Shown in pieces: positions 1 through 64,000 of a stretch of DNA of 64,000 nucleotides. How positions within the stretch are numbered: the first letter of the stretch is position 1; each line of letters opens with the position of its first letter. The stretch comes from Saccharibacillus kuerlensis DSM 22868 (GTDB taxonomy: Bacteria; Bacillota; Bacilli; Paenibacillales; Paenibacillaceae), in the NCBI RefSeq assembly GCF_000378145.1, contig NZ_KB899285.1, forward strand, positions 62,001 to 126,000, given 5' to 3'. Both the position numbers and the translations under genes were made by a program. A model generated the notes under the pieces. The model did not search any database, was not told the origin of the DNA, and saw nothing but the letters and a program-made list of their open reading frames with translations.

Positions 1-333
1 GGCGTCACTTGGCTGGGAGTACTGGCGGAAGAACAGCTCAGCCCGGTTCTGCGCGCCTGGATGACGGATGTGTCTGAAGGTACGGTTGTTCAATTCCCCC
101 TGCCGACGGAATTGGCTGGACTTGAAGTCTTTGCAGCCGGGGTTCCGGGCGGACTTCTGCCGGGAGTCTCGCCGAATCTGCCGGTGCAATCCGGACCGCC
201 GACAGATGCCGTTCCGCGTGTCAACGAAGAAACTCTTCATGAAGCGGTGAAGGTACTGCGGGAAGCGCTGGGAAGCAAAGATCCTCAGCTGCGCGTACGT
301 GCTGCAGAAGCTCTGCTTCGATACGCCAAATAG
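1..333 (+). CDS. C-terminal part of an unrecognised protein (truncated by window edge)
   Basis: Only the 3' end is in the window. The frame is open from base 1 and runs 110 codons to a TAG stop. The visible part has a Pro/Gly/Val-rich middle and ends in about 30 residues with a HEAT-like helical Leu/Ala/Arg pattern. I recognise no family and propose no function. An internal ATG at 61 has no ribosome site before it and the frame continues upstream, so the gene probably starts outside the window. An intrinsic terminator follows within 10 bases, making this the last gene of its transcript. Confidence 0.6.
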   Translation, partial: GVTWLGVLAEEQLSPVLRAWMTDVSEGTVVQFPLPTELAGLEVFAAGVPGGLLPGVSPNLPVQSGPPTDAVPRVNEETLHEAVKVLREALGSKDPQLRVRAAEALLRYAK

Positions 334-341
334 ACAGAAAG

Positions 342-367
342 TGCCCTCCACCGGGAGCGGCATTTTT
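342..367 (+). terminator. intrinsic terminator after the truncated first gene
   Basis: The stem is TGCC-CTCC paired with GGAG-GGCA, with one bulged C and a four-base loop, followed by five T. Confidence 0.7.
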
Positions 368-448
368 CTGCAGTTGGCTGGATGGTCGGCCGCCGTGCTA
401 AGATCGAATAGGCTTTTCACATGACAAAAGAAAGCGGAGGCGGAATGC

Positions 449-1294
449 GTGGATTGGGATTTATTTTCTTTGTTTAAATCGATCCTGTTGGGTTTTGTGG
501 AAGGAATGACCGAATTCGCTCCGGTGTCTTCGACTGGCCATATGATCGTTGTCGATGATCTGTGGCTGCAGTCAAAATTGTTTTTCGGCTCTGAAGAAGT
601 TGCCAATACGTTTAAGGTTGTCATCCAGTTGGGATCCATCCTGGCGGTCGTGATTCTGTTCCGGGAGAAATTCTATCAACTGCTCGGTCTGAGGGGTCGG
701 CATTCCGGAGCCCCGGCAGATACACCCAAGCTGAATCTGCTGCACGTGCTGATCGGACTGCTGCCGGCTGCCATTCTCGGTCTGCTGTTCAATGACTATA
801 TCGATGAGCATCTCTTCTCTCTGCGAACGGTGTTGGCTGCACTTGTGATCGGAGCGATTCTAATGATTGCTGCCGATATCGTCAATCGCAAATCGGGTCG
901 TCAGATGATCGATACGGTAGACAAGATTACATACGGACGGGCACTTTACATGGGACTTTTCCAGTGTGTGTCGCTATGGCCAGGTTTCTCACGTTCCGGA
1001 GCAACCATTTCCGGAGGCGTATTAGTTGGGATGAGCCACCGTGCCGCAGCGGATTTCACATTTATTATGGCCGTGCCGATCATGCTGGGAGCAAGCTTGG
1101 TTTCACTCAGACACAGCTGGCAGTATTTTTCGCCGGAACTGCTGCCTTACTTTATTGCTGGATTTATAAGTGCCTTTGTATTCGCTGCAATCTCGATCCG
1201 TTTCTTCCTGAAGCTGATCAATCGGATTAAGCTTATACCGTTCGCGATCTACCGGATCGTTCTGGCAGCGGTAATCTACTTGGTATGGTTTTAA
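449..1294 (+). CDS. uppP: undecaprenyl-diphosphatase (UppP/BacA)
   Basis: Integral membrane phosphatase that converts undecaprenyl diphosphate to the monophosphate. It recycles the lipid carrier for peptidoglycan and wall polymers, and the family confers bacitracin tolerance. The 281 residues show both family signatures: EGMTEFAPVSSTGH near residues 17-30 and PGFSRSGAT near residue 180, within a set of about eight hydrophobic segments. The GTG start at 449 has a GCGGAGG ribosome site eight bases upstream. The gene is monocistronic, between a terminator upstream and one at 1336-1372. Nothing odd is seen; length and motifs are normal for the family. Confidence 0.95.
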   Translation: MDWDLFSLFKSILLGFVEGMTEFAPVSSTGHMIVVDDLWLQSKLFFGSEEVANTFKVVIQLGSILAVVILFREKFYQLLGLRGRHSGAPADTPKLNLLHVLIGLLPAAILGLLFNDYIDEHLFSLRTVLAALVIGAILMIAADIVNRKSGRQMIDTVDKITYGRALYMGLFQCVSLWPGFSRSGATISGGVLVGMSHRAAADFTFIMAVPIMLGASLVSLRHSWQYFSPELLPYFIAGFISAFVFAAISIRFFLKLINRIKLIPFAIYRIVLAAVIYLVWF

Positions 1295-1335
1295 TTTTTG
1301 AAAAGTTTTGAATTTTGAACAGCTGTAAATGTTTT

Positions 1336-1372
1336 AAGTCTGTGCAGACTGTAATCTGTACGGACTTTTTTT
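1336..1372 (+). terminator. intrinsic terminator of uppP
   Basis: An 11-bp stem with two G-U pairs, AGTCTGTGCAG against CTGTACGGACT, is followed by a run of T. Confidence 0.75.
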
Positions 1373-1485
1373 ACGTCTATTTAGTCTCTTTTTTGCAAGG
1401 ACAGAAAGTGAAATGTGACAATAATCCATATCATCTTGTAATGATTGTCCATAGACGGAACCAGGAATCATTTGATATGATCTCA

Positions 1486-1508
1486 ATGATAATGATAACC
1501 ATTATCAT
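1486..1508. promoter_or_regulatory. Fur box upstream of the siderophore-binding lipoprotein
   Basis: The core GATAATGATAACCATTATC (1488-1506) matches the classical 19-bp Fur consensus at 18 of 19 positions. It lies in a dyad with perfect 9-bp arms (1486-1494 and 1500-1508). It is about 30 bases upstream of the start codon at 1539, a position expected for iron-dependent repression. Confidence 0.9.
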
Positions 1509-1538
1509 AAACTATCGTGTATACATAGGGGGATTATA

Positions 1539-2600
1539 ATGTTCATTCGAAAACATTGGATAGCAGCTGCCGCTGTTCTACTGCTGCTTGTAATGATGCT
1601 CGCAGCCTGCGGCTCAACGAATACAGAGGAGACCGACGGAAGCGGTCAGGCCGCTGCTGCGAAGACCGAGGTGGCCGACAGTGGCACGAGCACGGCCGAG
1701 GGAGCAGCGTCAGATAAGAAAGAAGCAGGTGAGGAAGCGGCTGCGGAAGGCGAAATGCGCACCTATGCCAGTGTAAAAGGCGACGTCAGTATCCCAGCCA
1801 AGCCGCAGCGGATTGTGACCGATTACTACGCAGGCGAGCTGCTGACAGTGGGCGCGAATGTTGTAGGAGCGGAACCGAGCGTCAAGGACAATCCGTTTTT
1901 CGATGGCCTGTTGGAGAATACCGAAGACGTCGGCTATCCGACCAACCTGGAGAAGACGATGAGCCTTAAGCCGGATTTGATTGTTGTCATGTACGATGAC
2001 CAGTATGAAGCGCTGTCTAAGATCGCACCGACCGTCTATATTCCGTATGGAACGGCAAGCACGGTCGAAGAAAACGTTAAACTGTTCGGCGAATTGACGG
2101 GTCGTACGGCCGAAGCTGACGCATTCCTGGCAGACTTTGAGCAGACGGCTGAAGAAGGACGCGCCAAACTGGCAGACGTTATCGACAAGAAGGCCACATT
2201 CGGTCTATACGAGATTACGAACAAAGGCGAGCTTTGGACATTTGGTGAAAATTCCGGACGTGCAGGACAGGCGATTTATAATGCGCTGGAACTGCAGATG
2301 CCGGAGAAGATCAAGACCGATGTCGCAGATAAAGAAGGCTTCCTCCAGCTCTCGATGGAAGTTCTGCCGGATTATGCGGCGGACTACATGTTTATCACTT
2401 CCTACGATCCGGAGAAAAAAGGTGACAAACTTAAAGAGCTTCAAGAATCCGCTGTGTGGAAAAACATTCCGGCAGTTAAAGACAATCATGTGTTCGTCAA
2501 CGACTTCGACAAGTTCTACCGTTACGATCCGATTTCGATCAAGGGTCAGATTACGGAGATTGTGGATATGCTGGTGAAAAATGCGGAAGAAAACAAGTAA
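1539..2600 (+). CDS. iron-siderophore ABC transporter substrate-binding lipoprotein
   Basis: Extracytoplasmic receptor that delivers ferric siderophore to an ABC importer. The 353 residues begin with a lipoprotein signal whose lipobox L-A-A-C places the lipidated Cys at residue 24. An Ala/Glu-rich linker follows to about residue 80, then a helical-backbone (TroA/FhuD-type) binding fold with the typical first strand PQRIV and the later segment LKPDLIVV. The start ATG follows a GGGGG-rich ribosome site. The Fur box immediately upstream supports iron control. No permease or ATPase gene lies beside it, so it must share a transporter encoded elsewhere. Hydroxamate specificity (YxeB/FhuD-like) is a guess from overall resemblance. 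Confidence 0.88.
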   Translation: MFIRKHWIAAAAVLLLLVMMLAACGSTNTEETDGSGQAAAAKTEVADSGTSTAEGAASDKKEAGEEAAAEGEMRTYASVKGDVSIPAKPQRIVTDYYAGELLTVGANVVGAEPSVKDNPFFDGLLENTEDVGYPTNLEKTMSLKPDLIVVMYDDQYEALSKIAPTVYIPYGTASTVEENVKLFGELTGRTAEADAFLADFEQTAEEGRAKLADVIDKKATFGLYEITNKGELWTFGENSGRAGQAIYNALELQMPEKIKTDVADKEGFLQLSMEVLPDYAADYMFITSYDPEKKGDKLKELQESAVWKNIPAVKDNHVFVNDFDKFYRYDPISIKGQITEIVDMLVKNAEENK

Positions 2601-2680
2601 GTAAACGAGTAAGTAAGTGAACAAATAAGTAAGGAAGAATATTCGTATCCGAGTATTTGTTCAAAAATAGGAACCACTCA

Positions 2681-2717
2681 AACCCGTAGTCTGCATCTCA
2701 TGCAGACGCGGGTTTTT
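2681..2717 (+). terminator. intrinsic terminator of the siderophore-binding gene
   Basis: A long stem, AACCCG..GTCTGCAT against ATGCAGAC..CGGGTT, with a three-base loop and a T run. Confidence 0.85.
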
Positions 2718-3194
2718 CAATTATTTGATCGGTCGGCACGAATACGCGGCTTCCAGGTACTTTACATTCATATTCTGCGCCCGGTCCTGCATGCATGCAT
2801 GCCGTGTCGCTGCAGCTTGGGTCGGAACAATAATGGGGACACTGTGGCACCTGCTAGTCGTTCGTCCGCTTCACTGGATGCATCAGACGCTCTTTCGTTC
2901 ACCATTAGCATGGATTAGGAAGGAAGTATGGATGCCTATGGCTGTTTGGTTCCGTAATTTGTTTCGGTGAATGGTTTACAGTTTTGTCTCTTTTGCGCAA
3001 AACAATAGCAAGCGGTTTAATTTTGGGTACAATAACACAACGATGATCTTTTACCAGACCGCATATAAGGCAAAGTTTGTCGCTCTGTGCAACTTATCTT
3101 ATGATGTTAGCGTCTAATGGTAGAGAAGAATCCGATCTATATTGGGCTAAGTTTTATATCGTGTCGAATACACGATGCATCAGGAGGGGGATAC
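2718..3194. other. intergenic stretch without a supported gene
   Basis: No open frame here has a ribosome site and coding-like composition. It includes a 14-bp ATGC-repeat palindrome at 2789-2802. A possible weak promoter, TTGCGC with 17-bp spacing to TTTAAT near 2995-3022, could serve the L,D-transpeptidase gene. Confidence 0.5.
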
Positions 3195-4094
3195 ATGAAC
3201 ATGAAGAATTTAAGAAAATGGGTGGCAGTGCTAATGCTGTTGGCTTTGGTCGTCGGCAGCTTTTCCTTTGCAGGTTCCGCGCAGGCGGCTGGAAGCAGTG
3301 GGCAGCTAATCGTCATTAACAAAAAGACGAACAAATTGGCCTTTTTCGATAACGGGAAGTTAAAGTCTACATTCCCGGTCGCGACCGGAAAAACGAACGA
3401 TTTGACACCGGAAGGCAAATTCAAAATCGTTAACAAAATTAAAAACCGTCCTTATTACACAGATGGCATTGCAGGCGGAGATCCCAAGAACCCGCTCGGC
3501 GATCGTTGGCTCGGTCTTGAAGTCGGCAGCACGTACGGCACGACTTATGCCATTCACGGCAATAACAACGAGAATTCGATCGGCAAATATGTCAGCGCCG
3601 GATGTATCCGGATGCATAATGACGATATCCGAGGACTATTCGAACAGGTTGACAGAGGAACATACGCTGTCATCACGTCGTCGAGCTTGAGTTTTGAGCA
3701 GATCGCAGCCAAGAACGGCTATTCGTTGAACGTAACCGACAAGTTTACCGGAAAAGTATTTGTAAACGGCAAGCTTCAGACTGTAAAAGATGACATCTTG
3801 ATGATCGATTCCCGTCTGTACATGCCGCTGCGCGAAGGTCTTGAATTGTTGGGCGGAACGGTTAACTGGAACGCGAAAACAATGACAGTTACATCGAAAG
3901 TCGGCAGCAAAACGATTGTGCACAAAGCCAAGAGCAGTACGGCCAAAGTAAACGGCAAGTCGGTAAACATGACGGCTTCCCGTTTCGTCGGCAACAAGCT
4001 CTACATCCCGCTGCGTGATGTATCCAAGCTGTCCGGTTACACGGTGAAATGGTACGGCAAAGACAATATGGTTTCGCTGATCGCACCTAAGTAA
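3195..4094 (+). CDS. secreted L,D-transpeptidase (YkuD domain) with copper-amine-oxidase-like C-terminal domain
   Basis: Cross-links or modifies peptidoglycan by forming L,D peptide bonds outside the membrane. The chosen ATG at 3195 follows a strong AGGAGGGGG site; a frame-compatible upstream ATG has none. Of 299 residues, 1-31 form a Sec signal ending A-Q-A. Residues about 36-155 are the YkuD catalytic domain with His121 and the S-x-G-C-I-R motif holding the catalytic Cys137. Residues about 205-299 are a stalk of the copper-amine-oxidase N-terminal type (paired LYMPLRE and LYIPLRD segments), a module often seen on Paenibacillus wall enzymes. A terminator follows directly. Confidence 0.93.
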   Translation: MNMKNLRKWVAVLMLLALVVGSFSFAGSAQAAGSSGQLIVINKKTNKLAFFDNGKLKSTFPVATGKTNDLTPEGKFKIVNKIKNRPYYTDGIAGGDPKNPLGDRWLGLEVGSTYGTTYAIHGNNNENSIGKYVSAGCIRMHNDDIRGLFEQVDRGTYAVITSSSLSFEQIAAKNGYSLNVTDKFTGKVFVNGKLQTVKDDILMIDSRLYMPLREGLELLGGTVNWNAKTMTVTSKVGSKTIVHKAKSSTAKVNGKSVNMTASRFVGNKLYIPLRDVSKLSGYTVKWYGKDNMVSLIAPK

Positions 4095-4152
4095 ACGAAG
4101 TACAGCTGTACAGATCTTGAGAAACTGTTCCAAACATGATCGGACAGTAGAC

Positions 4153-4188
4153 AAGACGCCTTTTTCCTTCGGGAAAGAGGCGTCTTTT
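4153..4188 (+). terminator. intrinsic terminator of the L,D-transpeptidase gene
   Basis: AGACGCC...GGCGTCT stem with an inner TTTCC/GGAAA extension and a TTCG tetraloop, then TTTTT. Confidence 0.85.
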
Positions 4189-4200
4189 TGTTTGTGGACG

Positions 4201-4326
4201 TAGGCGATCCTATTAATCGCTATACTTCCGTCAAGACGCGAAGTATATAGGCGATCCTATTAATCGCTATACTTCCGTCAAGACGCGAAATATGTAGGCG
4301 ATCCTATTGATCGCTATACTTCCGTC
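4201..4326. repeat. tandem 47-bp repeat, 2.7 copies
   Basis: Copies begin at 4201, 4248 and 4295. They differ at only a few positions, and the third is cut short at 4326. Each copy contains a small dyad GCGAT-N7-ATCGC and the segment TATACTTCCGTC. The block lies between a terminator and the next ribosome site and codes for nothing I can see. Confidence 0.9.
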
Positions 4327-4400
4327 CTTCCATCTCTTCTCATCATCCTTCAAGATAAAGGTACAAGATTTCAAAAAGAACGGCGAAGGAGGATATTCAA

Positions 4401-5225
4401 ATGTTCAACGCTCATACAGACCCTACCGTATATGCCAACATCCAAACTGAACTTTCCCGTATCGAACGGGAAGAGAGTGTCCGGATTCTCTACGCCTGCG
4501 AGTCCGGCAGCCGTGCGTGGGGATTTCCTTCTCAAGATAGTGACTACGACGTACGGTTTTTGTACGTCCACGAATCCCATTGGTATCTGTCCGTATTCGA
4601 TCGTCGCGATGTAATCGAGCGTCCGATCAGCGATCAGCTTGATGTTAACGGTTGGGATCTGCGCAAAGCGCTGCGGCTGTTCCGCAAAAGTAATCCGCCG
4701 CTGTTGGAATGGCTGCAGTCGCCAATCGTGTATCGCGAGATCCCGAAAGCGGCGGATGACATTCGCTCGCTGTCCGGCCCTGCTTTTTCGCCCAAAGCCT
4801 GTACGTTCCATTACCTGCATATGGCCCGCGGCAATTATCGGGACTACCTGCAGGGAGAGACGGTCCGCAGCAAAAAGTACTTCTACGTGCTGCGTCCGCT
4901 GCTTGCCTGCGCCTGGATCGAACGGTTCGGTGAACTGCCGCCAATGGCGTTCAACACGCTTATAGATACGCTGCTGGAAGAAGGTGAGCTCAAAATGGCG
5001 ATCGAACGGCTGCTGGAACGCAAAAAATCCGGCATCGAATTAAAAGAAGAATCTCGTATTGAAGTTATCAATCAATATGTAGAAACGCAAATTGATTATT
5101 ATGAACAGAGGGCTCCGCGAATGCCGGACCATGGCGAATCGGTCGATGATCGGCTTGATCCGCTGTTTCGCTCCGTACTGCGTATGGTCTGGAACGAGCA
5201 GCATTCAAGGACATCGTCCAACTAA
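4401..5225 (+). CDS. DNA polymerase beta superfamily nucleotidyltransferase (YcgL/RlaP-like)
   Basis: Predicted nucleotidyltransferase of the polymerase-beta fold. The 274 residues carry the family active site near the N-terminus: G36-S37-R-x-W-G, then D48-x-D50, the expected metal-binding aspartates. A helical C-terminal region follows. Related stand-alone enzymes (B. subtilis YcgL; RlaP associated with RNA repair) have uncertain substrates, so none is assigned. The start ATG has GAAGGAGG eight bases upstream. The gene is alone on its strand and converges with the membrane-protein gene that ends at 5231, only five bases away. Confidence 0.8.
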   Translation: MFNAHTDPTVYANIQTELSRIEREESVRILYACESGSRAWGFPSQDSDYDVRFLYVHESHWYLSVFDRRDVIERPISDQLDVNGWDLRKALRLFRKSNPPLLEWLQSPIVYREIPKAADDIRSLSGPAFSPKACTFHYLHMARGNYRDYLQGETVRSKKYFYVLRPLLACAWIERFGELPPMAFNTLIDTLLEEGELKMAIERLLERKKSGIELKEESRIEVINQYVETQIDYYEQRAPRMPDHGESVDDRLDPLFRSVLRMVWNEQHSRTSSN

Positions 5226-5230
5226 GCCCG

Positions 5231-5623
5231 TTACCGGTATTTTCGTGTCTGCAAAAATTCGAGCATAGGGTGGAGGAACATGCCGATGGCCAGCAGGATC
5301 AGCAGCAAAGGAGAATGCGTGCCGTAAAGCCATTCTTCGCCGACAATTGTCAGTAAGAGCATGGCAAGCAAAATGTAATAGCCGAGCATTCCGCTTCTTT
5401 CCGAGATGCGGCGGCCCAATTCTTCATCTTCTCGAATGCCGTCATCTTCTCCCTTGGTGCCCCAAGCGATGGTGGAAAAGAAAAGCGTAAGCGCGGTTCC
5501 GATTCCGATGATTTCGTTAGAGCCCGTTTCTTGTCCCGAGACGATCTTGTACAGCGTAGAGCCGATAATAACCAGCGCTCCTACGCCTGAAATCCAACGC
5601 ATAACTTTTTTGATGGTCATCAT
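5231..5623 (-). CDS. small four-helix membrane protein paired with an XRE regulator
   Basis: Not a family I can name. The 130 residues show two hydrophobic helices near the N-terminus (about 10-27 and 37-54), a charged cytoplasmic-type loop rich in Glu/Asp/Arg (about 55-77), and two more helices (about 80-95 and 103-120). The start ATG overlaps the stop of the upstream XRE gene as ATGA, with GGAAGG just before it, so the two are translationally coupled. Small HTH regulators paired with a multi-pass membrane protein are common in Firmicutes, where the membrane protein may modulate the regulator. That role is inference here. Confidence 0.7.
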   Translation of the reverse strand: MMTIKKVMRWISGVGALVIIGSTLYKIVSGQETGSNEIIGIGTALTLFFSTIAWGTKGEDDGIREDEELGRRISERSGMLGYYILLAMLLLTIVGEEWLYGTHSPLLLILLAIGMFLHPMLEFLQTRKYR

Positions 5624-5823
5624 TTATTCCTTCCTTTCGGTATAAAACATTGTTCCATACTCAGCCCCAGTGTTTGTGCCAGATCAAAGGCAAGCTGCAG
5701 ACTGGGATCGTATTTGTCATTTTCAATCGCATTGATCGTTTGTCGGCTGACATTGCACAATTCAGCAAGCCTGCCTTGGGACAGTCCGAGCCGTTCCCGA
5801 TGTTCCTTGATTCGATTTTGCAT
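5620..5823 (-). CDS. small XRE-family HTH regulator (YgzD-like)
   Basis: A 67-residue DNA-binding protein made almost only of an XRE helix-turn-helix: residues about 3-56 with the typical sequence LSQGRLAELCNVSRQTINAIE. ATG 5823 is preferred over an in-frame ATG 57 bases upstream because family members start at M-x-N-R-I-K and because the promoter region overlaps the longer version. Its coding end overlaps the next gene by four bases. It probably represses its own operon through the palindrome at 5861-5880. Confidence 0.82.
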   Translation of the reverse strand: MQNRIKEHRERLGLSQGRLAELCNVSRQTINAIENDKYDPSLQLAFDLAQTLGLSMEQCFIPKGRNK

Positions 5824-5838
5824 GGCAGGACCGCCTTT

Positions 5839-5893
5839 TATAAAGTAAGATTGCTCAAAGGTGTAAAACATGTTTGACACATTGAGTGTAAAC
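5839..5893 (-). promoter_or_regulatory. promoter and operator of the XRE/membrane-protein operon
   Basis: On the minus strand a -35 element TTTACA (5862-5867) and a -10 element TTTATA (5839-5844) are 17 bp apart. Over the -35 lies a 20-bp near-perfect palindrome (5861-5880; arms GTGTAAAAC and GTTTGACAC, one mismatch). A third half-site GTGTAAAC lies at 5886-5893. The position suits autorepression by the XRE protein. Confidence 0.6.
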
Positions 5894-6010
5894 GAAAAAA
5901 GATGGGATGTAAATATTTAGGTGCAACTGCGAACAACTGCCGCTGGTAATTAACGCGTATATGCGTTACCGTAAATAAAGAACAAGCAGGCGGCGAAAGG
6001 GGAAGAAGGA

Positions 6011-6781
6011 ATGAATGCGATTGTGGAAGTCAGAGGAGTGCGTCTAGGGGAAGGTGTGCCGAAAATTTGCGTTTCGATGACCGGACGAACAAAGGAAGAG
6101 CTGCTCGAAGAAGCGGAACTGCTCCGCTCGATCAAGCCGGACTTTGCCGAATGGAGAGTCGATTTTTTCGAAGCGGTCGATTCGCTTGACGATTCGTTTG
6201 AAGAAATCCTGGCAGTGCTTGCGGAGCTGCGCGAGCTGCTGGAGAATACGCCACTGATCTTTACGTTTCGGAGTTCCCGGGAAGGCGGTCAGCGTGAACT
6301 GGCGGAGGACAAATATATCCGGTTGAACCGTGAAGCGGCGGCTTCCGGTCATGCCGATATGATCGACATTGAGCTGTTCATGGGAGAGAATATCGTACGC
6401 GAACTGGCAGCCGAGGTGCGCCGGATCGGCGCTCTGTCGATCGTATCGAATCATGACTTCCATGGTACGCCGTCCAAGGAGGAGCTGACGGCGCGTCTGC
6501 GTCTGGCACGCGAACTAGGGGCGGACGTGCCGAAGATTGCGGTTATGCCGCACAATCCCGGCGACGTATTGGCGCTGCTTGAAGCGACCTACATTGTCAG
6601 CTCAGACGGGATCGGTCCGATCATCACTATGTCGATGGACCGTACGGGCGTCGTCAGCCGAATTGCCGGCGGTACGTTCGGCTCTGCGCTGACCTTCGGC
6701 GCGGCGAAGAAGGCTTCGGCGCCAGGACAGCTTGCCGTAGCGGAGCTGCGAGGCATCTTGAATACGCTGTATGGCGGCTGA
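6011..6781 (+). CDS. aroD: type I 3-dehydroquinate dehydratase
   Basis: Shikimate-pathway enzyme that removes water from 3-dehydroquinate through a Schiff base. The 256 residues match the family's usual length. N-terminal P-K-I-C-V-S-M opens the barrel, a Glu-Trp-Arg-Val-Asp substrate motif lies near residue 47, the catalytic His is in NHDFHGTP near residue 150, and the Schiff-base Lys is in VPKIAVMPH near 177. The start follows GAAGAAGG by five bases. The gene is monocistronic, separated from the opposing DUF4127 gene by a nested hairpin. No other aromatic-pathway gene is nearby. Confidence 0.95.
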   Translation: MNAIVEVRGVRLGEGVPKICVSMTGRTKEELLEEAELLRSIKPDFAEWRVDFFEAVDSLDDSFEEILAVLAELRELLENTPLIFTFRSSREGGQRELAEDKYIRLNREAAASGHADMIDIELFMGENIVRELAAEVRRIGALSIVSNHDFHGTPSKEELTARLRLARELGADVPKIAVMPHNPGDVLALLEATYIVSSDGIGPIITMSMDRTGVVSRIAGGTFGSALTFGAAKKASAPGQLAVAELRGILNTLYGG

Positions 6782-6848
6782 ACAGCGAGCTGTAATCTAT
6801 CGGTAGCTGACGATTAAGTATCGATGCTTAGGAAAATAAGCTTGATCC

Positions 6849-6923
6849 AAAGAAAATGCACCTCAAATGCTCATTGCTTACCCGGAAGGGTGCAATGAGC
6901 ATTTTAAGAGATGCATTTTCTTT
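6849..6923. terminator. nested inverted repeat acting as bidirectional terminator
   Basis: An inner 13-bp stem (6865-6877 with 6892-6904) is topped by an ACCC/GGGT extension. It lies inside an outer 12-bp stem AAAGAAAATGCA (6849-6860 with 6912-6923). The arms end in A or T runs on both sides, so it can terminate aroD and the converging DUF4127 gene. Confidence 0.7.
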
Positions 6924-6985
6924 GCTCACTTGTTTATTGATAGGGTTGGCCTTATGCCGCTTCCCTAAACGTTCCTTCGTTCTTC

Positions 6986-8905
6986 TTAGCGGCAGGCTCC
7001 CTGGGACGTGCGCTGAAGCTCGACTTCCGGATTCAGCGTAATTTCAAATGCACGCCACCAGATAAAGCCTGGGTCGTTCTGAGGAAGCCGGACATTGGCG
7101 TACTGTGCAAAACGCCAGTCGCGGGAATTCGGTTCACTCTCGCCTTGAGGAATACCGAATCGGCGGATGATACACGCCGGCGACTGAGAGCCGATTCCAA
7201 ATGCCGGCATGGCAGCCAGCTCATTCGTACGTGTCTGCATGTCGCGGCGCAGCAGATCCGTAAGGAACTCATAGTCTTCCGGCGTATTGAAGATCCGCAT
7301 ATTTTGATCGGCCGTAACATTTGTATAAGGAGTGCGGGCACGGGATTCTGTCCGGATACTGCCGATCTCCAGCGTCTTGTACGAATAATCTTTGAGGAAA
7401 CGCTTGAACAGTAGCGAGCCGTGCGCATCCAGCGCGAGGCCCAGCTGACGTTCCTGCGTTTCTTTTTTGAGGAAAAAGAAACGTGACAGCGCCATTCCCA
7501 GCGAGATGCCGATTTTGTTGCCTGCCGTATTCCAGCCGCTGTATCCCAGCAGGCTGCCTGTCGCAGGAGAAGCCAACAGCTCCGGCGTAACGACCGTACC
7601 GGCCGAGCCGCCGCGCGTAAAGTCAACGACCAGCGTCGGGATATGCGCCGAGCGATTTGCTTCGATGTGCGCTATAGCGCTGCCGATTGCATCTTCGCTC
7701 GTGAGGGCGACGAGTTCAAGTTCCAACGTACCGTTCTGCACTGCGCTTTTTTCTGTCTCTGCGTTTATAGCTGTGCTTCTTGCTTCTTCTACTCCATTCG
7801 TCGCTGCTTCATTTTCCGCTGCTTCATTCGATGCTTCGCGTTCTGCTTCGAATCCTGTTCCACTCTCCGCTTCGCCGCTGACCGGCGACCGACCGTCTCC
7901 CGTATAAGCGCCGCCTGCAATATCGATATGCCGTAAAATATTCGTATGCACATCCATATATTCATACGAATTGACGATCTCCGATCCGTCCCGGCCGAAA
8001 TAGCGGACAGCGACAATCGGCTTGGTAGGCTGCATATCCGCATACAGATAAGCAGCCATACGAGCCAAGAGAACATGACCCAATCCATCCGCATCTGGCA
8101 GAATCACGGCACGTTCCGAATTTTGCCCGCCGCTGCCGCCCAGCTGTTCGTCGATCTGTCTTTCAATCCAGTTAATCTCGTTCGCCTGCACGCCCTGAAT
8201 GGAAGCATCGTCGACGCCGAAGGCGGCAAAATCTACGCCCGCGTCCCGAACAAGTGTCTCTAATACATAACGGTTGGTCTTAAACTTGCGTCGACGAGCA
8301 TTATAATAGCGTTCCTTGTCAAAATGAACGGTTTCCGGATAAGGCGTGCCGTCCGGTTGAAGATCGTAACTTTCAAGAATATCGCCGAATTCCGTTCGCT
8401 CGGGACGAGGCTTCATCATAAGAGCGCGGGACTCGGTGTAGGCTTCGATACTGAGCCCTTCGGCCATTGTCGTTGTAGCGAGGCGCATGATCGTATCGAG
8501 CAGGAAGATTGGCTTGCCCGGATAATCGCGTTTGAGATCGGCGATAACGTTCAGAAGAGCTGTCGTATTCGGATCATAATCCGGATAGTCGCCGCCTCCG
8601 TCTTCACGCAGCCTGCGGCTGCCGATCAGCCCGCCGTAGGCGAGCATGTCGATCGAGATAATAAATCCATCGGCTTGGGACGCATTTTCCTTCAAGAATC
8701 GGCCTACTGCAGCTGAATCGCCATATACCGCTCCGCTTGTACCGATCACTTCCGTTCCTTCGACTTCGGCCTTATCGTCCATCCGATTGCGAATGATGCT
8801 GCGCTCCGGCGTCAATACCTCAAGACCTGCCGCTTTACCTTGAACAATGACATCATCAAGATTGGCCGGACGGTCGTCCAGCGGTACGTATACTACTTTT
8901 TTCAT
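6986..8905 (-). CDS. DUF4127 family protein
   Basis: A DUF4127 family member of unknown function. Its opening residues (KVVYVPLDDRPAN) and the DMLAYGGLIGSR segment near residue 110 are what I recognise from the family. At 639 residues it is longer than I would expect, because an Ala/Glu/Asn-rich, low-complexity insert of about 60 residues (roughly 335-395) interrupts the globular part; the flanking sequence stays in frame and looks conserved. There is no signal peptide or membrane segment, so it is probably cytoplasmic. ATG 8905 follows AAAGGAGAGG. A perfect 14-bp palindrome lies 48 bases upstream of the start. Confidence 0.85.
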   Translation of the reverse strand: MKKVVYVPLDDRPANLDDVIVQGKAAGLEVLTPERSIIRNRMDDKAEVEGTEVIGTSGAVYGDSAAVGRFLKENASQADGFIISIDMLAYGGLIGSRRLREDGGGDYPDYDPNTTALLNVIADLKRDYPGKPIFLLDTIMRLATTTMAEGLSIEAYTESRALMMKPRPERTEFGDILESYDLQPDGTPYPETVHFDKERYYNARRRKFKTNRYVLETLVRDAGVDFAAFGVDDASIQGVQANEINWIERQIDEQLGGSGGQNSERAVILPDADGLGHVLLARMAAYLYADMQPTKPIVAVRYFGRDGSEIVNSYEYMDVHTNILRHIDIAGGAYTGDGRSPVSGEAESGTGFEAEREASNEAAENEAATNGVEEARSTAINAETEKSAVQNGTLELELVALTSEDAIGSAIAHIEANRSAHIPTLVVDFTRGGSAGTVVTPELLASPATGSLLGYSGWNTAGNKIGISLGMALSRFFFLKKETQERQLGLALDAHGSLLFKRFLKDYSYKTLEIGSIRTESRARTPYTNVTADQNMRIFNTPEDYEFLTDLLRRDMQTRTNELAAMPAFGIGSQSPACIIRRFGIPQGESEPNSRDWRFAQYANVRLPQNDPGFIWWRAFEITLNPEVELQRTSQGACR

Positions 8906-8952
8906 TGTAACCTCTCCTTTGGATTCAATTTGGCGCTTGATCCGAAGTTCAG

Positions 8953-8966
8953 GACCGACGTCGGTC
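8953..8966. promoter_or_regulatory. 14-bp perfect palindrome, possible operator of the DUF4127 gene
   Basis: GACCGACGTCGGTC reads the same on both strands and lies in the divergent intergenic region between the DUF4127 gene and the sigma-like pair. No regulator is known for it. Confidence 0.35.
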
Positions 8967-9191
8967 GGAATGTTCCGCCTTCACTTAGGGAGGAGGAAAA
9001 GGACTCCTTTTTACAACCGGAATCCGAAAAAAATTATAAGAATCGAAAAAACCTCTATTCCGTCTACGCGTTTTTTACGCAAATGGTTGTGGATATGTCG
9101 GTTTACTCAAATTGGTTCTACCCAAAAGGCAAAGGTTATATTATACTTATTACGAACACTTGTTCTCAATTTGGTATGGGAGGCGAGAGAG

Positions 9192-9530
9192 ATGGAAACA
9201 GAAACGATCGATCATTACCGGCAGGCATTGAAACGTGCAGCTTGGAGAGAACGTTATCGGCAGCGTGTTCGCTATGCGAGAGAATGGGCGTGGAGCGAAA
9301 CGGGCAGAGAGAACATGGAAGCCGATCCGAATGTGCTGGGAGCAGAACTTTCAATGCGTGAGTATCTTGAACTTATTCCTTTTGACAATGGTAGGGAGGT
9401 AATTAAAGCGCTCTTTGCGGAAGGCAAGACAGAAACGGCCGCTGCAGCCGAGCTGCAGATCAGTCAGCAGGGGGTGAACAAGTGGAAACGGAAATCGCTC
9501 GAGCATCTGCGTCAGAGTCTGAGTTTGTAA
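9192..9530 (+). CDS. sigma-70 region 4-like HTH protein (possible large half of a split sigma factor)
   Basis: A 112-residue protein. Residues about 60-110 resemble sigma region 4: an acidic/hydrophobic helix followed by a helix-turn-helix (EVIKALFAEGKTETAAAAEL then ISQQGVNKWKRKSLEHLRQ). The N-terminal 35 residues are Arg-rich and helical, without a clear region 2. ATG 9192 follows GGGAGGCGAGAG; the frame runs further upstream but without a ribosome site. The downstream gene starts inside it. The pair resembles B. subtilis SigO/RsoA or the two small sigma-like genes of Tn916-type elements. That analogy is inference from layout and weak similarity. Confidence 0.65.
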   Translation: METETIDHYRQALKRAAWRERYRQRVRYAREWAWSETGRENMEADPNVLGAELSMREYLELIPFDNGREVIKALFAEGKTETAAAAELQISQQGVNKWKRKSLEHLRQSLSL

Positions 9531-9697
9531 GTCTACTGGAGCGTTCGCGGGCAGGTGATGCCGAAGCGCTGCAGAGCCTGGTTGAGCTGCTGGATCCCGA
9601 TATTGAAAGACTCAGCCGGAAAATGATGATGGAGAAAAGCGATGCCAAGCAGACGCTTAAGACCGAACTCATTGCTATGGTATTTCGAAAAGAGTGA
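9482..9697 (+). CDS. small helical partner of the sigma-like protein (RsoA/HTH_16-like)
   Basis: A 71-residue, all-helical acidic protein. The segment FVSLLERSRAGDAEALQSLV followed by a helix ending L-S-R-K-M resembles small region-2-like proteins such as RsoA, which supply the core-binding part of a two-part sigma factor. The GTG start at 9482 follows AGGGGGTG at good spacing and overlaps the 3' end of the preceding gene by 49 bases in another frame, so translation is coupled. It is not simply a frameshifted remainder of the first gene, because both frames look coding in the overlap and the second has its own ribosome site. Confidence 0.6.
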   Translation: METEIARASASESEFVSLLERSRAGDAEALQSLVELLDPDIERLSRKMMMEKSDAKQTLKTELIAMVFRKE

Positions 9698-9759
9698 AGC
9701 ATTTTATGTTTGTTTGGGAGCCAGGTGTGCCTCATTGGAACTTCCGTCAGCGTTTTTCA

Positions 9760-9806
9760 TTGACTTATCAAACATCGGACCGATATAATAGCATGTGCAA
9801 TAGATG
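9760..9806 (+). promoter_or_regulatory. sigma-A promoter of the marR gene with an operator half-site
   Basis: A -35 TTGACT (9760-9765) and a perfect -10 TATAAT (9784-9789) are 18 bp apart. The half-site AATAGATG at 9799-9806, near the expected transcription start, also occurs as the arm of the palindrome at 10301-10322. Confidence 0.7.
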
Positions 9807-9861
9807 GATATGCAAGTATATGTCGTGCAGTCGCAAGATAGCTTGGAAGAGGAGCGGAACT

Positions 9862-10287
9862 ATGGAAAATGAGGCGGATACACTTGGATTTCGGCTGTCC
9901 AGAACTTACTTGGCTTATGCCAAAGCGGCGGGTAAAGTAACGGCAGCGGAAGATATGACGCCTGAACAATACGGTGTGCTGCACCGATTGACTCTCGTCG
10001 ATGGCATATCGCAGAAGAAGTTGGCCAGTCTGCACGCACGCGACCAAACATCGATCAGTAAGGCGCTCGACAAGCTGGAACAGAAAGAGATGATTGTTCG
10101 TCGAGCCAACCCTGTTGATCGTCGAAGCGTGCTGGTCTATCTGACGGAAAAAGGACGGGAAACGGTAAATGTGCTGACCCCGCTTATGCAGTCACATAAT
10201 GGCGAGGCTATCGAAGGGTTGTCGGAGGAAGAGTTGAACCTATTCATTCGGGTACTGGACCGTATATTCGGTAATCTGTCCGAATGA
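9862..10287 (+). CDS. MarR-family transcriptional regulator
   Basis: A 141-residue winged-helix regulator. Residues about 30-100 hold the MarR DNA-binding domain: the M-T-P-E-Q-Y-G-V-L helix start, ISQKKLASLHARDQTSISKA as the recognition helix region, and a wing with the family D-R-R-S motif. ATG 9862 follows AGAGGAGCGG; the open frame extends upstream across the promoter and is ignored. The next gene, an ABC-2-type membrane protein, follows after 90 bases that contain a palindromic operator. The likely role is repression of itself and of that membrane protein, as in many MarR-efflux pairs. Confidence 0.9.
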   Translation: MENEADTLGFRLSRTYLAYAKAAGKVTAAEDMTPEQYGVLHRLTLVDGISQKKLASLHARDQTSISKALDKLEQKEMIVRRANPVDRRSVLVYLTEKGRETVNVLTPLMQSHNGEAIEGLSEEELNLFIRVLDRIFGNLSE

Positions 10288-10300
10288 ATTTTTTTGAGCG

Positions 10301-10322
10301 AATAGATGCATATTCATCTATT
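10301..10322. promoter_or_regulatory. MarR-type palindromic operator
   Basis: Perfect 8-bp arms AATAGATG and CATCTATT flank a six-base spacer, between the MarR gene and the membrane-protein gene. The same arm occurs once at 9799 near the marR transcription start. Confidence 0.65.
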
Positions 10323-10377
10323 TGGATTTAAGGTAGCGTAGAAACACGAATTTTGTACCAAGAGGAGAGAAATAACG

Positions 10378-11478
10378 TTGAAACAAGCTTTTAGAACTTT
10401 AATGGGAATTACTCAAACCCGGATCGGAATCGTCTTTTCGCTGTTCGTTCCGCTTCTGTTCACTCTGCTATGGATGACTGGCTATCACGACGCGACTCAG
10501 CGAATCGATCAATTGAATGTCGCTGTCGTCAACGAAGCTGGAGAGGCAGGGACAGCCGTATCAGCGCAGATTGCCGCGAACGCACCGTTCCATACCGAAT
10601 CCGTTAATCATGCCGATACGGCACAAGCGGCAATGGACGCCGGAGATTACTCGATGGTTATTGTCATTCCGGCAGACTTTGCTTCCGGTCTTCAGAACGG
10701 CTCGGCAAAGCTGACCTATTATATCAATCAGGGTACGTCAGAAGTGGCTTCGGCGATGGTTGAAGGTGCAGCTGCACGTCTGACTGCAGGGATGAACGAG
10801 GCCATCGCCGGAACTTCGGCGGCCGAGCCGGTGCAGTCTGAGATCGTTAAGACGCACGAACAGAACAACTTTGCAGTTACAATGCTGCCGATGATTCTTG
10901 GATTTATTCCATACATTGCGATGATGACGGCCAATATCCAGCTGAATATCTCGTCGCAGATTATGAAGCGAAACCATGGGAAATGGCAGATCTTCTGGAG
11001 TCGTCAACTGCTGCTCCTGCTGATTTCGGTCTTTGCACCGCTGATTATAATCGGCGTGGCTCAGCTGTTTGCCCAACCGGCCGCTTCCTTTGGAAGCATG
11101 TGGATGCTGCTTGGCTGCGTCTTCCTGGCAAGCGCATGCGTAACCCAAATGAGCTTCGCTTTGTTCGGAAATGCTGCTCCTCTGTTCAATGTCGCACTCG
11201 TGCCGCTTCAGCTGATGACAGCGGGCAACATCATTCCGGCCGCCATGCTGGCGCCGTTCTATCGTCACTTTGGCAGCTTCCTTCCCGCCCCGAACGGGAT
11301 TCAAGGTTTTATGCGATTGATCTATAACGGCAGCGGAGCAGGTACATTTATGCTGCACCTTCTGTTGATTGCGCTCGTTACCTGGGCAGTCACCCTGCTG
11401 CGTGTACAGCTGCAAAATCCGGCTCCTTCGCCGGCCGCTGCAGGCGGACAGCCGGGAAGTGCCGCTGCGTCCCATTAA
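10378..11478 (+). CDS. ABC-2-type membrane protein, DUF3533/YhgE-like
   Basis: A 366-residue membrane protein of the ABC-2 permease superfamily without an adjacent ATPase. One N-terminal helix (about 15-35) is followed by an extracytoplasmic domain of roughly 130 residues and then five or six helices from about residue 165 to 345. The tail is Ala/Pro-rich. This is the layout of DUF3533/YhgE/Pip proteins. The start is TTG at 10378, seven bases after AGAGGAGAG. It lies directly downstream of a MarR regulator and operator, which suggests an inducible export or stress role; the substrate is unknown. Confidence 0.75.
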   Translation: MKQAFRTLMGITQTRIGIVFSLFVPLLFTLLWMTGYHDATQRIDQLNVAVVNEAGEAGTAVSAQIAANAPFHTESVNHADTAQAAMDAGDYSMVIVIPADFASGLQNGSAKLTYYINQGTSEVASAMVEGAAARLTAGMNEAIAGTSAAEPVQSEIVKTHEQNNFAVTMLPMILGFIPYIAMMTANIQLNISSQIMKRNHGKWQIFWSRQLLLLLISVFAPLIIIGVAQLFAQPAASFGSMWMLLGCVFLASACVTQMSFALFGNAAPLFNVALVPLQLMTAGNIIPAAMLAPFYRHFGSFLPAPNGIQGFMRLIYNGSGAGTFMLHLLLIALVTWAVTLLRVQLQNPAPSPAAAGGQPGSAAASH

Positions 11479-11598
11479 TCGAAAGTTTGAGGACTGATGA
11501 CCGTCATACGAATGTCGAATGTCGAATGTCGAACGCCGAGCAGGCAGGGCGAAAGGACGGAATGAAAGGTCAACATGATCAAAAGGAGCGGATTGTCT

Positions 11599-12024
11599 AT
11601 GATTTATCGTCATCTTATGGTAGCTTACGATGGATCCGAACATGCGCTGCGTGGGCTGGAACAAGCTCGCGCCTTGGCAGGCGGAAAAGCTGCAATCGAC
11701 ATTGTATATGTCGATCCGGCGGAGTCGGAAGTGCTTGAAGAACCGCTGGTTTTCTACACGAACGATTTGGAAGAACGTTTAGACCGCGATATTCGGGAGC
11801 AGGAGGCAGCGCTGCGCAAGCTTGCGGAAGATATTCCGAATGCCCGAGGCGTTGTACTTGGAGGACATGCTGCTAAATCACTGCTTAAATATGCGGAAGA
11901 AACAGACGTGGATCTGATTGTCATAGGCAGTCGGGGACTGGACGGATTGCGGGAGCTGCTGCTCGGCAGCGTTAGTCATAATGTAGCCCAGCATGCGAAA
12001 GTGCCGGTATTGATCGTCAAATAA
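11599..12024 (+). CDS. universal stress protein, UspA family
   Basis: A 141-residue single-domain Usp protein. The fold opens with a strand plus V-A-Y-D-G-S-E, and the C-terminal ATP-binding signature G-x2-G-x9-G-S is present in GSRGLDGLRELLLGS near residues 114-130, so it probably binds ATP. ATG 11599 follows AAAAGGAGCGGA. An ATG 24 bases upstream in frame lies before this ribosome site and is rejected. The gene has its own terminator. Usp proteins are associated with stress survival; no specific stress can be read from the sequence. Confidence 0.93.
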   Translation: MIYRHLMVAYDGSEHALRGLEQARALAGGKAAIDIVYVDPAESEVLEEPLVFYTNDLEERLDRDIREQEAALRKLAEDIPNARGVVLGGHAAKSLLKYAEETDVDLIVIGSRGLDGLRELLLGSVSHNVAQHAKVPVLIVK

Positions 12025-12051
12025 AAGAGGAGACTTCCGTCTCCTCTTTTT
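12025..12051 (+). terminator. intrinsic terminator of the uspA-like gene
   Basis: AAGAGGAGAC, TTCC loop, GTCTCCTCTT, then T run. Confidence 0.85.
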
Positions 12052-12194
12052 ATTGATTTTTATTGGGGCCCAATAAATTATTTTTACGAAAATCACGAAT
12101 GGACAGCGACAAAAGGCCGATTATTTCGTTCATACTTATAGGAGAACGGTTTGCATAAAAGCCGGATTTCACCCCACTCCAAGGAGGATTTACG

Positions 12195-12569
12195 ATGAAA
12201 ATCGAAACGGGACATGGAATCATCAGCATAACAGAGAAGGCGCTGCAAAAAATCGTGGCCGGAGCGATTGCCGAAACGGAAGGTGTCGCACTGACCGCGA
12301 ACGAATCGGCGAGTCTGCCGGAACGGCTGCGTGCGGCAGGCCGAAATGGCCGCATTGCTCTGCGGATGGGAGAGGCAGGACTTGAGATCGAGCTGCGAAT
12401 CGACGTACGATTCGGTATGCGCATCCAGGAAGTATGTCGAAAGCTCCGCGACAACGTTCGCCTTAGCGTAGAGAAGTTGGCTGGGCTGCCGGTCCATGTG
12501 ATTGAGGTTGCTGTAGAAGGTCTGAGCGGGACGCGAGCCGACCGGGTCGGCGGAGCTTTTTCCGTCTAG
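12195..12569 (+). CDS. Asp23/Gls24 family envelope stress protein
   Basis: A 124-residue protein of the Asp23 family (B. subtilis YqhY/YloU relatives). The first half has the family's GxIxIxExALxKIxAxAxxExxG pattern and the second half the alternating strands ending in a V-H-V-I-E-V-A-V-E-G segment. Members sit under the membrane or act in envelope and lipid homeostasis. ATG 12195 follows CAAGGAGG at ideal spacing. It is a lone gene, unlike the usual accB-accC-yqhY neighbourhood, which makes the exact subfamily uncertain. Confidence 0.88.
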   Translation: MKIETGHGIISITEKALQKIVAGAIAETEGVALTANESASLPERLRAAGRNGRIALRMGEAGLEIELRIDVRFGMRIQEVCRKLRDNVRLSVEKLAGLPVHVIEVAVEGLSGTRADRVGGAFSV

Positions 12570-12693
12570 TGACTTAAGGGGTTGAGCTTTTGCTTCCGGA
12601 GACACATAATAGACACAGAACTTTCTATCCTGTACAGGTCCAATGACGAAGTGGATCGGATAGGATACTATACCGGAAATGGAGCGCCGATTC

Positions 12694-13581
12694 TTGAAAA
12701 CATTCAAAAAAGTCTATATCGAAATTACGAGCGTATGCAATCTGTCCTGCCACTTCTGCCCGCCGACGGCTCGTCAGGCGAAATTTATCAAGCCGGAAAC
12801 GTTTGCGCAAATTTTGGACAAGATTGATCCGCATACAAATCATATCTACCTGCATGTCAAAGGTGAACCGCTGCTGCATCCGAAGATCGACGTACTGCTC
12901 GATTTGGCGAATGAGCGAGGTTTTAAGGTCAATATCACGACGAACGGAACCTTAATTGAGAAAAACCGTCATAAACTGCTCGGCAAGCCGGCACTGCGCC
13001 AGATGAACTTTTCGCTGCACAGTTTCGACGGTCATGCCGGCTCCACAGACCGCAACGGCTATCTGGCCGATATTTTGACATTTGTGCGTGACGCGTCGGA
13101 GCATGAAGTTTCGAACAAAGTCGTGTTTTCTTTCCGGTTATGGAACTTGACCGAAGACAATATGACCAACGCTGCACGCAGCCGCAACCGTGAGACGCTG
13201 GAACTGATTGAGCGCGAATACAATCTGGATTACCGGATTGAAGAGAAGTTTGAGCGGGGCAAGGGACTGAAGGTAGCGAATAACGTGTACCTCAATCAGG
13301 ATCATGAGTTCCAGTGGCCGAGCCTGAGTGCACCGGAAGATGACGGAAAAGGGTTCTGTCATGCGCTGCGCAGCCATGCGGCCATTCTGGTCGACGGAAC
13401 AGTTGTGCCGTGCTGCCTGGACGGGGAAGGCGTGATTAACCTGGGAAATGTGCTGGAACAGGAATTTACCGACATTATCGAGAGCAAACGCGCCAACGAT
13501 ATCGTCTACGGTTTCTCGCGTCGCGAAGCGGTCGAAGAGCTGTGCCGCAAATGTGGGTATCGGAAGCGGTTCGGAGCCTGA
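12694..13581 (+). CDS. radical SAM/SPASM enzyme
   Basis: A radical S-adenosylmethionine enzyme of about 295 residues. The cluster-binding motif C-x3-C-x2-C (CNLSCHFC) lies at residues 15-22, glycine-rich GEPLLHP follows near residue 52, and a C-terminal SPASM/twitch region has paired cysteines (VPCCLDG and LCRKCGYR) for an extra Fe-S cluster. The start is taken as TTG 12694, because GGAG lies nine bases upstream and proteins of this type often start just before the first strand; ATG 12679 in the same frame has no ribosome site. No peptide precursor or partner gene is nearby, so the substrate is unknown. Confidence 0.88.
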   Translation: MKTFKKVYIEITSVCNLSCHFCPPTARQAKFIKPETFAQILDKIDPHTNHIYLHVKGEPLLHPKIDVLLDLANERGFKVNITTNGTLIEKNRHKLLGKPALRQMNFSLHSFDGHAGSTDRNGYLADILTFVRDASEHEVSNKVVFSFRLWNLTEDNMTNAARSRNRETLELIEREYNLDYRIEEKFERGKGLKVANNVYLNQDHEFQWPSLSAPEDDGKGFCHALRSHAAILVDGTVVPCCLDGEGVINLGNVLEQEFTDIIESKRANDIVYGFSRREAVEELCRKCGYRKRFGA

Positions 13582-13674
13582 AGAGAAGACCCGGGAAGAA
13601 CGGCGGAATCCGGACCGATAGTTGAATCGAAATGCGGCGAACAAGGCGAAAGTCCTGCATCGAACCTGCCGCCC

Positions 13675-13870
13675 AATCTAACGAATCCTCCTACCGTTAT
13701 TCAGCCGCATTTTCGACTTTTCGAAATCTAACGAATCGTAGTCACGCTATCGAGCTGCCTGTAGAGCGAATCGGCTTTAAAATGAACGAATAAGGATATG
13801 AGGATTCTTTAAAACTTGAAAGTAGAGCGAAATAGCAGATTAGCGTGATAAGGATTCGTTAGCGGTAGGC
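13675..13870. repeat. pair of 50-bp direct repeats facing inverted copies
   Basis: Two 50-bp units begin at 13675 and 13725 with AATCTAACGAATC. Two diverged copies in opposite orientation follow, the last ending in GGATTCGTTAG at 13852-13862, which is the exact complement of CTAACGAATCC at 13678-13688. Another internal word, GTAGAGCGAA, occurs at 13761 and 13822. The region is non-coding and may be a dispersed genomic repeat. Confidence 0.65.
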
Positions 13871-13995
13871 TGTGTCGAGCAGAAAAGACGCAGAAATAGT
13901 GAAAAGCAGTCGTGCCATACAGGTACAGGTACAGGTACGACTGCGGTAAAGCTGAATATGCGATCATCGTTTATTTGATGGCGAGCAAATTGTAG

Positions 13996-14020
13996 AGACC
14001 GCTTCGGCGGTCTTTTTTTA
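13996..14020 (+). terminator. intrinsic terminator downstream of the repeat region
   Basis: AGACCGC, TTCG loop, GCGGTCT, then T run. Three copies of ACAGGT lie about 60 bases upstream of it. Confidence 0.85.
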
Positions 14021-14313
14021 TGCACTCTTGTCAGCAGCCTGCACTTTCATTCCGCGCTTTTGGACTTTTATTCCGGGACCAAATCTACATTTCAAACTTT
14101 TACTCCGTGTTTTGATACCAAGCGTTCACTTCGTGTTTGATGGCAAGCGTCCAGTTCACGTTTTCGCGCTGTCTTGCCGAGCCGTCGTAAAAATTTCAAC
14201 GAATCGATTTCCGTCATCATTCACAAATCCGAGTCATCCGCTTTGCTTTCCTGCACTTTTTTTCTCTATAATGAAAGAAAGCATGCAGAGGCAAACGGAG
14301 AGGATGAGCGGAA
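14021..14313. other. gene-free stretch with degenerate internal repeats
   Basis: No supported gene. It has imperfect repeated words such as CTTTTATTCCG and CAAGCGT-N4-TTCACGT. These read as diverged copies of units of roughly 22-30 bp. The ribosome site of the next gene lies at its end. Confidence 0.45.
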
Positions 14314-15648
14314 TTGAGACAAAAGGCGATCGATGCATTTGTAAGAAATGACCGAGAACAGAAGTTGGCGGTCTGGGCGGACAGCCTGGCAGAGCGTTTT
14401 GCGGAGCGCGCCGCGAAGCACGACCGCGAAGGCTCGTTTCCATTCGAGAATTTCGAAGAACTTAAAGCAGCGGGTTACGCGAAGCTGACCTTGTCTGCGG
14501 AGCAGGGCGGCGACGGACTGTCGCTGTACGAATGGCTCCTGGTACAAGAACGAATTGCACGCGGTGACGGCTCAACCGCACTCAGCGCCGGTTGGCACGG
14601 CGGCATGATGCTGCATTATCGCGAGACCAATATTTGGCCGGAGCCAAGTTATTCGGATTTCTGCCGCGACGTTGCGGAATCGGGGGCGATGATCAACAAG
14701 TATGCCAGCGAGCGCGCGACCGGCAGCCCGACTCGCGGCGGTCGTCCGCAGACGACGGCCGTACGCGTCGACGGAGGCTGGAAGCTCACGGGGCGCAAGA
14801 CGTACAGCACTTTAAGTCCGCTGCTGACGGACTATATCGTCAGTGCAGGTATCGAGAATTCGCCTGATGTCGGCGACTTTGTTGTGCGGCTGGGATCCGC
14901 AAATCCGGGAAGCGACACCGCTGCGAAATCGTGGAATGCCGATGTATCGGCCAGCTCGCCGTTTGCTTCCGGCGGCGCGGCACTACCGGATCGGACAGAA
15001 ATCGCGCGCCGTGCCGAAGCTTCGGAGCGCCGAGCGGCCGCACTGCGCACCCAGGCAGGAGTAACGCTCGAAGAGACGTGGGATACGCTCGGCATGCGGG
15101 CAACCGGAAGCCATGATATTGTACTGCAGGATGTCTTTGTGCCGGACGAACAGGTAATGGGCATTTATACGATGGGACAGTCCAAAGGCGGCATCGACGA
15201 TGGCGACGGCTGGCTGCTGCATATTCCGGCCTGCTATCTCGGTATTGCGTATGCGGCAAGGGATTACGCTCTAAACTTTGCGAAAAATTATACGCCGAAC
15301 AGCCTGAAGGAGCCGATCGGAACGCTGCCGCATATCCGGCAGTGGATCGGTCAGATTGAAAGCGAACTTCGTCTGGCGCGTACGGCGCTGTATGATATTG
15401 CGGATCGTTGGGATCGCTATCCGGAAGAACGAGCCTCAATGCGTCCCGAATTCGGCTGGGTGAAGTATAACGCCACTCATCTCGCCGCACAGGTCGTCGA
15501 CAAATCGATGAAGATTGTCGGAGGCTCCAGCTTGTCGAGAAGCGTGCCGCTGGAACGCTATTACCGCGATGTGCGGGCCGGTCTGCATAATCCGCCGATG
15601 GAAGACGCCGTGCTGCAGACGTTGGCGCGTACGGCGCTGGAAGAGTAG
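14314..15648 (+). CDS. acyl-CoA dehydrogenase-fold flavoprotein (YdbM-like)
   Basis: A 444-residue flavoenzyme of the acyl-CoA dehydrogenase superfamily, closest in style to B. subtilis YdbM and related monooxygenase-like members. An N-terminal helical domain (residues 1-120), a middle beta domain with the W-K-L-T-G-R-K and TLGMRATGSHDI motifs, and a C-terminal helical domain with GGSSLSRS and R-D-V-R-A-G-L-H-N-P-P are visible. Between about residues 195 and 250 there is an Ala/Ser/Arg-rich insert inside the beta domain, which makes it longer than simple members. TTG 14314 follows GGAGAGG at nine bases. The substrate is unknown. Confidence 0.85.
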   Translation: MRQKAIDAFVRNDREQKLAVWADSLAERFAERAAKHDREGSFPFENFEELKAAGYAKLTLSAEQGGDGLSLYEWLLVQERIARGDGSTALSAGWHGGMMLHYRETNIWPEPSYSDFCRDVAESGAMINKYASERATGSPTRGGRPQTTAVRVDGGWKLTGRKTYSTLSPLLTDYIVSAGIENSPDVGDFVVRLGSANPGSDTAAKSWNADVSASSPFASGGAALPDRTEIARRAEASERRAAALRTQAGVTLEETWDTLGMRATGSHDIVLQDVFVPDEQVMGIYTMGQSKGGIDDGDGWLLHIPACYLGIAYAARDYALNFAKNYTPNSLKEPIGTLPHIRQWIGQIESELRLARTALYDIADRWDRYPEERASMRPEFGWVKYNATHLAAQVVDKSMKIVGGSSLSRSVPLERYYRDVRAGLHNPPMEDAVLQTLARTALEE

Positions 15649-15665
15649 CACAGAAACGGATCAGA

Positions 15666-16172
15666 TCAAAGACTGAATTTGCTGTCCAAAGACAGCAGGC
15701 GATCGACCCACTCTTCAAGCCGACGCTGTACGACCGATAGTTCCTCGTCGATCGGCATGAGCAGATGGCGCTCTGCCGGGGGCAGCAGCGGGATAAGCCG
15801 CAGGGCGAGCTCGTCGCCATTGGACTGTCCGAAATAGTAGACATACAAGGCTTCTCCGCCGAGCGTATGGGTGACCAAAAAAGAAAATTCCAATTCGTCC
15901 CGGAATACTTCGGCATGTCCGCGAATATTCGGATTTCCAAAAACATGTGTGCCTTTCAGCTTGCCGAGTTTGTATAAAAATCCGTCCAGCTGCGCCTGCG
16001 TCAGATGATAATCTTCCATGTAATAACTTTCGAAGGGCTTGCCGGGGCAGGTATCGAACGTTTCAAGATTCAAGACAAATTCTGCCCCCTTGCGCAGCAC
16101 AGGATTGTGATAATCCCAATTTGGAGAGTCTAAAATGTAAGGTTTCAGCAGAGTCCGGACCAAATAATCCAT
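15666..16172 (-). CDS. unrecognised conserved-looking cytoplasmic protein with probable upstream non-ATG start
   Basis: No family recognised. The 168 residues from ATG 16172 are soluble, rich in aromatic and acidic residues, with no signal peptide. The coordinate given is the first canonical start, but the frame stays open and coding-like for 27 more codons (segment RKRKLLITYGSNLDHSNMDY). A strong AAAGGAG site at 16262-16268 sits eight bases before ATC at 16251-16253. The true protein is therefore probably 195 residues, starting at a rare ATC codon. No ATG, GTG or TTG exists in frame between that site and 16172. It converges with the acyl-CoA-dehydrogenase-like gene. Confidence 0.65.
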   Translation of the reverse strand: MDYLVRTLLKPYILDSPNWDYHNPVLRKGAEFVLNLETFDTCPGKPFESYYMEDYHLTQAQLDGFLYKLGKLKGTHVFGNPNIRGHAEVFRDELEFSFLVTHTLGGEALYVYYFGQSNGDELALRLIPLLPPAERHLLMPIDEELSVVQRRLEEWVDRLLSLDSKFSL

Positions 16173-16336
16173 GTTACTGTGGTCCAGATTCGATCCGTAG
16201 GTAATCAGCAGCTTACGCTTACGGATTTCGGTGAGGTTTTCATAATTGACGATAGGGATTGCTCCTTTGTATATACTTTTTCGTAATGGGGTTCAGATAC
16301 TTGAACGCCCCTGATTTATCTGTCGTTACGATACAG

Positions 16337-16365
16337 ATTCGTCAAGGATTCGTCACGAATTCGTC
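16337..16365. promoter_or_regulatory. three ATTCGTC direct repeats with 11-bp period
   Basis: ATTCGTC occurs at 16337, 16348 and 16359, exactly one helical turn apart, about 115 bases upstream of the decarboxylase gene. Direct repeats with this period are typical of response-regulator sites; no binding factor is known here. Confidence 0.4.
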
Positions 16366-16478
16366 GATTTTTCAATTTATTGACCCGTAGGGTCTTTTCC
16401 GGGGTAATCATAGGTTAGAGGTTTAGCGGCCGAAGACGGATCCGCTGAGCCGCTCGATCACGGAAGGAGCGTGCAAGC

Positions 16479-18191
16479 ATGGCAAAAGTGATTATGGGTA
16501 AAGTTCGTTCGAACACGCAGGGGGACGGCAGAGCAACGCTCGGCACCTATCTGTTCGACTGCCTGAAAAAAGAAGGCGTGACGGAAGTATTCGGTGTGCC
16601 AGGCGATTACAATTTTACGCTGTTCGATACGCTGCAGCAGTGTGAAGGAATTAAGGCGGTGCCTACCCGAAACGAGCTGAACGGCGGATATGCTGCCGAT
16701 GGCTACGCGAGGGTCAAGGGTCTGGCAGCGCTGATTACGACGTTCGGGGTAGGCGAATTGAGCGCGGCCAACGCAATTGCAGGGGCTTACAGCGAGAATA
16801 TCCCAATAATTCATATTGTCGGTTCGCCGAAATCGGAGAAGCAAAAGCAGCACAAATTTATGCATCATACACTAATGGATGGCGATTACGATGCCTTCCG
16901 CCGGGTATTCGAGCCGATCTCGGCCTATACGGCTGTGCTTACGCCGAGCAATGCAATGGCAGAAATCCCTAAGGCGATCTCTATCGCCAAACGGACGAAG
17001 AAGCCGGTCTATCTGTCGGTTGCCCTTGATCTGGTACAGCAGCCGCTTTCGACGAAGGTACCAAAGCTGGAACAGGCAAAAACAAGCGAGTCTTCGCTGA
17101 GATCGGCGTCGAAACAGGCTCGCAAGATGCTTAAGCCTGCCAAACAGGTAGTGCTGCTTAGCGATGCCAAGGTGAAAAGCTGGGGCTGGGAATCGCTGGT
17201 ACGCGAAGTGGCAGAGAAGATGCAGATTCCCGCTGCCTCGACGACAATGGGCAAGGGAGGTTTCGACGAAAGTCATCCGAATCATATCGGGATGTATGGA
17301 GGGGCATTCGGCAGCAAGAAAGTACAAGAAGTTGTCGAAAGTGCCGACTGCCTGATTGTAGCGGGTTTCGTGCCTTCGGATGTCAATCTGGCCAATGAAA
17401 CGGCTCAACTGAATCCGAAAAAGATGATCATTGTGCAGCCGGAATCGGTAACGATTGGCGGCCAGGAGTACAAAGACATTCTGGGCGAAGATATGCTGCG
17501 CGAATTGTCGGCTCTTGGGTTGACCGCGGAACCTCCGATTCCTGCCGCCGATCGTCCGTATAACAGCGGTACACAGCTCGACGGCAGCCACCCGCTGACG
17601 GCGCAGGAATACTATCCGTTGATTCAGCGTTTGCTGCAGCCGGGCGATATTGTTATTGCGGAGACGGGTACATTCGCTTACGGGCTGTCGCAAACCCAGC
17701 TGCCGCAGGGAGCGACCTACATCGCGCAGGGAGGTTGGCAGAGTATCGGTTATGCAACACCGGCCGCGCTTGGTGCCTGCATGGCCGCGCCAAAACGGCG
17801 GGTTCTGCTGTTCACAGGCGACGGATCGCTGCAGCTGACCGTGCAAGAGCTCAGCTCTATGATGGAATACGGGTGCAAACCGATTGTTTTCGTATTGAAC
17901 AACGGCGGGTATACGATTGAAAAGTATTTGAACTTCCGTGTACCGGTCGAAGATCAACCGTATAACGAAATTCCGGGATGGAATTATACGAAATTGGTCG
18001 AAGCATTCGGCGGTAACGCTCATACGGAACAGGTACGAACGATCGGAGAATTGGCTCGGGCTTTCCACGATTCCGAACTTCAGCGGACAGATAAGCTGTG
18101 CTTAATCGAGATGATTGTGCCTGATGATATGGACGCGCCTGAATACTTGAAGCTTATGAGCGATGAATTAGAAAAGCAGGAAAAAGGCTGA
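16479..18191 (+). CDS. thiamine-diphosphate-dependent 2-keto-acid decarboxylase (pyruvate/indolepyruvate type)
   Basis: Cytosolic ThDP enzyme that decarboxylates a 2-oxo acid to an aldehyde. The 570 residues follow the family plan: an N-terminal Pyr domain with the cofactor-activating Glu in RNELNGGYAADGYAR, the HH pair of this decarboxylase clan in the M-H-H-T-L-M-D-G-D-Y-D segment, a middle domain, and a C-terminal PP domain with GDGS...NNGGYT binding Mg-ThDP. The HH motif separates it from acetolactate synthases. Substrate choice among pyruvate, phenylpyruvate, indolepyruvate and branched-chain oxo acids cannot be read with confidence. The start has GGAAGGAG upstream and a terminator follows. 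Confidence 0.9.
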   Translation: MAKVIMGKVRSNTQGDGRATLGTYLFDCLKKEGVTEVFGVPGDYNFTLFDTLQQCEGIKAVPTRNELNGGYAADGYARVKGLAALITTFGVGELSAANAIAGAYSENIPIIHIVGSPKSEKQKQHKFMHHTLMDGDYDAFRRVFEPISAYTAVLTPSNAMAEIPKAISIAKRTKKPVYLSVALDLVQQPLSTKVPKLEQAKTSESSLRSASKQARKMLKPAKQVVLLSDAKVKSWGWESLVREVAEKMQIPAASTTMGKGGFDESHPNHIGMYGGAFGSKKVQEVVESADCLIVAGFVPSDVNLANETAQLNPKKMIIVQPESVTIGGQEYKDILGEDMLRELSALGLTAEPPIPAADRPYNSGTQLDGSHPLTAQEYYPLIQRLLQPGDIVIAETGTFAYGLSQTQLPQGATYIAQGGWQSIGYATPAALGACMAAPKRRVLLFTGDGSLQLTVQELSSMMEYGCKPIVFVLNNGGYTIEKYLNFRVPVEDQPYNEIPGWNYTKLVEAFGGNAHTEQVRTIGELARAFHDSELQRTDKLCLIEMIVPDDMDAPEYLKLMSDELEKQEKG

Positions 18192-18243
18192 AGATAGCCC
18201 ATTCGGCAGTAAAAGCTGTTCCTCATTAAATATACAGACTGTG

Positions 18244-18281
18244 CTGTCGATTTCCCTTACCGGGAAGTCGACAGTTTTTTT
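18244..18281 (+). terminator. intrinsic terminator of the decarboxylase gene
   Basis: CTGTCGA plus TTCCC paired with GGGAA plus TCGACAG, then seven T. Confidence 0.88.
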
Positions 18282-18349
18282 ATGATTCAACAAAAAATAG
18301 TCCGGAGTACTGAAACTTTAGACTCTGCCTAAGCGTCTATATTATTGAT

Positions 18350-18369
18350 GCGCCTGTAAGGCGCTTTTT
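18350..18369 (+). terminator. second short hairpin with T run before the amidase gene
   Basis: GCGCCT-GTA-AGGCGC followed by TTTTT, 39 bases before the amidase start. It could be a back-up terminator or a leader hairpin of the amidase transcript. Confidence 0.55.
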
Positions 18370-18408
18370 ACATTTTGAAGATAAGGGGAGATATGAGGTG
18401 GAACAAGG

Positions 18409-19860
18409 ATGATGGCAAAAGGCAGAGAAATGGCATTCGGCAGATTATTGGTTGCGGCGGTTCTTGCTTTGGCGGCGGTGTTTTTCTTGTCGGTTCAGGT
18501 CAGTCAGGCAGCTTCGACGACGAAGATCGTAATTGATGACAGGGAAGTGACCGATGCCAGAGACGTACTGACTGTAAAAGGGACAACAATGGTTCCGATT
18601 CGAGTAATCTCGGAAGAGCTGGGATACCCGGTAGGATGGAATTCCGGCAGCCGACAGGTGACGGTCGGAGCTTCAAGCGATCAAGTCACGCTGACACTCG
18701 GAAGTCGTTCGGCAATCTCGGGGGCCGGAACAGTTACGCTCGAACAAGCTCCTTTCTTACAGGCGAATACAACGTATGTACCGCTTCGCTTTGTAAGTAC
18801 GGAGATGGGCCTTAAAGTCAAATGGGACAACAAAGTAAAAACGGTGTACCTGCAGTCCCCGCTTCCTCTTGAAGCGCCGCGGCCTTCCGTACCGAATGAC
18901 AACGGCAGTCAGCCGGCGCCGGGCGGTATGCCGAATACGGCTGCGTTGGTCGAGCAGGTCAGCTTCAGCGAAAACCGTCTGATGATTGGACTCAGCGGCA
19001 GTGTTACGCCGAAAGTCTCGGCGATCGGTTCACCGAACCGGATCGTCATCGACCTGCCGGACACTTCGTTCAGCCCGGTATTCGCCGAAGGACAAGGGCT
19101 GCTGATCGGTCAGCAGGGCAGTATCGCCGCACAGGGATCTGCCGATGTGAGCGGCATCCGCTTCGCACTCAACAATGATTCGCCGATGCGGGTGCGGATT
19201 GTTATCGATTTGAACAAGGCCAAAAATTACGAAACGTATCGGGAAGGCAATCTGTTCTTCATCGATCTGAACAAGGCCGGCGGAACTTCCACGCCAGGGG
19301 TCGGAGACAATGGCAAAAGAATCGTCGTTATCGATCCTGGACATGGCGGCGAAAAACCGGGTGCTATCTATACCGGCGGACCGACGCTTAAAGAGAAGGA
19401 CGTTAACCTGGATATGGCACTTAAGGTCGAAGCGCTGCTGAAGCAGGTTGAAGGTCTGGATGTCGTCATGACGCGCAGTGACGACACGGACGTGTCGCTT
19501 CAAGGACGGGTGGACATTGCCGAAAGTCTCGATGCCGACATTATGGTTTCGATTCATGCAAACAGCATGCCGCGCGGTACCAAGCCGACGAGCGGTACGG
19601 AAACCCTGTATACCAAGCCCGAGAGCAAGACATTGGCGGAGACGATCCACAAGCATGTGATCCAAGCGACTGGACTGCCGGATCGGAGGGCAAAATACCA
19701 GAATCTGTATATTGACCGGAGATCGAATCTGCCGACCGCATTGGTCGAAACAGGCTTCCTGTACGCCGGAGGCGATGTGGAGAAGATTACGGACCCGGCA
19801 TGGCAGAATCGGGTAGCCGCTGCGATTGTGGCAGGCATTCGAGAATATTTGGATTTATAA
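18409..19860 (+). CDS. secreted N-acetylmuramoyl-L-alanine amidase with stalk and AMIN domains
   Basis: Zinc amidase that cuts the bond between N-acetylmuramic acid and L-alanine in peptidoglycan. Of 483 residues, 1-35 are a Sec signal. About 40-150 form a copper-amine-oxidase N-terminal-type wall domain (paired MVPIRVISEELG and YVPLRFVSTEMG). About 175-295 form an AMIN targeting domain, and 305-483 the Amidase_3 catalytic domain with zinc ligands in DPGHGG, LKEKDVN and SIHAN and the catalytic Glu in LVETGF. ATG 18409 is placed by the GAGGTGG site. The stalk is of the same type as in the L,D-transpeptidase at 3195. A bidirectional terminator follows. Confidence 0.94.
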   Translation: MMAKGREMAFGRLLVAAVLALAAVFFLSVQVSQAASTTKIVIDDREVTDARDVLTVKGTTMVPIRVISEELGYPVGWNSGSRQVTVGASSDQVTLTLGSRSAISGAGTVTLEQAPFLQANTTYVPLRFVSTEMGLKVKWDNKVKTVYLQSPLPLEAPRPSVPNDNGSQPAPGGMPNTAALVEQVSFSENRLMIGLSGSVTPKVSAIGSPNRIVIDLPDTSFSPVFAEGQGLLIGQQGSIAAQGSADVSGIRFALNNDSPMRVRIVIDLNKAKNYETYREGNLFFIDLNKAGGTSTPGVGDNGKRIVVIDPGHGGEKPGAIYTGGPTLKEKDVNLDMALKVEALLKQVEGLDVVMTRSDDTDVSLQGRVDIAESLDADIMVSIHANSMPRGTKPTSGTETLYTKPESKTLAETIHKHVIQATGLPDRRAKYQNLYIDRRSNLPTALVETGFLYAGGDVEKITDPAWQNRVAAAIVAGIREYLDL

Positions 19861-19896
19861 ATCAAAAGAGGACCGCCATTTGGCGGTCCTTTTGAT
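19861..19896. terminator. terminator after the amidase gene, symmetrical on both strands
   Basis: ATCAAAAG..GACCGCC with GGCGGTC..CTTTTGAT around an ATTT loop. T or A runs lie on both sides. Confidence 0.85.
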
Positions 19897-20003
19897 TTGC
19901 CTGAAAAACTCGTGACTTCAACTGTCGTCTTATCGGTTAAAAGGACTTAGACCTCTGCAGTTGTATTCAGGTAGGCGGGATAAAAAGGAGCGGATCGAAT
20001 AAG

Positions 20004-20552
20004 ATGAGGGCGGAAAATACAGGATCGCCAAACAAAGACACCGGCCGCAAGAAAATTTCTGACAGTGGATCGCTTTCACCGTTAGCGCTGTGTCTGCTCG
20101 CTTACGGAACTGCCGGGATCGTATCGGGAATGCTGCTCGGTCTGATGCTTAAAGCGATCCAGACGATGACCGGACACCGTGTATATCGGCTTCTGCTGAA
20201 TGCGGACTATGTGCCGGTACTAAAAGAATTCCGTTTAAGTGAATGGACGGAGTTCGTGATTCATCTGGTAATCTCTGTAGTGCTCTGCATTGTACTGGGC
20301 CTGCTTTGGCAGAGAAGATCGCGTAACAAGATTCCTTCTGCGCAGCAAATGGTAGGCGTAACAGCAGCGATTGGTGCCCTGATCGGCCTGCTTCTGTATC
20401 CGACGACGCTGTTGTCCGCAGGAGGCACGCCGCCAATCGACAGTCTGCCTGCATGGTTGTGGTGGGGTGTTATACATCTGCTGTACGGTGCCGCATCCGG
20501 TCTGCTGCTGCATACAATTCTCACACTGCGTGTACTTCGTCCATATTCGTAA
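20004..20552 (+). CDS. four-helix membrane protein, possibly YqhR family
   Basis: A 182-residue membrane protein with a charged N-terminal tail (about 25 residues) and four hydrophobic helices at about 28-52, 82-102, 118-137 and 150-175. The segment before helix 4 (LLYPTTLLSAGGTPPIDSLP) and the last helix recall conserved YqhR membrane proteins of spore formers, but I hold that only as a possibility. ATG 20004 follows AAAAGGAGCGG. It stands alone between a terminator and the metNIQ promoter. Function unknown. Confidence 0.65.
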   Translation: MRAENTGSPNKDTGRKKISDSGSLSPLALCLLAYGTAGIVSGMLLGLMLKAIQTMTGHRVYRLLLNADYVPVLKEFRLSEWTEFVIHLVISVVLCIVLGLLWQRRSRNKIPSAQQMVGVTAAIGALIGLLLYPTTLLSAGGTPPIDSLPAWLWWGVIHLLYGAASGLLLHTILTLRVLRPYS

Positions 20553-20698
20553 TATTCCAACGTTTTCCGCCCTTGGAAATGTACAGTTGAAGTGAGGGTG
20601 AGACGTTTCGAAGAATATGGAGAGTGTTTCTTGTTCAAACAAGCATGCCTACTGCTGCGCCAATTGTAAATTAAATATTAAAATTATAAGCAAAAATA

Positions 20699-20727
20699 GT
20701 GACACAGGATATGAATTGCCTTATAAT
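20699..20727 (+). promoter_or_regulatory. sigma-A promoter of the methionine-transport operon
   Basis: A -35 GTGACA (20699-20704), a 17-bp spacer and a perfect -10 TATAAT (20722-20727). I looked for an S-box or T-box leader between it and the start codon and did not see one; the leader is only about 45 bases. Confidence 0.75.
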
Positions 20728-20779
20728 TTAGACGATTAAGAAATGAAACAGCACAAAAAAGTACTGGTACAAGGAGGGC

Positions 20780-21547
20780 TTGGTTATTCTATCCCTGCAG
20801 AAAGTCAGTAAGACGTACACGGCGCAGGGCCAGACGTTTCAGGCCGTCCTTCCCGTCAGCATGGAAATTGAGACGGGCGGCATCTACGGCATTATCGGCA
20901 CAAGCGGGGCAGGAAAATCGACGCTGCTGCGTCTGATGAACCTGCTGGAACGGCCGGACAGCGGTCACGTCCTGTTGGAAGGCCGCGATCTGATGACGAT
21001 GAGCGAACGAGAACTGCGTGAAGCGCGCCGTTCAATGGGCATGATTTTTCAGCAGTTCAATCTGGTTCACAATCGAACGGTGCACGGTAATGTTGCATCG
21101 GCGTTGGAGCTGGCGAGAACGCCCAAACGGGATCGCGAGCGTCGAGTCATGGAAGTGCTGAGTTTCGTTGGCCTTGAAGACAAAGCGAAGCAGTACCCGG
21201 CACAGCTGAGCGGCGGTCAGAAACAGCGAGTGGCGATTGCCCGGGCGCTGGCAAGCAGTCCGAAGCTGCTGCTGTGCGACGAACCGACCTCGGCGCTCGA
21301 CCCTCAGACGACGGAAGATCTGCTGAACGTGCTGATGCATATCAACCGGACGCTCGGGGTTACAATTGTTATTGTCACACATGAGCTGGAGGTTGTTCGA
21401 CAGATTTGTACGCATGTATCAGTGATGGAGATGGGCGAGGTCATTGATACGTTCGATCTGCCGAAGCGTGAAGGAGAAAGCGTTCGTCCTAAGCTCTCCT
21501 ATCGTGAGCAGATCCTGGGGACTGTCGGCAAGGAGGCAGAATTATGA
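20780..21547 (+). CDS. metN: methionine ABC transporter ATP-binding protein
   Basis: ATPase of the methionine importer MetNIQ. About 255 residues with Walker A GTSGAGKST near residue 40, Q-loop, signature LSGGQKQR near 145, Walker B LLLCDEPT and switch His. It lacks the C-terminal ACT-like regulatory domain of long MetN proteins. The coordinate uses TTG 20780, but that codon lies only two bases after AAGGAGGG. ATT at 20786 has ideal seven-base spacing and gives the family N-terminus (x-L-S-L-Q-K-V-S-K-T-Y), so ATT may be the real start. The stop overlaps metI as ATGA. Confidence 0.88.
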   Translation: MVILSLQKVSKTYTAQGQTFQAVLPVSMEIETGGIYGIIGTSGAGKSTLLRLMNLLERPDSGHVLLEGRDLMTMSERELREARRSMGMIFQQFNLVHNRTVHGNVASALELARTPKRDRERRVMEVLSFVGLEDKAKQYPAQLSGGQKQRVAIARALASSPKLLLCDEPTSALDPQTTEDLLNVLMHINRTLGVTIVIVTHELEVVRQICTHVSVMEMGEVIDTFDLPKREGESVRPKLSYREQILGTVGKEAEL

Positions 21548-22221
21548 CTCTTGATCGGTTTATGGAAATATGGGCTCAGTATGATGATCAGATCTGGGAA
21601 GCAATTGGCCAGACGTTCTATATGGTTGGAATGTCGACCCTTGCGGCCATAATTCTGGGCATTCCGCTAGGAACGCTAATCTATTTGACGCGGCCAGGCG
21701 GTATGCTGGCGAATCGTCCCACATCGGTATTCCTGAATACACTGGTCAATGTGATTCGATCTTTTCCTTTTCTGCTGTTGGTCGTCTTCATGTTCCCACT
21801 GACAAGAGCGATTGTCGGGACGACAATTGGAACGACGGCAGCAACTATTCCGCTTGCGATCGTGGCGGTAGCCGGCTATTCGCGGCTCGTCGAACAGGCG
21901 TTGGTGGAAGTACCGCGCGGCGTCGTAGAAGCAGCCCGATCAATGGGGGCTTCGCGCTTAGAGATTGTGTATAAATTTCTGTATGTGGAAGCCCGTTCCG
22001 GACTGGTTCTGGGACTGACGACTTCCATTGTTAGCTTCATCTCCTATTCTACGGTCGTTGGCATCGTCGGAGGCGGCGGAGTAGGCGATTTTGCGATCCG
22101 CTACGGCTACCAACGCTTCGAGATGGATGTCACAATCTGCATGATTGTGCTGATGATCCTGCTGGTTCAGATTGTGCAGGTCGCTGGTAGTACCCTTTCA
22201 CGCAAGATCGACAAACGATAA
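21544..22221 (+). CDS. metI: methionine ABC transporter permease
   Basis: Membrane channel of the MetNIQ importer (also called MetP in Bacillus). The 225 residues form five transmembrane helices with the EAA loop (VEAARSMGASRLEIVYKFLYVEA near residues 135-160) that contacts MetN. The start ATG overlaps the metN stop codon by ATGA, and its AAGGAGG site lies inside the end of metN, so the two are coupled. metQ follows after 48 bases. Substrate could be L- or D-methionine or methionine sulfoxide; this cannot be separated by sequence alone. Confidence 0.92.
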   Translation: MTLDRFMEIWAQYDDQIWEAIGQTFYMVGMSTLAAIILGIPLGTLIYLTRPGGMLANRPTSVFLNTLVNVIRSFPFLLLVVFMFPLTRAIVGTTIGTTAATIPLAIVAVAGYSRLVEQALVEVPRGVVEAARSMGASRLEIVYKFLYVEARSGLVLGLTTSIVSFISYSTVVGIVGGGGVGDFAIRYGYQRFEMDVTICMIVLMILLVQIVQVAGSTLSRKIDKR

Positions 22222-22269
22222 CCGGTAATTCGGCAACAACACACTTATAAATGGGGGTATATCATCACT

Positions 22270-23121
22270 ATGAAAAAATCTTTCTTCCTTATCCTTGCCG
22301 CGCTGATGCTTGTTCTGGCCGGCTGCGGACAAGCTGCTCCAACGTCCACCGACACGACGAATAACACAACTGGCGGAGAAGCTGCCCCAAGCGAAAGTCA
22401 GGAACTGACTACGTTGAAAGTCGCTTCGCTTCCGGCACCGATGGATGCGATTCTGCTCCTGGTAAAGCCGCTGCTCGTTGAAGATGGCATCAATCTGGAA
22501 ATTGTTGAGATGTCGGACAATATCCAGCCGAACGACGCGCTGGCGAACAAGGAAGTCGACGCAAACTTCTTCCAGCACGTTCCGTATGCGGAAGCGTACA
22601 ATGAAGCGCGCGGCGCCAACATCGTACCGGTACAGCCCGTATACAATGCTCTGTATGCAGGTTACTCAAGCAAGCATAAGTCGATTGAAGAACTGCCGAA
22701 CGAAGCGGTTGTTGTTATTCCGAACGATCCGCCGAATATTGCACACTCGCTGCTGCTGCTTGAACAGAACGATCTGATTGAATTGAAAGAAGGAGCCGGG
22801 ATCAAAGCGGGACTGAACGATATTACATCCAATCCGAAGAACCTCCAGTTCAAGGAAGTCGATCTGCTGACACTCAACCGCATGATGGACGACGCGGATC
22901 TGGTTACGATGTATCCAGCTTATGCCAAGCCGCTTGGACTGTCTGCCAAAAAAGATGCTTTGATTGTTGAAAAAGACATGCAGGCGTTTGCCATTACCCT
23001 CATGGCGCGTGAAGATAACAAGGATGACCCGGCGATCCAGAAGCTGGCTGAGCGTATGAGTGGTCCAGAAGTCGAGAAGTTCCTTGAAGAAGAATATACC
23101 GATACGTATCCAGCGTTTTAA
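22270..23121 (+). CDS. metQ: methionine-binding lipoprotein (NlpA family)
   Basis: Extracytoplasmic receptor of the MetNIQ importer. The 283 residues start with a lipoprotein signal with lipobox L-A-G-C, lipidated at Cys19, then a Thr/Ser-rich linker to about residue 45 and an NlpA/MetQ two-lobe binding domain. Typical segments are the N-D-A-L-A-N-K-E-V-D-A-N-F-F-Q-H motif near residue 92 and a late V-T-M-Y-P-A-Y-A-K-P-L-G-L region. It is the last gene of the operon, closed by a strong terminator at 23141. Confidence 0.93.
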   Translation: MKKSFFLILAALMLVLAGCGQAAPTSTDTTNNTTGGEAAPSESQELTTLKVASLPAPMDAILLLVKPLLVEDGINLEIVEMSDNIQPNDALANKEVDANFFQHVPYAEAYNEARGANIVPVQPVYNALYAGYSSKHKSIEELPNEAVVVIPNDPPNIAHSLLLLEQNDLIELKEGAGIKAGLNDITSNPKNLQFKEVDLLTLNRMMDDADLVTMYPAYAKPLGLSAKKDALIVEKDMQAFAITLMAREDNKDDPAIQKLAERMSGPEVEKFLEEEYTDTYPAF

Positions 23122-23140
23122 TATTTCCAGAGAATCATGA

Positions 23141-23176
23141 AAAGACCGATTGGCTTCTGCCAATTGGTCTTTTTTT
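23141..23176 (+). terminator. intrinsic terminator of metNIQ
   Basis: AAAGACC..ATTGGC against GCCAAT..GGTCTTT with a TTCT loop and a long T run. Confidence 0.88.
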
Positions 23177-23198
23177 GTCGAAAAAAGGGAGAAAGTCT

Positions 23199-23225
23199 TA
23201 ATTAAAGCAATATACCTGCCGAAAT
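23199..23225 (+). promoter_or_regulatory. sigma-D-type promoter of the first chemoreceptor gene
   Basis: TAAT (23199-23202), 15 bases, then GCCGAAAT (23218-23225). This matches the motility sigma-D consensus TAAA-N15-GCCGATAT at 10 of 12 positions, about 60 bases before the start. Confidence 0.7.
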
Positions 23226-23285
23226 AGTATGGAGAACAATTGAATTTGTGGAAATTATACTGCACAACAGAGGAGAGGCAGCGAA

Positions 23286-24989
23286 TTGAAATTTACAATT
23301 AGACAAAAGTTAATCGGTGGATTCGGAATCATGATCGTATTGATTGTCGTATTGAACAGCCTTACGAACATGGGAACAAATTTTTTGAAGCAGCGCGCGG
23401 ATGAATTGAAAGAACGAGATATTCCAAGTGTCGTTATGCTCGAAGAGATCAATGATCGCTTGAAAACGATTGATCTGCTGATCATGCGAAATATTTTGGA
23501 AACAGAAGACTCTGAAATGGGTAAAAGCATCACGGCGATCAATCAAGCACAGAATGATTTGAACGGAACTATAGAATCTTATTCCTCATTGGTAAGATCA
23601 AAGGAAGAAAAAGAGGAAGCTGCCGCTTTTAAAGAAGCTGCTGTCGGCTACCAAAATGCCGTAATGCAGATTCTCGAATTGTCGGAAGTGAACAGAGACG
23701 ACGAGGCCACCCAGCTTCACAAGCAAACGCAGGAACTTGTAGTTGGAATGACTGATGCTCTAGAAACGGCTATAGCTGGAAAAGTTGACACGATGAATCG
23801 TGCAGCTGAGGCGCAGTCGGGAGCAGCACGTATCATTTTGAAAGTGTCGATCGCTTCTCTGGTAGTAGCGGTAGTTCTGGCGGTTCTGCTGACAATACTG
23901 ATCTCGCACAGTATCAGACGTCCGCTGAATGCCATGATTGCGGAGGTCGATGCGATGGCAGAAGGGAAATTAGACAGGCTGGATCAAATTCCGACGAACC
24001 TTAAAGGCGAACTGAAGCAGATGGCCGATTCGCTGCGCCGAATGGGTCAGAATCAGCGCAATATTTTACTGGAAGTTGAACGGACATCCGAACTCTTGTC
24101 GAAGGCGGCCGCAGAATTTACTTCGGTAGCCCAGGAAAGTGCAGAGGGCGCCGAACATTCTGCTACCTTGATGCAGAATATGGCGGAGTCGAGTGAGCTG
24201 CAGCTGGAGAGTTCGCGTTCGAGCGGTCAGCAGATGCAGCAGATGATGGAGCAAATCTTAGTTATCCGGGATCGGATTGGACAGACTTCCGAAACGGCAG
24301 AGAATGCGAGCGCTCATTCGAAGCAGGGGGGCGAAGTAGTTGGTGAAGCGGTCCGGCAGATGGAATCAACCTCGCAGGGCATGCAGGAAATGACTGAAGC
24401 TGTCGAAGCGTTGAATCGGCGCTCAATCGAGATCGGTGAGATCGTTCAGTTGATTACGAATATTGCCAAGCAGACTAATCTGCTGGCGCTCAACGCTTCG
24501 ATTGAAGCGGCGCGTGCGGGAGAGCATGGCAAAGGCTTTGCAGTTGTTGCCGGAGAAGTAGGCAAGCTGGCCGAACAGTCTTCCAACTCTGCGTCGCAGA
24601 TCATTGATATGATTCATCTGGTGCAGTCGGACGCCGAGCGGCTTAGCGGTGTGATTGTACAGGCTGCCGGGCAGGTGTCGGCAGGACGCGAAGCGATTCA
24701 TGCTACAGGGGGACTGTTCCAAAGCATCCGGGAAGCGGTCGGACAGGTCGGTGTACAGAGTGAGCAGGCTGTGCGGGCTACCGGCGAAATGGTTCAGGTT
24801 GTCGAGACGGTAGCGTCTTCCATCATGCAGAGTGGAACACAGACGGAACGTGCTGCAGAGGAAATTCAGAGCGTGTCAGCCGTTTCCGAAGAGCAGGCAG
24901 CAGCGATGGAGGAAATGTCAGCCAGTGCTGTATCGCTGTCGGAGATGTCCACCGAACTGCAGCGTTTGGCCGGACAATTTAAACTGTAA
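23286..24989 (+). CDS. methyl-accepting chemotaxis protein with four-helix sensor
   Basis: Transmembrane chemoreceptor that signals through CheW/CheA. Of 567 residues, the first helix is at about 9-30. An extracytoplasmic helical sensor of the 4HB_MCP type spans about 31-182, the second helix about 186-208, and HAMP about 210-262. The cytoplasmic signalling hairpin has the invariant tip near residue 400 ([20 protein letters not shown]). The start is TTG 23286 after GAGGAGAGG. The ligand is unknown. The sigma-D-type promoter places it in the motility regulon. Confidence 0.92.
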
Positions 24990-25004
24990 ATTTTGGTTAA
25001 AACC

Positions 25005-25035
25005 GGTCTCTTTCTTAAATGAAAGAGGCCTTTTT
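25005..25035 (+). terminator. intrinsic terminator of the chemoreceptor gene
   Basis: GGTCTCTTTC against GAAAGAGGCC with a TTAAAT loop, then five T. Confidence 0.85.
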
Positions 25036-25087
25036 GCCGATAAAAGACAAATAGCCTGTTAGTTAGATACTAAGCGAGCGATCAGGT

Positions 25088-26740
25088 ATGAGACAGACAA
25101 AGGGGATGAAGGGCTTGAAGGGAGTACAAAAAGGATTGCAAAAACTGTTGGCGGCCGTGTTGGCGGCAGCGCTGCTGACAGGGACAGCGGCATTCGTTCA
25201 ACCGGGCACGGCAGAGGCGGCAAGCGTCTGGAACGTCTACAACGATGCAAGACGCCTGGATGCACAGGGGAAATACGCACAGGCTATCGCAAAGTACGAG
25301 CAGGCGGGACGAACAATGGCGGCCAGCCGCGAATACGGCAACGCCGGACGCATGTATCGCAACGCGGGGGATGCGTACATCAAGCTGAATCAGTACGATA
25401 AGGCCGTAGCCAGCTATGATCTGGAGTCAGCTTATTATGCGAAGGTCAATCTAGTACAGGACAGCATTGCGGTCAAGCGTAAAGCCGATGCGCTGCGCAG
25501 TTCGGTAGAGCTGTATTACGAAACGGGTCTGTCTTCTGCGGCGATTAAGAATCGCAGCCGAAATCTGGCACCTCTGGAGCCGGCCAACGGCATTCTGATC
25601 GGCGCCTATGCGGAACAGAACAAGAAGACGCACAATTCGGCAGGCGGTAAATTCTATACCGATGAATATCCGAAGTTTTCCGGGAAAAAGCATGCCGGTT
25701 ACCTGATCTATTTCACGTACGGGCAGCCGCTTTCTTCAATCCAGAGACATATCAAAAAAGCCAAAGAGAACGGTACCGCGATCGAGCTTGGCGTGCAGCC
25801 GCTTAATGGATTGGGCGAAGTCAAAGACAATGCCTACCTGCGTCAGTTGGCCAAGGATGCGGCGGCGGCGGAAGTCCCGATCTTTTTCCGCTTCGCCAAT
25901 GAGATGAATGGCAACTGGGCACCATGGAAAAGCACACCGAAAACTTATATCGAAAAATTCCGGCTCGTGGCGGACGTGTTTCACAAAGAAGCCCCTGACA
26001 ATGTCGCGATGGTTTGGGCACCGGGCGCCAATCCGATCGACAATATTCAAAGCTATTATCCCGGCGACAAATACGTCGATTGGGTCGGCGTGAGCCTGTA
26101 CTCGATCTACAATCCGACAAATGATCCGCTGAAGCAGGGCATCGACCGCAGCAGTCATATCGCCAAGCTGGATGCCATCTACAATTGGTATGCGGACAGA
26201 AAGCCGATTATGATTGCAGAAGGTTCCGTATCGTATATGTATCCGGAAAAAATGCGCGACGTGACCGATTGGTCCGTTTATCAGACGCAGCAGCTGTACG
26301 CGACGCTGCCAATGAAGTATCCGAAGGTAAAAGCCGCATTCTGGTTCGATGTCGACTCCAAGGGTAAGACCGACCGGGTCAAGTATTATGGGCTCTACAA
26401 CAATGACAAGATGCTCGCTGCTTACAAAAAAGGGATCGCCAATCCGTATTATCTGAGCGACGTCGGCAGCAGTACCACACTTACGTACAATCCGATCAAA
26501 ACAACGGTACCGGCAAAAAAACTCAAAGTGTCCGGCTATGTTAAAACGTGGTCCCCGACGCTTGGCAAAGTTGTTTATAAAATCGGCGGCAAACAGGTCG
26601 GCGTCTCAACAACTCCGCCGTGGACGGCCGAGATCGACTTTTCCAAGTACAAAGGCAAAAACATTACGATCGACGTTCAGGCGTACGATAAGCAGGGTAA
26701 ACTTCTTACGACGCAGTCGGTGAAGGTTAAAGTGCAGTAA
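25088..26740 (+). CDS. secreted TPR plus GH26-like glycosidase
   Basis: A 550-residue exported protein. The signal peptide ends near residue 45 (A-E-A-A). Residues about 46-135 form two or three TPR-like helical pairs (Q-G-K-Y-A-Q-A-I-A-K-Y-E-Q-A-G). About 165-450 resemble a GH26-type (beta-mannanase-like) barrel with the acid/base Glu in RFANEMNGNWAPW and a nucleophile candidate in IMIAEGS. About 465-550 form an Ig-like domain. TPR attached to such a barrel is unusual and may serve surface or complex binding. ATG 25088 has only a weak ribosome site; a later start near 25106-25115 is possible. The substrate is not certain. Confidence 0.8.
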   Translation: MRQTKGMKGLKGVQKGLQKLLAAVLAAALLTGTAAFVQPGTAEAASVWNVYNDARRLDAQGKYAQAIAKYEQAGRTMAASREYGNAGRMYRNAGDAYIKLNQYDKAVASYDLESAYYAKVNLVQDSIAVKRKADALRSSVELYYETGLSSAAIKNRSRNLAPLEPANGILIGAYAEQNKKTHNSAGGKFYTDEYPKFSGKKHAGYLIYFTYGQPLSSIQRHIKKAKENGTAIELGVQPLNGLGEVKDNAYLRQLAKDAAAAEVPIFFRFANEMNGNWAPWKSTPKTYIEKFRLVADVFHKEAPDNVAMVWAPGANPIDNIQSYYPGDKYVDWVGVSLYSIYNPTNDPLKQGIDRSSHIAKLDAIYNWYADRKPIMIAEGSVSYMYPEKMRDVTDWSVYQTQQLYATLPMKYPKVKAAFWFDVDSKGKTDRVKYYGLYNNDKMLAAYKKGIANPYYLSDVGSSTTLTYNPIKTTVPAKKLKVSGYVKTWSPTLGKVVYKIGGKQVGVSTTPPWTAEIDFSKYKGKNITIDVQAYDKQGKLLTTQSVKVKVQ

Positions 26741-26837
26741 AGTGTAGAGTAGAGTGAAGTGAACTAGGGCCTGTACGTAAACTTCTTCAAGCCAGATTCG
26801 AAAGATTTTATTGAAGGTGGAAGAAAGCAAAAAGAAA

Positions 26838-27021
26838 AATAAGTGCGTATGTACACTTATTTTTTCGAATTTTTAACTTTCGCTGAAATAAGTGCTTCCA
26901 TACACTTATTTCAGCGTTTTCGCGTTTCTAACCGTACTTCACTGTTAAATAGTTGTACTTGTGCACTTATTGTACAATTTAGCGAGCTTTTGCAGAAAAT
27001 AATTGCATATGGGCACTTATT
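26838..27021. repeat. cluster of four 24-bp palindromic elements
   Basis: Copies lie at 26838-26861, 26887-26910, 26948-26971 and 26998-27021. Each ends in the exact arm CACTTATT. The opposite arm is AATAAGTG in the first two and diverged in the last two (AATAGTTG, AATAATTG). All have eight-base centres. The second extends to 14-bp perfect arms (26882-26915). The first is followed by a T run and may terminate the GH26-like gene. Confidence 0.8.
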
Positions 27022-27027
27022 GGGCTT

Positions 27028-27055
27028 GCATAAGGCATAAGGCATAAGGCATAAA
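27028..27055. repeat. four tandem copies of a 7-bp unit
   Basis: GCATAAG is repeated three times and followed by GCATAAA, just after the palindrome cluster. Confidence 0.85.
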
Positions 27056-27085
27056 ACATGGAGCGAAAATTGAACATAAGTTTAT

Positions 27086-27111
27086 GCGGTTCCTTAAGGA
27101 ACCGCTTTTTT
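27086..27111 (+). terminator. palindromic intrinsic terminator
   Basis: GCGGTTCCTTAAGGAACCGC is a perfect 20-bp palindrome followed by six T. It insulates the next promoter from upstream reading. Confidence 0.8.
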
Positions 27112-27119
27112 AAAAGTTA

Positions 27120-27167
27120 TTGACGTATTTTATGTCAGAGGTTATGATGGTGACATAAAATACGTCA
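27120..27167 (+). promoter_or_regulatory. promoter flanked by twin XRE operators
   Basis: A -35 TTGACG (27120-27125), 17 bp, and a -10 TATGAT (27143-27148). The 17-bp sequence TGACGTATTTTATGTCA (27121-27137) recurs as its exact reverse complement at 27151-27167. Each copy is itself nearly palindromic (TGAC-TA/TA-GTCA), so two repressor sites bracket the -10. Confidence 0.8.
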
Positions 27168-27178
27168 GGAGATTTAAA

Positions 27179-27679
27179 ATGAAAAATCAAGAACGATCGG
27201 GAAATCGTACCATGTTGGAATATTTGGTCATGCTCAACGAACAATCTTATAGCGGCATCGGCCGTGAACTAAAAATTACTCCCCAGCAGTTCTCGGACTG
27301 GATCAAGCAGCGCAGGCCGATACCGGGTGAAAGGCTGACAGCTTTGGCTGCATACTTCAAAGTGCCGGAAAGCATGATAACGGACGCACGTCAGTTTGCT
27401 GCCTTTTTGACGGATGACAGTAGAACCCGAATTCATATGCTGCTGGTCGAGCGTGAAATGGAGAGATTGACAGCGGAAAATGCGGAAGAGGAAGACATCG
27501 AGCCTTTCCGGGAGAAAAAGCGGAAGCTTGAGCGGGAGTTGGAAAACTATCAGCGTTTGGCCAAAGTATCGGCGCTTCTGGAACGGCCGGACGATCGAGC
27601 CGGCGCAATTGTTGATGCGCTGCTTGAAGCGTTTGAGAAGGGGCGGGAAGACGAGTGGTTGAATAAGTTGGAGAGGTGA
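27179..27679 (+). CDS. XRE-like regulator with C-terminal coiled coil
   Basis: A 166-residue DNA-binding protein. Residues about 15-65 form a helix-turn-helix of XRE/Cro type (SYSGIGRELKITPQQFSDWI followed by a helix ending L-A-A-Y-F-K-V). Residues about 85-130 are a highly charged coiled coil, probably for dimer formation, and the C-terminus is acidic helical. ATG 27179 follows AGGAG. The promoter carries two inverted operator copies ending only 12 bases before the start codon, so strong autoregulation is likely. No target gene is adjacent on the same strand. Confidence 0.8.
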   Translation: MKNQERSGNRTMLEYLVMLNEQSYSGIGRELKITPQQFSDWIKQRRPIPGERLTALAAYFKVPESMITDARQFAAFLTDDSRTRIHMLLVEREMERLTAENAEEEDIEPFREKKRKLERELENYQRLAKVSALLERPDDRAGAIVDALLEAFEKGREDEWLNKLER

Positions 27680-27702
27680 AGGGTGGACTGAAGCCTTTGG
27701 TT

Positions 27703-27745
27703 GGGAGATCGGCGATGAAGTTATCGATTTTATCGCCGATCTCCC
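27703..27745. terminator. long stem-loop between converging genes
   Basis: Perfect 14-bp arms GGGAGATCGGCGAT (27703-27716) and their complement (27732-27745) around a 15-base loop. It lacks a clear T run, so it may be a terminator or another RNA structure. Confidence 0.5.
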
Positions 27746-27779
27746 GGATTCGTATTTGAGTATCTGAATTCGGGTTTAA

Positions 27780-28343
27780 TTAGTACTTTGCCGTGAAGTC
27801 AGGAAGAACCGCTTCTCTGCTCTGCAGCAGATGCCGAATATATCGCTCCGTACTGTAGGCAATTTCTTCATTGCTTGTTCGTGAATTCACGCCGTATTGG
27901 ATAAAAGGCGGTTCGTACTGCGCACCGAGGTAGTGTACAGTCGTCTCGAACGGACTGAGCATCGCATGGATATCGAAGCGGTATCTGCCTTCCGGCTGGT
28001 ACTCGCTTTCCCGGCTCCCTGCAGAAATTGCGACGCCAATCGTTTTGCTGTGGAACAGATCGATACTTTCGCCGTAAGCCCAGCCTTCCAGCAATACCTC
28101 GTCCAGCCACTGCTTGAGCATAGGCGGTGAGCTGAACCAGTAGAACGGAAACTGCAGGATGATCCGGTCATGAGCTTCAACAAGAGCTTGCTCTGCGGCG
28201 ATATCGATTGTACCGTCGGGGTACTTTTCGTACAAAGAACTTACCGTGATCAATTCGGGGAATTTCCGAAGTTCCTCCAACCATGTACGGTTAACGCGGG
28301 ACGATTCCAATGCCGGGTGAGCGGCGATTACCAAAGTTTTCAT
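27780..28343 (-). CDS. NAD(P)H-dependent flavin oxidoreductase (YwrO/KefF/MdaB-like)
   Basis: A 187-residue flavodoxin-fold reductase. The N-terminal strand K-T-L-V-I-A-A-H-P with the following loop, and the segment QFPFYWFSSPPMLKQWLDEVL near residues 75-100, identify the quinone-reductase branch that reduces quinones or nitro compounds with NAD(P)H and bound flavin. The start at 28343 follows CAGGAGGAG on the minus strand; the longer open frame upstream is not coding. An HxlR regulator lies 130 bases upstream on the same strand, an arrangement known from the YodB/AzoR1-type electrophile response. Confidence 0.87.
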   Translation of the reverse strand: MKTLVIAAHPALESSRVNRTWLEELRKFPELITVSSLYEKYPDGTIDIAAEQALVEAHDRIILQFPFYWFSSPPMLKQWLDEVLLEGWAYGESIDLFHSKTIGVAISAGSRESEYQPEGRYRFDIHAMLSPFETTVHYLGAQYEPPFIQYGVNSRTSNEEIAYSTERYIRHLLQSREAVLPDFTAKY

Positions 28344-28473
28344 AGCGGCTCTCCTCCTGATTGATCGAATAAGTGGGACAAGACTTATTGTAGAAGCAGG
28401 AGAAGGGCTTGTTAAGTACGCACTTTTCGGTAACCGTTCGGTCTTCGCAGATTTCAAGAACAAGAAATGCAGA

Positions 28474-28866
28474 TTAATCCGCTTCTTTTTGAGCCTCCTG
28501 GTCATCCAGAAATTCTCCCTCCAGCATGAGCCGCTTATCGCCGTATACTCGGTCCAGATGAGCTTCGCCCCAGTAACAGAAGAAGTCCAGCACTCCAATC
28601 AATTCCTGACCGTATTCGCTTAACTCGTACTCAACTTTAGGGGGTACTTCGACATAGTCATGGCGCAGCACGACACCATCATGTTCCAGTTCCTTTAGCT
28701 GTTGGGCGAGCATTTTATGACTAATGTTCGGGGTAAGGCGCTTCAGTTCGTTGAACCTTTTTGTACCGCCGACAAGATGATATAGAATGATACTTTTCCA
28801 TTTCCCGCCGATGACATCGAGTGTAACTTCAACGCCGATCCGGTACTTTTTTTGCGACTTTTCCAT
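28474..28866 (-). CDS. HxlR-family transcriptional regulator
   Basis: A 130-residue winged-helix regulator. The family pattern D-V-I-G-G-K-W-K-S-I-I-L-Y-H-L near residue 17 and the recognition region ISHKMLAQQLKELEHDG near 50-65 are clear, and the C-terminus is acidic. It lacks the N-terminal cysteine used for redox sensing in YodB; its only Cys is near residue 96. ATG 28866 follows AGGAGGAG. It lies upstream of an NAD(P)H oxidoreductase it probably controls, and a dyad in its promoter suggests autoregulation. Confidence 0.9.
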   Translation of the reverse strand: MEKSQKKYRIGVEVTLDVIGGKWKSIILYHLVGGTKRFNELKRLTPNISHKMLAQQLKELEHDGVVLRHDYVEVPPKVEYELSEYGQELIGVLDFFCYWGEAHLDRVYGDKRLMLEGEFLDDQEAQKEAD

Positions 28867-28917
28867 CTCCCGTCTCCTCCTGTCGATTTCCTCTTTAATT
28901 TCAGAATAACATAATTT

Positions 28918-28937
28918 GGTGTAACTGAAGTGTCACC
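28918..28937 (-). promoter_or_regulatory. dyad operator within the HxlR gene promoter
   Basis: A 20-bp element with the symmetrical pattern GGTG-NN-ACT-NN-AGT-NN-CACC. On the minus strand it overlaps GTGACA, which lies 17 bp before TATGTT, a plausible sigma-A promoter. Confidence 0.5.
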
Positions 28938-29030
28938 TTCCGCGTTCATTACCGTAATAACGATTGCCGAAGAAATTTGTAATCCGTAAGAGAACGACAT
29001 GCAGGTATACGAAAAAAGGAGCGGATCATT

Positions 29031-29522
29031 ATGGAACTTTATTTCTCGGACAACTTTTTTAATATGGGCGAGACCGAAATTATGAACGCCGCCGGCGAGG
29101 CTTCAGGCACGATGGATCTTCGCAGCGCTTTTGGCGCTTCGCTGGATATTTACGGTCCCGGTAGGGAGCTGCTGTACACAGGCAAATTCCAGATGATGCT
29201 GAACCGCTGGCGGGTACTGGATGCGAGTGAGCGGGAGATAGGACTGCTGCGGCCGCGGTTCACCCTGTTCAGCAAAAAGTTCGAGTATGATGCCGGCGGA
29301 CGAGGAGTCTACGAGATCGAATCGCCGAACTTTTCCAAAGAATATTCAATTATGGAAAGCGGAGCAGAGGTTGCGACCTTCGCCAAGACAAACGGCTGGC
29401 TGCGCAGTAACGCTTATAGGCTGGACAACCGCTCGCGGCTGGACGACTATGAGATGATCGCTATCGTAATGGGCGTCAATGCGATTCGCAAACGTCAGCA
29501 GTCCTCCAATTCCGCAGGATAG
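29031..29522 (+). CDS. tubby C-terminal-like (LURP-one/YxjI-related) protein, copy 1
   Basis: A 163-residue soluble beta-rich protein of the tubby-like/LOR fold group: repeated strand pattern with F-E-Y-D-A-G-G-R-G-V-Y-E-I near residues 83-96 and a closing hydrophobic helix near 140-155 (EMIAIVMGVNAI). Members are proposed scaffold or phospholipid-associated proteins; no activity can be assigned. ATG 29031 follows AAAAAGGAGCGG. A paralogue lies at 30275, with ypsA between them, and all three run in the same direction with short gaps. Confidence 0.75.
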   Translation: MELYFSDNFFNMGETEIMNAAGEASGTMDLRSAFGASLDIYGPGRELLYTGKFQMMLNRWRVLDASEREIGLLRPRFTLFSKKFEYDAGGRGVYEIESPNFSKEYSIMESGAEVATFAKTNGWLRSNAYRLDNRSRLDDYEMIAIVMGVNAIRKRQQSSNSAG

Positions 29523-29604
29523 ACACTCCAACTCTGGGTATGCGGTAAGGATTCCTGCGCTTATGGTACACTGGAGTCAAAAGGATCGAGGAGGCTGTAC
29601 GAAC

Positions 29605-30189
29605 GTGAAAAATTTGCTGGTCACCGGCTACCGCGCGAATGAACTCGGCATCTTCAATCAGAAGCATCCGGGCATTCCATTCATTCGCGAGGCGATCAAA
29701 CGCCGGTTGATTCCGCTAATCGAAGAAGGACTGGAGTGGGTCATTACCCCTGGTCAGTACGGTGTCGATTTATGGGCATGCGAAGCGGTAATCGAACTCA
29801 AAAAAGAATATCCGCAGCTTAAGCTGTCGATTCTGGCTGCATTTTCGGGCATGGATGAGAAATGGAGCGACGAAAAAAAGGAATACTGGCAGGATCTGCT
29901 GAAGAGGGTCGACTATTATGGACTGGTCAGCAAAGAGCCATACAGCGGCCCTTGGCAGTTCAAGGCGCGAGATGCGCTGCTGCTGCGCAAGAGTGACGGC
30001 ATGCTGCTTGTGTACGACGATGAGGCGGCGCCGGGCAGTCCACGCTATTTCAGGGAATCGGCGCTCAAAATGCGGGATGAAGAAGGGTATCTGCTGATCC
30101 AGATTACGCCGGAAGATATTCAGTCGGTAGCCGAAGATATGCAGGCCGACCTGGTCGACGCACAGGAAGACATGACAGACTGGAACTGA
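29605..30189 (+). CDS. ypsA: YpsA family protein (DUF1273, SLOG superfamily)
   Basis: A 194-residue Rossmann-like protein. The N-terminal V-T-G-Y-R-A-N-E-L-G-I-F segment, W-V-I-T-P-G-Q-Y-G-V-D-L-W near residue 48 and late KSDGMLLVYDDE-GSP motif match B. subtilis YpsA. The SLOG fold is thought to bind nucleotide-like ligands, and YpsA has been linked to cell division and oxidative stress in other Firmicutes. The GTG start at 29605 follows GAGGAGG. It is flanked by two tubby-like genes, a context I do not know from Bacillus. Confidence 0.9.
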   Translation: MKNLLVTGYRANELGIFNQKHPGIPFIREAIKRRLIPLIEEGLEWVITPGQYGVDLWACEAVIELKKEYPQLKLSILAAFSGMDEKWSDEKKEYWQDLLKRVDYYGLVSKEPYSGPWQFKARDALLLRKSDGMLLVYDDEAAPGSPRYFRESALKMRDEEGYLLIQITPEDIQSVAEDMQADLVDAQEDMTDWN

Positions 30190-30274
30190 AAGGCTGCGAA
30201 AAACGTTTTTCCGGACAAGCCAGCTAACAAAATGATGCATGGATAAACGGAATCGAGAACGGGAGGCGGCAGAC

Positions 30275-30799
30275 ATGGAACTTCTTTTCGAAGGCAGAAG
30301 TTGGACTGTGGGCAAAAGTGACATACGGCGCTCGGATGGTACAGCTGCAGGTATGCTGGATCGAAGGGCTATGACTTCTCTCGTTCATGTACTCGATAAT
30401 GAGGAATATGTCATGTATCAAGGACGCATGGAGCGGCATCCGAGAAGCTGGGTCGTCCGCAATGAGTATGATGAAGTGGTCGGCAGACTGCGCAAGCGGG
30501 CAGGCGTATCGTTCAAACATTTTGTGTATGATGCCGGCACGCGCGGCGTATTTGAAATTACGAAGGATTCTGCGGCCCGGCGCTACCGGATTGAAGGTCC
30601 GGATGGGATCATATTTGCAGAGTGGGATCGCCGCTGGGGGAGAACGGTCGCTTATCGGCTGCAGCCGGAATCGGGCAGCGGAACGGTAAGTCAGCACGAA
30701 TGGATAGCGGCACTTCTGGGACTCGAAGAATTGATCGTTGATCCTGTGCTTTTGAGTGCAGCTGTAAGCGGAGTACTGTCGTTGGTTTGGTGGACATAG
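30275..30799 (+). CDS. tubby C-terminal-like protein, copy 2
   Basis: A 174-residue paralogue of the protein at 29031. The shared core is F-V-Y-D-A-G-T-R-G-V-F-E-I against F-E-Y-D-A-G-G-R-G-V-Y-E-I, followed by an equivalent YRIEG strand and an A-Y-R-L end. A hydrophobic C-terminal helix (DPVLLSAAVSGVLSLVWW) suggests membrane contact. ATG 30275 follows GGGAGGCGG; an in-frame ATG 36 bases upstream has no ribosome site. It ends the short same-strand cluster before a large terminator. Confidence 0.72.
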   Translation: MELLFEGRSWTVGKSDIRRSDGTAAGMLDRRAMTSLVHVLDNEEYVMYQGRMERHPRSWVVRNEYDEVVGRLRKRAGVSFKHFVYDAGTRGVFEITKDSAARRYRIEGPDGIIFAEWDRRWGRTVAYRLQPESGSGTVSQHEWIAALLGLEELIVDPVLLSAAVSGVLSLVWWT

Positions 30800-30839
30800 C
30801 AGAAAACCTTCATATCAAGATAAAGTTAATTAAGCTATT

Positions 30840-30890
30840 TCGAACGTATCTCGAACGTACCTCGAACGTATCCCGATCGTACCTCGAATT
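30840..30890. repeat. 11-bp tandem repeat, about 4.5 copies
   Basis: TCGAACGTAYC units start at 30840, 30851, 30862 and 30873 (last one variant), followed by a partial TCGAATT. It lies just before the terminator. Confidence 0.85.
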
Positions 30891-30900
30891 CTCAAATGCA

Positions 30901-30954
30901 AACAGCCGATGCAGACCCCGTACACCGTGTACGGACCTGCATCGGCTGTTTTTC
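30901..30954. terminator. large hairpin terminator between converging genes
   Basis: A 14-bp outer stem AACAGCCGATGCAG (30901-30914 with 30937-30950) and a 7-bp inner stem CCGTACA/TGTACGG, then five T on the plus side. Confidence 0.85.
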
Positions 30955-30973
30955 ATGAAGTTTGGTCAAGTTA

Positions 30974-31486
30974 TTAGCGGCGGTTGAAGGAGAATCCTTC
31001 TTCCGCCAGGTATTCTTCAGCTTCTTCACGCGTCTCGAACGCCATTTCCAGGTTGACTCCGGAATAGATGAAGAATGTTTCTTCCTCGAATTTCAGAATC
31101 AGCTCCTGGCCGCTCTCGTCGGTCCAGACTTCTTCATCGGACGACGGTGCGGCATTCGAAGCGAAAGCTGAAGCAGCTGCGGATGACGCGCGATTCGGCG
31201 AATCCGAACTCGCAGACAGCGAACGGATCGAAGCACCGATAATCTCGCGCAGCTGCTCTTCAGAGTAATCGCGGACGTTGACGAATCCCTTGTCATCCGT
31301 CTCGTAACCGCCAACCAGTCCGGCAAACACATAGCCGTTGCCGTTCGGATGGAAGCGATAGCCGACCGTCTTTTTCTCGTGCGTACTGCCTTCGAAGTGA
31401 TAGTTCACCCGACCGAGCGAGACATTGCGGCGTTCCAGCTCCGGAAAGGAGTCCAAAATCGCGATTTTTTGTTCGAAAGTAAGCAT
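30974..31486 (-). CDS. unrecognised cytoplasmic protein
   Basis: A 170-residue acidic protein of no family I can name. The N-terminal 75 residues (ending G-F-V-N-V-R-D-Y-S-E) look like a compact beta domain. A central Ser/Ala-rich linker (about 88-115) follows, then a second small alpha/beta domain (about 116-170) containing EEAEEYLAEEGF. No signal or membrane segment. The start follows TGGAGG at 11 bases. It is the last of three minus-strand genes with two HAD phosphatases upstream, but the gap gives no clear functional link. Confidence 0.65.
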   Translation of the reverse strand: MLTFEQKIAILDSFPELERRNVSLGRVNYHFEGSTHEKKTVGYRFHPNGNGYVFAGLVGGYETDDKGFVNVRDYSEEQLREIIGASIRSLSASSDSPNRASSAAASAFASNAAPSSDEEVWTDESGQELILKFEEETFFIYSGVNLEMAFETREEAEEYLAEEGFSFNRR

Positions 31487-31537
31487 ATAGAGAGTAAACC
31501 TCCAATAAAATTTGTTTTAAACCTTGTCAATGTGCCG

Positions 31538-32317
31538 CTACAGCAGTCCGACCATTTTCAATCCATGTGCAATGCCGTCGTCCTCATTGGTCTTTGTGAC
31601 CCACTTGGCGACTTCCTGCACTTCCGGCAGGGCGTTGCCCATAGCGACACTGTTCGGAATGCCGGCGAGCATCTCCAGGTCGTTCAGCGCGTCGCCGAAA
31701 GCGTATTGGCGTTCAAGCGGAATGCCAAGTTTCTCCGTGATTTTGCGAATGCCCTCGAGCTTGCTGCCGCCGGCTGGAAGTACATCCGCAGACAGCGGAC
31801 TCCAGCGGATGAAGTGCAGGGACGGCAGAATCTCTTCATAATGTGCCTCGTCCGCTTCGCTGCAGAACAGCGAAGCTTGATAGACGCTTCCTTCTTTGTA
31901 GAAGTGCGGATCGGGCGACGACATCGAAATGTAATTGAGCAGCATACCGAAGCCCTGCGCGACAAATTCGTCATTCGGTACGGTTGCTTTCATTTCTTTA
32001 TCGTCGATCAGAATGACCGGATGGTTATGTGTCAGCGCAATAGCCGTCATCTTCTCCAGTGAACCTTTGTCAATCGGATTTGTGTAGATAACTTCGCCGT
32101 TCAAGACAACATACTGTCCGCTGTAGCTGACGTACGTATCGATACCCAGCTCCTCGCGGATTTCTTCGAATAAGAACTGCGGCCGGCCTGTCGCAATCGC
32201 GACAATATGGCCTCTGCGCTTCAGTTCGAAGACCGCTTCCTTCGCGGACAGCGGAATATTTTTCTGCTCGTCTACCAGCGTGCCGTCAATATCGAAAAAG
32301 ACGATACTTTGCTCCAT
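31538..32317 (-). CDS. Cof-type HAD phosphatase, copy 1
   Basis: A 259-residue HAD hydrolase of the Cof/IIB class. Motif I DIDGT has the nucleophile Asp at residue 9, motif II is A-T-G-R near residue 42, motif III Lys is in the G-G-S-K region near 187, and motif IV GDALNDLEML is near 210. A mixed cap domain lies between motifs II and III. Relatives dephosphorylate sugar phosphates, FMN or PLP; specificity is not readable. ATG 32317 is preceded by a purine-rich AAACGGAGACG site. It is about 60% alike to the next gene upstream on this strand, a recent tandem duplication. Confidence 0.9.
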   Translation of the reverse strand: MEQSIVFFDIDGTLVDEQKNIPLSAKEAVFELKRRGHIVAIATGRPQFLFEEIREELGIDTYVSYSGQYVVLNGEVIYTNPIDKGSLEKMTAIALTHNHPVILIDDKEMKATVPNDEFVAQGFGMLLNYISMSSPDPHFYKEGSVYQASLFCSEADEAHYEEILPSLHFIRWSPLSADVLPAGGSKLEGIRKITEKLGIPLERQYAFGDALNDLEMLAGIPNSVAMGNALPEVQEVAKWVTKTNEDDGIAHGLKMVGLL

Positions 32318-32365
32318 GTTAGCGTCTCCGTTTCTTTTATGAAATTGTCTTCAAGCGGAGCCGCC

Positions 32366-33142
32366 TTACAGCAGTCCGGCCAGTTTCAGCCCCTGCGCAA
32401 TACCGTCTTCGTTATTCGACGTGGTAACCCATTTGGCGGCTTCTTTCGCTTCCGGCAGACCGTTGCCCATCGCGACGCTGTTCGGAATTCCCTGCAGCAT
32501 TTCCAGATCGTTCAAGGCATCTCCGAAAGCATATTGACGCTCCAGCGGAATTCCGAGCTTTTCTGTAATTTTGCCAATACCCTTGAATTTGCTGCCTCCG
32601 GCCGGCAGAACGTCGAGCGAGAACGGATGCCAGCGTATAAAATCAAACGTGCCGAACAGCGTCTCATAAGGCTTCTCTTCGCCTTCGGCGCAGAACAGCA
32701 GCGACTGATAGATGAAACGATCCTTGTAGTACAGCGGATCGTGGGTTGGCAGCGTACCGATTTGCAGTGTACCGATACTTTCCGTGACCCGTTCGCTGTC
32801 CGGTACATTGGCGCGCATGTCTTCATGATCCATATAGACAACGGCATGGTCATGCTGCAGAGCCAGATTGGTCAGCTGCTCCAGCGCTTTGTCGTTCAGC
32901 GGATTCGTAAATACGACTTCGCCTTCGAGTACGACGTAAGAACCGTTGTAGCTGACATACGTATCAATGTTCAATTCTTTGCGAATATGCTCAAACAAGA
33001 AAGGCGCTCTTCCGGTTGCAATCGCAACAATGTGTCCCTGTTCTTTCAATGCTGCGACTGCTTCGCGGGTCGAGTCGTTGACCTGTTTGTTATCGTTCAG
33101 CAGCGTGCCGTCAAGGTCAAAAAAGATAATGCTTTTTTCCAT
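32366..33142 (-). CDS. Cof-type HAD phosphatase, copy 2
   Basis: A 258-residue paralogue of the protein at 31538, with motif I DLDGTL, A-T-G-R, G-G-S-K and GDALNDLEML. Long identical blocks such as ITEKLGIPLERQYAFGDALN show the pair arose by tandem duplication, while the cap domains differ more, which may mean different substrates. The start at 33142 follows TGGAGGG; the open frame continues upstream across the promoter region but has no ribosome site there. An extended -10 promoter on the minus strand lies about 110 bases upstream. Confidence 0.9.
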   Translation of the reverse strand: MEKSIIFFDLDGTLLNDNKQVNDSTREAVAALKEQGHIVAIATGRAPFLFEHIRKELNIDTYVSYNGSYVVLEGEVVFTNPLNDKALEQLTNLALQHDHAVVYMDHEDMRANVPDSERVTESIGTLQIGTLPTHDPLYYKDRFIYQSLLFCAEGEEKPYETLFGTFDFIRWHPFSLDVLPAGGSKFKGIGKITEKLGIPLERQYAFGDALNDLEMLQGIPNSVAMGNGLPEAKEAAKWVTTSNNEDGIAQGLKLAGLL

Positions 33143-33250
33143 ATGAGATTCCCTCCATTTGCATTTATCGCGTCTTGACGCGGTTTTCCGCAGTTCTGTC
33201 TCTGTATGATCGGCGCCTTGTATCCGTTTCGCCGTATCTCTGTCTTCTCT

Positions 33251-33303
33251 AGTATAACATGAGGATGGCAGGGGAATCTTTTGTTTCAAAACTATGATAT
33301 AAT
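33251..33303. promoter_or_regulatory. divergent extended -10 promoters
   Basis: On the plus strand TG-A-TATAAT lies at 33295-33303, for malic enzyme. On the minus strand TG-T-TATACT lies with its hexamer at 33251-33256, for the HAD gene pair. Neither has a good -35, as expected for extended -10 promoters. Confidence 0.6.
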
Positions 33304-33389
33304 AAGTCCGAATTTGGTATGTAAGCGTTATCAGACAGCGAGCAAGGTTTGAAGCCTGCTGCCAATACCGTATCCTCAGGAGGTAGACA

Positions 33390-34796
33390 ATGGCCCTTGG
33401 AACGAGCATGATCATACGTTTGCAGATGGATAAAAAGCAGGTGACGTTCGGCGAGGTTGCCGGTGCAATCGGTGACGGAGGTGGCGACGTGGTCGCAATC
33501 GACGTTATTCACGCTAGCCCCGAGCACACAATTCGCGATTTGACGATCAACCTTCCTGAAAAAATGCGCGATTCGGTGCTTCAAGCAGTCGAAGCGCTCC
33601 CCGGTGTCACAATCGTCAACGTATCGGACCGGACATTCCTGGCTCATATCGGCGGAAAGATCGAGATTCAAGCGAAAACGCCGGTCAAAAACCGTGAGGA
33701 TCTGTCCCATGTATATACGCCCGGTGTAGCCAAAGTCTGCATGGCGATTCATGAAGATCCGCAAAAAGCTTTTACGCTGACGGTCAAGCGGAACATGGTC
33801 GCGGTCGTTTCCGACGGGACAGCGGTTCTGGGGTTGGGCGACATCGGACCGAAAGCGGCTATGCCAGTCATGGAAGGCAAAGCGATGCTGTTCAAACAGT
33901 TTGCCGGTGTAGATGCCTTTCCGATCTGCTTGGATACAAAAGACACGGAAGAGATTATTCGTACAGTCAAGCTGATCGCTCCGGCGTTCGGGGGTATCAA
34001 TCTGGAAGACATCGGATCGCCTCGCTGCTTCGAGATTGAGCGAAGACTGACGGAGGAACTGGATATTCCGGTCTTCCACGACGATCAGCACGGAACGGCG
34101 GTTGTCGTATTGGCGGGTCTGCTCAATGCGCTGCGCATCGTCGGCAAGAAATTGGAAGATGCCAAGATCGTCGTTCTGGGTGTTGGTGCGGCGGGTGCAG
34201 CCTGCATCAAGATGCTGATGGCGGCCGGCGCACAAAACCTGATCGCAGTCGATCGCTGTGGGGCGCTGCACCGGGCGGAGAAATATGACAATCAGATGTG
34301 GGAATGGATCGCGGATCACTGCAATCCGAAGGGCGAAACCGGCGAATTGGAGCATGTGATCGCCGGAGCGGATGTGTTCGTCGGCGTGTCACGTCCGAAT
34401 CTGCTGACACTGGACCATATTAAATCTATGGCTTCCGATCCCATTGTCTTCGCGATGGCCAACCCCGATCCGGAGATCGATCCGGAGCTGGCGGAAGCCC
34501 ATGTACGTGTTCTGGCGACAGGACGAAGCGACTTCCCGAACCAGATCAACAACGTACTTTGTTTCCCGGGGATGTTCCGCGGTGCGCTCGACTGCCGCGC
34601 AAGAGTCATCAATGAAGAGATGAAAGTAGCCGCCGCACAGGCGATCGCATCAGTCGTTGAAGACGACGAACTGAACGAGCAGTATATTATTCCGAGCGTA
34701 TTCAATGATAAAGTCGTAGACCGTATTCGGAATGGTGTCGTCGAAGCTGCGCTGCGTACCGGCGTAGCGCGGCGTACGCCGCCGGAATTCCGTTAA
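33390..34796 (+). CDS. malic enzyme with N-terminal ACT domain
   Basis: Oxidative decarboxylation of malate to pyruvate with NAD(P). Of 468 residues, 1-85 form an ACT domain, absent from the shortest malic enzymes. About 95-240 carry the catalytic domain with the tyrosine motif SHVYTPGVA and lysine in the G-P-K-A-A-M-P-V segment, metal-binding E-D and D-D, and FHDDQHGTA. About 255-460 are the nucleotide-binding fold with VLGVGAAGAA. It is related to B. subtilis YtsJ/MalS/MaeA; NAD versus NADP preference is not decided. ATG 33390 follows CAGGAGG. It has its own promoter and terminator. Confidence 0.93.
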   Translation: MALGTSMIIRLQMDKKQVTFGEVAGAIGDGGGDVVAIDVIHASPEHTIRDLTINLPEKMRDSVLQAVEALPGVTIVNVSDRTFLAHIGGKIEIQAKTPVKNREDLSHVYTPGVAKVCMAIHEDPQKAFTLTVKRNMVAVVSDGTAVLGLGDIGPKAAMPVMEGKAMLFKQFAGVDAFPICLDTKDTEEIIRTVKLIAPAFGGINLEDIGSPRCFEIERRLTEELDIPVFHDDQHGTAVVVLAGLLNALRIVGKKLEDAKIVVLGVGAAGAACIKMLMAAGAQNLIAVDRCGALHRAEKYDNQMWEWIADHCNPKGETGELEHVIAGADVFVGVSRPNLLTLDHIKSMASDPIVFAMANPDPEIDPELAEAHVRVLATGRSDFPNQINNVLCFPGMFRGALDCRARVINEEMKVAAAQAIASVVEDDELNEQYIIPSVFNDKVVDRIRNGVVEAALRTGVARRTPPEFR

Positions 34797-34866
34797 GCAC
34801 ACGCTTAAAGGGAAGAAGGACAGGACAGCTGCACAGTAAAGCGAATAGAACCTTCTTGAGAGTCTT

Positions 34867-34893
34867 AGGAGCGGCAGTTTGCCGCTCCTTTTT
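34867..34893 (+). terminator. intrinsic terminator of the malic enzyme gene
   Basis: AGGAGCGGCA against TGCCGCTCCT with a GTT loop, then T run. Confidence 0.87.
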
Positions 34894-35056
34894 ATTCTGC
34901 TTAAGTTTCTTCTTTTCTTCTTCTTTAAAAAACTTTTTCTTCAAAAAAACGCTTGCATTCGATTTTCAATTTCTGCTATATTAGTGACCTTCTCTTTTTC
35001 TCACCTTGTCTGAAGTGGACGTTCACCGTCAACCCAAAGCTTATCGGAGGTGTAAG

Positions 35057-35872
35057 ATGATTTCTTTTAGGACCCTTTTGTATAACGGCAATACCCGGCT
35101 TTATTTGGCGCTGGCTTCCAAAGCCTACGCCCGCAATATCCAGTACAGAGGCTCGCATCTGCTGCATAATTTCGCGAGTGCGGTGTTCGGTTATCTGTAC
35201 GCCTGCATCTGGATCGGGCTTGGCCGCGATCATTCGCTCGGTGAATACGGGATGATCGGCATGATGCAGTATATTACGTTTACTCAAGCTTCGCTGTGGG
35301 TCTCAAGTTTTACTACGAATGGTCTTGGCATTCCGCAGAGCGTACGCACAGGGCAGATCTCGCTCGACCTGATGCGACCGGTGCATCTGTTTGCGCATCT
35401 GGCCGCCAAAGAAGCCGGGCAGATCGCCTATCAGTTTCTGTACAAGTCGATTCCCGTCTATCTGATCATGCTGCTTGCGCTCGGCCTGATGCCAGCGGAA
35501 GGCGGACGTACGCTGCCGCTCGCGCTGCTCGCATTGACAGGTTCAGCGTATTTGTCGATCTGTATCGGCTATTTGATCGGGATCAGCGCGCTGTGGACAA
35601 CCGAATCGTCCTGGCTCCATTGGGGCAATCAGGCGATAATGAATTTGCTGGCCGGGTTTTTCATCCCGCTGCAGTGGCTGCCGCTGTGGTTGCAGCAGAT
35701 CGCATGGGCATCGCCTTACCCGTTTATGCTCTACGCTCCTACACAGCTGTATCTGGGAAAAGGAGATCCTGCGCTGCTGCTCGGTACGCTTGCCTGGTGC
35801 ACGGTTCTAACTCTGGTATGTCTGCTGGCAACGCATGTCATGCGGCGTAAAGTGGAGGTGCAGGGAGGATGA
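35057..35872 (+). CDS. ABC-2-type exporter permease subunit 1
   Basis: A 271-residue membrane protein with six predicted helices, first of a three-gene ABC exporter. It belongs to the ABC-2-like permeases that occur in pairs (related to the PF06182 type). Conserved-looking blocks include the G-L-G-I-P-Q-S-V-R-T-G-Q-I-S-L-D-L coupling region near residues 95-115. ATG 35057 follows CGGAGGTG; an upstream ATG in frame has no such site. The stop overlaps the next start by ATGA, so translation is coupled. The substrate is unknown; similar sets are often linked to drug or lipid export. Confidence 0.85.
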   Translation: MISFRTLLYNGNTRLYLALASKAYARNIQYRGSHLLHNFASAVFGYLYACIWIGLGRDHSLGEYGMIGMMQYITFTQASLWVSSFTTNGLGIPQSVRTGQISLDLMRPVHLFAHLAAKEAGQIAYQFLYKSIPVYLIMLLALGLMPAEGGRTLPLALLALTGSAYLSICIGYLIGISALWTTESSWLHWGNQAIMNLLAGFFIPLQWLPLWLQQIAWASPYPFMLYAPTQLYLGKGDPALLLGTLAWCTVLTLVCLLATHVMRRKVEVQGG

Positions 35873-36705
35873 CTCAATCGACACAGATGCCAAATAGAAC
35901 AAATCGGGCGATCCGTCGTTACATAAAGTTGTACCTCCTGCTGATTCGTACCAGTATCCGCAGCCGAATGCAGTACCGGTTCAACTTCGCGTTGGGTTCG
36001 ATTCTCGCTGCGCTGATCCAGCTGTCCGAATTTCTTATGGTCGCGATTGTGCTGGCGAAGTTCGGAGCGGTGCAGGGGTGGAGTGTGTATGAGATCGGCT
36101 ATCTGTTTGCAGTAATGACTTTTTCCAAAACGCTTTATCGAACATTCGGCGACGAGGTGCATCATCTGGAGAGCTATCTAGTTGAAGGCGAGCTGGATCA
36201 GCTGCTGACAAAGCCTCTGCCGGTGCTGCTGTCCCTAATGCCCCGCAGCTTCCGGCTTATGCTCGGTGAAGTGATTCAGGGCACGGCAATTATGATCTGG
36301 GCATTCGGCGGCATGCTGGGCAGCGGACAGATCACCTGGTGGGCGATTCCGCAGACAGTATTCGCAATCTTGACCGGAGCTGTTGTGCTGTTTGCGATTG
36401 GGCTGGCGACAGCGACATGCGGATTCTGGACGACGCGGATTTCCATGCTGCAAAATATGACCGAAGACGCGGCGCAGACGGCGGCGCGTTATCCGCTGAC
36501 TTTGTATCCAAACTGGATGGGCGGACTGCTGCTGACCGCGATTCCGGTAGGACTGGTCAATTATTTGCCGGCGCTCTATATTTTGCGGGGCGAATTGGGC
36601 ATATGGGTATTTCCGCTGTTGGCCGCCGCCGCATGCCTGGCTCTGCTGCTGGCGCTGCGGTTCTGGACGTTCGGAATGAGCAAATACCAGAGTACGGGAA
36701 GCTGA
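35869..36705 (+). CDS. ABC-2-type exporter permease subunit 2 (PF06182-like)
   Basis: A 278-residue, six-helix permease. After a charged N-terminus of about 25 residues come the helices; the block E-L-D-Q-L-L-T-K-P-L-P-V-L near residues 105-118 is the counterpart of the coupling segment in subunit 1 and is typical of this family. The start overlaps the preceding stop, with GTGGAGGTG as ribosome site inside the upstream gene. The ATPase gene begins 13 bases after its stop. The two permeases most likely form a heterodimer. Confidence 0.87.
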   Translation: MTQSTQMPNRTNRAIRRYIKLYLLLIRTSIRSRMQYRFNFALGSILAALIQLSEFLMVAIVLAKFGAVQGWSVYEIGYLFAVMTFSKTLYRTFGDEVHHLESYLVEGELDQLLTKPLPVLLSLMPRSFRLMLGEVIQGTAIMIWAFGGMLGSGQITWWAIPQTVFAILTGAVVLFAIGLATATCGFWTTRISMLQNMTEDAAQTAARYPLTLYPNWMGGLLLTAIPVGLVNYLPALYILRGELGIWVFPLLAAAACLALLLALRFWTFGMSKYQSTGS

Positions 36706-36718
36706 GAGGAGGCAGATC

Positions 36719-37729
36719 ATGAATACCACTCATGTTGGTCAGCGTACGGAGCAGGCGGCAATCGAAGCGATAAACCTATGCAAAAGCTTTCGTACGCCGG
36801 TTGTCGCCGGAGGAAAGTTTGCGGGTGTCCGTTCCCTTTTCTCCAGGGAGTACAAGGTGAAAGAAGCGGTACAGGATATCGGATTTACGGTAAAAAGCGG
36901 AGAATTTGTCGGGTATATCGGTCCTAACGGGGCAGGGAAATCCACAACGATCAAGATGCTGACCGGCATTCTGCATCCGTCATCAGGCAGCGTCAGGTTG
37001 GCAGGTGTCGATCCGCACACCGATCGCAGGCGCTGCGCCTCGAAGATCGGTGTTGTATTCGGGCAGCGCAGTCAGCTGTGGTGGGATCTACCGGTCAAGG
37101 ATTCGTACGATATTTTGGCGCATATGTACGGAGTGAGCGACAAGGACAAGAATCGGCGTCTCGATGAGTTTGCCGGACTGCTCGATCTGAATGAATTCTG
37201 GGATACGCCGGTAAGGAAGCTGTCGCTTGGACAGCGAATGCGGGCGGATATCGCGGCTGCGATGCTGCACGATCCGGAGCTGCTGTTTCTGGACGAACCG
37301 ACAATTGGACTCGATGTGAATGCCAAGCGGAATATTCGCGGGTTTCTGAAAGTGCTGAATGAACAGTTTGGGAAAACGATTCTGCTCACTACGCACGATA
37401 TGGACGATATTGAGCAGCTGTGCCGTCGCGTAATGGTAATTGGCGGCGGAAGGCTGACATTCGACGGTACGACAGAAGAGCTGCGGCGGAAGATCGGGCT
37501 GCCGACACAGATCAAAGTCACCTATCGAGACGGATACCGACTGCCGGAAGAAAGATTGCTGTCGATCCATGTCGTGGAACTCGGCGAACATACGCTGACG
37601 GTTGGAGTGAATCGGCAGAAGACCCGTACCATGGATATTCTGCGTGAACTCGGACACTGGGGAGAAATTGACGACGTGGAGATGCATGAGCCGGATTTCG
37701 AAGAAATTATCCGGCAAGTATATATGTAG
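36719..37729 (+). CDS. ABC exporter ATP-binding protein (DrrA/NatA-like)
   Basis: A 336-residue ATPase that drives the two permeases before it. Walker A GPNGAGKST is near residue 67, the Q-loop region has GQRSQLWWDLPV, signature LSLGQRMR is near 165, Walker B LLFLDEPT near 185 and the switch His in TTHDMDD. A C-terminal extension of about 90 residues is typical of DrrA-type exporters. ATG 36719 follows GAGGAGG. A hairpin with T-rich end follows the gene, closing the three-gene operon. Confidence 0.93.
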   Translation: MNTTHVGQRTEQAAIEAINLCKSFRTPVVAGGKFAGVRSLFSREYKVKEAVQDIGFTVKSGEFVGYIGPNGAGKSTTIKMLTGILHPSSGSVRLAGVDPHTDRRRCASKIGVVFGQRSQLWWDLPVKDSYDILAHMYGVSDKDKNRRLDEFAGLLDLNEFWDTPVRKLSLGQRMRADIAAAMLHDPELLFLDEPTIGLDVNAKRNIRGFLKVLNEQFGKTILLTTHDMDDIEQLCRRVMVIGGGRLTFDGTTEELRRKIGLPTQIKVTYRDGYRLPEERLLSIHVVELGEHTLTVGVNRQKTRTMDILRELGHWGEIDDVEMHEPDFEEIIRQVYM

Positions 37730-37738
37730 GTAAATAGA

Positions 37739-37779
37739 AAAGGGCCCTGCTTCCTGTTGAAGCGAAGAGCCCTTCTTCT
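37739..37779 (+). terminator. imperfect terminator of the ABC exporter operon
   Basis: AAGGGC..GCTTC against GAAGC..GCCCTT with small internal mismatches and a following CTTCTT stretch. Confidence 0.6.
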
Positions 37780-37837
37780 TATGGAATTCTAAGGATACAT
37801 TCCGCTTAGCATGTATCGTTTTGTTCGAGCCGCTTGT

Positions 37838-38257
37838 TCAGGACAGCAGCGTATCCAGCGCTTTACTGTATTTCTCTACACGCTTATGGTCTTCCTCCGA
37901 CGCTTCTTTGATTCGGGTCAGATCCATATTGTCCTGCAGGTCGAGAATTTTGACCCGGGAAGCGAGACGATGGCCTTTGATTCGGCGAATAAAATGTTCG
38001 TATTCCTCGTCTTCCCGGCGGGACAAATGATCGACCGCTGCAACGATTTCTTCGGAGAAACCTTCGCGCCGCAGATCGTCCAGCGTCAGCTCGGTATCCT
38101 CGATCGTATCATGCAGCGCAGCAACAATCTGTTCTTCTTCGGTCAGCGCACGGAGCATCAGACGAAAAGGGTGGAAAATAAACGGCTGACCGCCCTTATC
38201 AGTCTGGCCCTCGTGATAGCGCGCTGCCAGGGTGATCGCTTTGGTTAGCGTAGACAT
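37838..38257 (-). CDS. small HD-domain hydrolase related to (p)ppGpp hydrolases
   Basis: A 139-residue stand-alone HD protein. The metal-binding pattern of the RelA/SpoT hydrolase and MESH1 group is present: an early His in A-A-R-Y-H-E-G-Q, then F-I-F-H-P near residue 26, A-L-H-D-T-I-E-D-T near 45-53 and a later D in the K-I-L-D-L-Q-D-N region near 107. It is shorter than MESH1, so ppGpp as substrate is a suggestion only. The start at 38257 follows AAAGGAGG; the in-frame extension upstream is not coding. It converges with the ABC exporter operon. Confidence 0.82.
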   Translation of the reverse strand: MSTLTKAITLAARYHEGQTDKGGQPFIFHPFRLMLRALTEEEQIVAALHDTIEDTELTLDDLRREGFSEEIVAAVDHLSRREDEEYEHFIRRIKGHRLASRVKILDLQDNMDLTRIKEASEEDHKRVEKYSKALDTLLS

Positions 38258-38336
38258 AGACAGACCTCCTTTGCTTCTTTTTAACCGCCGGAAGTCCATA
38301 ACACACATCCTCTGCCGAAATGGATCTCATACCTAA

Positions 38337-38362
38337 TAAAAAAAGCACCTCCTAAGAGGTGC
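38337..38362 (-). terminator. minus-strand terminator near the end of the BCCT transporter gene
   Basis: Read on the minus strand: GCACCTC, TTAG loop, GAGGTGC, then a run of T. It lies about 95 bases past the BCCT stop codon, with the mini element between them. Confidence 0.75.
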
Positions 38363-38364
38363 GT

Positions 38365-38420
38365 AAGGCTGTCGATAAAGCTTGGTCCGCACAAGGCGAA
38401 TCGGACTTTATCGACAATTG
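38365..38420. repeat. miniature relative of the terminator-nested elements
   Basis: Perfect 11-bp inverted ends TGTCGATAAAG (38370-38380) and CTTTATCGACA (38406-38416) enclose 25 bases with a GTCC/GGAC inner stem. The ends resemble those of the elements at 51425-51624 and 56781-57023. It touches a terminator on one side, but no second terminator copy is seen. Confidence 0.55.
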
Positions 38421-38456
38421 GAATTTCCGGTACCGATCCGAGGAATATACCGTATA

Positions 38457-40004
38457 TTAAGCTTTCTTCTCGAGGATAGGCGAGGTTTTCCGCTTGGCGG
38501 GAAGTGTTTCTTTGGCATCCTGCTTCAGCGATTTCAGCAGGCTGGACGCCATCATAATGATGACGAACGAGAAAGGGAATGCTGCGATAATCATCGTGTT
38601 TTGCAGCGCCTGCAGTCCGCCGGAATACAGCAGGACAAGCGCGATGGAAGTCAGCAGTGCGCCCCAAACCATTTTCAACATATTGTTCGGATTCTGCGAA
38701 CCGTTCGTCGTCATCATGCCGAGAACGAAAGTGCCGGAGTCCGCCGAAGTAATGAAGAACGTGCCGATCAGACAGATTGCAAAAATGGAAATGATATGTC
38801 CGAACGGGAAAGTGTCCAGCATGCCGAACAATGACTGTTCTGTAGCCAAAGCCGAGATGATCGTTTGTCCGCTCTGTTCGAGCGAGATAGCCGATCCGCC
38901 GAATACCGAGAACCACAGGAAGCCAAGCAGAGAAGGAGCCAACAGCACGTAAGCAACGAATTCACGGATAGTCCGTCCTTTCGAAACGCGGGCGATAAAG
39001 ATGCCGACGAATGGGGACCAGGAGATCCACCATGCCCAGTAGAAGATTGTCCATCCGTTGATCCATGCCCGATTCTCTTCGTTGAGCGGAGAAATTCGGA
39101 AACTCATGTTCAGGAAGTTCTGCAGATAACGGCCAATCGTGTCGGTGAACAGGTTCAGCGTAAACAACGTCGGACCGAAGATGAACACGAGAGCGAGCAG
39201 TCCGGCCGCAAGCAGCATGTTCACATTGCTCAGAATTTTGATACCTTTGCCGAGTCCCGTCAGGGCAGAGATCATGAACAGCACGGTAACGGCCAAAATG
39301 ATAATAAACTGAGTGGTCATGTTGGACGGAACGCCGAAGAGGTACGACAATCCTCCATTAATCTGTACGGCGCCGAAGCCGAGCGATGTTGCAACACCGA
39401 TCACCGTGGAAATTACGGCGATGACGTCGATCGTTTTACCGATTCCGCCGCTTGCATGTCGTCCCAGAATCGGCTTCAGCGTCGCGCTGATCAGACCCGG
39501 CTCGCCGCGTCTAAACATGAAGTAGGCCAAGGTCATGGCAACCAGACCGTAGACGGCCCAGGCATGAATGCCCCAATGGAAAAACGTATACTGCATGGCT
39601 TCCCGGATGGCCGTATTTGTTCCTGTCTCGCCGGTCGGAGAGCTTATGGCGTAGTGGCTGATTGGCTCGGCCGTTCCATAGAAGACCAATCCGATGCCGA
39701 CGCCGGCACTGAACAGCATAGCCAGCCAGGTCGGACGGGAAAATTCAGGTTTGTCTTCCGCTTTGCCCAGTTTGATTTTGCCCATCGGGCTAAACAGCAG
39801 ATAGAGGCAGACGGCCACGAAGCAGGTTACGATGATGAGGTAGTACCAACCGAAGCTGTCGGTTAAGAACCCCTGTACATTTGCGGTGAATTGTTCAAAT
39901 GCCTTTGGAATTAAGGCACCGATGACGACTAGCGCCAAGATAATAGACGCCGAAATATAAAATACACTTGTTGCTTTCTTCATAACTGGATTTACAACTC
40001 CCAT
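38457..40004 (-). CDS. BCCT family transporter (OpuD-like, glycine betaine or choline type)
   Basis: A 515-residue secondary transporter with 12 predicted helices that takes up betaine-type compatible solutes, usually with sodium. The family signature region [21 protein letters not shown] near residues 325-345 with its conserved tryptophans is intact, as is the Gly-rich segment of helix 3 ([16 protein letters not shown]). The C-terminal tail is short and basic. The coordinate uses ATG 40004, whose ribosome site is weak; ATG 39983 is an alternative. A long upstream region with an inverted repeat may hold osmotic control signals. Confidence 0.92.
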
Positions 40005-40452
40005 CTTTGATTTGCTCGCAGAGGGTTTTCTCTTTTTCGATTTGCGAGTCGGTCAAGCAGACTTACGAAATGCATCATTTCCGTTTTTGCTTTTGATCTT
40101 CCTCGTCCTCATAGAAAATGCACGGTGACTTATTGTGTCGATTCATGGTGGAAAATGAGGGTCGGCCGGTATACGAGGTTCAAGTATACCCTAACTTTCA
40201 ATGACGATGCAAAAATTCAATCGTGTAATCTTAAAATTGAAAGCGCGACCAATCCAAGCAGGCAAAGGGATACAAAAAAAATAAAAAAATTGGTCAGCGC
40301 ACCGAAAAATTCGCTTTTTGCATGAATAAAGATGAGCTGCAGCCTTTCATTTATAGTGGGTTTTCTGAAGGCTGTGAAGACTGTTTTTGAAGCTTACCGA
40401 GTAGGGTTTAATGAGCGTGCATAGCCGCATTACGAGTAAGAAAATGGACATG
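40005..40452. other. gene-free region upstream of the BCCT gene with an inverted repeat
   Basis: No gene supported. Perfect 7-bp arms GGTATAC (40168-40174) and GTATACC (40184-40190) surround nine bases, about 165 bases upstream of the BCCT start. This could be an operator; no regulator gene is adjacent. Confidence 0.45.
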
Positions 40453-40480
40453 AAAAAGCTGCCGAGAGTTTCTCGGCAGC
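40453..40480 (-). terminator. minus-strand terminator of the aldo/keto reductase gene
   Basis: GCTGCCGAGA, AAC loop, TCTCGGCAGC, then five T on the minus strand. Confidence 0.85.
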
Positions 40481-40546
40481 CTGTTGGGTTTCTTTAAGAA
40501 AGCGATTCGATTGACTGCATGGGTGATGTGATCGATTGCAATCGGA

Positions 40547-41377
40547 TTAGAAGTTGAAGTTGTCCGGATCCGGACCGGTACGCTCGTTCTTGTTCAGTGC
40601 TTCCAGGCTCGAAATTTCTTCCGGCGTCAGCACAAAATCGAAGATATCGGCGTTCTCTACAATACGGCTTTCCTTAACGGAACGGGTTAGGACGATAACG
40701 CCCTTGTCGAGTACCCAGCGGAGCAGAATCTGCGCCGGGGATTTGCCGTGTTTCTCGCTGAGACCTTTGACCACTTCGTTGTCGAACAGTCGGCCTTGGG
40801 CAAGCGGCGACCAGGCTTCAACCTGAATCCCTTTTTGCGCGCAGTAGTTCAACAGCTCGTTCTGGGTCAGCAGCGGGTGGAATTCCACCTGATTGACCGC
40901 CGGTACGACTTCTGCATCCGCGAGCAGATCATCGAGATGATGCGGTTGGAAGTTGCTGACGCCGATCGAACGAATGCGTCCGTCTTTGTACAATTTCTCC
41001 ATCGCACGCCATGTGTCTTTATATTTTCCTTTGACCGGCCAATGGATCAGATAGAGGTCGAGCACGTCAAGACCCAGCTTCTCCATAGTGGCGTCGAATG
41101 CGGCCAACGTTTCTTCGTAACCTTGATCGCCGTTCCAGACTTTGGATGTGATGAACAGGTCTTCGCGGTTCACGCCCGATTCGCGGATCGCTTCGCCTAC
41201 GCTTGTCTCGTTCTTGTAAGCGGCCGCAGTATCGATACCGATATATCCGGCTTTAATTGCTGCTTTTACGGAATCCTTCGCTTCCTCACCGTCTTTGACC
41301 TGCCAGACCCCCAGGCCAAACCAAGGCATTTCAACGCCGTTATTCAGTTTTACTTTTGCGGTTAAACTTGTCGTCAT
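40547..41377 (-). CDS. aldo/keto reductase (YvgN/YtbE-like)
   Basis: NADPH-dependent reductase of aldehydes such as methylglyoxal, cytosolic. The 276 residues form an (alpha/beta)8 barrel with the full catalytic tetrad D49, Y54, K79 and H112 and the C-terminal cofactor motif L-T-R-S-V-K-E-S-R-I. It is closest in style to B. subtilis YvgN and YtbE. The start at 41377 follows CAAGGAGGAG; the open frame upstream has no ribosome site and is rejected. A strong terminator follows. Confidence 0.93.
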   Translation of the reverse strand: MTTSLTAKVKLNNGVEMPWFGLGVWQVKDGEEAKDSVKAAIKAGYIGIDTAAAYKNETSVGEAIRESGVNREDLFITSKVWNGDQGYEETLAAFDATMEKLGLDVLDLYLIHWPVKGKYKDTWRAMEKLYKDGRIRSIGVSNFQPHHLDDLLADAEVVPAVNQVEFHPLLTQNELLNYCAQKGIQVEAWSPLAQGRLFDNEVVKGLSEKHGKSPAQILLRWVLDKGVIVLTRSVKESRIVENADIFDFVLTPEEISSLEALNKNERTGPDPDNFNF

Positions 41378-41580
41378 TCCAAACTCCTCCTTGTCGTCAA
41401 CAAATTGAGCGTATGCCGCGCTGGGCGGCACCGCCCTACAGTTACTTATTATAACAAACTTGCTTCTTACAACAAAGCAGTCATTGAGTGTACGCTTCGG
41501 CTGAGACCGGGCGCTGTGCTCATCCATGTATAAGATACCCGCCAGACCCGGCGCTAATCCGATTTCGGAAAAAGAGCGCA

Positions 41581-41617
41581 AAAAACCGAACGTTTCCGCA
41601 GAAGCGGGATCGTTCGG
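41581..41617 (-). terminator. minus-strand terminator of the MFS gene
   Basis: CCGAACG..CCGC against GCGG..CGTTCGG with a short loop, ending in six T on the minus strand. Confidence 0.75.
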
Positions 41618-41652
41618 CAGTAGTGAGGGGTACAGCGAAAGTATGGCAGGAT

Positions 41653-43008
41653 TTAGGCTTGGATTTCTTCGACAGGCTTTGTATAAGGAACCCGAACCAG
41701 CACAATCAAACCGATCACAGCCATAGCGACGAGCGACAGCAGCGCCGCACGGCTGGCGAGTGTGCCATATCCGGCCAGCGCCCAGGTGACGGAGCCGTAC
41801 ACAAGCGGTCCGAGTACGGAGGACAGTTTGCCTGAGAAGGCGAACAAGCCGAAGAACTGGCCTCTTTTTTCCGGTGGGGACAGCTCGACGATCATCGTGC
41901 GCGACGTTACCCAGAGTGAGCCCATTGCGATTCCGTAGAGACAGGCAGCGACCCAGAAGACGGTGTCTGCAAAAGCGAAGGCCGCCAGAACCAATGCGAC
42001 GATCAGCACGACGGATACAAGGCCGGAGGCCATTTTTGCGCCGATGCGGCGGGTGATCAAGCCGAACGCATAAGAGCCGATAATTGCCCAGATTGTCGCT
42101 ACCAGATAGAGCAGAATGAACTGTCCGGCGCTGAACCCCATTACGGCCGTAGCGTAGATACTCATCATGGCAATTGCCGTGGCCACGGCATCATTAAAGA
42201 AGAAGTAAGCGATCATGAATGTAAATACGGCACGGTGCTTTTTCGCTTCTTTGAATGTCTCGTAGATGTCCCGGTATCCGCTGAAAAAGCTTTTCCGTTC
42301 GCCGACAGCGGCGGGAGCCGGTACGGCCGGCTTTTCTTTGTACAGCAGAATGATCGGCAGCGAGAAGATTAGGAACAGTACGGCGGTCAGAATAAAGGCA
42401 AGCGGATAATCGCTGCTGCCCACGATACCGTAGACGACAAGTCCCATCAGTGTGCCGATATAGCCGACCGCGATGCCGAAGCCTGACACAATCGGAACCT
42501 GCGGACCGGTGGCGATATCCGGAAGCATATTGTCGTAGAACAGTTGGCTGGAATTGTAGAAGAACTTGGCCGCGGTGAAGAAAATGAGTACCACGACGAT
42601 AGACAGCGGCAGTCCGAACAGTGTGGAAGAGTTGTTTGTATAGGCAGTAAAGCCCATAAGGAAGGTGAAGACGATTGCGGCGAGCGCAAACGGAACGAGA
42701 AAAGCTTTTTTACGCCCGGTCCGGTCCATCCATACGCCCAGCAGCGGAGTGAAAATAACAAGCAGAAATCCCGCAGCGGCATTGGCATAGCTGATGAAGG
42801 TGCTGGCGATCTGATCCATACGGGCATCTCCGCCCAACACCTGCTGCAGATAAAGCGGGAAAAAGATGGTGACGATGTTGGAAGAAAAGATCGTGTTGGC
42901 GAAATCGAACAGCGCCCAGGAGAGTACAGGAAGCGACAACAACAGCCCCGTGCCAGCACGATTTTTGCGGGCGCGGCGGGGTGGTTTGGAAGCGGCAAGC
43001 TGAGACAT
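41653..43008 (-). CDS. MFS transporter, UMF1/Atg22-like family
   Basis: A 451-residue major facilitator protein with 12 helices. The W-A-L-F-D-F-A-N-T-I-F-S-S-N motif in helix 1 is the hallmark of the Atg22/UMF1 group, and G-V-W-M-D-R-T-G-R-K-K marks the loop between helices 2 and 3. Fungal Atg22 exports amino acids from the vacuole; bacterial substrates are not established. The N-terminal 22 residues are basic and cytoplasmic. The start at 43008 follows AAAAGGGGA. The gene stands alone with a terminator. Confidence 0.88.
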   Translation of the reverse strand: MSQLAASKPPRRARKNRAGTGLLLSLPVLSWALFDFANTIFSSNIVTIFFPLYLQQVLGGDARMDQIASTFISYANAAAGFLLVIFTPLLGVWMDRTGRKKAFLVPFALAAIVFTFLMGFTAYTNNSSTLFGLPLSIVVVLIFFTAAKFFYNSSQLFYDNMLPDIATGPQVPIVSGFGIAVGYIGTLMGLVVYGIVGSSDYPLAFILTAVLFLIFSLPIILLYKEKPAVPAPAAVGERKSFFSGYRDIYETFKEAKKHRAVFTFMIAYFFFNDAVATAIAMMSIYATAVMGFSAGQFILLYLVATIWAIIGSYAFGLITRRIGAKMASGLVSVVLIVALVLAAFAFADTVFWVAACLYGIAMGSLWVTSRTMIVELSPPEKRGQFFGLFAFSGKLSSVLGPLVYGSVTWALAGYGTLASRAALLSLVAMAVIGLIVLVRVPYTKPVEEIQA

Positions 43009-43213
43009 GGCAATCCCCTTTTCATGAAATAGGTGGTCAGCGTGGAAGCCGAACCTTCGGTATGTTTCCTTAACCGAATCATATCATTAACGAACGCATA
43101 GTGAGGGGGAAAGCAGGCAAGATTTACGGCAGGCAAACAATTTTGATCTTGGGTTTACGCGAAGAGGATGGGAGGAGAAATGAACGGGAGCGGACTTTGA
43201 GTTTCTGGTATAT

Positions 43214-43248
43214 AAAAAAGCCCGGCGCGGGATGCGCCAGGCTTTTTT
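43214..43248. terminator. symmetrical terminator after the giant SLH protein gene
   Basis: AAAAAAGCC..GGCGC against GCGCC..GGCTTTTTT with a GGGAT loop. It works in both directions and ends the 43265 gene on the minus strand. Confidence 0.85.
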
Positions 43249-43264
43249 GTCTATCAGATTTGCA

Positions 43265-46200
43265 TTACGGCTGAACGTTCTCTCCGCCTTCGGGACGGAT
43301 GGTAAAGTTGTGATCTCTTGAAGCTTCTTCGATTTCTTTATAAGCCCAGTGAGAAGCAGGGACGTCCGGCCAATTCGGAGTAGAAGTGCCGTACAGAGGA
43401 CCGCGATCAAATAGGCGATTGACAATTTTGACCGCTTCGCTGCGTGTTAAACGACCATTCGGACGATAGCTTCCATCCGTATATCCGTTCAAGATGCCGG
43501 CAGTATGAGCTGCTGCAATCTCCTTGGCTGCCCAGTGACCGACCGTATCCTTAAAGCCTGCATTTGCATCAGCAGATGCCAGCTTTTTGTAACGGAAGGC
43601 GATAGCTGCCATTTCGCCGCGGCTGATCGGAGCATTCGGGCGGAACAAACCGCCTTCGTCACCGACCATCAATCCCAAGTTTCGTACAAAAGCAATCTCG
43701 CTCGATGCCCAGTGCGAAGACTTGACGTCCGGGTAACCGGACGGAAGCCGAGCTGCCGAGTAGCCGAGATTTCTGGCCAGAATTGCAGCCATTTCGGACC
43801 GCGTAATTGTACGGTTCGGTTTGAATGTGTTGTCTGTGAATCCTTTGATATAAGCTTTGTGGAACCGTACACTTCCGGATTCGCCGTTGTTCAAGTCACC
43901 GGCTTCGCTGCCGTCGGCAGGACCAAGCAGGCTGTCTAGGTCGGCTCCGTTCATGTTGAGGATTGTGAAAGTACTGAATTTGTTAACATCGAATTCGAGA
44001 CCTTTCAGACCTGGCTTATAATCGACAACTTTGGCGCGAATAAGTTCTTTATCCCCGTCACTGTGTTCGATAAAGATTGCCAAATCGGACAAGAATGCTT
44101 CTCTTTCGGCAGGGTTGCTCGGCAGAGTAACGCCGGTAAGCGGCAGGACCAAGGTAACTGCACGGCTCTGCATATTTGTTTCGATGGTCATCGGCCGCGC
44201 GACGACTGTAATTTGATCGTTTTGAGCCACTTGACGAACAATCCTTTCCACTCTTGCCCGATTTTCCACTGCAAGGCGTTCCGATTCTTCTTTGATTGGA
44301 ACGAGGTGGAAATAAAGATCGTCATCGAATCCGTCCATGGAGGCTTGCGGTACAATGATTTTTACGTTTTCTGTAAAGATCTCCATATTTACATCTGCAG
44401 TACCGAGCGCTTTAACTGCCGCTTTTGCTACGTTTAATCGCTGATCGGTTACTTCGTCCTTTTCGTCCGGTATAACGACACGAGCGACTTTACCACCGGA
44501 TTCGGCGAGCTTTTTCAATGCTTCGGTACTATAGGCTTCGTTGAGCGTTATTACATCTCGAACGCTGCCGGCTTCTCTCGTCCGCTCGATCGGAATCTGA
44601 GTCAGCAGCGGTCCTTGATTCAACTCGCCGGTTTCTACCCGAATGGTTACATTCTCTTTAACCGGAGCTGGGCTAGGTGCGGGAGTCGGAACCGGGCTAG
44701 GTACCGGAGCAGGAAGCGGTTCAGGACTCGGAACCGGAACTGGGTTAGGTGCCGGTATCGGATCAGGTGTTGAAGCCGGAGCTTCCGCACGATTGACGAC
44801 AAGCGTATAGATTTTTATTGTTCCGTTTTCCGCTAGTACAATAATATTGAATTGGCTGATGCCTCTAGGCAGGCGCTCAAGCGATGCACCATCTTGGCCT
44901 ACAATCTGGTAAGTCGATGTTGCAGGATCGGAAAGTTCAATCTTCAGATCGAGCGCTTCAACTTCATGATCGACATCGAGTGTATAGTGTGTGTACTCCG
45001 GCGTAAATACAGGCTGCAGGCTGCCTGAGCTTGGTACAAGTCGGATCAAGTTGGCATCTTTGGCCGAATAATGACGAATGATATTAAGCGTGTAAAGCTG
45101 TACCGTTTTTCCGTCTTGTGCCTGTACGCGGATGACGAAGAGATTATCGCCTTCCGTCAAAGTAACTTCTTCGGCACCGTCGACGGAGAAGCTATTTATC
45201 GTCGTACTTGCAAGCATATCATTTACGGAAGCTTTGATGGATGCGCTGCTTACGCTGTAAGGAACTTCCGCCGTATAACGATGTTCTTTGGCAGGGAAGT
45301 CCGGTGTAAGCGGCTCGACTCCTCTTACGGATGTCACAGAAAGGTCGGCAAGAGTCGCATCTTTCGGAAGAACTTCACGATGAACGATTGTTGTGTATTT
45401 CTTGGTGGTTACACCGTCCGGCGCTGTGACAGTGATAATAAACAGATTGTCGCCTTCTGTCAGTTCGGCGTCTTTGCCAGACAACGGCTGTCCGTTTTGA
45501 GTAACAGTATACGTCGCTCCTACGGCATTGACTGTCGGATCAATAGTCAGATTATGGGTACCGCTGGCTACGTTAACGACAAATTCTTCCGTTCCCGGAG
45601 AAAAGACGGGAGGGACGCCCAAAATATCTGGGCCAAGAACAAGATCTTTAAGCGTTGCATCGGTGTTAGAATTCTTGATTAAGTTGATTGTATAACGCTG
45701 CATGCTTCCATCCTGAGCGATCACATCAACTTCGATGATATTCAATCCGATTTTCGGAGTCAGAACATAAGGGTCGTCTGACGGGCTGCCGTTCAGATAG
45801 ACGCTGATTCCTGCATTTTCATCCTCTGCAGCTGCGCTCAGCGTAACGGTATTGACCGTGTTTTCAACCGAAGCTTTGTAGCCGAATACGTCAGGAGCAA
45901 AATCCGGAACCGGGATAACGGGCTGACCTTGGTCATCGCTCATCGACAGAATGCCCAGGTTGGCGTTGCCGGAGGCTGCTCGAATAACAGTAACCGTATA
46001 AGTCTTACTTGTCTGTCCATCTTGAGCTTTCGTAACAAATACAATCCGATTTTCTCCGACTGCAAGATCGATCGGAGCCCCTTTGGCTGCCGCACCATTG
46101 ATCGTGTAAGTGGTGTTCGGATCGACTGTCACTGCGGAAGCGGACAGGGATGTTACGTTGTTGGCCATATACTCGACGTAAGTCGAGGTTGACGGATCGA

Positions 46201-49200
46201 AGCCGCCGCTCAGCGGCTTGCCGTTCAAGAAAATATTGGCCAGGTCAGCGTTGGAAGAAGCTTTGCGTATAAGGGTTACCGTATACGTTTTGGAAGTTCT
46301 TCCATCTTGAGCTTTCACGGTAATGTCGACCGTATTAATCCCTGTTTGAAGCTGCACGGCGTAATGACCGCCGCTTTCTACCGACAGGCCGTTCAGAGAC
46401 ACTTGGGCGCTGCTGTCATCGGTTACCGGAGAAAGGTCGACCTGAGTCGTTTCATGTTCTACGGTTACCGCATATTGAACCAGGTTGCGGTCGAATCCAG
46501 GGGCTAAGACCCCTTCGGATACATCCAACGCACGAAGGTCTGCATTGGAGGATGCTTCCCTTACAATAGTGACGATTGTCGTTTTTTCATACGATCTGCT
46601 CTCGGAAGTAACCTTCACCACAACCGTGTTCAGACCTACACGCAGCGACTTGTCATAGGCGGAACCGCTTTTATGCGGAGTTCCGTCTACTGTAAGACTC
46701 GCCGACTTGTCGGAGAGAGTCGGCGTTACGCCGATATGCGTCACGTTATTCGGTACATGGACGCTGTAAGCCGTGTTTGTATTTGTAAATGCCGGAGCCA
46801 ACGTTCCGGGAGCGACTTCCAAACCTGCAAGATCCGCTACATCGGAAGGTGCTTTAACAATGGACAGTTTGTACGTTCTTGAAGTAATGCCGTCCTGGGC
46901 GATCACTTCAATGTTAAAATAGTTGCTGCCGCTGACAAGATTCTTCGCCGTAAATGGCGTTCCGCTTGCGTGTCCGATACCGTTAATCCGGAGAGAGGCT
47001 CCTTCAACCGCAGTCGGTGTAAAGACTGCTTCTGCCGAACGGTACGGTACGCTCAGGGTGTAATCGCCTTTATTGCTGTCAAATGCTGGCGACATTCCGC
47101 CCGGTTGAGTGGACAAACTGATCAGTCTCGCATCCGCGGAAAGCTTGCGAATAACGGTGACCGTGTAGTTTTTCACGGTTCTGCCGTCTTCGGCCGTGAC
47201 CTGAACCTGAATACTGTTCCGGCCCGGTTTGAGTTCGACGGTTCCAGAAGCTTTGGCCTCACTCGATGAACCGATCGGACTGCCGTTGAGCTGTACGCTG
47301 GAGAACGGAGCGGCTTTCTCAACGTCTACTCTGAGCCGTTCGACCCCGGACGCAACCTCTGCCGTATAATTAGGCGTATTGTTGGCGTAAGCGGGATTTA
47401 GTGCTACCGGCCGTGTTTCGTCAAATAGGCTCAGTCCGTTTACAGCTGCCAGATCGGCATCGTTTCCAGGATAACGGATAATATCGAGTCCATATTCTTT
47501 GAACCCGGATCCGCCTTTATCGGCAACCCGAATCTTAACCAATTTGTACGTCCCGACTGCCAAGCCGCTCACCGTGAACTTCGGATAAGTTCCCGATACG
47601 GTCACTCCGCTGCCTTTTTCGGCATATGCAGTGACTGTGGATGTGCTCAAATCAGCTGCGGTCACGTTAATGTCGATATCGTTGTTCGGAAGACCCTTCG
47701 TTTTATTGGGAACGTGCACTTTGTTGTAAGTGATCGCTCGGCTGAAGGAAGGCTCCATGACACCAACGGAAGGCTTGATTGAAATCAGTTCGTACTGCCC
47801 CGCAATTACGCTGAACTGAAAACTGCTGTAACTGACGCTGTTCACAAGCCCTAGGCCGTCATCCAGCTTGACGGTAATTTGTGCTGTGCCGGCCTGATCA
47901 AAGGCAGGAGTCAATAGAAGCTGTCTTTCAACTCCCTCTCCGCTGATTGCGATGTTTTCGTCGGGAATCAGTTGTTGATTTGAGGAAGTCACCGTAACGT
48001 TAACGGGATCTCCGTCAACTTCATTAATCTTGAATCCTTTAGTTACAGGATTGTTGACTGTCGTCTTCACCCCGTAATTGAAGCCTTCGCTCGACTGCCA
48101 TTTGCCGGCGATGATGCTGCCGTTTTTTCCTGCAAGCGAATAATCTCTGGCAATGTCTCCATCATCCGGGTTGTCGAAACGGTACAGAGCAGCAAGCCCT
48201 TTTTCGCTGCCGCTGAGACGAATGCCCATTTCATTGGCAATTTCGCTCTGGGTCTTGGCTTTGCTCCAGAAACGGACATCTTTTATGCCGCCTGTATAGT
48301 TAGCGTCCTGAGTCCAGGCGCTCTCGCCGATATAGTTGATCGGTCTTGGTCCGCCGCCGTTTTGGCCGCTGGCATAGATCATCTGGCTAAGATCGGCCGA
48401 ACCGGAAGCTTTCAGAATTCCGTTCCAGTAGATATAAGCCATTTTCTGAGCGTGGTTATATACCATGGAAACATGAACCCATTTGTTTGTTGGAAGTACT
48501 TCCGTGGTAGACACCTTGTACTCTTTCGTCCGGACACCTTTTTGAGGAAGGACCGTCAAGCTTGTTTGCCCGGTGTTGCCTTCGAAGCCGAAAAATACGT
48601 TGAAGTTGTCGGGACCGTATGCAGTTTCGAAAAAGCGTCCCCAAGTCGGTCGGCTTGTTGCATATACCCAGCTTTCAAAGGTGAACGAGTTTGTATACAG
48701 CCCTAGATCGGGAAGAGCAGCATAGCTTTTTCCGTCCAGGTCGTAATAAAAGGACCCGCCGAGCTCTGTTACATATGGATGATCATTGACGGGTGTTACT
48801 GTGATTTGCACAGTCTTCACTTCGCTGCCGAAATGGTCTGGTACTGCGGAATAATTGGCATTTTGATCAATCCAGTTCTGGTTCATTCCGTCCGGGTCTG
48901 CAAGCCAGTCCCGGTATTGAATCTGCGCCGTTCCGTTCCAATTCGCTTTGGGAACGAATCGAATAGGAACGTTGCCGCCGAGTACGAAAATCGTGTTCGG
49001 ATTTTCCAGAGCGTACCAGACCATACCGTTGAAGTACTGCCACTGGCCGTTGGTATTGTCCATTTCGGTAACGCCGATTCCTTGAGAATAAATAGTCGAA
49101 GTCGGTTGTCCCGGAGAATCGAATTGATCTTCCGTAATCGGATCCATATATACATTTGCTGTTACGCTTTGGATTGAGGTGTCAGAAGTTTCTTCTTGTG

Positions 49201-49351
49201 AAATGTTTTCTTGTGAAGCTTCGATCGCTGCAGGAGCAGCTTCTGTGGATTCTTCTGCATAAACGCTGTTTAAGGGGAAATTCGAAGTGCCCAGCAGCAG
49301 GGAGAAGACCAAAAAGCAAATCAGTATTCTGGATATTTTGTTTTTATGCAC
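43265..49351 (-). CDS. giant SLH-anchored surface protein with LamG and cadherin-like repeats
   Basis: A 2028-residue exported surface protein. The signal peptide is at residues 1-32 (V-Y-A-E). A LamG/concanavalin-like domain spans roughly 200-420. About nine cadherin-like beta-sandwich repeats follow between about 640 and 1550, each about 95 residues and ending in a variant of K-T-Y-T-V-T-V-I-R then S-x-x-A-x-L. A Pro-rich linker of about 45 residues, a roughly 240-residue beta domain, and three C-terminal SLH modules (ITRSEM, ISRGEM, LTRSEA) bind pyruvylated wall polymer. The GTG start at 49351 follows TGGAG. Its role is probably adhesion or glycan binding. Confidence 0.9.
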   Translation of the reverse strand: MHKNKISRILICFLVFSLLLGTSNFPLNSVYAEESTEAAPAAIEASQENISQEETSDTSIQSVTANVYMDPITEDQFDSPGQPTSTIYSQGIGVTEMDNTNGQWQYFNGMVWYALENPNTIFVLGGNVPIRFVPKANWNGTAQIQYRDWLADPDGMNQNWIDQNANYSAVPDHFGSEVKTVQITVTPVNDHPYVTELGGSFYYDLDGKSYAALPDLGLYTNSFTFESWVYATSRPTWGRFFETAYGPDNFNVFFGFEGNTGQTSLTVLPQKGVRTKEYKVSTTEVLPTNKWVHVSMVYNHAQKMAYIYWNGILKASGSADLSQMIYASGQNGGGPRPINYIGESAWTQDANYTGGIKDVRFWSKAKTQSEIANEMGIRLSGSEKGLAALYRFDNPDDGDIARDYSLAGKNGSIIAGKWQSSEGFNYGVKTTVNNPVTKGFKINEVDGDPVNVTVTSSNQQLIPDENIAISGEGVERQLLLTPAFDQAGTAQITVKLDDGLGLVNSVSYSSFQFSVIAGQYELISIKPSVGVMEPSFSRAITYNKVHVPNKTKGLPNNDIDINVTAADLSTSTVTAYAEKGSGVTVSGTYPKFTVSGLAVGTYKLVKIRVADKGGSGFKEYGLDIIRYPGNDADLAAVNGLSLFDETRPVALNPAYANNTPNYTAEVASGVERLRVDVEKAAPFSSVQLNGSPIGSSSEAKASGTVELKPGRNSIQVQVTAEDGRTVKNYTVTVIRKLSADARLISLSTQPGGMSPAFDSNKGDYTLSVPYRSAEAVFTPTAVEGASLRINGIGHASGTPFTAKNLVSGSNYFNIEVIAQDGITSRTYKLSIVKAPSDVADLAGLEVAPGTLAPAFTNTNTAYSVHVPNNVTHIGVTPTLSDKSASLTVDGTPHKSGSAYDKSLRVGLNTVVVKVTSESRSYEKTTIVTIVREASSNADLRALDVSEGVLAPGFDRNLVQYAVTVEHETTQVDLSPVTDDSSAQVSLNGLSVESGGHYAVQLQTGINTVDITVKAQDGRTSKTYTVTLIRKASSNADLANIFLNGKPLSGGFDPSTSTYVEYMANNVTSLSASAVTVDPNTTYTINGAAAKGAPIDLAVGENRIVFVTKAQDGQTSKTYTVTVIRAASGNANLGILSMSDDQGQPVIPVPDFAPDVFGYKASVENTVNTVTLSAAAEDENAGISVYLNGSPSDDPYVLTPKIGLNIIEVDVIAQDGSMQRYTINLIKNSNTDATLKDLVLGPDILGVPPVFSPGTEEFVVNVASGTHNLTIDPTVNAVGATYTVTQNGQPLSGKDAELTEGDNLFIITVTAPDGVTTKKYTTIVHREVLPKDATLADLSVTSVRGVEPLTPDFPAKEHRYTAEVPYSVSSASIKASVNDMLASTTINSFSVDGAEEVTLTEGDNLFVIRVQAQDGKTVQLYTLNIIRHYSAKDANLIRLVPSSGSLQPVFTPEYTHYTLDVDHEVEALDLKIELSDPATSTYQIVGQDGASLERLPRGISQFNIIVLAENGTIKIYTLVVNRAEAPASTPDPIPAPNPVPVPSPEPLPAPVPSPVPTPAPSPAPVKENVTIRVETGELNQGPLLTQIPIERTREAGSVRDVITLNEAYSTEALKKLAESGGKVARVVIPDEKDEVTDQRLNVAKAAVKALGTADVNMEIFTENVKIIVPQASMDGFDDDLYFHLVPIKEESERLAVENRARVERIVRQVAQNDQITVVARPMTIETNMQSRAVTLVLPLTGVTLPSNPAEREAFLSDLAIFIEHSDGDKELIRAKVVDYKPGLKGLEFDVNKFSTFTILNMNGADLDSLLGPADGSEAGDLNNGESGSVRFHKAYIKGFTDNTFKPNRTITRSEMAAILARNLGYSAARLPSGYPDVKSSHWASSEIAFVRNLGLMVGDEGGLFRPNAPISRGEMAAIAFRYKKLASADANAGFKDTVGHWAAKEIAAAHTAGILNGYTDGSYRPNGRLTRSEAVKIVNRLFDRGPLYGTSTPNWPDVPASHWAYKEIEEASRDHNFTIRPEGGENVQP

Positions 49352-49666
49352 GCTTTCATCTCCATTTTCTACGATGTCAAATGCTTGTTGCCCGGATACC
49401 GATGTGAGCGCCTTTACCGGATTCGAATATCCCTATATCGCTCTCTTATACAAACCTCCCTTTTAGGTAACTGCACGAAAAATATGATCCACGTCGTAAT
49501 TATCGGTAGAGAAGAGATTTTAATTTACGCTTTTTTTGCAAATAATACCTCTTTTTTTCTTTTGAGATTCTCTGGGTTTTCTTTTGATAATTTTCAAACG
49601 GATTCGACAAATTCCTTCAAGAATAATAGGATACATAAAGAGTATAAATATAAGGAGAGGGTACAA
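49352..49666. promoter_or_regulatory. divergent intergenic region between the giant SLH gene and the hydrolase gene
   Basis: An AT-rich region of 315 bases that must hold both promoters. I see no perfect hexamer pair and no strong palindrome. Confidence 0.4.
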
Positions 49667-51397
49667 ATGGGATACATAAGCGGATACGGATCTTCGTTTT
49701 CGTCAGGTAGACGCGGCGGCTTCGGAATTCGCAAAATAGGAACGCTTCTGCTGCTAATCGGCAATTTGGCTTCGCTGCTGCTTGGCATTGCTTATTTATT
49801 GATCGACACACCTGCAGGATGGTGGAACTTATACGGGCTGCTGATGCTGCTGACACTGCTGGGGAATTTGCATTTGGCAATGGGGCGGGGCGTACATAGA
49901 GTTTGGGAGTATGTCTATCTCGCGCTGCATGCGCTTGGATTGACGGCGGTGCCGCTGCTGAATACGGTCGCTTCGGCTGCCGTTCGTGATTACGATTCCC
50001 GGAGCATCTGGTCGGCGGTTATTCTGTTGGCACTTTTTGCTGTAGGGACGGCTGTTGCCTTCTTAAGACTGCGCAGCGGTACGGAAGAGCGCGGAGACAG
50101 CAGGGGCGGATATTCGTCTTATTCTGCATACGGAAGAAATTCTGCCGAAAAAGGCTGGGTCAAAAAAGGTTTCAGAGGACTGCTTACAGTCTGGTTCCTG
50201 CTGAACTTGGCGCTAGGTGTGTATATGGCGGCTATTCTGATGGGTACGGTCGATCCGGGGCTGCTCGAAGTGGTTGTTCCGGAATATGCGCTGTTCTTCG
50301 GTCTGATGTTTCTTGGCGCGGCTGCCCTGCTGGTCAAAATGTACGGACAATCGGAGCGTTTCTTTGCAGGCGTATTCCGGGTCGGAGTACGGTGCATCAG
50401 TCTGTTTGTTTTTATCATATGTGTGCTGCCGCTCGCTTCGGCACCGAAAATTATTAGTGAAGCGAAGGAATCGTATACGGAGGCATTCGGCAGCAATCCG
50501 TTAGATATGCAGAACGAGCACTTTATGAAGACCGCTTTCCTGCTGCCGGATTATTTCTATGGAGCTAAAACCTCAGATTATCGCATCGAAACGGATATCG
50601 TCTATTATGAAGGTCAGGAAGGCGTTGACGCAGGCGTGAAACTGGCCTTCGATGCCTACATGCCTCCCGAAGGAGCAGAAGGTCTGCCGGGACAGGATTC
50701 GGTGCTGATCCGTATCCACGGCGGAGGCTGGACAATTGGAGATAAAGGGGCGGGCAACTACGCCCAGATGAATAAGTATTTTGCTTCGCAAGGTTATGTC
50801 GTCTTCGACGTGCAGTACGGCCTCAGCAATCAGAAAAAATTTGTGGAGTCGGCGCCAGTGCCGGAGCAAGTGGTAGGCGATTTCAATATCGACGATATGA
50901 TTCGTCATATCGGTCTGTTTACGACCTATATGGCGGATCATGCGGAGCAGTTCGGGGCAAATACGGAATCGGTATTTATTTCCGGCGGTTCGGCAGGCGG
51001 ACAGCTGGCGGCCGCAGCGGGGCTTGCGCCATTCGCTGAAGGTTTCGAGAACGTGATCGATTCCCGCTTAACGGTCAAGGGAATCATTCCTTACTACCCA
51101 GCCAACGGACTGGCGTCGGATATCGGTATTGCAGGCAGCACCGATGAGCTGTCCAATCCTGCGCTGCTTGTGAACGCGGGCAGCCCTCCGGCGCTTATCT
51201 ATCAGGGCGAACAGGACGGGATTGTCGATCCGGAGATCGCACAAACTTTCATTCGCGCGTATCGGGAAGCGGAGAATGAACAAGCCGCTCTTGTCGAAAT
51301 GCCGTTCGGTACTCACGGCAGCGACATCTATTTCCCGAGTTATTACAATGAGCCATTCACCTATATGATGGAGCGGTTTATGAATCAGTACAAATAA
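49667..51397 (+). CDS. membrane-anchored alpha/beta hydrolase (esterase/lipase type)
   Basis: A 576-residue fusion. The first 280 residues contain about seven hydrophobic helices with a Gly/Ser/Tyr-rich cytoplasmic loop near 140-160. The C-terminal 280 residues form an extracytoplasmic alpha/beta hydrolase of the hormone-sensitive-lipase/carboxylesterase class, with oxyanion motif HGGGW, nucleophile Ser in G-G-S-A-G-G, Asp in E-Q-D-G-I-V-D and His in F-G-T-H-G-S-D. ATG 49667 follows AAGGAGAGGG; the longer frame overlaps the divergent gene and is rejected. It may cleave an ester in wall polymers, lipids or an outside substrate. Confidence 0.85.
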   Translation: MGYISGYGSSFSSGRRGGFGIRKIGTLLLLIGNLASLLLGIAYLLIDTPAGWWNLYGLLMLLTLLGNLHLAMGRGVHRVWEYVYLALHALGLTAVPLLNTVASAAVRDYDSRSIWSAVILLALFAVGTAVAFLRLRSGTEERGDSRGGYSSYSAYGRNSAEKGWVKKGFRGLLTVWFLLNLALGVYMAAILMGTVDPGLLEVVVPEYALFFGLMFLGAAALLVKMYGQSERFFAGVFRVGVRCISLFVFIICVLPLASAPKIISEAKESYTEAFGSNPLDMQNEHFMKTAFLLPDYFYGAKTSDYRIETDIVYYEGQEGVDAGVKLAFDAYMPPEGAEGLPGQDSVLIRIHGGGWTIGDKGAGNYAQMNKYFASQGYVVFDVQYGLSNQKKFVESAPVPEQVVGDFNIDDMIRHIGLFTTYMADHAEQFGANTESVFISGGSAGGQLAAAAGLAPFAEGFENVIDSRLTVKGIIPYYPANGLASDIGIAGSTDELSNPALLVNAGSPPALIYQGEQDGIVDPEIAQTFIRAYREAENEQAALVEMPFGTHGSDIYFPSYYNEPFTYMMERFMNQYK

Positions 51398-51400
51398 AAA

Positions 51401-51648
51401 GAGCCGGGCGATAAGCCCGGCTCTCAGGTTGTTGATAAATTCCTATTCGTTATAGAAGCTCATTAACTGCAGGAGAAATTCGTTCCGGTCGCGTGTTGAA
51501 ATCGAGAAAAAGGATTAAATTTCAGTGTAATTTCTCGATTTCAAAGGCGAACGCTGGCGCTCCTACACTGAATTTCTCCCTCCGTACATTGGCTTCACCT
51601 TGAATCAGACTTTCTCGACACATTGAGCCGGGCGATAAGCCCGGCTCT
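51401..51648. mobile_element. terminator-nested short element, copy A
   Basis: A complete terminator hairpin (GAGCCGGGC-GATAA-GCCCGGCTC plus T) is present twice as an exact 24-bp direct repeat, at 51401-51424 and 51625-51648. Between them lie 200 non-coding bases (51425-51624). Read on the minus strand these start with AATGTGTCGAGAAAGTCT and end with AACAACCTG, and they match copy B in opposite orientation. An internal stem pairs GAAATCGAGAAA with TTCTCGATTTC. Only the second terminator copy keeps the T tract; before insertion there was probably a single bidirectional terminator. Confidence 0.75.
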
Positions 51649-51662
51649 TTTTATTTTGCGAA

Positions 51663-52712
51663 TCACGACTTCACAGTCTGCCGTCGGTATGGAACCGCCG
51701 AAGTTCTGTTCAACGGGGTTCCGGCTGTGCGCTCGGCTGGCCGGCTTTTTTCTTGCTTGGACGGATCGCCGGAGGTTTCTGACGTACCAAATGGCAGGTG
51801 GCCCGATTCCCTCTCCAATGGGTAGGCAATATTCGTCGGTATAACGAGTCCCAGCGTCTGCAGCTCGCCAAGAATGCAGGCGACATGATAGCGGTAAATA
51901 ATGGCTTGGGATTCGGACGACAGCGTACTCTCGGCTTTCTGGTTGGATGTCTGCAGTAAGCTGTTCCCCAGACTTGCGACGCCTTCGGGGTCGGGATCGG
52001 TCAGCAGACGAATCATTCGCATATGCGAATACGTATTGCGGTAGACGTCCAGTTCCTGTTCGATACGTTCGATCAGATCGTGCTGTTTGTTCTGACCAAT
52101 ATCGAATTCCTCCTTGTACGTATCGCAAGCTTTCTGCAGAGCGGCCAGGTCTTTTTTAAGCGGACTGATATGAACAGCGCCGCCCTGCCGGAGCAGATCA
52201 TGAGCCAATCGGTTCAGATGCCGCCGCACCTTCAGTCTGGCTTTTTCCAGATTTCGGTCATGTTTGGGTGGAGCGACGAAGTAGTTGACGAGCACCGCTA
52301 CTCCGATTCCGAGGAGCGTATCCAGCACACGATGCACCGCATAGGCGAAGGGCGCTTCGTGAGGCTGCAAGTTCAACATGATGGCAAGGAAAACGATCCC
52401 GGCGATCGAAACGGATTTGTTCCATTTCAGCATGTTGCAGACGGCGATTACACCTATGATACCCAGCGCCGACAAGTAGGCATTATGAGGTCCGATAAAC
52501 GCAAACAGACCGCCAAAAGCGGCACCAACCAAGGTACCCATTGTGCGGTTCTTGCCTGCGGCGTAAGAGCTGGTGATCGAACTCTCCATCGCGATAATGG
52601 TAGCGATCGCTGCATAGAACGGATATTCCAGATTTAGAAGCTTGGAGATCAGCAGACAGATCAGGACAGCGAGCGCCGTTTTGACCGTCCGCATCCCGAT
52701 TGAGAATCTCAT
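51663..52712 (-). CDS. aromatic acid exporter family (FUSC-like) membrane protein
   Basis: A 349-residue protein. Residues about 5-165 have six hydrophobic helices with the family opening I-G-M-R-T-V-K-T-A-L-A and the YPFYAAIATIIAMESS segment of the ArAE_1/DUF939 group. About 170-300 form a cytoplasmic helical domain, and the tail of about 50 residues is charged and disordered. ATG 52712 is chosen because family members begin there and AGGAAGGA lies upstream; a TTG at 52766 gives a longer form without a good site. Export of aromatic acids is known for distant relatives only. Confidence 0.8.
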   Translation of the reverse strand: MRFSIGMRTVKTALAVLICLLISKLLNLEYPFYAAIATIIAMESSITSSYAAGKNRTMGTLVGAAFGGLFAFIGPHNAYLSALGIIGVIAVCNMLKWNKSVSIAGIVFLAIMLNLQPHEAPFAYAVHRVLDTLLGIGVAVLVNYFVAPPKHDRNLEKARLKVRRHLNRLAHDLLRQGGAVHISPLKKDLAALQKACDTYKEEFDIGQNKQHDLIERIEQELDVYRNTYSHMRMIRLLTDPDPEGVASLGNSLLQTSNQKAESTLSSESQAIIYRYHVACILGELQTLGLVIPTNIAYPLERESGHLPFGTSETSGDPSKQEKSRPAERTAGTPLNRTSAVPYRRQTVKS

Positions 52713-52898
52713 ATTGGTTTCAAATCCTTCCTGATCGGATTTCAAATGTAAATAAACGATTTTCAAAATATTTACCTATGTGAAATATTATACGTACTTT
52801 TGGCTCATAGGGCAATTGTCGAAACTGTGGCAAGTTGCGAAAAGAAATGACTCCGGTTAAGGTGGAAGAAGTGAAGCGACAAGGGAGGCGGAAAGAGT

Positions 52899-53570
52899 AT
52901 GATTGAAGCGTTTATTTTCGATATGGATGGAGTCATTATCGACAGCGAACCGATGCATTTCGATGTGGATCGCCGGGTCATGGAGTACTACGGTTATCCG
53001 ATTACGCAGGAAAAGTTGGAAGAGTATGTCGGCATGACCAACCCTGAATTGTGGGCCGCGATTCGGGCTGAATTCGGCATGACCCAGACAGTGGAAGAGA
53101 TTGTCGAGTACCAGATGGGTCATAAGATTGAAGTGCTGCGAGCAGCGGAAATGGAACCGATCGACGGCATCTCCGATCTAATCGCCGAACTGGAAAAAGG
53201 CGGTATTCCGTGTGCTGTCGCTTCTTCGTCGCCACCAGTGTTTATCGAAGCCGTATTGGAGAAGTTCGGCCTGAGAGATGCGTTTAAGGCGGTAGCCAGC
53301 GGAGAGGAAGTACCGAGAGGCAAGCCGGCTCCAGACGTTTTTTTGCGTGCAGCTGAACTGCTCGGCGTTGATCCGGTGCGCTGCATTGTACTGGAAGATT
53401 CCAAACATGGCATCGACGCGGCGAAGGCGGCGGGTATGCGCTGTATCGGGTTCATCAATCCTAATTCCGGCAATCAGGATTTAACACGTGCGGATCTGAT
53501 TGTCGAAAATATCCGGGAGATCCGGCTGGACGATTTGGTAAAGGTGGAGGAAAAGGAAGACCGCGGCTAA
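52899..53570 (+). CDS. HAD-IA hydrolase of the beta-phosphoglucomutase-like group
   Basis: A 223-residue cytosolic HAD enzyme. Motif I DMDGVIIDSE holds the nucleophile Asp at residue 8 with a helical cap following (about 18-85). Motif II is in A-S-S-S-P, motif III Lys in the R-G-K-P-A-P-D-V-F segment near 147, and motif IV is LEDSKHG near 168. It resembles B. subtilis YhcW and related sugar-phosphate phosphatases; mutase activity cannot be told from phosphatase activity. ATG 52899 follows GGGAGGCGG. It ends at a bidirectional terminator shared with the chemoreceptor gene. Confidence 0.92.
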   Translation: MIEAFIFDMDGVIIDSEPMHFDVDRRVMEYYGYPITQEKLEEYVGMTNPELWAAIRAEFGMTQTVEEIVEYQMGHKIEVLRAAEMEPIDGISDLIAELEKGGIPCAVASSSPPVFIEAVLEKFGLRDAFKAVASGEEVPRGKPAPDVFLRAAELLGVDPVRCIVLEDSKHGIDAAKAAGMRCIGFINPNSGNQDLTRADLIVENIREIRLDDLVKVEEKEDRG

Positions 53571-53605
53571 CCGCAGAGTGTTTTACCGGTTTAAAAGTGA
53601 AAAAC

Positions 53606-53648
53606 AAAAAGCTGCGTTAGCGCACAATGCGCCTTCGCAGCTTTTTTT
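53606..53648. terminator. bidirectional terminator between converging genes
   Basis: AAAAGCTGCG..GCGCA against TGCGC..CGCAGCTTTT with A and T runs on both sides. Confidence 0.85.
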
Positions 53649-53668
53649 ATTATAACGAAATTGAGGGA

Positions 53669-55168
53669 TTAAGCCGTTTTGACCACCGATTTCCCTTCAG
53701 ACTCATCTTCATGGGAGCGCTCAGTCAGCCCACGCAGCGCTTCGATCATGACGTCGAGCTGAGTCACACTGTCGGAAATGCGACGGATCGAATCGCGTTG
53801 ACGGTATACGCCGCTGGTCGCAAGTTCCACCGAAGCCGATGTCTGCTGACTAATGGCAGAGAAGTCAGCGATCTGGCCGGCAACATCTCCGTTGAATTCT
53901 TTCAGGTTGGCGATGTTTTGCTGCATTTCGCTCGACTTGCCGAGTACGTTCGCAGCGTCCTGTGTAATGCGTTCGAACAATTCACCAGTCTCGTACGTGC
54001 GGCGTTCCAGTCCTTCGATCGTCGATTCACTCTTACGGACGTAATCTGATACGATACCCGTCTGGCTGCGAATCTGCTGAAGCAGGCCTGCGATGTCTTC
54101 GGCAGAAGATTGGACGTTGCCGGACAAGCTGCGAATTTCGCCGGCGACGACTGCAAAGCCCCGGCCCTGCTCGCCGGCACGGGCGGCTTCAATGCTGGCG
54201 TTAAGCGACAGCAGGTTCGTCTGATTGGCAATTTCCGTAATGGCAGTCAGAATAGCTTGAGCTTCCTCGGCATACCGGTTCAGCAGGCCAACCTGTGAGA
54301 CCGTTTCGGTCATGCTGCCGCGTACAAGGGACATATCTTCGCGAAGTTCTTCCGCTTTGCGGCCGCCTTCCTCGGTAAGCTGGGTCGTACTGCGGGACAA
54401 GTTGTTCATTTCGCTTGTTTCCCAGCTGATCCGCTCAATGTTATCACCGGATTGAATCATGGCTTCGTTAATTTCTTGAATGCTCTCCGCCTGCACTTCT
54501 ATGCCCTTGGAGATTTCTGCGAAACTTCCGGCCGCTTCCTCGGCGATCCGAGTCGTTTCGTTTGCGCCCGAAGCGACCGACTCGCCGAAAGATTTGAGTT
54601 CTGCCGTAGAGCGTTCAACTTCGTCCAGCAGTTCTTCAATCATGTCTTTCTGTCGTTCAGATTCTTCAATCATGCTCCGACCAACCATACATACGGCGTA
54701 GCTGGTGGCGCCGATCATAACTGTGACAACGTAGATTACAGCATATTCGATAATTGGATGAGGCGGTACGAACGGATTGAACAGAAATTGAACAGTAAAC
54801 GAGACGAGAGCCGTAATCGTTCCAACGATTACAACTTTTTTAGACAGATAGATGTTCATCAGCGACATGTAGATGAAGAAAGCGATCACAGCAAGGCTGC
54901 TTGGGATGAACAGGAACAAAACATTGCCGACGATAAAGCAGCCGATTACAAGTACGTATTTGCCAATATTTTTATCTGCGACATACCGGTAGAGTAGATA
55001 GTAACCGCCAATCAGCAAAGCATTGGCACCAAACAAGGACAGCATATCGTTAAGGGAAACAAGTTTTGTCAACCAAAATATGGCAAACAGCGGATACAGG
55101 GAGGTAAGGAGTGATAAGATGGTGTAAAAAATTAAAGTGGAAGAACGTCTTTCAAATTTAGTCGGCAT
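53669..55168 (-). CDS. chemoreceptor with multi-helix membrane domain and no HAMP
   Basis: A 499-residue methyl-accepting protein of unusual build. Residues 1-170 hold about six closely spaced transmembrane helices with almost no outside loop, then a short coiled coil runs straight into the signalling domain (about 190-490) with the tip [20 protein letters not shown] near residue 320. No HAMP domain or large sensor is visible, so it may sense a membrane-linked signal or act through partners. ATG 55168 follows AAAGAAGGGA. A sigma-D-type promoter lies 76 bases upstream, as for the other chemoreceptor gene. Confidence 0.9.
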
Positions 55169-55243
55169 AGCCGCAAATCCCTTCTTTCTTGGTAGTTGTA
55201 GTCCACGATCAGCAGTGAAGGTGCCGAAATAAGGCTAACATTC

Positions 55244-55270
55244 TTATCGGCAGAAGAAGCGTTTTGTTTC
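55244..55270 (-). promoter_or_regulatory. sigma-D-type promoter of the second chemoreceptor gene
   Basis: On the minus strand GAAA (55270-55267), 15 bases, then GCCGATAA (55251-55244). This matches TAAA-N15-GCCGATAT at 10 of 12 positions. Confidence 0.75.
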
Positions 55271-55419
55271 ACGCATTCGACAAAATTCGCAAAAAAAACT
55301 CTATCGTTTGTTTACCGGGCAAAAGAGGTAATAGATAGCATAAATCGAATGGGTACGAATTCAGCATCGAAAAGACAAGCCGGACGTGACGAACGATCAT
55401 GAAGGAGGATACACCTGAT

Positions 55420-56700
55420 ATGACGAAAAATGGACAAACCCCGCAGGAAAAGACGCTGGATAGCAGCCTTGCCCTGCTCAAAGACGGATATGATTTTATT
55501 TTCAAGCGCCGCAGAGAAATGGATTCCGACATTTTCCAAACACGACTGCTCGGGCAGAAAGCGATCTGTATTGGCGGTAAAGAAGCGGCGGAACTGTTTT
55601 ACGATACGTCGAAGTTCCAGCGTTCCGGAGCGATTCCGAAGCGCATTCAGAAGTCTTTATTCGGTGTGAATGCCATCCAGACGCTGGACGGCGAAGCGCA
55701 TCGCCATCGCAAAATGATGTTTATGTCGCTGATGTCACGGGAGCGGCTCGACGTCTTCATCGAGCTGCTGGCGGAAGAATGGGAAGCGGCCATTCTTCGG
55801 TGGGAAGAGCTTGAGGAAGTTGAACTGTTCGGCGAATCTACGGAACTGCTGTACCGGGCGGCCTGCCGCTGGGCGGGAGTGCCGATAGACGAAGAAACGG
55901 TGCGCGCCAAGGCGGAAGATATGAGTGCGATGGTCGAAGCGTTCGGGGCTATAGGGCCTCGGCATGCTGCGGGACGCAGTGCACGGCGGCGGACAGAGGA
56001 ATGGCTGGAAGGATATATTATGGATCTGCGTGCCGGCGAATTTAAGGTATTTGAAGAAACGGCGGCTTATGCGATGGCATTCCACCGCGATCTGAAAGAC
56101 CGTGAGCTGGATGCGCGAATGGCGGCGATCGAGCTGATCAATATTCTTCGCCCTATCGTAGCAATCGGATACTATGTCGTATTTAATGCGATGGCGCTGC
56201 ACCAGTATCCGGAGTACAAGGAGAAACTTGCGGCAGACGAAGGGAAATACCGGCAGTGGTTCGTTCAGGAAACACGCCGTTATTATCCGTTTACGCCGTT
56301 CCTTGGCGCTTCGGTCATCCACGACTTTACGTGGAAAGGTCACGAGTTTGAAAAAGGCACAATGGTGCTGCTGGACATATACGGCACGACACATGATCCC
56401 AAATTATGGGATGAAGCGGACAAGTTTAAGCCTGAACGGTTCGAGCATTGGGACAGCGGCCCGTTTGACCTGATCCCGCAGGGCGGAGGCGGATACGACG
56501 GACACCGCTGCGCGGGTGAATGGCTGACGATTGATGCAATGCGGGTGGCGCTGGAATACCTGGCAAACCGTATCGAGTATGAAGTGCCGGAGCAGGATTT
56601 GGACTTGAGCTTGTCGCGGATGCCGGCGCTGCCGGAAAGTCATTTTGTGATGAAAAATGTGCGGCGCAAGCCGGGAGTCGGTGCTTTTTCCGGTGTGTGA
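55420..56700 (+). CDS. cypC: fatty-acid peroxygenase cytochrome P450 (CYP152, YbdT/CypC)
   Basis: Hydroxylates or decarboxylates fatty acids using hydrogen peroxide instead of a reductase. The 426 residues closely resemble B. subtilis YbdT (P450BS-beta). Instead of the usual acid-alcohol pair in helix I it has ELINILRPIVAI near residue 235, with the Arg-Pro that binds the fatty-acid carboxylate. The heme region is PQGGGGYDGHRCAGEW with the Cys ligand near 367. ATG 55420 is chosen for its AAGGAGG site 11 bases before; ATG 55399 has none. A terminator with an inserted element follows. Confidence 0.95.
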   Translation: MTKNGQTPQEKTLDSSLALLKDGYDFIFKRRREMDSDIFQTRLLGQKAICIGGKEAAELFYDTSKFQRSGAIPKRIQKSLFGVNAIQTLDGEAHRHRKMMFMSLMSRERLDVFIELLAEEWEAAILRWEELEEVELFGESTELLYRAACRWAGVPIDEETVRAKAEDMSAMVEAFGAIGPRHAAGRSARRRTEEWLEGYIMDLRAGEFKVFEETAAYAMAFHRDLKDRELDARMAAIELINILRPIVAIGYYVVFNAMALHQYPEYKEKLAADEGKYRQWFVQETRRYYPFTPFLGASVIHDFTWKGHEFEKGTMVLLDIYGTTHDPKLWDEADKFKPERFEHWDSGPFDLIPQGGGGYDGHRCAGEWLTIDAMRVALEYLANRIEYEVPEQDLDLSLSRMPALPESHFVMKNVRRKPGVGAFSGV

Positions 56701-56755
56701 TCAGTTCAAAGATTGATATCCGAAGAACAAGCGGCAGCAAATCGAACACAAAAAA

Positions 56756-57048
56756 AGCCTCCGAACTCATTCGGAGGCTCAACGTGTTGAGAAAGTCTTT
56801 TTTTGTGAGAATCCAATAAAAGAAAGAGGAAATTCAGTGAAGGAGCGCCAGCGTTCGCCTTTGTGGTGCAAGTTCACCCAAGATCAGGATGTGAACTTGC
56901 ACCGCTAATCGAGAAAATTCCAATAAAATTTAATCCTTTTTCTTGATTTCAACACGCGACCGGAACGAATTTCCTCTGAAGTCTCTATGGATTCTCTACG
57001 GATAGGACTTTCTCGACAGCCTGAGCCTCCGAACTCATTCGGAGGCTC
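56756..57048. mobile_element. terminator-nested short element, copy B
   Basis: A terminator hairpin (AGCCTCCGAA-CTCA-TTCGGAGGCTC) occurs as an exact 25-bp direct repeat at 56756-56780 and 57024-57048, around 243 non-coding bases (56781-57023). The insert begins AACGTGTTGAGAAAGTCT and ends GACTTTCTCGACAGCCTG, so its ends are inverted repeats (TGTYGAGAAAGTC). Two long blocks match copy A in reverse orientation. A further hairpin with 13-bp arms (56865-56877 with 56891-56903) sits at a point where copy A has nothing. Confidence 0.75.
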
Positions 57049-57083
57049 TTTATCTTACGGATCAGATCGATAGTTAAAAAGGT

Positions 57084-58295
57084 TTAGACCTCGGCTTTGG
57101 ACGACCGCAGCTCCGCCACCGCCATCTTCAGCTGCTCCATCGCTTGTTCCACGATCGAGCGCGAGCAGGCAACGTTCATACGCATAAATCCTGCGCCTTC
57201 GATACCGAACATCGTTCCGTCGTTCAATGCGATACCGGCTTTGTGCAGCAGGAACTGCATCAAGTCCTTGGCTTCCATATTCAGGCCGCGGAAATCGATC
57301 CACAGCAGATAGGTCGCTTCCGGCAGCTTAACGGACAGTTCCGGCAGATGCTCTTCAATCTGGCTCTGCACGTACTCCATATTGCCGCGTACGTACGTCA
57401 GCAGCTCGTCGAGCCACGGTCCGCCGTGCTTATAAGCCGCTTCCGTCGCAGTTGCGCCGAGCGTATTGATGGAGCCGAGTCCGTGCATTTTGGCAACGGT
57501 CCGTTCAAACTTCAGCCGCAGCTTGCGGTTCGGGATAATAATGTTCGATACCGACAATCCGGCCAGGTTGAACGTCTTGCTTGGTGCCGTGCAGACGATA
57601 CAGTTGTCGCGTGCCGCTTCTGAGATAGAAGCGTACGGCACATGCGATTTGGGTTCGAAGATCAGGTCCGCGTGAATCTCGTCGGCGACGACAAGAACAT
57701 CGTGCTTCAGACAAAGCTCCGACAGCTTCTCCAGATCGGCACGCGACCAGATGCGTCCGACCGGATTGTGCGGGCTGCAGAGAATAAGCATCTTGACGTC
57801 ATCCGCAAGCTTGCGGTCCAAGTCTTCAAAATCCATTTCATAGCTGCCCGCCTCGGTGACCTGCAGCGGGTTCATCACCAGCTGCCGTCCGTTTTCACGC
57901 ACAATATTGTAGAACGGCGGATATACCGGCGTCTGAATTGCGATCTTGTCACCTGGCTGCGTGAATGCTTCTACGGCAAATGCAAGCGCAGGCACAACGC
58001 CCGGCGTGAACGTAATCCAATCGGGATCAATACTCCAATTATGCCGCTCCTGCATCCAGCTTACAACCGTATCGAAGTAGGCCGGCGTACGGAACGTGTA
58101 CCCGAAGATTCCGTGGTCTACCCGCTTGTGCATCGCGTCCAATACTTCCTGCGGGGCAGCAAAGTCCATATCTGCAACCCATAGAGGCAGCGCATTAGGT
58201 GCTCCGAACAACTTTTCTCGAGAATCCCATTTCTCGGAAGCGCTCTGCAGACGGTCGATCTGTGTGTGGAAGTCGAAGCGGCTTTTTAACGTCAT
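57084..58295 (-). CDS. PLP-dependent C-S lyase/aminotransferase (PatB/MalY family)
   Basis: Fold-type I pyridoxal phosphate enzyme of 403 residues that cleaves C-S bonds, for example cystathionine to homocysteine, or cysteine, in this family. The opening FDFHTQIDRLQSASEKWD with L-P-L-W-V-A-D-M-D-F is typical of PatB/MalY. The cofactor Lys lies in A-P-S-K-T-F-N-L-A-G near residue 238, the Asp of V-V-A-D-E-I-H near 208, and the substrate-carboxylate Arg in F-M-R-M-N near 375. ATG 58295 follows AAGGAGG. It fits with the metNIQ importer in sulfur metabolism, though the two are far apart. Confidence 0.92.
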   Translation of the reverse strand: MTLKSRFDFHTQIDRLQSASEKWDSREKLFGAPNALPLWVADMDFAAPQEVLDAMHKRVDHGIFGYTFRTPAYFDTVVSWMQERHNWSIDPDWITFTPGVVPALAFAVEAFTQPGDKIAIQTPVYPPFYNIVRENGRQLVMNPLQVTEAGSYEMDFEDLDRKLADDVKMLILCSPHNPVGRIWSRADLEKLSELCLKHDVLVVADEIHADLIFEPKSHVPYASISEAARDNCIVCTAPSKTFNLAGLSVSNIIIPNRKLRLKFERTVAKMHGLGSINTLGATATEAAYKHGGPWLDELLTYVRGNMEYVQSQIEEHLPELSVKLPEATYLLWIDFRGLNMEAKDLMQFLLHKAGIALNDGTMFGIEGAGFMRMNVACSRSIVEQAMEQLKMAVAELRSSKAEV

Positions 58296-58633
58296 TTAAA
58301 CGATTCCTCCTTGTTTCGGCCAGTCTGTCGGGCGTGTCTTCATTGGTATTAGCTTGATTTAAATTTTAAAAAACACGCACCTGCTCAAGCCTTTATCTGA
58401 CTTATTATGAGGGAGAAATTCTCTTAAAGCAATGTCGTCACATAACAAGATCTGTAAGGGTTTGTTCGGAAAATGTAAAAAAATATACTCATAAAAGCGT
58501 TTTATGTAAAATCTATTTACTTTAGCTTGCTTGTTTATATATGATTGAGGAGAATTGAAGCTTTTTGTTCGTGTTTAGGAAGAGTCGAAATGCCAAGAAA
58601 ACTATTAATTTGTTTAAGGGGGCAACAAATTTT
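58296..58633. promoter_or_regulatory. divergent AT-rich intergenic region before the 5'-nucleotidase gene
   Basis: No gene is supported in these 338 bases. A weak promoter candidate on the plus strand is TTTACT with 18-bp spacing to TATGAT near 58517-58546. The GGGGG-rich ribosome site of the next gene lies at the end. Confidence 0.4.
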
Positions 58634-60784
58634 ATGAAGCGAAGCAAAGCGAAAAAAAATATCCGTGTCGTACTTGCGGCAGCGGTACTCGTATCGAGCT
58701 TATCGCCAATGCTGGGCAGCCGGTCCGCTCAAGCGGCGGAAACGGCAGCATCAAATGGATTCGAACTGCGCATTTTACATACGAACGATACACACGCTCA
58801 TCTGGATAACGTCGCTCGGCGCGTAACCGCGATCAACACGGAGCGCAATGATCACACACTGCTGCTGGATGCAGGGGACGTATTCTCGGGTACCCTGTAT
58901 TTCAATCAGTACGGCGGTCTTGCCGATCTGTACTTCATGAACCAGCTCAAATATGATGCGATGGTGTTTGGTAACCACGAATTTGACAAGGGACCGGCCG
59001 GACTGGCACCGTTCATCAAGGATGCGAAATTCCCCTTCGTAAGTTCCAATATCGATTTCTCCGCGGATAAAGATCTGTCGGGCTTTGCGAGCACGACAAT
59101 CGGCGAACCGGCGGCAGACGGTAAGATCTATCCTGCAATTATTAAAGAAATCAACGGCGAAAAGGTCGGCATCATTGGCCTGACGACCAGCGATACGATT
59201 GCGCTGTCTTCTCCGGGTGATACCATCCAGTTCAAAGATGCTGTTGAAAGTGCGCAGAAGACGGTTGATCAGCTGACAGCCAAAGGCGTGAACAAGATTA
59301 TTGCATTGACCCACCTTGGGTACTCCGAAGATATGGAGCTGGCAAAGGGAGTCAAAGGCATCGATATTATTGTTGGCGGACACTCGCATACGAAGCTCGA
59401 TGAGCCTACTGTTTATGACGGTGGAGACGCTCCTGTCGTAATCGTGCAGACCGGCGAATATGACAAAAATCTTGGCAAGCTGGACGCAAAGTTCGATGAC
59501 GAAGGCGTACTGACCGAATGGAAAGGTCAACTGATCAGCCTGGATGCCCAAAATGAAGATGAATCTTATGTTATTAAAAGCGACGAAGCTTCGGCGGCCA
59601 AGCTGAAAGAATACTCGGCGAAGCTTGAAGAGCTGAAAACGACAGTCATCGGCAAAACCAGCGTTGCTCTGGACGGAGAGCGCAACAGCATCCGCAAGAT
59701 GGAAACGAATCTGGGTAATCTCATAGCCGATGGTATGCGTGCAAAAGTCGAAAGTATTGTCGAGCTCGGCGATGCCAAAGACTATATCACGATCCAGAAT
59801 GCAGGCGGTATTCGTGCATCGATCCCTGCCGGCGATATTACGCTTGGCCATCTGCTGACCACAATGCCTTACGGTAATAACCTGAGCGCATTGAAAATGA
59901 CCGGTGAGGAGATTAAGGCTGCACTGGAAAATGGCGTCAGCGGTGTGGAAACAGGCGAAGGCCGCTTCCCGCAGGTATCCGGTATGAAGTTCACTTATGA
60001 CTCCACCCGTCCGGGCGAGCAAATCGACTCCGTAACCGGAAATGTTACGCAGGAAGGCTCGCGCGTTACCGATATCCAGATTCTCGGCGAGAACGGCACC
60101 TACACACCGATCGATCCGAACGCTTACTACATCGTGGCGACCAACTCGTACATCGCGGCAGGCGGCGACTTCTACCGTTCGATGGAAGCAGCCAAGGAAG
60201 ACGGACGCTTCTACGAGCTTAATCTGGTCGACTATGAAGTGTTCCGCGAACACCTCGATAGTCTCGGAACCGTGACGCTGAAAACGGAAGGTCGCATTAC
60301 CGATGCTCCGGGTTCGGCCGACGAAGCCCCTGCAGGAGAGATGCCTTCGGCATCTGTGTTCTCGGATATCGCGGGTAATGCCAATGCAGCTGCAATCGAA
60401 GCGGCTCACGCTGCCGGATTCGTAAATGGATACGCGAACGGTACGTTCCGTCCGGCAGCGAGCGTGACTCGTGCCGAATTCGTAACGATGCTCGGTCGTG
60501 CGGTTGGCGCCGAAGGCGACGCTTCGCAGCACAGCTATACCGATAGTGTCCCGGCTTGGGCAGCATCTTACATTTCCGGTCTGGAAGCGCAGGATCTTCT
60601 CGGCAGCTTCAAGAACGAAGTCTTCAATTCACAGCAGGCTGTAACAAATGCCGAAGCGATCGAATTGATTGCATTGGCTGCAAAAGTAGAGCCGTCGACG
60701 ATCCAGACAAGCGGCACAGCCCAAGCGCAGATCAAACGCGGTGAACTAGTCAGCCTGATCGTGAAACATCTGATTCAGGGCTGA
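58634..60784 (+). CDS. secreted 5'-nucleotidase/cyclic phosphodiesterase with C-terminal SLH modules
   Basis: A 716-residue surface enzyme that hydrolyses nucleotides outside the cell. The signal peptide is about 1-35 (A-Q-A-A). The metallophosphoesterase domain (45-290) shows HTNDTHAHL, D-A-G-D-V-F, F-G-N-H-E-F-D-K-G and G-G-H-S-H-T, the dinuclear metal ligands. The 5'-nucleotidase C-terminal domain (330-560) has the substrate motif N-A-G-G-I-R and N-S-Y-I-A-A-G-G-D-F. Two SLH modules with a partial third (about 590-716) attach it to the wall. ATG 58634 follows AAGGGGGC. It is related to UshA and YfkN. Confidence 0.94.
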   Translation: MKRSKAKKNIRVVLAAAVLVSSLSPMLGSRSAQAAETAASNGFELRILHTNDTHAHLDNVARRVTAINTERNDHTLLLDAGDVFSGTLYFNQYGGLADLYFMNQLKYDAMVFGNHEFDKGPAGLAPFIKDAKFPFVSSNIDFSADKDLSGFASTTIGEPAADGKIYPAIIKEINGEKVGIIGLTTSDTIALSSPGDTIQFKDAVESAQKTVDQLTAKGVNKIIALTHLGYSEDMELAKGVKGIDIIVGGHSHTKLDEPTVYDGGDAPVVIVQTGEYDKNLGKLDAKFDDEGVLTEWKGQLISLDAQNEDESYVIKSDEASAAKLKEYSAKLEELKTTVIGKTSVALDGERNSIRKMETNLGNLIADGMRAKVESIVELGDAKDYITIQNAGGIRASIPAGDITLGHLLTTMPYGNNLSALKMTGEEIKAALENGVSGVETGEGRFPQVSGMKFTYDSTRPGEQIDSVTGNVTQEGSRVTDIQILGENGTYTPIDPNAYYIVATNSYIAAGGDFYRSMEAAKEDGRFYELNLVDYEVFREHLDSLGTVTLKTEGRITDAPGSADEAPAGEMPSASVFSDIAGNANAAAIEAAHAAGFVNGYANGTFRPAASVTRAEFVTMLGRAVGAEGDASQHSYTDSVPAWAASYISGLEAQDLLGSFKNEVFNSQQAVTNAEAIELIALAAKVEPSTIQTSGTAQAQIKRGELVSLIVKHLIQG

Positions 60785-60841
60785 TCGGACTCTTAAGCAG
60801 CGATAGAATAGAACGTAACGCTAGTCAAGCATGTTGTTCAA

Positions 60842-60878
60842 ACGATCTGCCTCCATTGAGGAGGCAGATCGTTTTTTT
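60842..60878 (+). terminator. intrinsic terminator of the 5'-nucleotidase gene
   Basis: ACGATCTGCCTCC against GGAGGCAGATCGT, then seven T. Confidence 0.88.
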
Positions 60879-60993
60879 GTAGGAACCGCGGCAGTGGCAA
60901 TACGAGTCTCATTTTGCATCGTCGCAGGATTTTTTGTAAGGTATACAGAGGGAGTAGGAAAAGATGGAAAATGAAAAGGAGGAGAATTCATTC

Positions 60994-61944
60994 ATGCATA
61001 AATCGAACCACAAGAGCTCTCGTAAACGTATTTTGATTCTGGCTGCAGCCGCTCTGCTCGCTGCACCAGCCTTAAGCCTACCTAACGCCAGTGCGGCGCC
61101 TGCCCTTTCCGCTTCGACGGATTCGTCTTCTTCGAGCGCTCCTGCGACCCAGCCTCTGCCGGAACCTGCGGACTGGACTGTCCCGGAACCTACCGACTGG
61201 ACGGTTCCGGAGCCCACGGACTGGACGGTCCCAGAACCTACAGATTGGACACTCCCGGAACCTTCTGCTCCAGCAGTAGACGCAGCGGAAACAGTCGTGC
61301 CGCCGGCAGCAGACCCAGCGCCTGCGTCACCTAAACCCGCAGCCTCGTCTCCGGGAACTCCAGCGGTCAAGGAGCCTTTCTACGATATCGCCAAAGATCC
61401 GAACCGCGAGGCGATCATGATGCTTTATAATGAAGGAATCGTCAAAGCGGCCAAAGACCGCAAGTTCCGTCCCAAAGCGGAAATTGGACGAGCTGACTTC
61501 AGTGTCATTCTCGGCCGCGCCATGAATGCAAAAGGAAGCATCTTCGATGTGTATTTCAAAGATCCGATTCCGGATTGGGCTATTCGGTACGTTGGCGGCC
61601 TGTCGGCTGCCGGAATTTACGGCGGTTATCTAGAGGGTATTAATTTTGGATCGAAACAGCCGGTTACACGAGCAGAGGCAGTCGCAATGGTTGCTCGTGC
61701 CGCCCATTTGGAATCGCAGCCTCTTCCGGAAGGACTTGGCGGAGTCGGCAATATTCCACTCTGGGCGCTCGACGATGTAGGAGCCGCTTATGCGGCCGGC
61801 CTGATTGAAGTAACGAGCACAGGAACGCTGAATCCGAACAAGAAAGTAACACGCAGCGAGATGGCAGCCATGATCGCGCCGCTCGTTGAGGCTCAAGCCT
61901 TTATGACTCCGTTTACCCTGGAAGAGGATATTACACTGCCTTAA
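60994..61944 (+). CDS. SLH protein with Pro-rich octapeptide repeats
   Basis: A 316-residue exported protein. The signal peptide is at about 1-35 (A-S-A-A). A Ser/Pro/Ala-rich spacer follows with four near-identical copies of an eight-residue unit, E-P-T-D-W-T-V-P (about 60-92). Three SLH modules occupy residues about 125-300 (EIGRADF, VTRAEA, VTRSEM). There is no enzymatic domain, so it may be a structural or spacer protein of the surface layer. ATG 60994 follows AAGGAGGAG; an ATG 30 bases upstream is less well placed. It is one of three SLH genes in a row. Confidence 0.82.
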   Translation: MHKSNHKSSRKRILILAAAALLAAPALSLPNASAAPALSASTDSSSSSAPATQPLPEPADWTVPEPTDWTVPEPTDWTVPEPTDWTLPEPSAPAVDAAETVVPPAADPAPASPKPAASSPGTPAVKEPFYDIAKDPNREAIMMLYNEGIVKAAKDRKFRPKAEIGRADFSVILGRAMNAKGSIFDVYFKDPIPDWAIRYVGGLSAAGIYGGYLEGINFGSKQPVTRAEAVAMVARAAHLESQPLPEGLGGVGNIPLWALDDVGAAYAAGLIEVTSTGTLNPNKKVTRSEMAAMIAPLVEAQAFMTPFTLEEDITLP

Positions 61945-62043
61945 GTATTCTAGAATATGTTTGTTAGCGAATAAATTTGATAGCTCGGCAGCATGTATGA
62001 TCGCATGAGCAGTCCAAAAACGCTATCTCCTCCGGGAGACAAT

Positions 62044-62072
62044 AAGGCTGTCGAGAAAGTCTCGACAGCCTT
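62044..62072. terminator. perfect hairpin with ends like the terminator-nested elements
   Basis: AAGGCTGTCGAGA and its exact complement surround AAG; a T-rich stretch follows. It can terminate the SLH gene at 60994. The sequence GGCTGTCGAGAAAGTC is the same as the reversed right end of element copy B. Confidence 0.65.
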
Positions 62073-62314
62073 TCTTTATGTTTTATTAGTTAAAAGGCTT
62101 CGGCAGATGTTCCTTAATCTGGTTCTGGAGGGAAACAGAGTATTATTTGCATATGGTAAAGCGGGTCGGTATTTTGTGAAGAAGTTTTATTTTAATAGCA
62201 CTGGTTAAGTAGGAGAAGATAGCTTTTAATCGTTTTTGTTCCTGTTTTGATTCGATTGGTTTATTGAAGCGGTTAAGAAGTTGTCCAATATTTTTATACA
62301 GGAGGTAATAAAGA
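62073..62314. other. AT-rich leader region before the small SLH gene
   Basis: I see no gene here. The AGGAGG ribosome site of the next gene is at the end, and the promoter is not obvious. Confidence 0.4.
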
Positions 62315-62917
62315 ATGAAACTATTCAATTCGAAAAAGAGCATTCGTACCTCACTGGCGGCTGCAGTTCTTGTAGCAGGTCTGACACCGGCATGGGGTGG
62401 ATCTTCCGTACAGGCGGCTGAAAATAGTGACGGTATTTCCAGCGTACTTAATTCTGATCAAGCAGAGACGATTCCACCGGGTGCTACAGCTTTCACAGAT
62501 GTCGAGGGTAACGAGAACCAAGAGGAGATTGAAGCCGCATTCGAGGCTGGTCTCATCAAAGGCTATAGCGATGGCACATTCCGTCCATCTGCAAGCTTGA
62601 CTCGCGCCGAGTTCGTGACTCTGCTCGGACGTGCACTGGATGTTGAAGGCGATCCTTCGCAGCATCCATATAACGATAAGGTGCCGATGTGGGCAGCGCC
62701 TTATGTAGCGGGACTTGAACAGCGGAATCTGCTCGGCAGCTTTGCAGATGACGAAATGTTCCATCCGAATCAGGAAGTGACGAATCAGGAAGCGGTCGAA
62801 TTAATTGCACTGGCAGCGGATGTGAATGTGTGGATAGTCGGAACACCGGGCACCGCGTCTGATCCAATTACACGCGGTGAACTGACCGCTCTGATGGTCG
62901 AGCATTTGTTGCGCTAA
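62315..62917 (+). CDS. small secreted protein consisting of SLH modules
   Basis: A 200-residue exported protein made almost only of SLH sequence. The signal peptide is about 1-34 (V-Q-A-A), a short linker follows, then two SLH modules and a partial third (about 60-200). It aligns along its whole mature length with the C-terminal region of the 5'-nucleotidase at 58634, including the shared order FRP-x-A-S-x-T-R-A-E-F-V-T, L-L-G-S-F and A-V-E-L-I-A-L-A-A. It therefore looks like a free-standing copy of that wall-binding part. ATG 62315 follows AGGAGG. It could compete for or decorate the wall polymer. Confidence 0.85.
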   Translation: MKLFNSKKSIRTSLAAAVLVAGLTPAWGGSSVQAAENSDGISSVLNSDQAETIPPGATAFTDVEGNENQEEIEAAFEAGLIKGYSDGTFRPSASLTRAEFVTLLGRALDVEGDPSQHPYNDKVPMWAAPYVAGLEQRNLLGSFADDEMFHPNQEVTNQEAVELIALAADVNVWIVGTPGTASDPITRGELTALMVEHLLR

Positions 62918-62971
62918 GCAAGTCCGTTTGTTTGGATAACAAGCAGAGTTCACGCTCGAATCTTAATTAGG

Positions 62972-63005
62972 AAGTCCGTCTCTTTCGAGAGACGGACTTT
63001 TTTGT
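62972..63005 (+). terminator. intrinsic terminator of the small SLH gene
   Basis: AAGTCCGTCTC against GAGACGGACTT with a short TTTC-containing loop, then T run. Confidence 0.85.
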
Positions 63006-63114
63006 ATGGCTTGCATAGCTTTTTTCGAAAAGGTTTTATATAATCATATTCATAAAGTAAAGCGGTTACAAAACGAGTGAACATCAGCAAAATCCAAAGG
63101 GGGCAGAACAGAAA

Positions 63115-64000
63115 ATGACGTATAAAGACGCATCGAAACCGGCAGTAGATCGTGTGAGTGACCTGCTTGAACAAATGACGCTGGAAGAAAAAATCGCTCA
63201 GCTTACTTCGGCACGGACCGGAAGCATGATCTCAGACGTGGAGAATTTTTTGTTCTCTGCGCAGCTGACACGCCAAAATGTTCCTCACGGCTGCGGCTAT
63301 ATTGGACGGATCGGCGGCGCGACGGATCTGCTCCCGGCGGAAATGGCGCGTGCCATGAACACGATTCAAAGGCATTTCGTCGAAGAGACGCGTCTCGGTA
63401 TTCCGGTCCTGTTCATGACCGAAGCGACGTCGGGTGTACTCAGCCGGAATCATACGCTGTTTCCGCAAAATATCGGTGCCGGCGCTATGTTCGATGAAGA
63501 ACCGATACGCCGGATGGCTGATGCCATGCGCCGCGAGATGATCGCCACCGGCGAACGTTGGGCGCTCGGTCCGGTCGTCGACGTGATTCGCGATCACCGC
63601 TACGGCCGTTACGAGGAGTCATTCGGCGAAGATGTCTATCTGGTCAGCCAATACGGCTCGGCTTATGTACAGGGACTGCAGTCGAATGACCTAACGCAGG
63701 GAATTATCGCGACGCTCAAACATTTCGTAGCCCAGGGAATCAGCGACGGAGGACGCAACTGCGGGCCGGTACATATTACAGACCGCGAGCTGCTGGACGG
63801 CTACGCCGTTCCGTTTGAAGCGGCGATTCGCGATGCGGGTGCGCTGTCGATCATGGCGGCCTATCATGAGATTGACCAGATCCCGGTGCACGCATCTTCT
63901 CACATCCTGCGGAATCTTCTTCAGGACAAATTGGGTTTTGAAGGACTCACCGTCTCCGACGGCAACGGAATTCAGCTGATTCAGTCGTTCCAGGAATACT
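63115..64000 (+). CDS. glycoside hydrolase family 3 beta-glycosidase (N-terminal part, cut by window edge)
   Basis: The frame opens at ATG 63115 after AAAGGGGG and runs to the window end, giving about 295 residues. The sequence is the GH3 N-terminal barrel: early M-T-L-E-E-K-I-A-Q-L, G-I-P-V-L-F-M-T-E-A near residue 100, GPVVDVIRDHRYGRYEESFGED near 160-180, the T-L-K-H-F-V-A-Q-G segment near 200, and the nucleophile Asp in G-L-T-V-S-D-G-N-G near 282. No signal peptide is seen, so it probably acts in the cytoplasm on imported oligosaccharides such as beta-glucosides or xylosides. Confidence 0.93.
   Translation, partial: MTYKDASKPAVDRVSDLLEQMTLEEKIAQLTSARTGSMISDVENFLFSAQLTRQNVPHGCGYIGRIGGATDLLPAEMARAMNTIQRHFVEETRLGIPVLFMTEATSGVLSRNHTLFPQNIGAGAMFDEEPIRRMADAMRREMIATGERWALGPVVDVIRDHRYGRYEESFGEDVYLVSQYGSAYVQGLQSNDLTQGIIATLKHFVAQGISDGGRNCGPVHITDRELLDGYAVPFEAAIRDAGALSIMAAYHEIDQIPVHASSHILRNLLQDKLGFEGLTVSDGNGIQLIQSFQEY

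Follow-up and report, generated by a model that had tools for sequence, protein, structure and literature searches.

Long, palindromic target duplications are listed in ISfinder for insertion sequences (IS) of the IS1182 family, and the IS1182-type MITE is a kind of element that is already known. Wan et al. (2017; PMC5678879) state that palindromic targets had already been mentioned in a review for certain IS1182 members, but without detailed data. IS1272 and TnSha1 of staphylococci, which belong to this family, resemble the elements described here in that their targets are hairpins, including several terminators, chosen with little regard to sequence; unlike them, they are reported to delete or replace the stem-loop without duplication (passages of PMC4923244 and PMC5678879). 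The data in these passages of both papers are of stem-loop removal by IS1272. In the model of Wan et al., as given in excerpts of PMC5678879, joining of IS1272 at the 3' feet of an extruded stem-loop would remove the stem-loop, while joining at the 5' feet (their Figure 13, pathway b, which is hypothetical) would duplicate it. The ISMac2-related MITEs of Methanosarcina acetivorans, of 160 and 169 bp, are likewise assigned to an IS1182 element, but going by the columns of a table in PMC3852290 their duplications are apparently of 4 and 0 bp. The SPRITE, RUP and BOX sequences of pneumococcus are also short intergenic repeats, of which SPRITE is itself terminator-like, whereas the MITE described here targets an existing terminator (passages of PMC3049150). 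In the literature on IS1182, IS1272, terminator targeting, MITEs with terminators and Paenibacillus repeats, judged by titles, the beginnings of abstracts and passages, neither the present family nor whole-terminator duplication on a genome scale is reported. As far as the literature searched shows, whole-terminator duplication at such a scale and the structured core shared by the copies are new.

Two Small Elements Between Doubled Hairpins

The window, a stretch of 64,000 nucleotides from the genome of Saccharibacillus kuerlensis DSM 22868 (G000, 4.70 Mb), holds two members, A and B, of one family of non-coding MITEs of about 200 bp. The initial annotation had described them as homologous non-coding elements that match in inverted orientation over two blocks, each lying between perfect repeats of a whole terminator hairpin, and both points hold. 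The repeat finder aligns A with inverted B at 90% over 68 nt and at 73% over 117 nt, the flanking hairpins falling within the latter stretch, and no ORF of at least 60 aa lies wholly inside A or B, the overlapping ORFs entering from outside. Direct reading and the repeat finder agree on perfect direct repeats of 24 bp around A (51401-51424 and 51625-51648) and of 25 bp around B (56756-56780 and 57024-57048). Each is a complete stem-loop with T-rich or A-rich tracts on its outside, with RNA folding energies of -21.4 kcal/mol for the right hairpin of A and -16.4 kcal/mol for both hairpins of B.

Of the boundaries first proposed, the CCTG end stands, while the extent was off by one base in each copy. 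The family consensus starts with CAACG or CAATG and ends with CCTG; because the element ends were set by it, one ambiguous base per copy was reassigned from the repeat to the element. Copy A is then a MITE of 201 bp on the minus strand (51425-51625) with a duplication of 23 bp, and copy B one of 244 bp on the plus strand (56780-57023) with a duplication of 24 bp. A has its CAGG-type end on the left and its CAAYG-type end on the right (CAATGTGTCGAGAAAGTC on the minus strand). Its left hairpin copy (51401-51424) reads AGCCGGGCGATAAGCCCGGCTCT plus the ambiguous base and is preceded by CAAATAAAAA, with which it could, judging from the sequence, terminate leftward transcription; the right copy (51625-51648) is followed by TTTTATTTTG. 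The left end of B is CAACGTGTTGAGAAAGTC and its right end CAGGCTGTCGAGAAAGTC (minus strand), with CAAAAAAA preceding the left hairpin copy (56756-56780) and TTTATCTTAC following the right one (57024-57048). B is the longer of the two through an extra hairpin of about 43 bp in its central stem, near 56863-56907 on the plus strand (arms 56860-56877 and 56891-56908), which was seen both by the repeat finder and in the alignment and is missing from A. A is flanked by an esterase-like ORF, which ends at 51397, and by a second ORF that converges on it and has its 3' end at 51663; B is flanked by a cytochrome-P450-like ORF, which ends at 56700, and by an aminotransferase-like ORF that converges on it and has its 3' end at 57084, these names being putative and given by reading of the translations alone.

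Distribution of the Family

Searches with B and A returned about 40 loci in the window genome, 38 of which were examined. When 98 genomes were searched, this one included, strong copies were found in nine of the 15 other genomes of the genus and none in the remaining six, and outside the genus the matches were confined to about 25-30 nt of the inner block. In one relative (G003), 126 candidates were noted at first look, 40 of which were scored, giving 42 matches. The copies tested are the best matches listed, so that totals per genome are at least those counted. The length is 202 bp in 63 of 95 near-full-length copies, and copies of the B type carry the extra hairpin. G003 also has a tandem pair in which two MITEs lie among three hairpins, in the order hairpin-MITE-hairpin-MITE-hairpin.

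Recurrence of the Hairpin Duplication

The initial annotation had proposed a search of the genome and its relatives for further copies, with a test of their flanks. For this the element ends were located by two 18-base end sequences alone, blind to repeats, and about 50 bases on each side were then compared. From 163 copies fetched, 131 had both ends, and 32 were dropped as truncated, at a contig edge or diverged. Against a null of 13,674 mismatched left-right pairs from different genomes (99.9% level 15, maximum 18), direct repeats exceeded the 99.9% level in 103 of the 131 copies, a recurrence which establishes that the arrangement is not due to chance. The positive copies number 18 of 27 in G000, 42 of 47 in G003, 13 of 13 in G002, 10 of 10 in G008, 6 of 7 in G009, 5 of 9 in G011, 2 of 5 in G006, 7 of 11 in G015 and 0 of 2 in G013, where one negative copy is counted twice among the 131 (L039 and L390). 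One copy, L118, was wrongly anchored in this test and has its repeat in an earlier test of the window's own genome, in which 19 of 38 copies lay above the null maximum and 26 above the null 99% level. A separate test of 30 G003 copies placed none above the null maximum of 32 (99% level 12), a maximum that is probably due to the tandem pair (L187/L188); since its null reached 32, the test of 131 copies was used instead. Copies lacking the duplication, which had been named as a sign against insertion into terminators, do occur, but only as a minority: 28 of the 131 fail the test, and by eye about half of these still have two related, diverged hairpins.

In a shuffle test, a hairpin abuts both element ends in 110 of the 131 copies, one end in 20 and neither in one. 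A second, gapless set likewise comprises 103 copies, 97 of them common to the first set; in the 102 with a scorable stem (all except L339) the duplication is 16-35 bp long, with a mean of 24.9. The palindrome spans within 2 bp of the duplication length in 83 of these 102, with a correlation of 0.90, which is partly built in as the span was measured within the duplication. A T-tract or A-tract lies on the outer side of at least one hairpin in 97 of the 103 gapless copies (on both sides in 59) and on the element side in seven, so that the outer side of each hairpin retains its own tract. Of 95 copies whose ends are good, 65 are bordered by T on the left and by A on the right, and the orientation of the element relative to the T-tract is without bias (19 vs. 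19).

The paired hairpins differ at 47 of 1946 stem sites and at 44 of 466 loop sites, with six fully compensated stem pairs, a distribution that points to continued selection on the doubled hairpins as terminators. Correction templated by the hairpin at insertion was considered from the compensatory differences at L201 and L209 and rejected: the hairpins of G009 at these sites are compensated too, and ordinary terminator selection is therefore enough to account for both loci.

Empty Sites in Related Genomes

For 19 insertions of G003, the flanks were joined with a single hairpin and searched in G009, the first 12 also in G002. A continuous single-hairpin match across the junction was found in another species of the genus for 14 of them. 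Seven of these empty sites match over 159-160 of 160 bases at 91-96% in G009; those of L191 and L210 match at 80% in G009 and 86% in G002, respectively, and further empty sites in G009 are those of L192, L197, L201 (shortened), L204 and L209. At L200 the insertion is common to G003 and G009, with both hairpins present in G009. No full empty site was found for L195 and L211, which gave partial matches only, or for L205 and L208, which gave none.

The site of A was read by eye in nine relatives. Six of them lack an element there and have a single terminator with A- and T-tracts; G008 likewise lacks an element but has two unlike hairpins. The left neighbour is a different one in G011, and in G014 an element of its own lies between two hairpins. 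At the site of B, G006 and G014 have the same neighbours with a short gap and one terminator-like hairpin each; in G015 an element lies next to the same gene on the right, and the other relatives are rearranged. Relatives that all carry the double terminator without the middle element, the other pattern that had been named as telling against insertion, were not seen.

Relationship to IS1182-Family Elements

Transposase genes of the IS1182 family are present in G002, G003 and G006, with remnants in G000 and G009. The only clear copy seen in G000 is decayed and no intact IS1182 was found there; none of this type was found in the MITE carriers G008, G013, G014 and G015, and G011 has only a distant match of 20% identity. 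In several carriers, therefore, the driver has been lost or is a different one. Two IS1182-like end remnants lie in the window itself, at 40455-40490 (GCTGCCGAGAGTTTCTCGGCAGCCTG) and 62044-62070 (AGGCTGTCGAGAAAGTCTCGACAGCC). Elsewhere in G000, the decayed element at C30:34977-35830 (L064, L089) has both ends and two flanking hairpins that differ, as if recombined or diverged, and a remnant at C13 near 18776 (L403) with one end and close transposase fragments is, by eye, apparently internally deleted. In the same genome the DDE part of the IS1182 model also matched weakly at five places (E 3.5e-6 to 1.5e-4; C23:58614-58943, C13:117858-118154, C46:106-402, C4:288539-288835 and C1:267824-268105), in open frames of 158-218 aa that mostly lie near contig ends.

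Within the genus, four IS1182 elements with CAG...CTG ends lie between duplicated hairpins of 20, 21, 26 and 31 bp. In a broader sample of 80 IS1182 loci (Paenibacillus, Cohnella, Proteobacteria, Lentisphaera and others), both ends were located by sequence in 70. Repeats of at least 12 bp flank 48 of the 70 and are hairpins by the shuffle test in 47 cases; a long repeat is absent from the other 22, at least eight of which abut contig ends by their range. Duplications as long as a hairpin, initially thought unusual, are thus the rule among the sampled IS1182 loci.

Compared with IS of this family (NCBIfam NF033551, e.g., the 1568-bp elements of Saccharibacillus), the MITE has a CAGG end identical over 15 bp to that of the genus elements and the same CTG/A...T/CAG boundaries, hairpin target and whole-hairpin duplication, but no transposase. 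The 18-bp CAGG end of B recurs at 18 of 18 positions in 19 IS1182 loci of other genera, among them four partial ones from one species, and at 17 of 18 in the Saccharibacillus elements, while the CAACG-type end has only about 10 bp in common with IS1182 ends (TGTCGAGAAA). Nor is there an IS-derived interior in the 73 rows returned by blastn of A and B against 86 loci, which besides the ends, nearby MITE copies and the core hold only matches of 14-22 nt; an origin of the interior from an older parent IS is possible. One terminator in G006 has received both kinds of element (hairpin-MITE-hairpin-IS1182-hairpin, i.e., three hairpins), and this common target ties the MITE to IS1182. A terminal repeat matching at the CAGG end, a short sequence without transposase in many copies, the target and duplication of the autonomous IS, and single-target empty sites for 14 of 19 insertions together mark the family as MITEs of the IS1182 family.

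The IS1182 transposase at L062:1471-2831 is split over two frames, and 29 of 74 readable IS1182 loci are frame-shifted, 28 of them by -1. An in-frame A_AAA_AAG occurs in 28 of the 29 shifted loci, but also in 18 of 45 unshifted ones. The split frames would fit programmed frameshifting, and frame transitions in IS1182-family (DUF772) genes have already been discussed, as passages of PMC3711429 indicate.

A Structured Core Shared Across Repeats

The two conserved blocks pointed out initially are the halves of a covarying core that is widespread in the taxonomic family of the window's organism. It consists of GGAGCGnnAGCGTTCGCCTTTG, a long variable stem and CAACAGCGACCGGAA (with one extra C in Saccharibacillus); in A, where the blocks flank the long stem, it lies at 51483-51567 on the minus strand and corresponds to the covariance-model match G000:C9:113483-113567, also on the minus strand. 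Across 16 diverse copies, both partners have changed in 12 of the 21 pairs predicted for the core. The covariance model, built partly from three of its 17 matching genomes (G000, G021 and G043) and searched under strict filtering with no more than 22 places per genome scored, matched all 17 listed genomes of the taxonomic family and none of 183 other genomes in the sample of the class (20 listed, 163 not). Among 149 genomes of the order, 101 contain the 13-mer GCGTTCGCCTTTG, with as many as 48 occurrences in one genome, while its reversed control reaches no more than three; at 30 loci read by eye the second half of the core was present at about half, so that many single matches to the 13-mer are due to chance. 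Rfam gave three matches for window positions 51000-57500, all far below the gathering threshold, and the core is without an Rfam match.

The core is also found in repeats with other or no clear ends. As a unit of GCGTTCGCCTTTG, stem and CAACAGCGAYCGG it forms a high-copy repeat in the taxonomic family and beyond (L241:4028-4115, L040-L048, L450-L469, L470-L481), in at least three settings by eye, namely with IS1182-type ends, with ATATAAGTTGAAC-type ends and, in G154, with GTGTTCAAAAAGTT-type ends. Together with hairpin duplications it occurs in two other genera, at L462 and L466 in one and L432 in the other. When 27 loci with core repeats from other genera were tested, five had a repeat of 11 bp or more, three of them hairpins (the same L462, L466 and L432), and around the G154 core repeats hairpin duplications were found at none of 10 loci; not all core-bearing repeats therefore duplicate hairpins.

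A Model of Insertion and its Alternatives

The family, its ends, the hairpin-long duplications, the empty sites, and one end sequence and the targets common to IS1182 are observed. Very probably, these MITEs are mobilized in trans by IS1182-family (DDE) transposases that target hairpins by shape, join at the 5' feet and duplicate the whole hairpin at little harm to the host. An IS1182-family transposase would move the copies in trans and pick an intrinsic terminator as target by the shape of its stem-loop, presumably as a cruciform or hairpin, and not by its sequence. The two element ends would be joined to the stem-loop at its outer (5') feet, one per strand, as we infer from the insertion products, and gap filling would copy the whole hairpin, making the duplication as long as the hairpin. 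Each neighboring gene would keep one hairpin with its own T-tract, so that insertion would be nearly harmless and copies could accumulate. Pathway b of Wan et al. (PMC5678879, in the passages cited above) would account for the products seen in this family and in its IS1182 relatives. Insertion into a terminator with a long target duplication, as the initial annotation had read the locus, is borne out by the 103 of 131 copies, by the empty sites of 14 of 19 insertions and by the identity of the end with that of hairpin-duplicating IS1182 loci; its suggestion of movement in trans would fit elements that encode nothing in a genome whose sole clear IS1182 is decayed.

That the element is kept for a useful structured core, a functional 3'-UTR cassette (RNA or DNA module) which IS1182-type ends have spread and for which mobility is secondary, seems unlikely to us. 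The changes on both sides of 12 of 21 predicted pairs, the confinement of the model's matches to all 17 listed genomes of the taxonomic family (0 of 183 others in the class sample) and the presence of the core in repeats with other ends speak for it, but palindromes of mobile elements can also change in step, and many copies are decayed. We give a slim chance to an ordinary MITE with short duplications that inserts anywhere, of which only the copies beside terminators survive, the second hairpin arising by local duplication or gene conversion. The copies do sit between genes, where selection is weakest, and the differences between paired hairpins (loops 44/466, stems 47/1946) are as expected for terminators under selection. 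Selective removal of insertions at other places could look like target choice, but it would not yield duplications as long as a hairpin; moreover, the exact long duplications directly abut the element ends, one hairpin is present at the same site in another species, and IS1182 loci in other phyla have the same duplications. Least probable, to the point of being hardly credible here, is stem-loop replacement of the IS1272 type, in which the hairpin or part of it is removed upon insertion: IS1272 is a member of the IS1182 family and targets hairpins including several terminators (passages of PMC4923244 and PMC5678879), yet the hairpin in our family is doubled and not lost, and the empty sites have one hairpin.

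Beyond insertion in trans with whole-hairpin duplication, we offer a wider reading only tentatively, as somewhat doubtful: a branch of IS1182 transposases in several phyla may join at the 5' feet of the extruded terminator stem-loop, with the duplication length set by target shape and terminators doubled at little cost, and in the taxonomic family of the window's organism its elements may have picked up the conserved, covarying structured core, which is also carried between other ends and possibly functions as an RNA or DNA module.

A transposition that senses the shape of its target and duplicates the entire target would be a rare kind of target choice, and about a hundred natural examples in eight genomes, together with autonomous relatives and empty sites, make the model testable. 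The covarying core adds a high-copy structured motif without an Rfam match. The MITE also exemplifies how an element may spread and yet leave the neighboring genes terminated.
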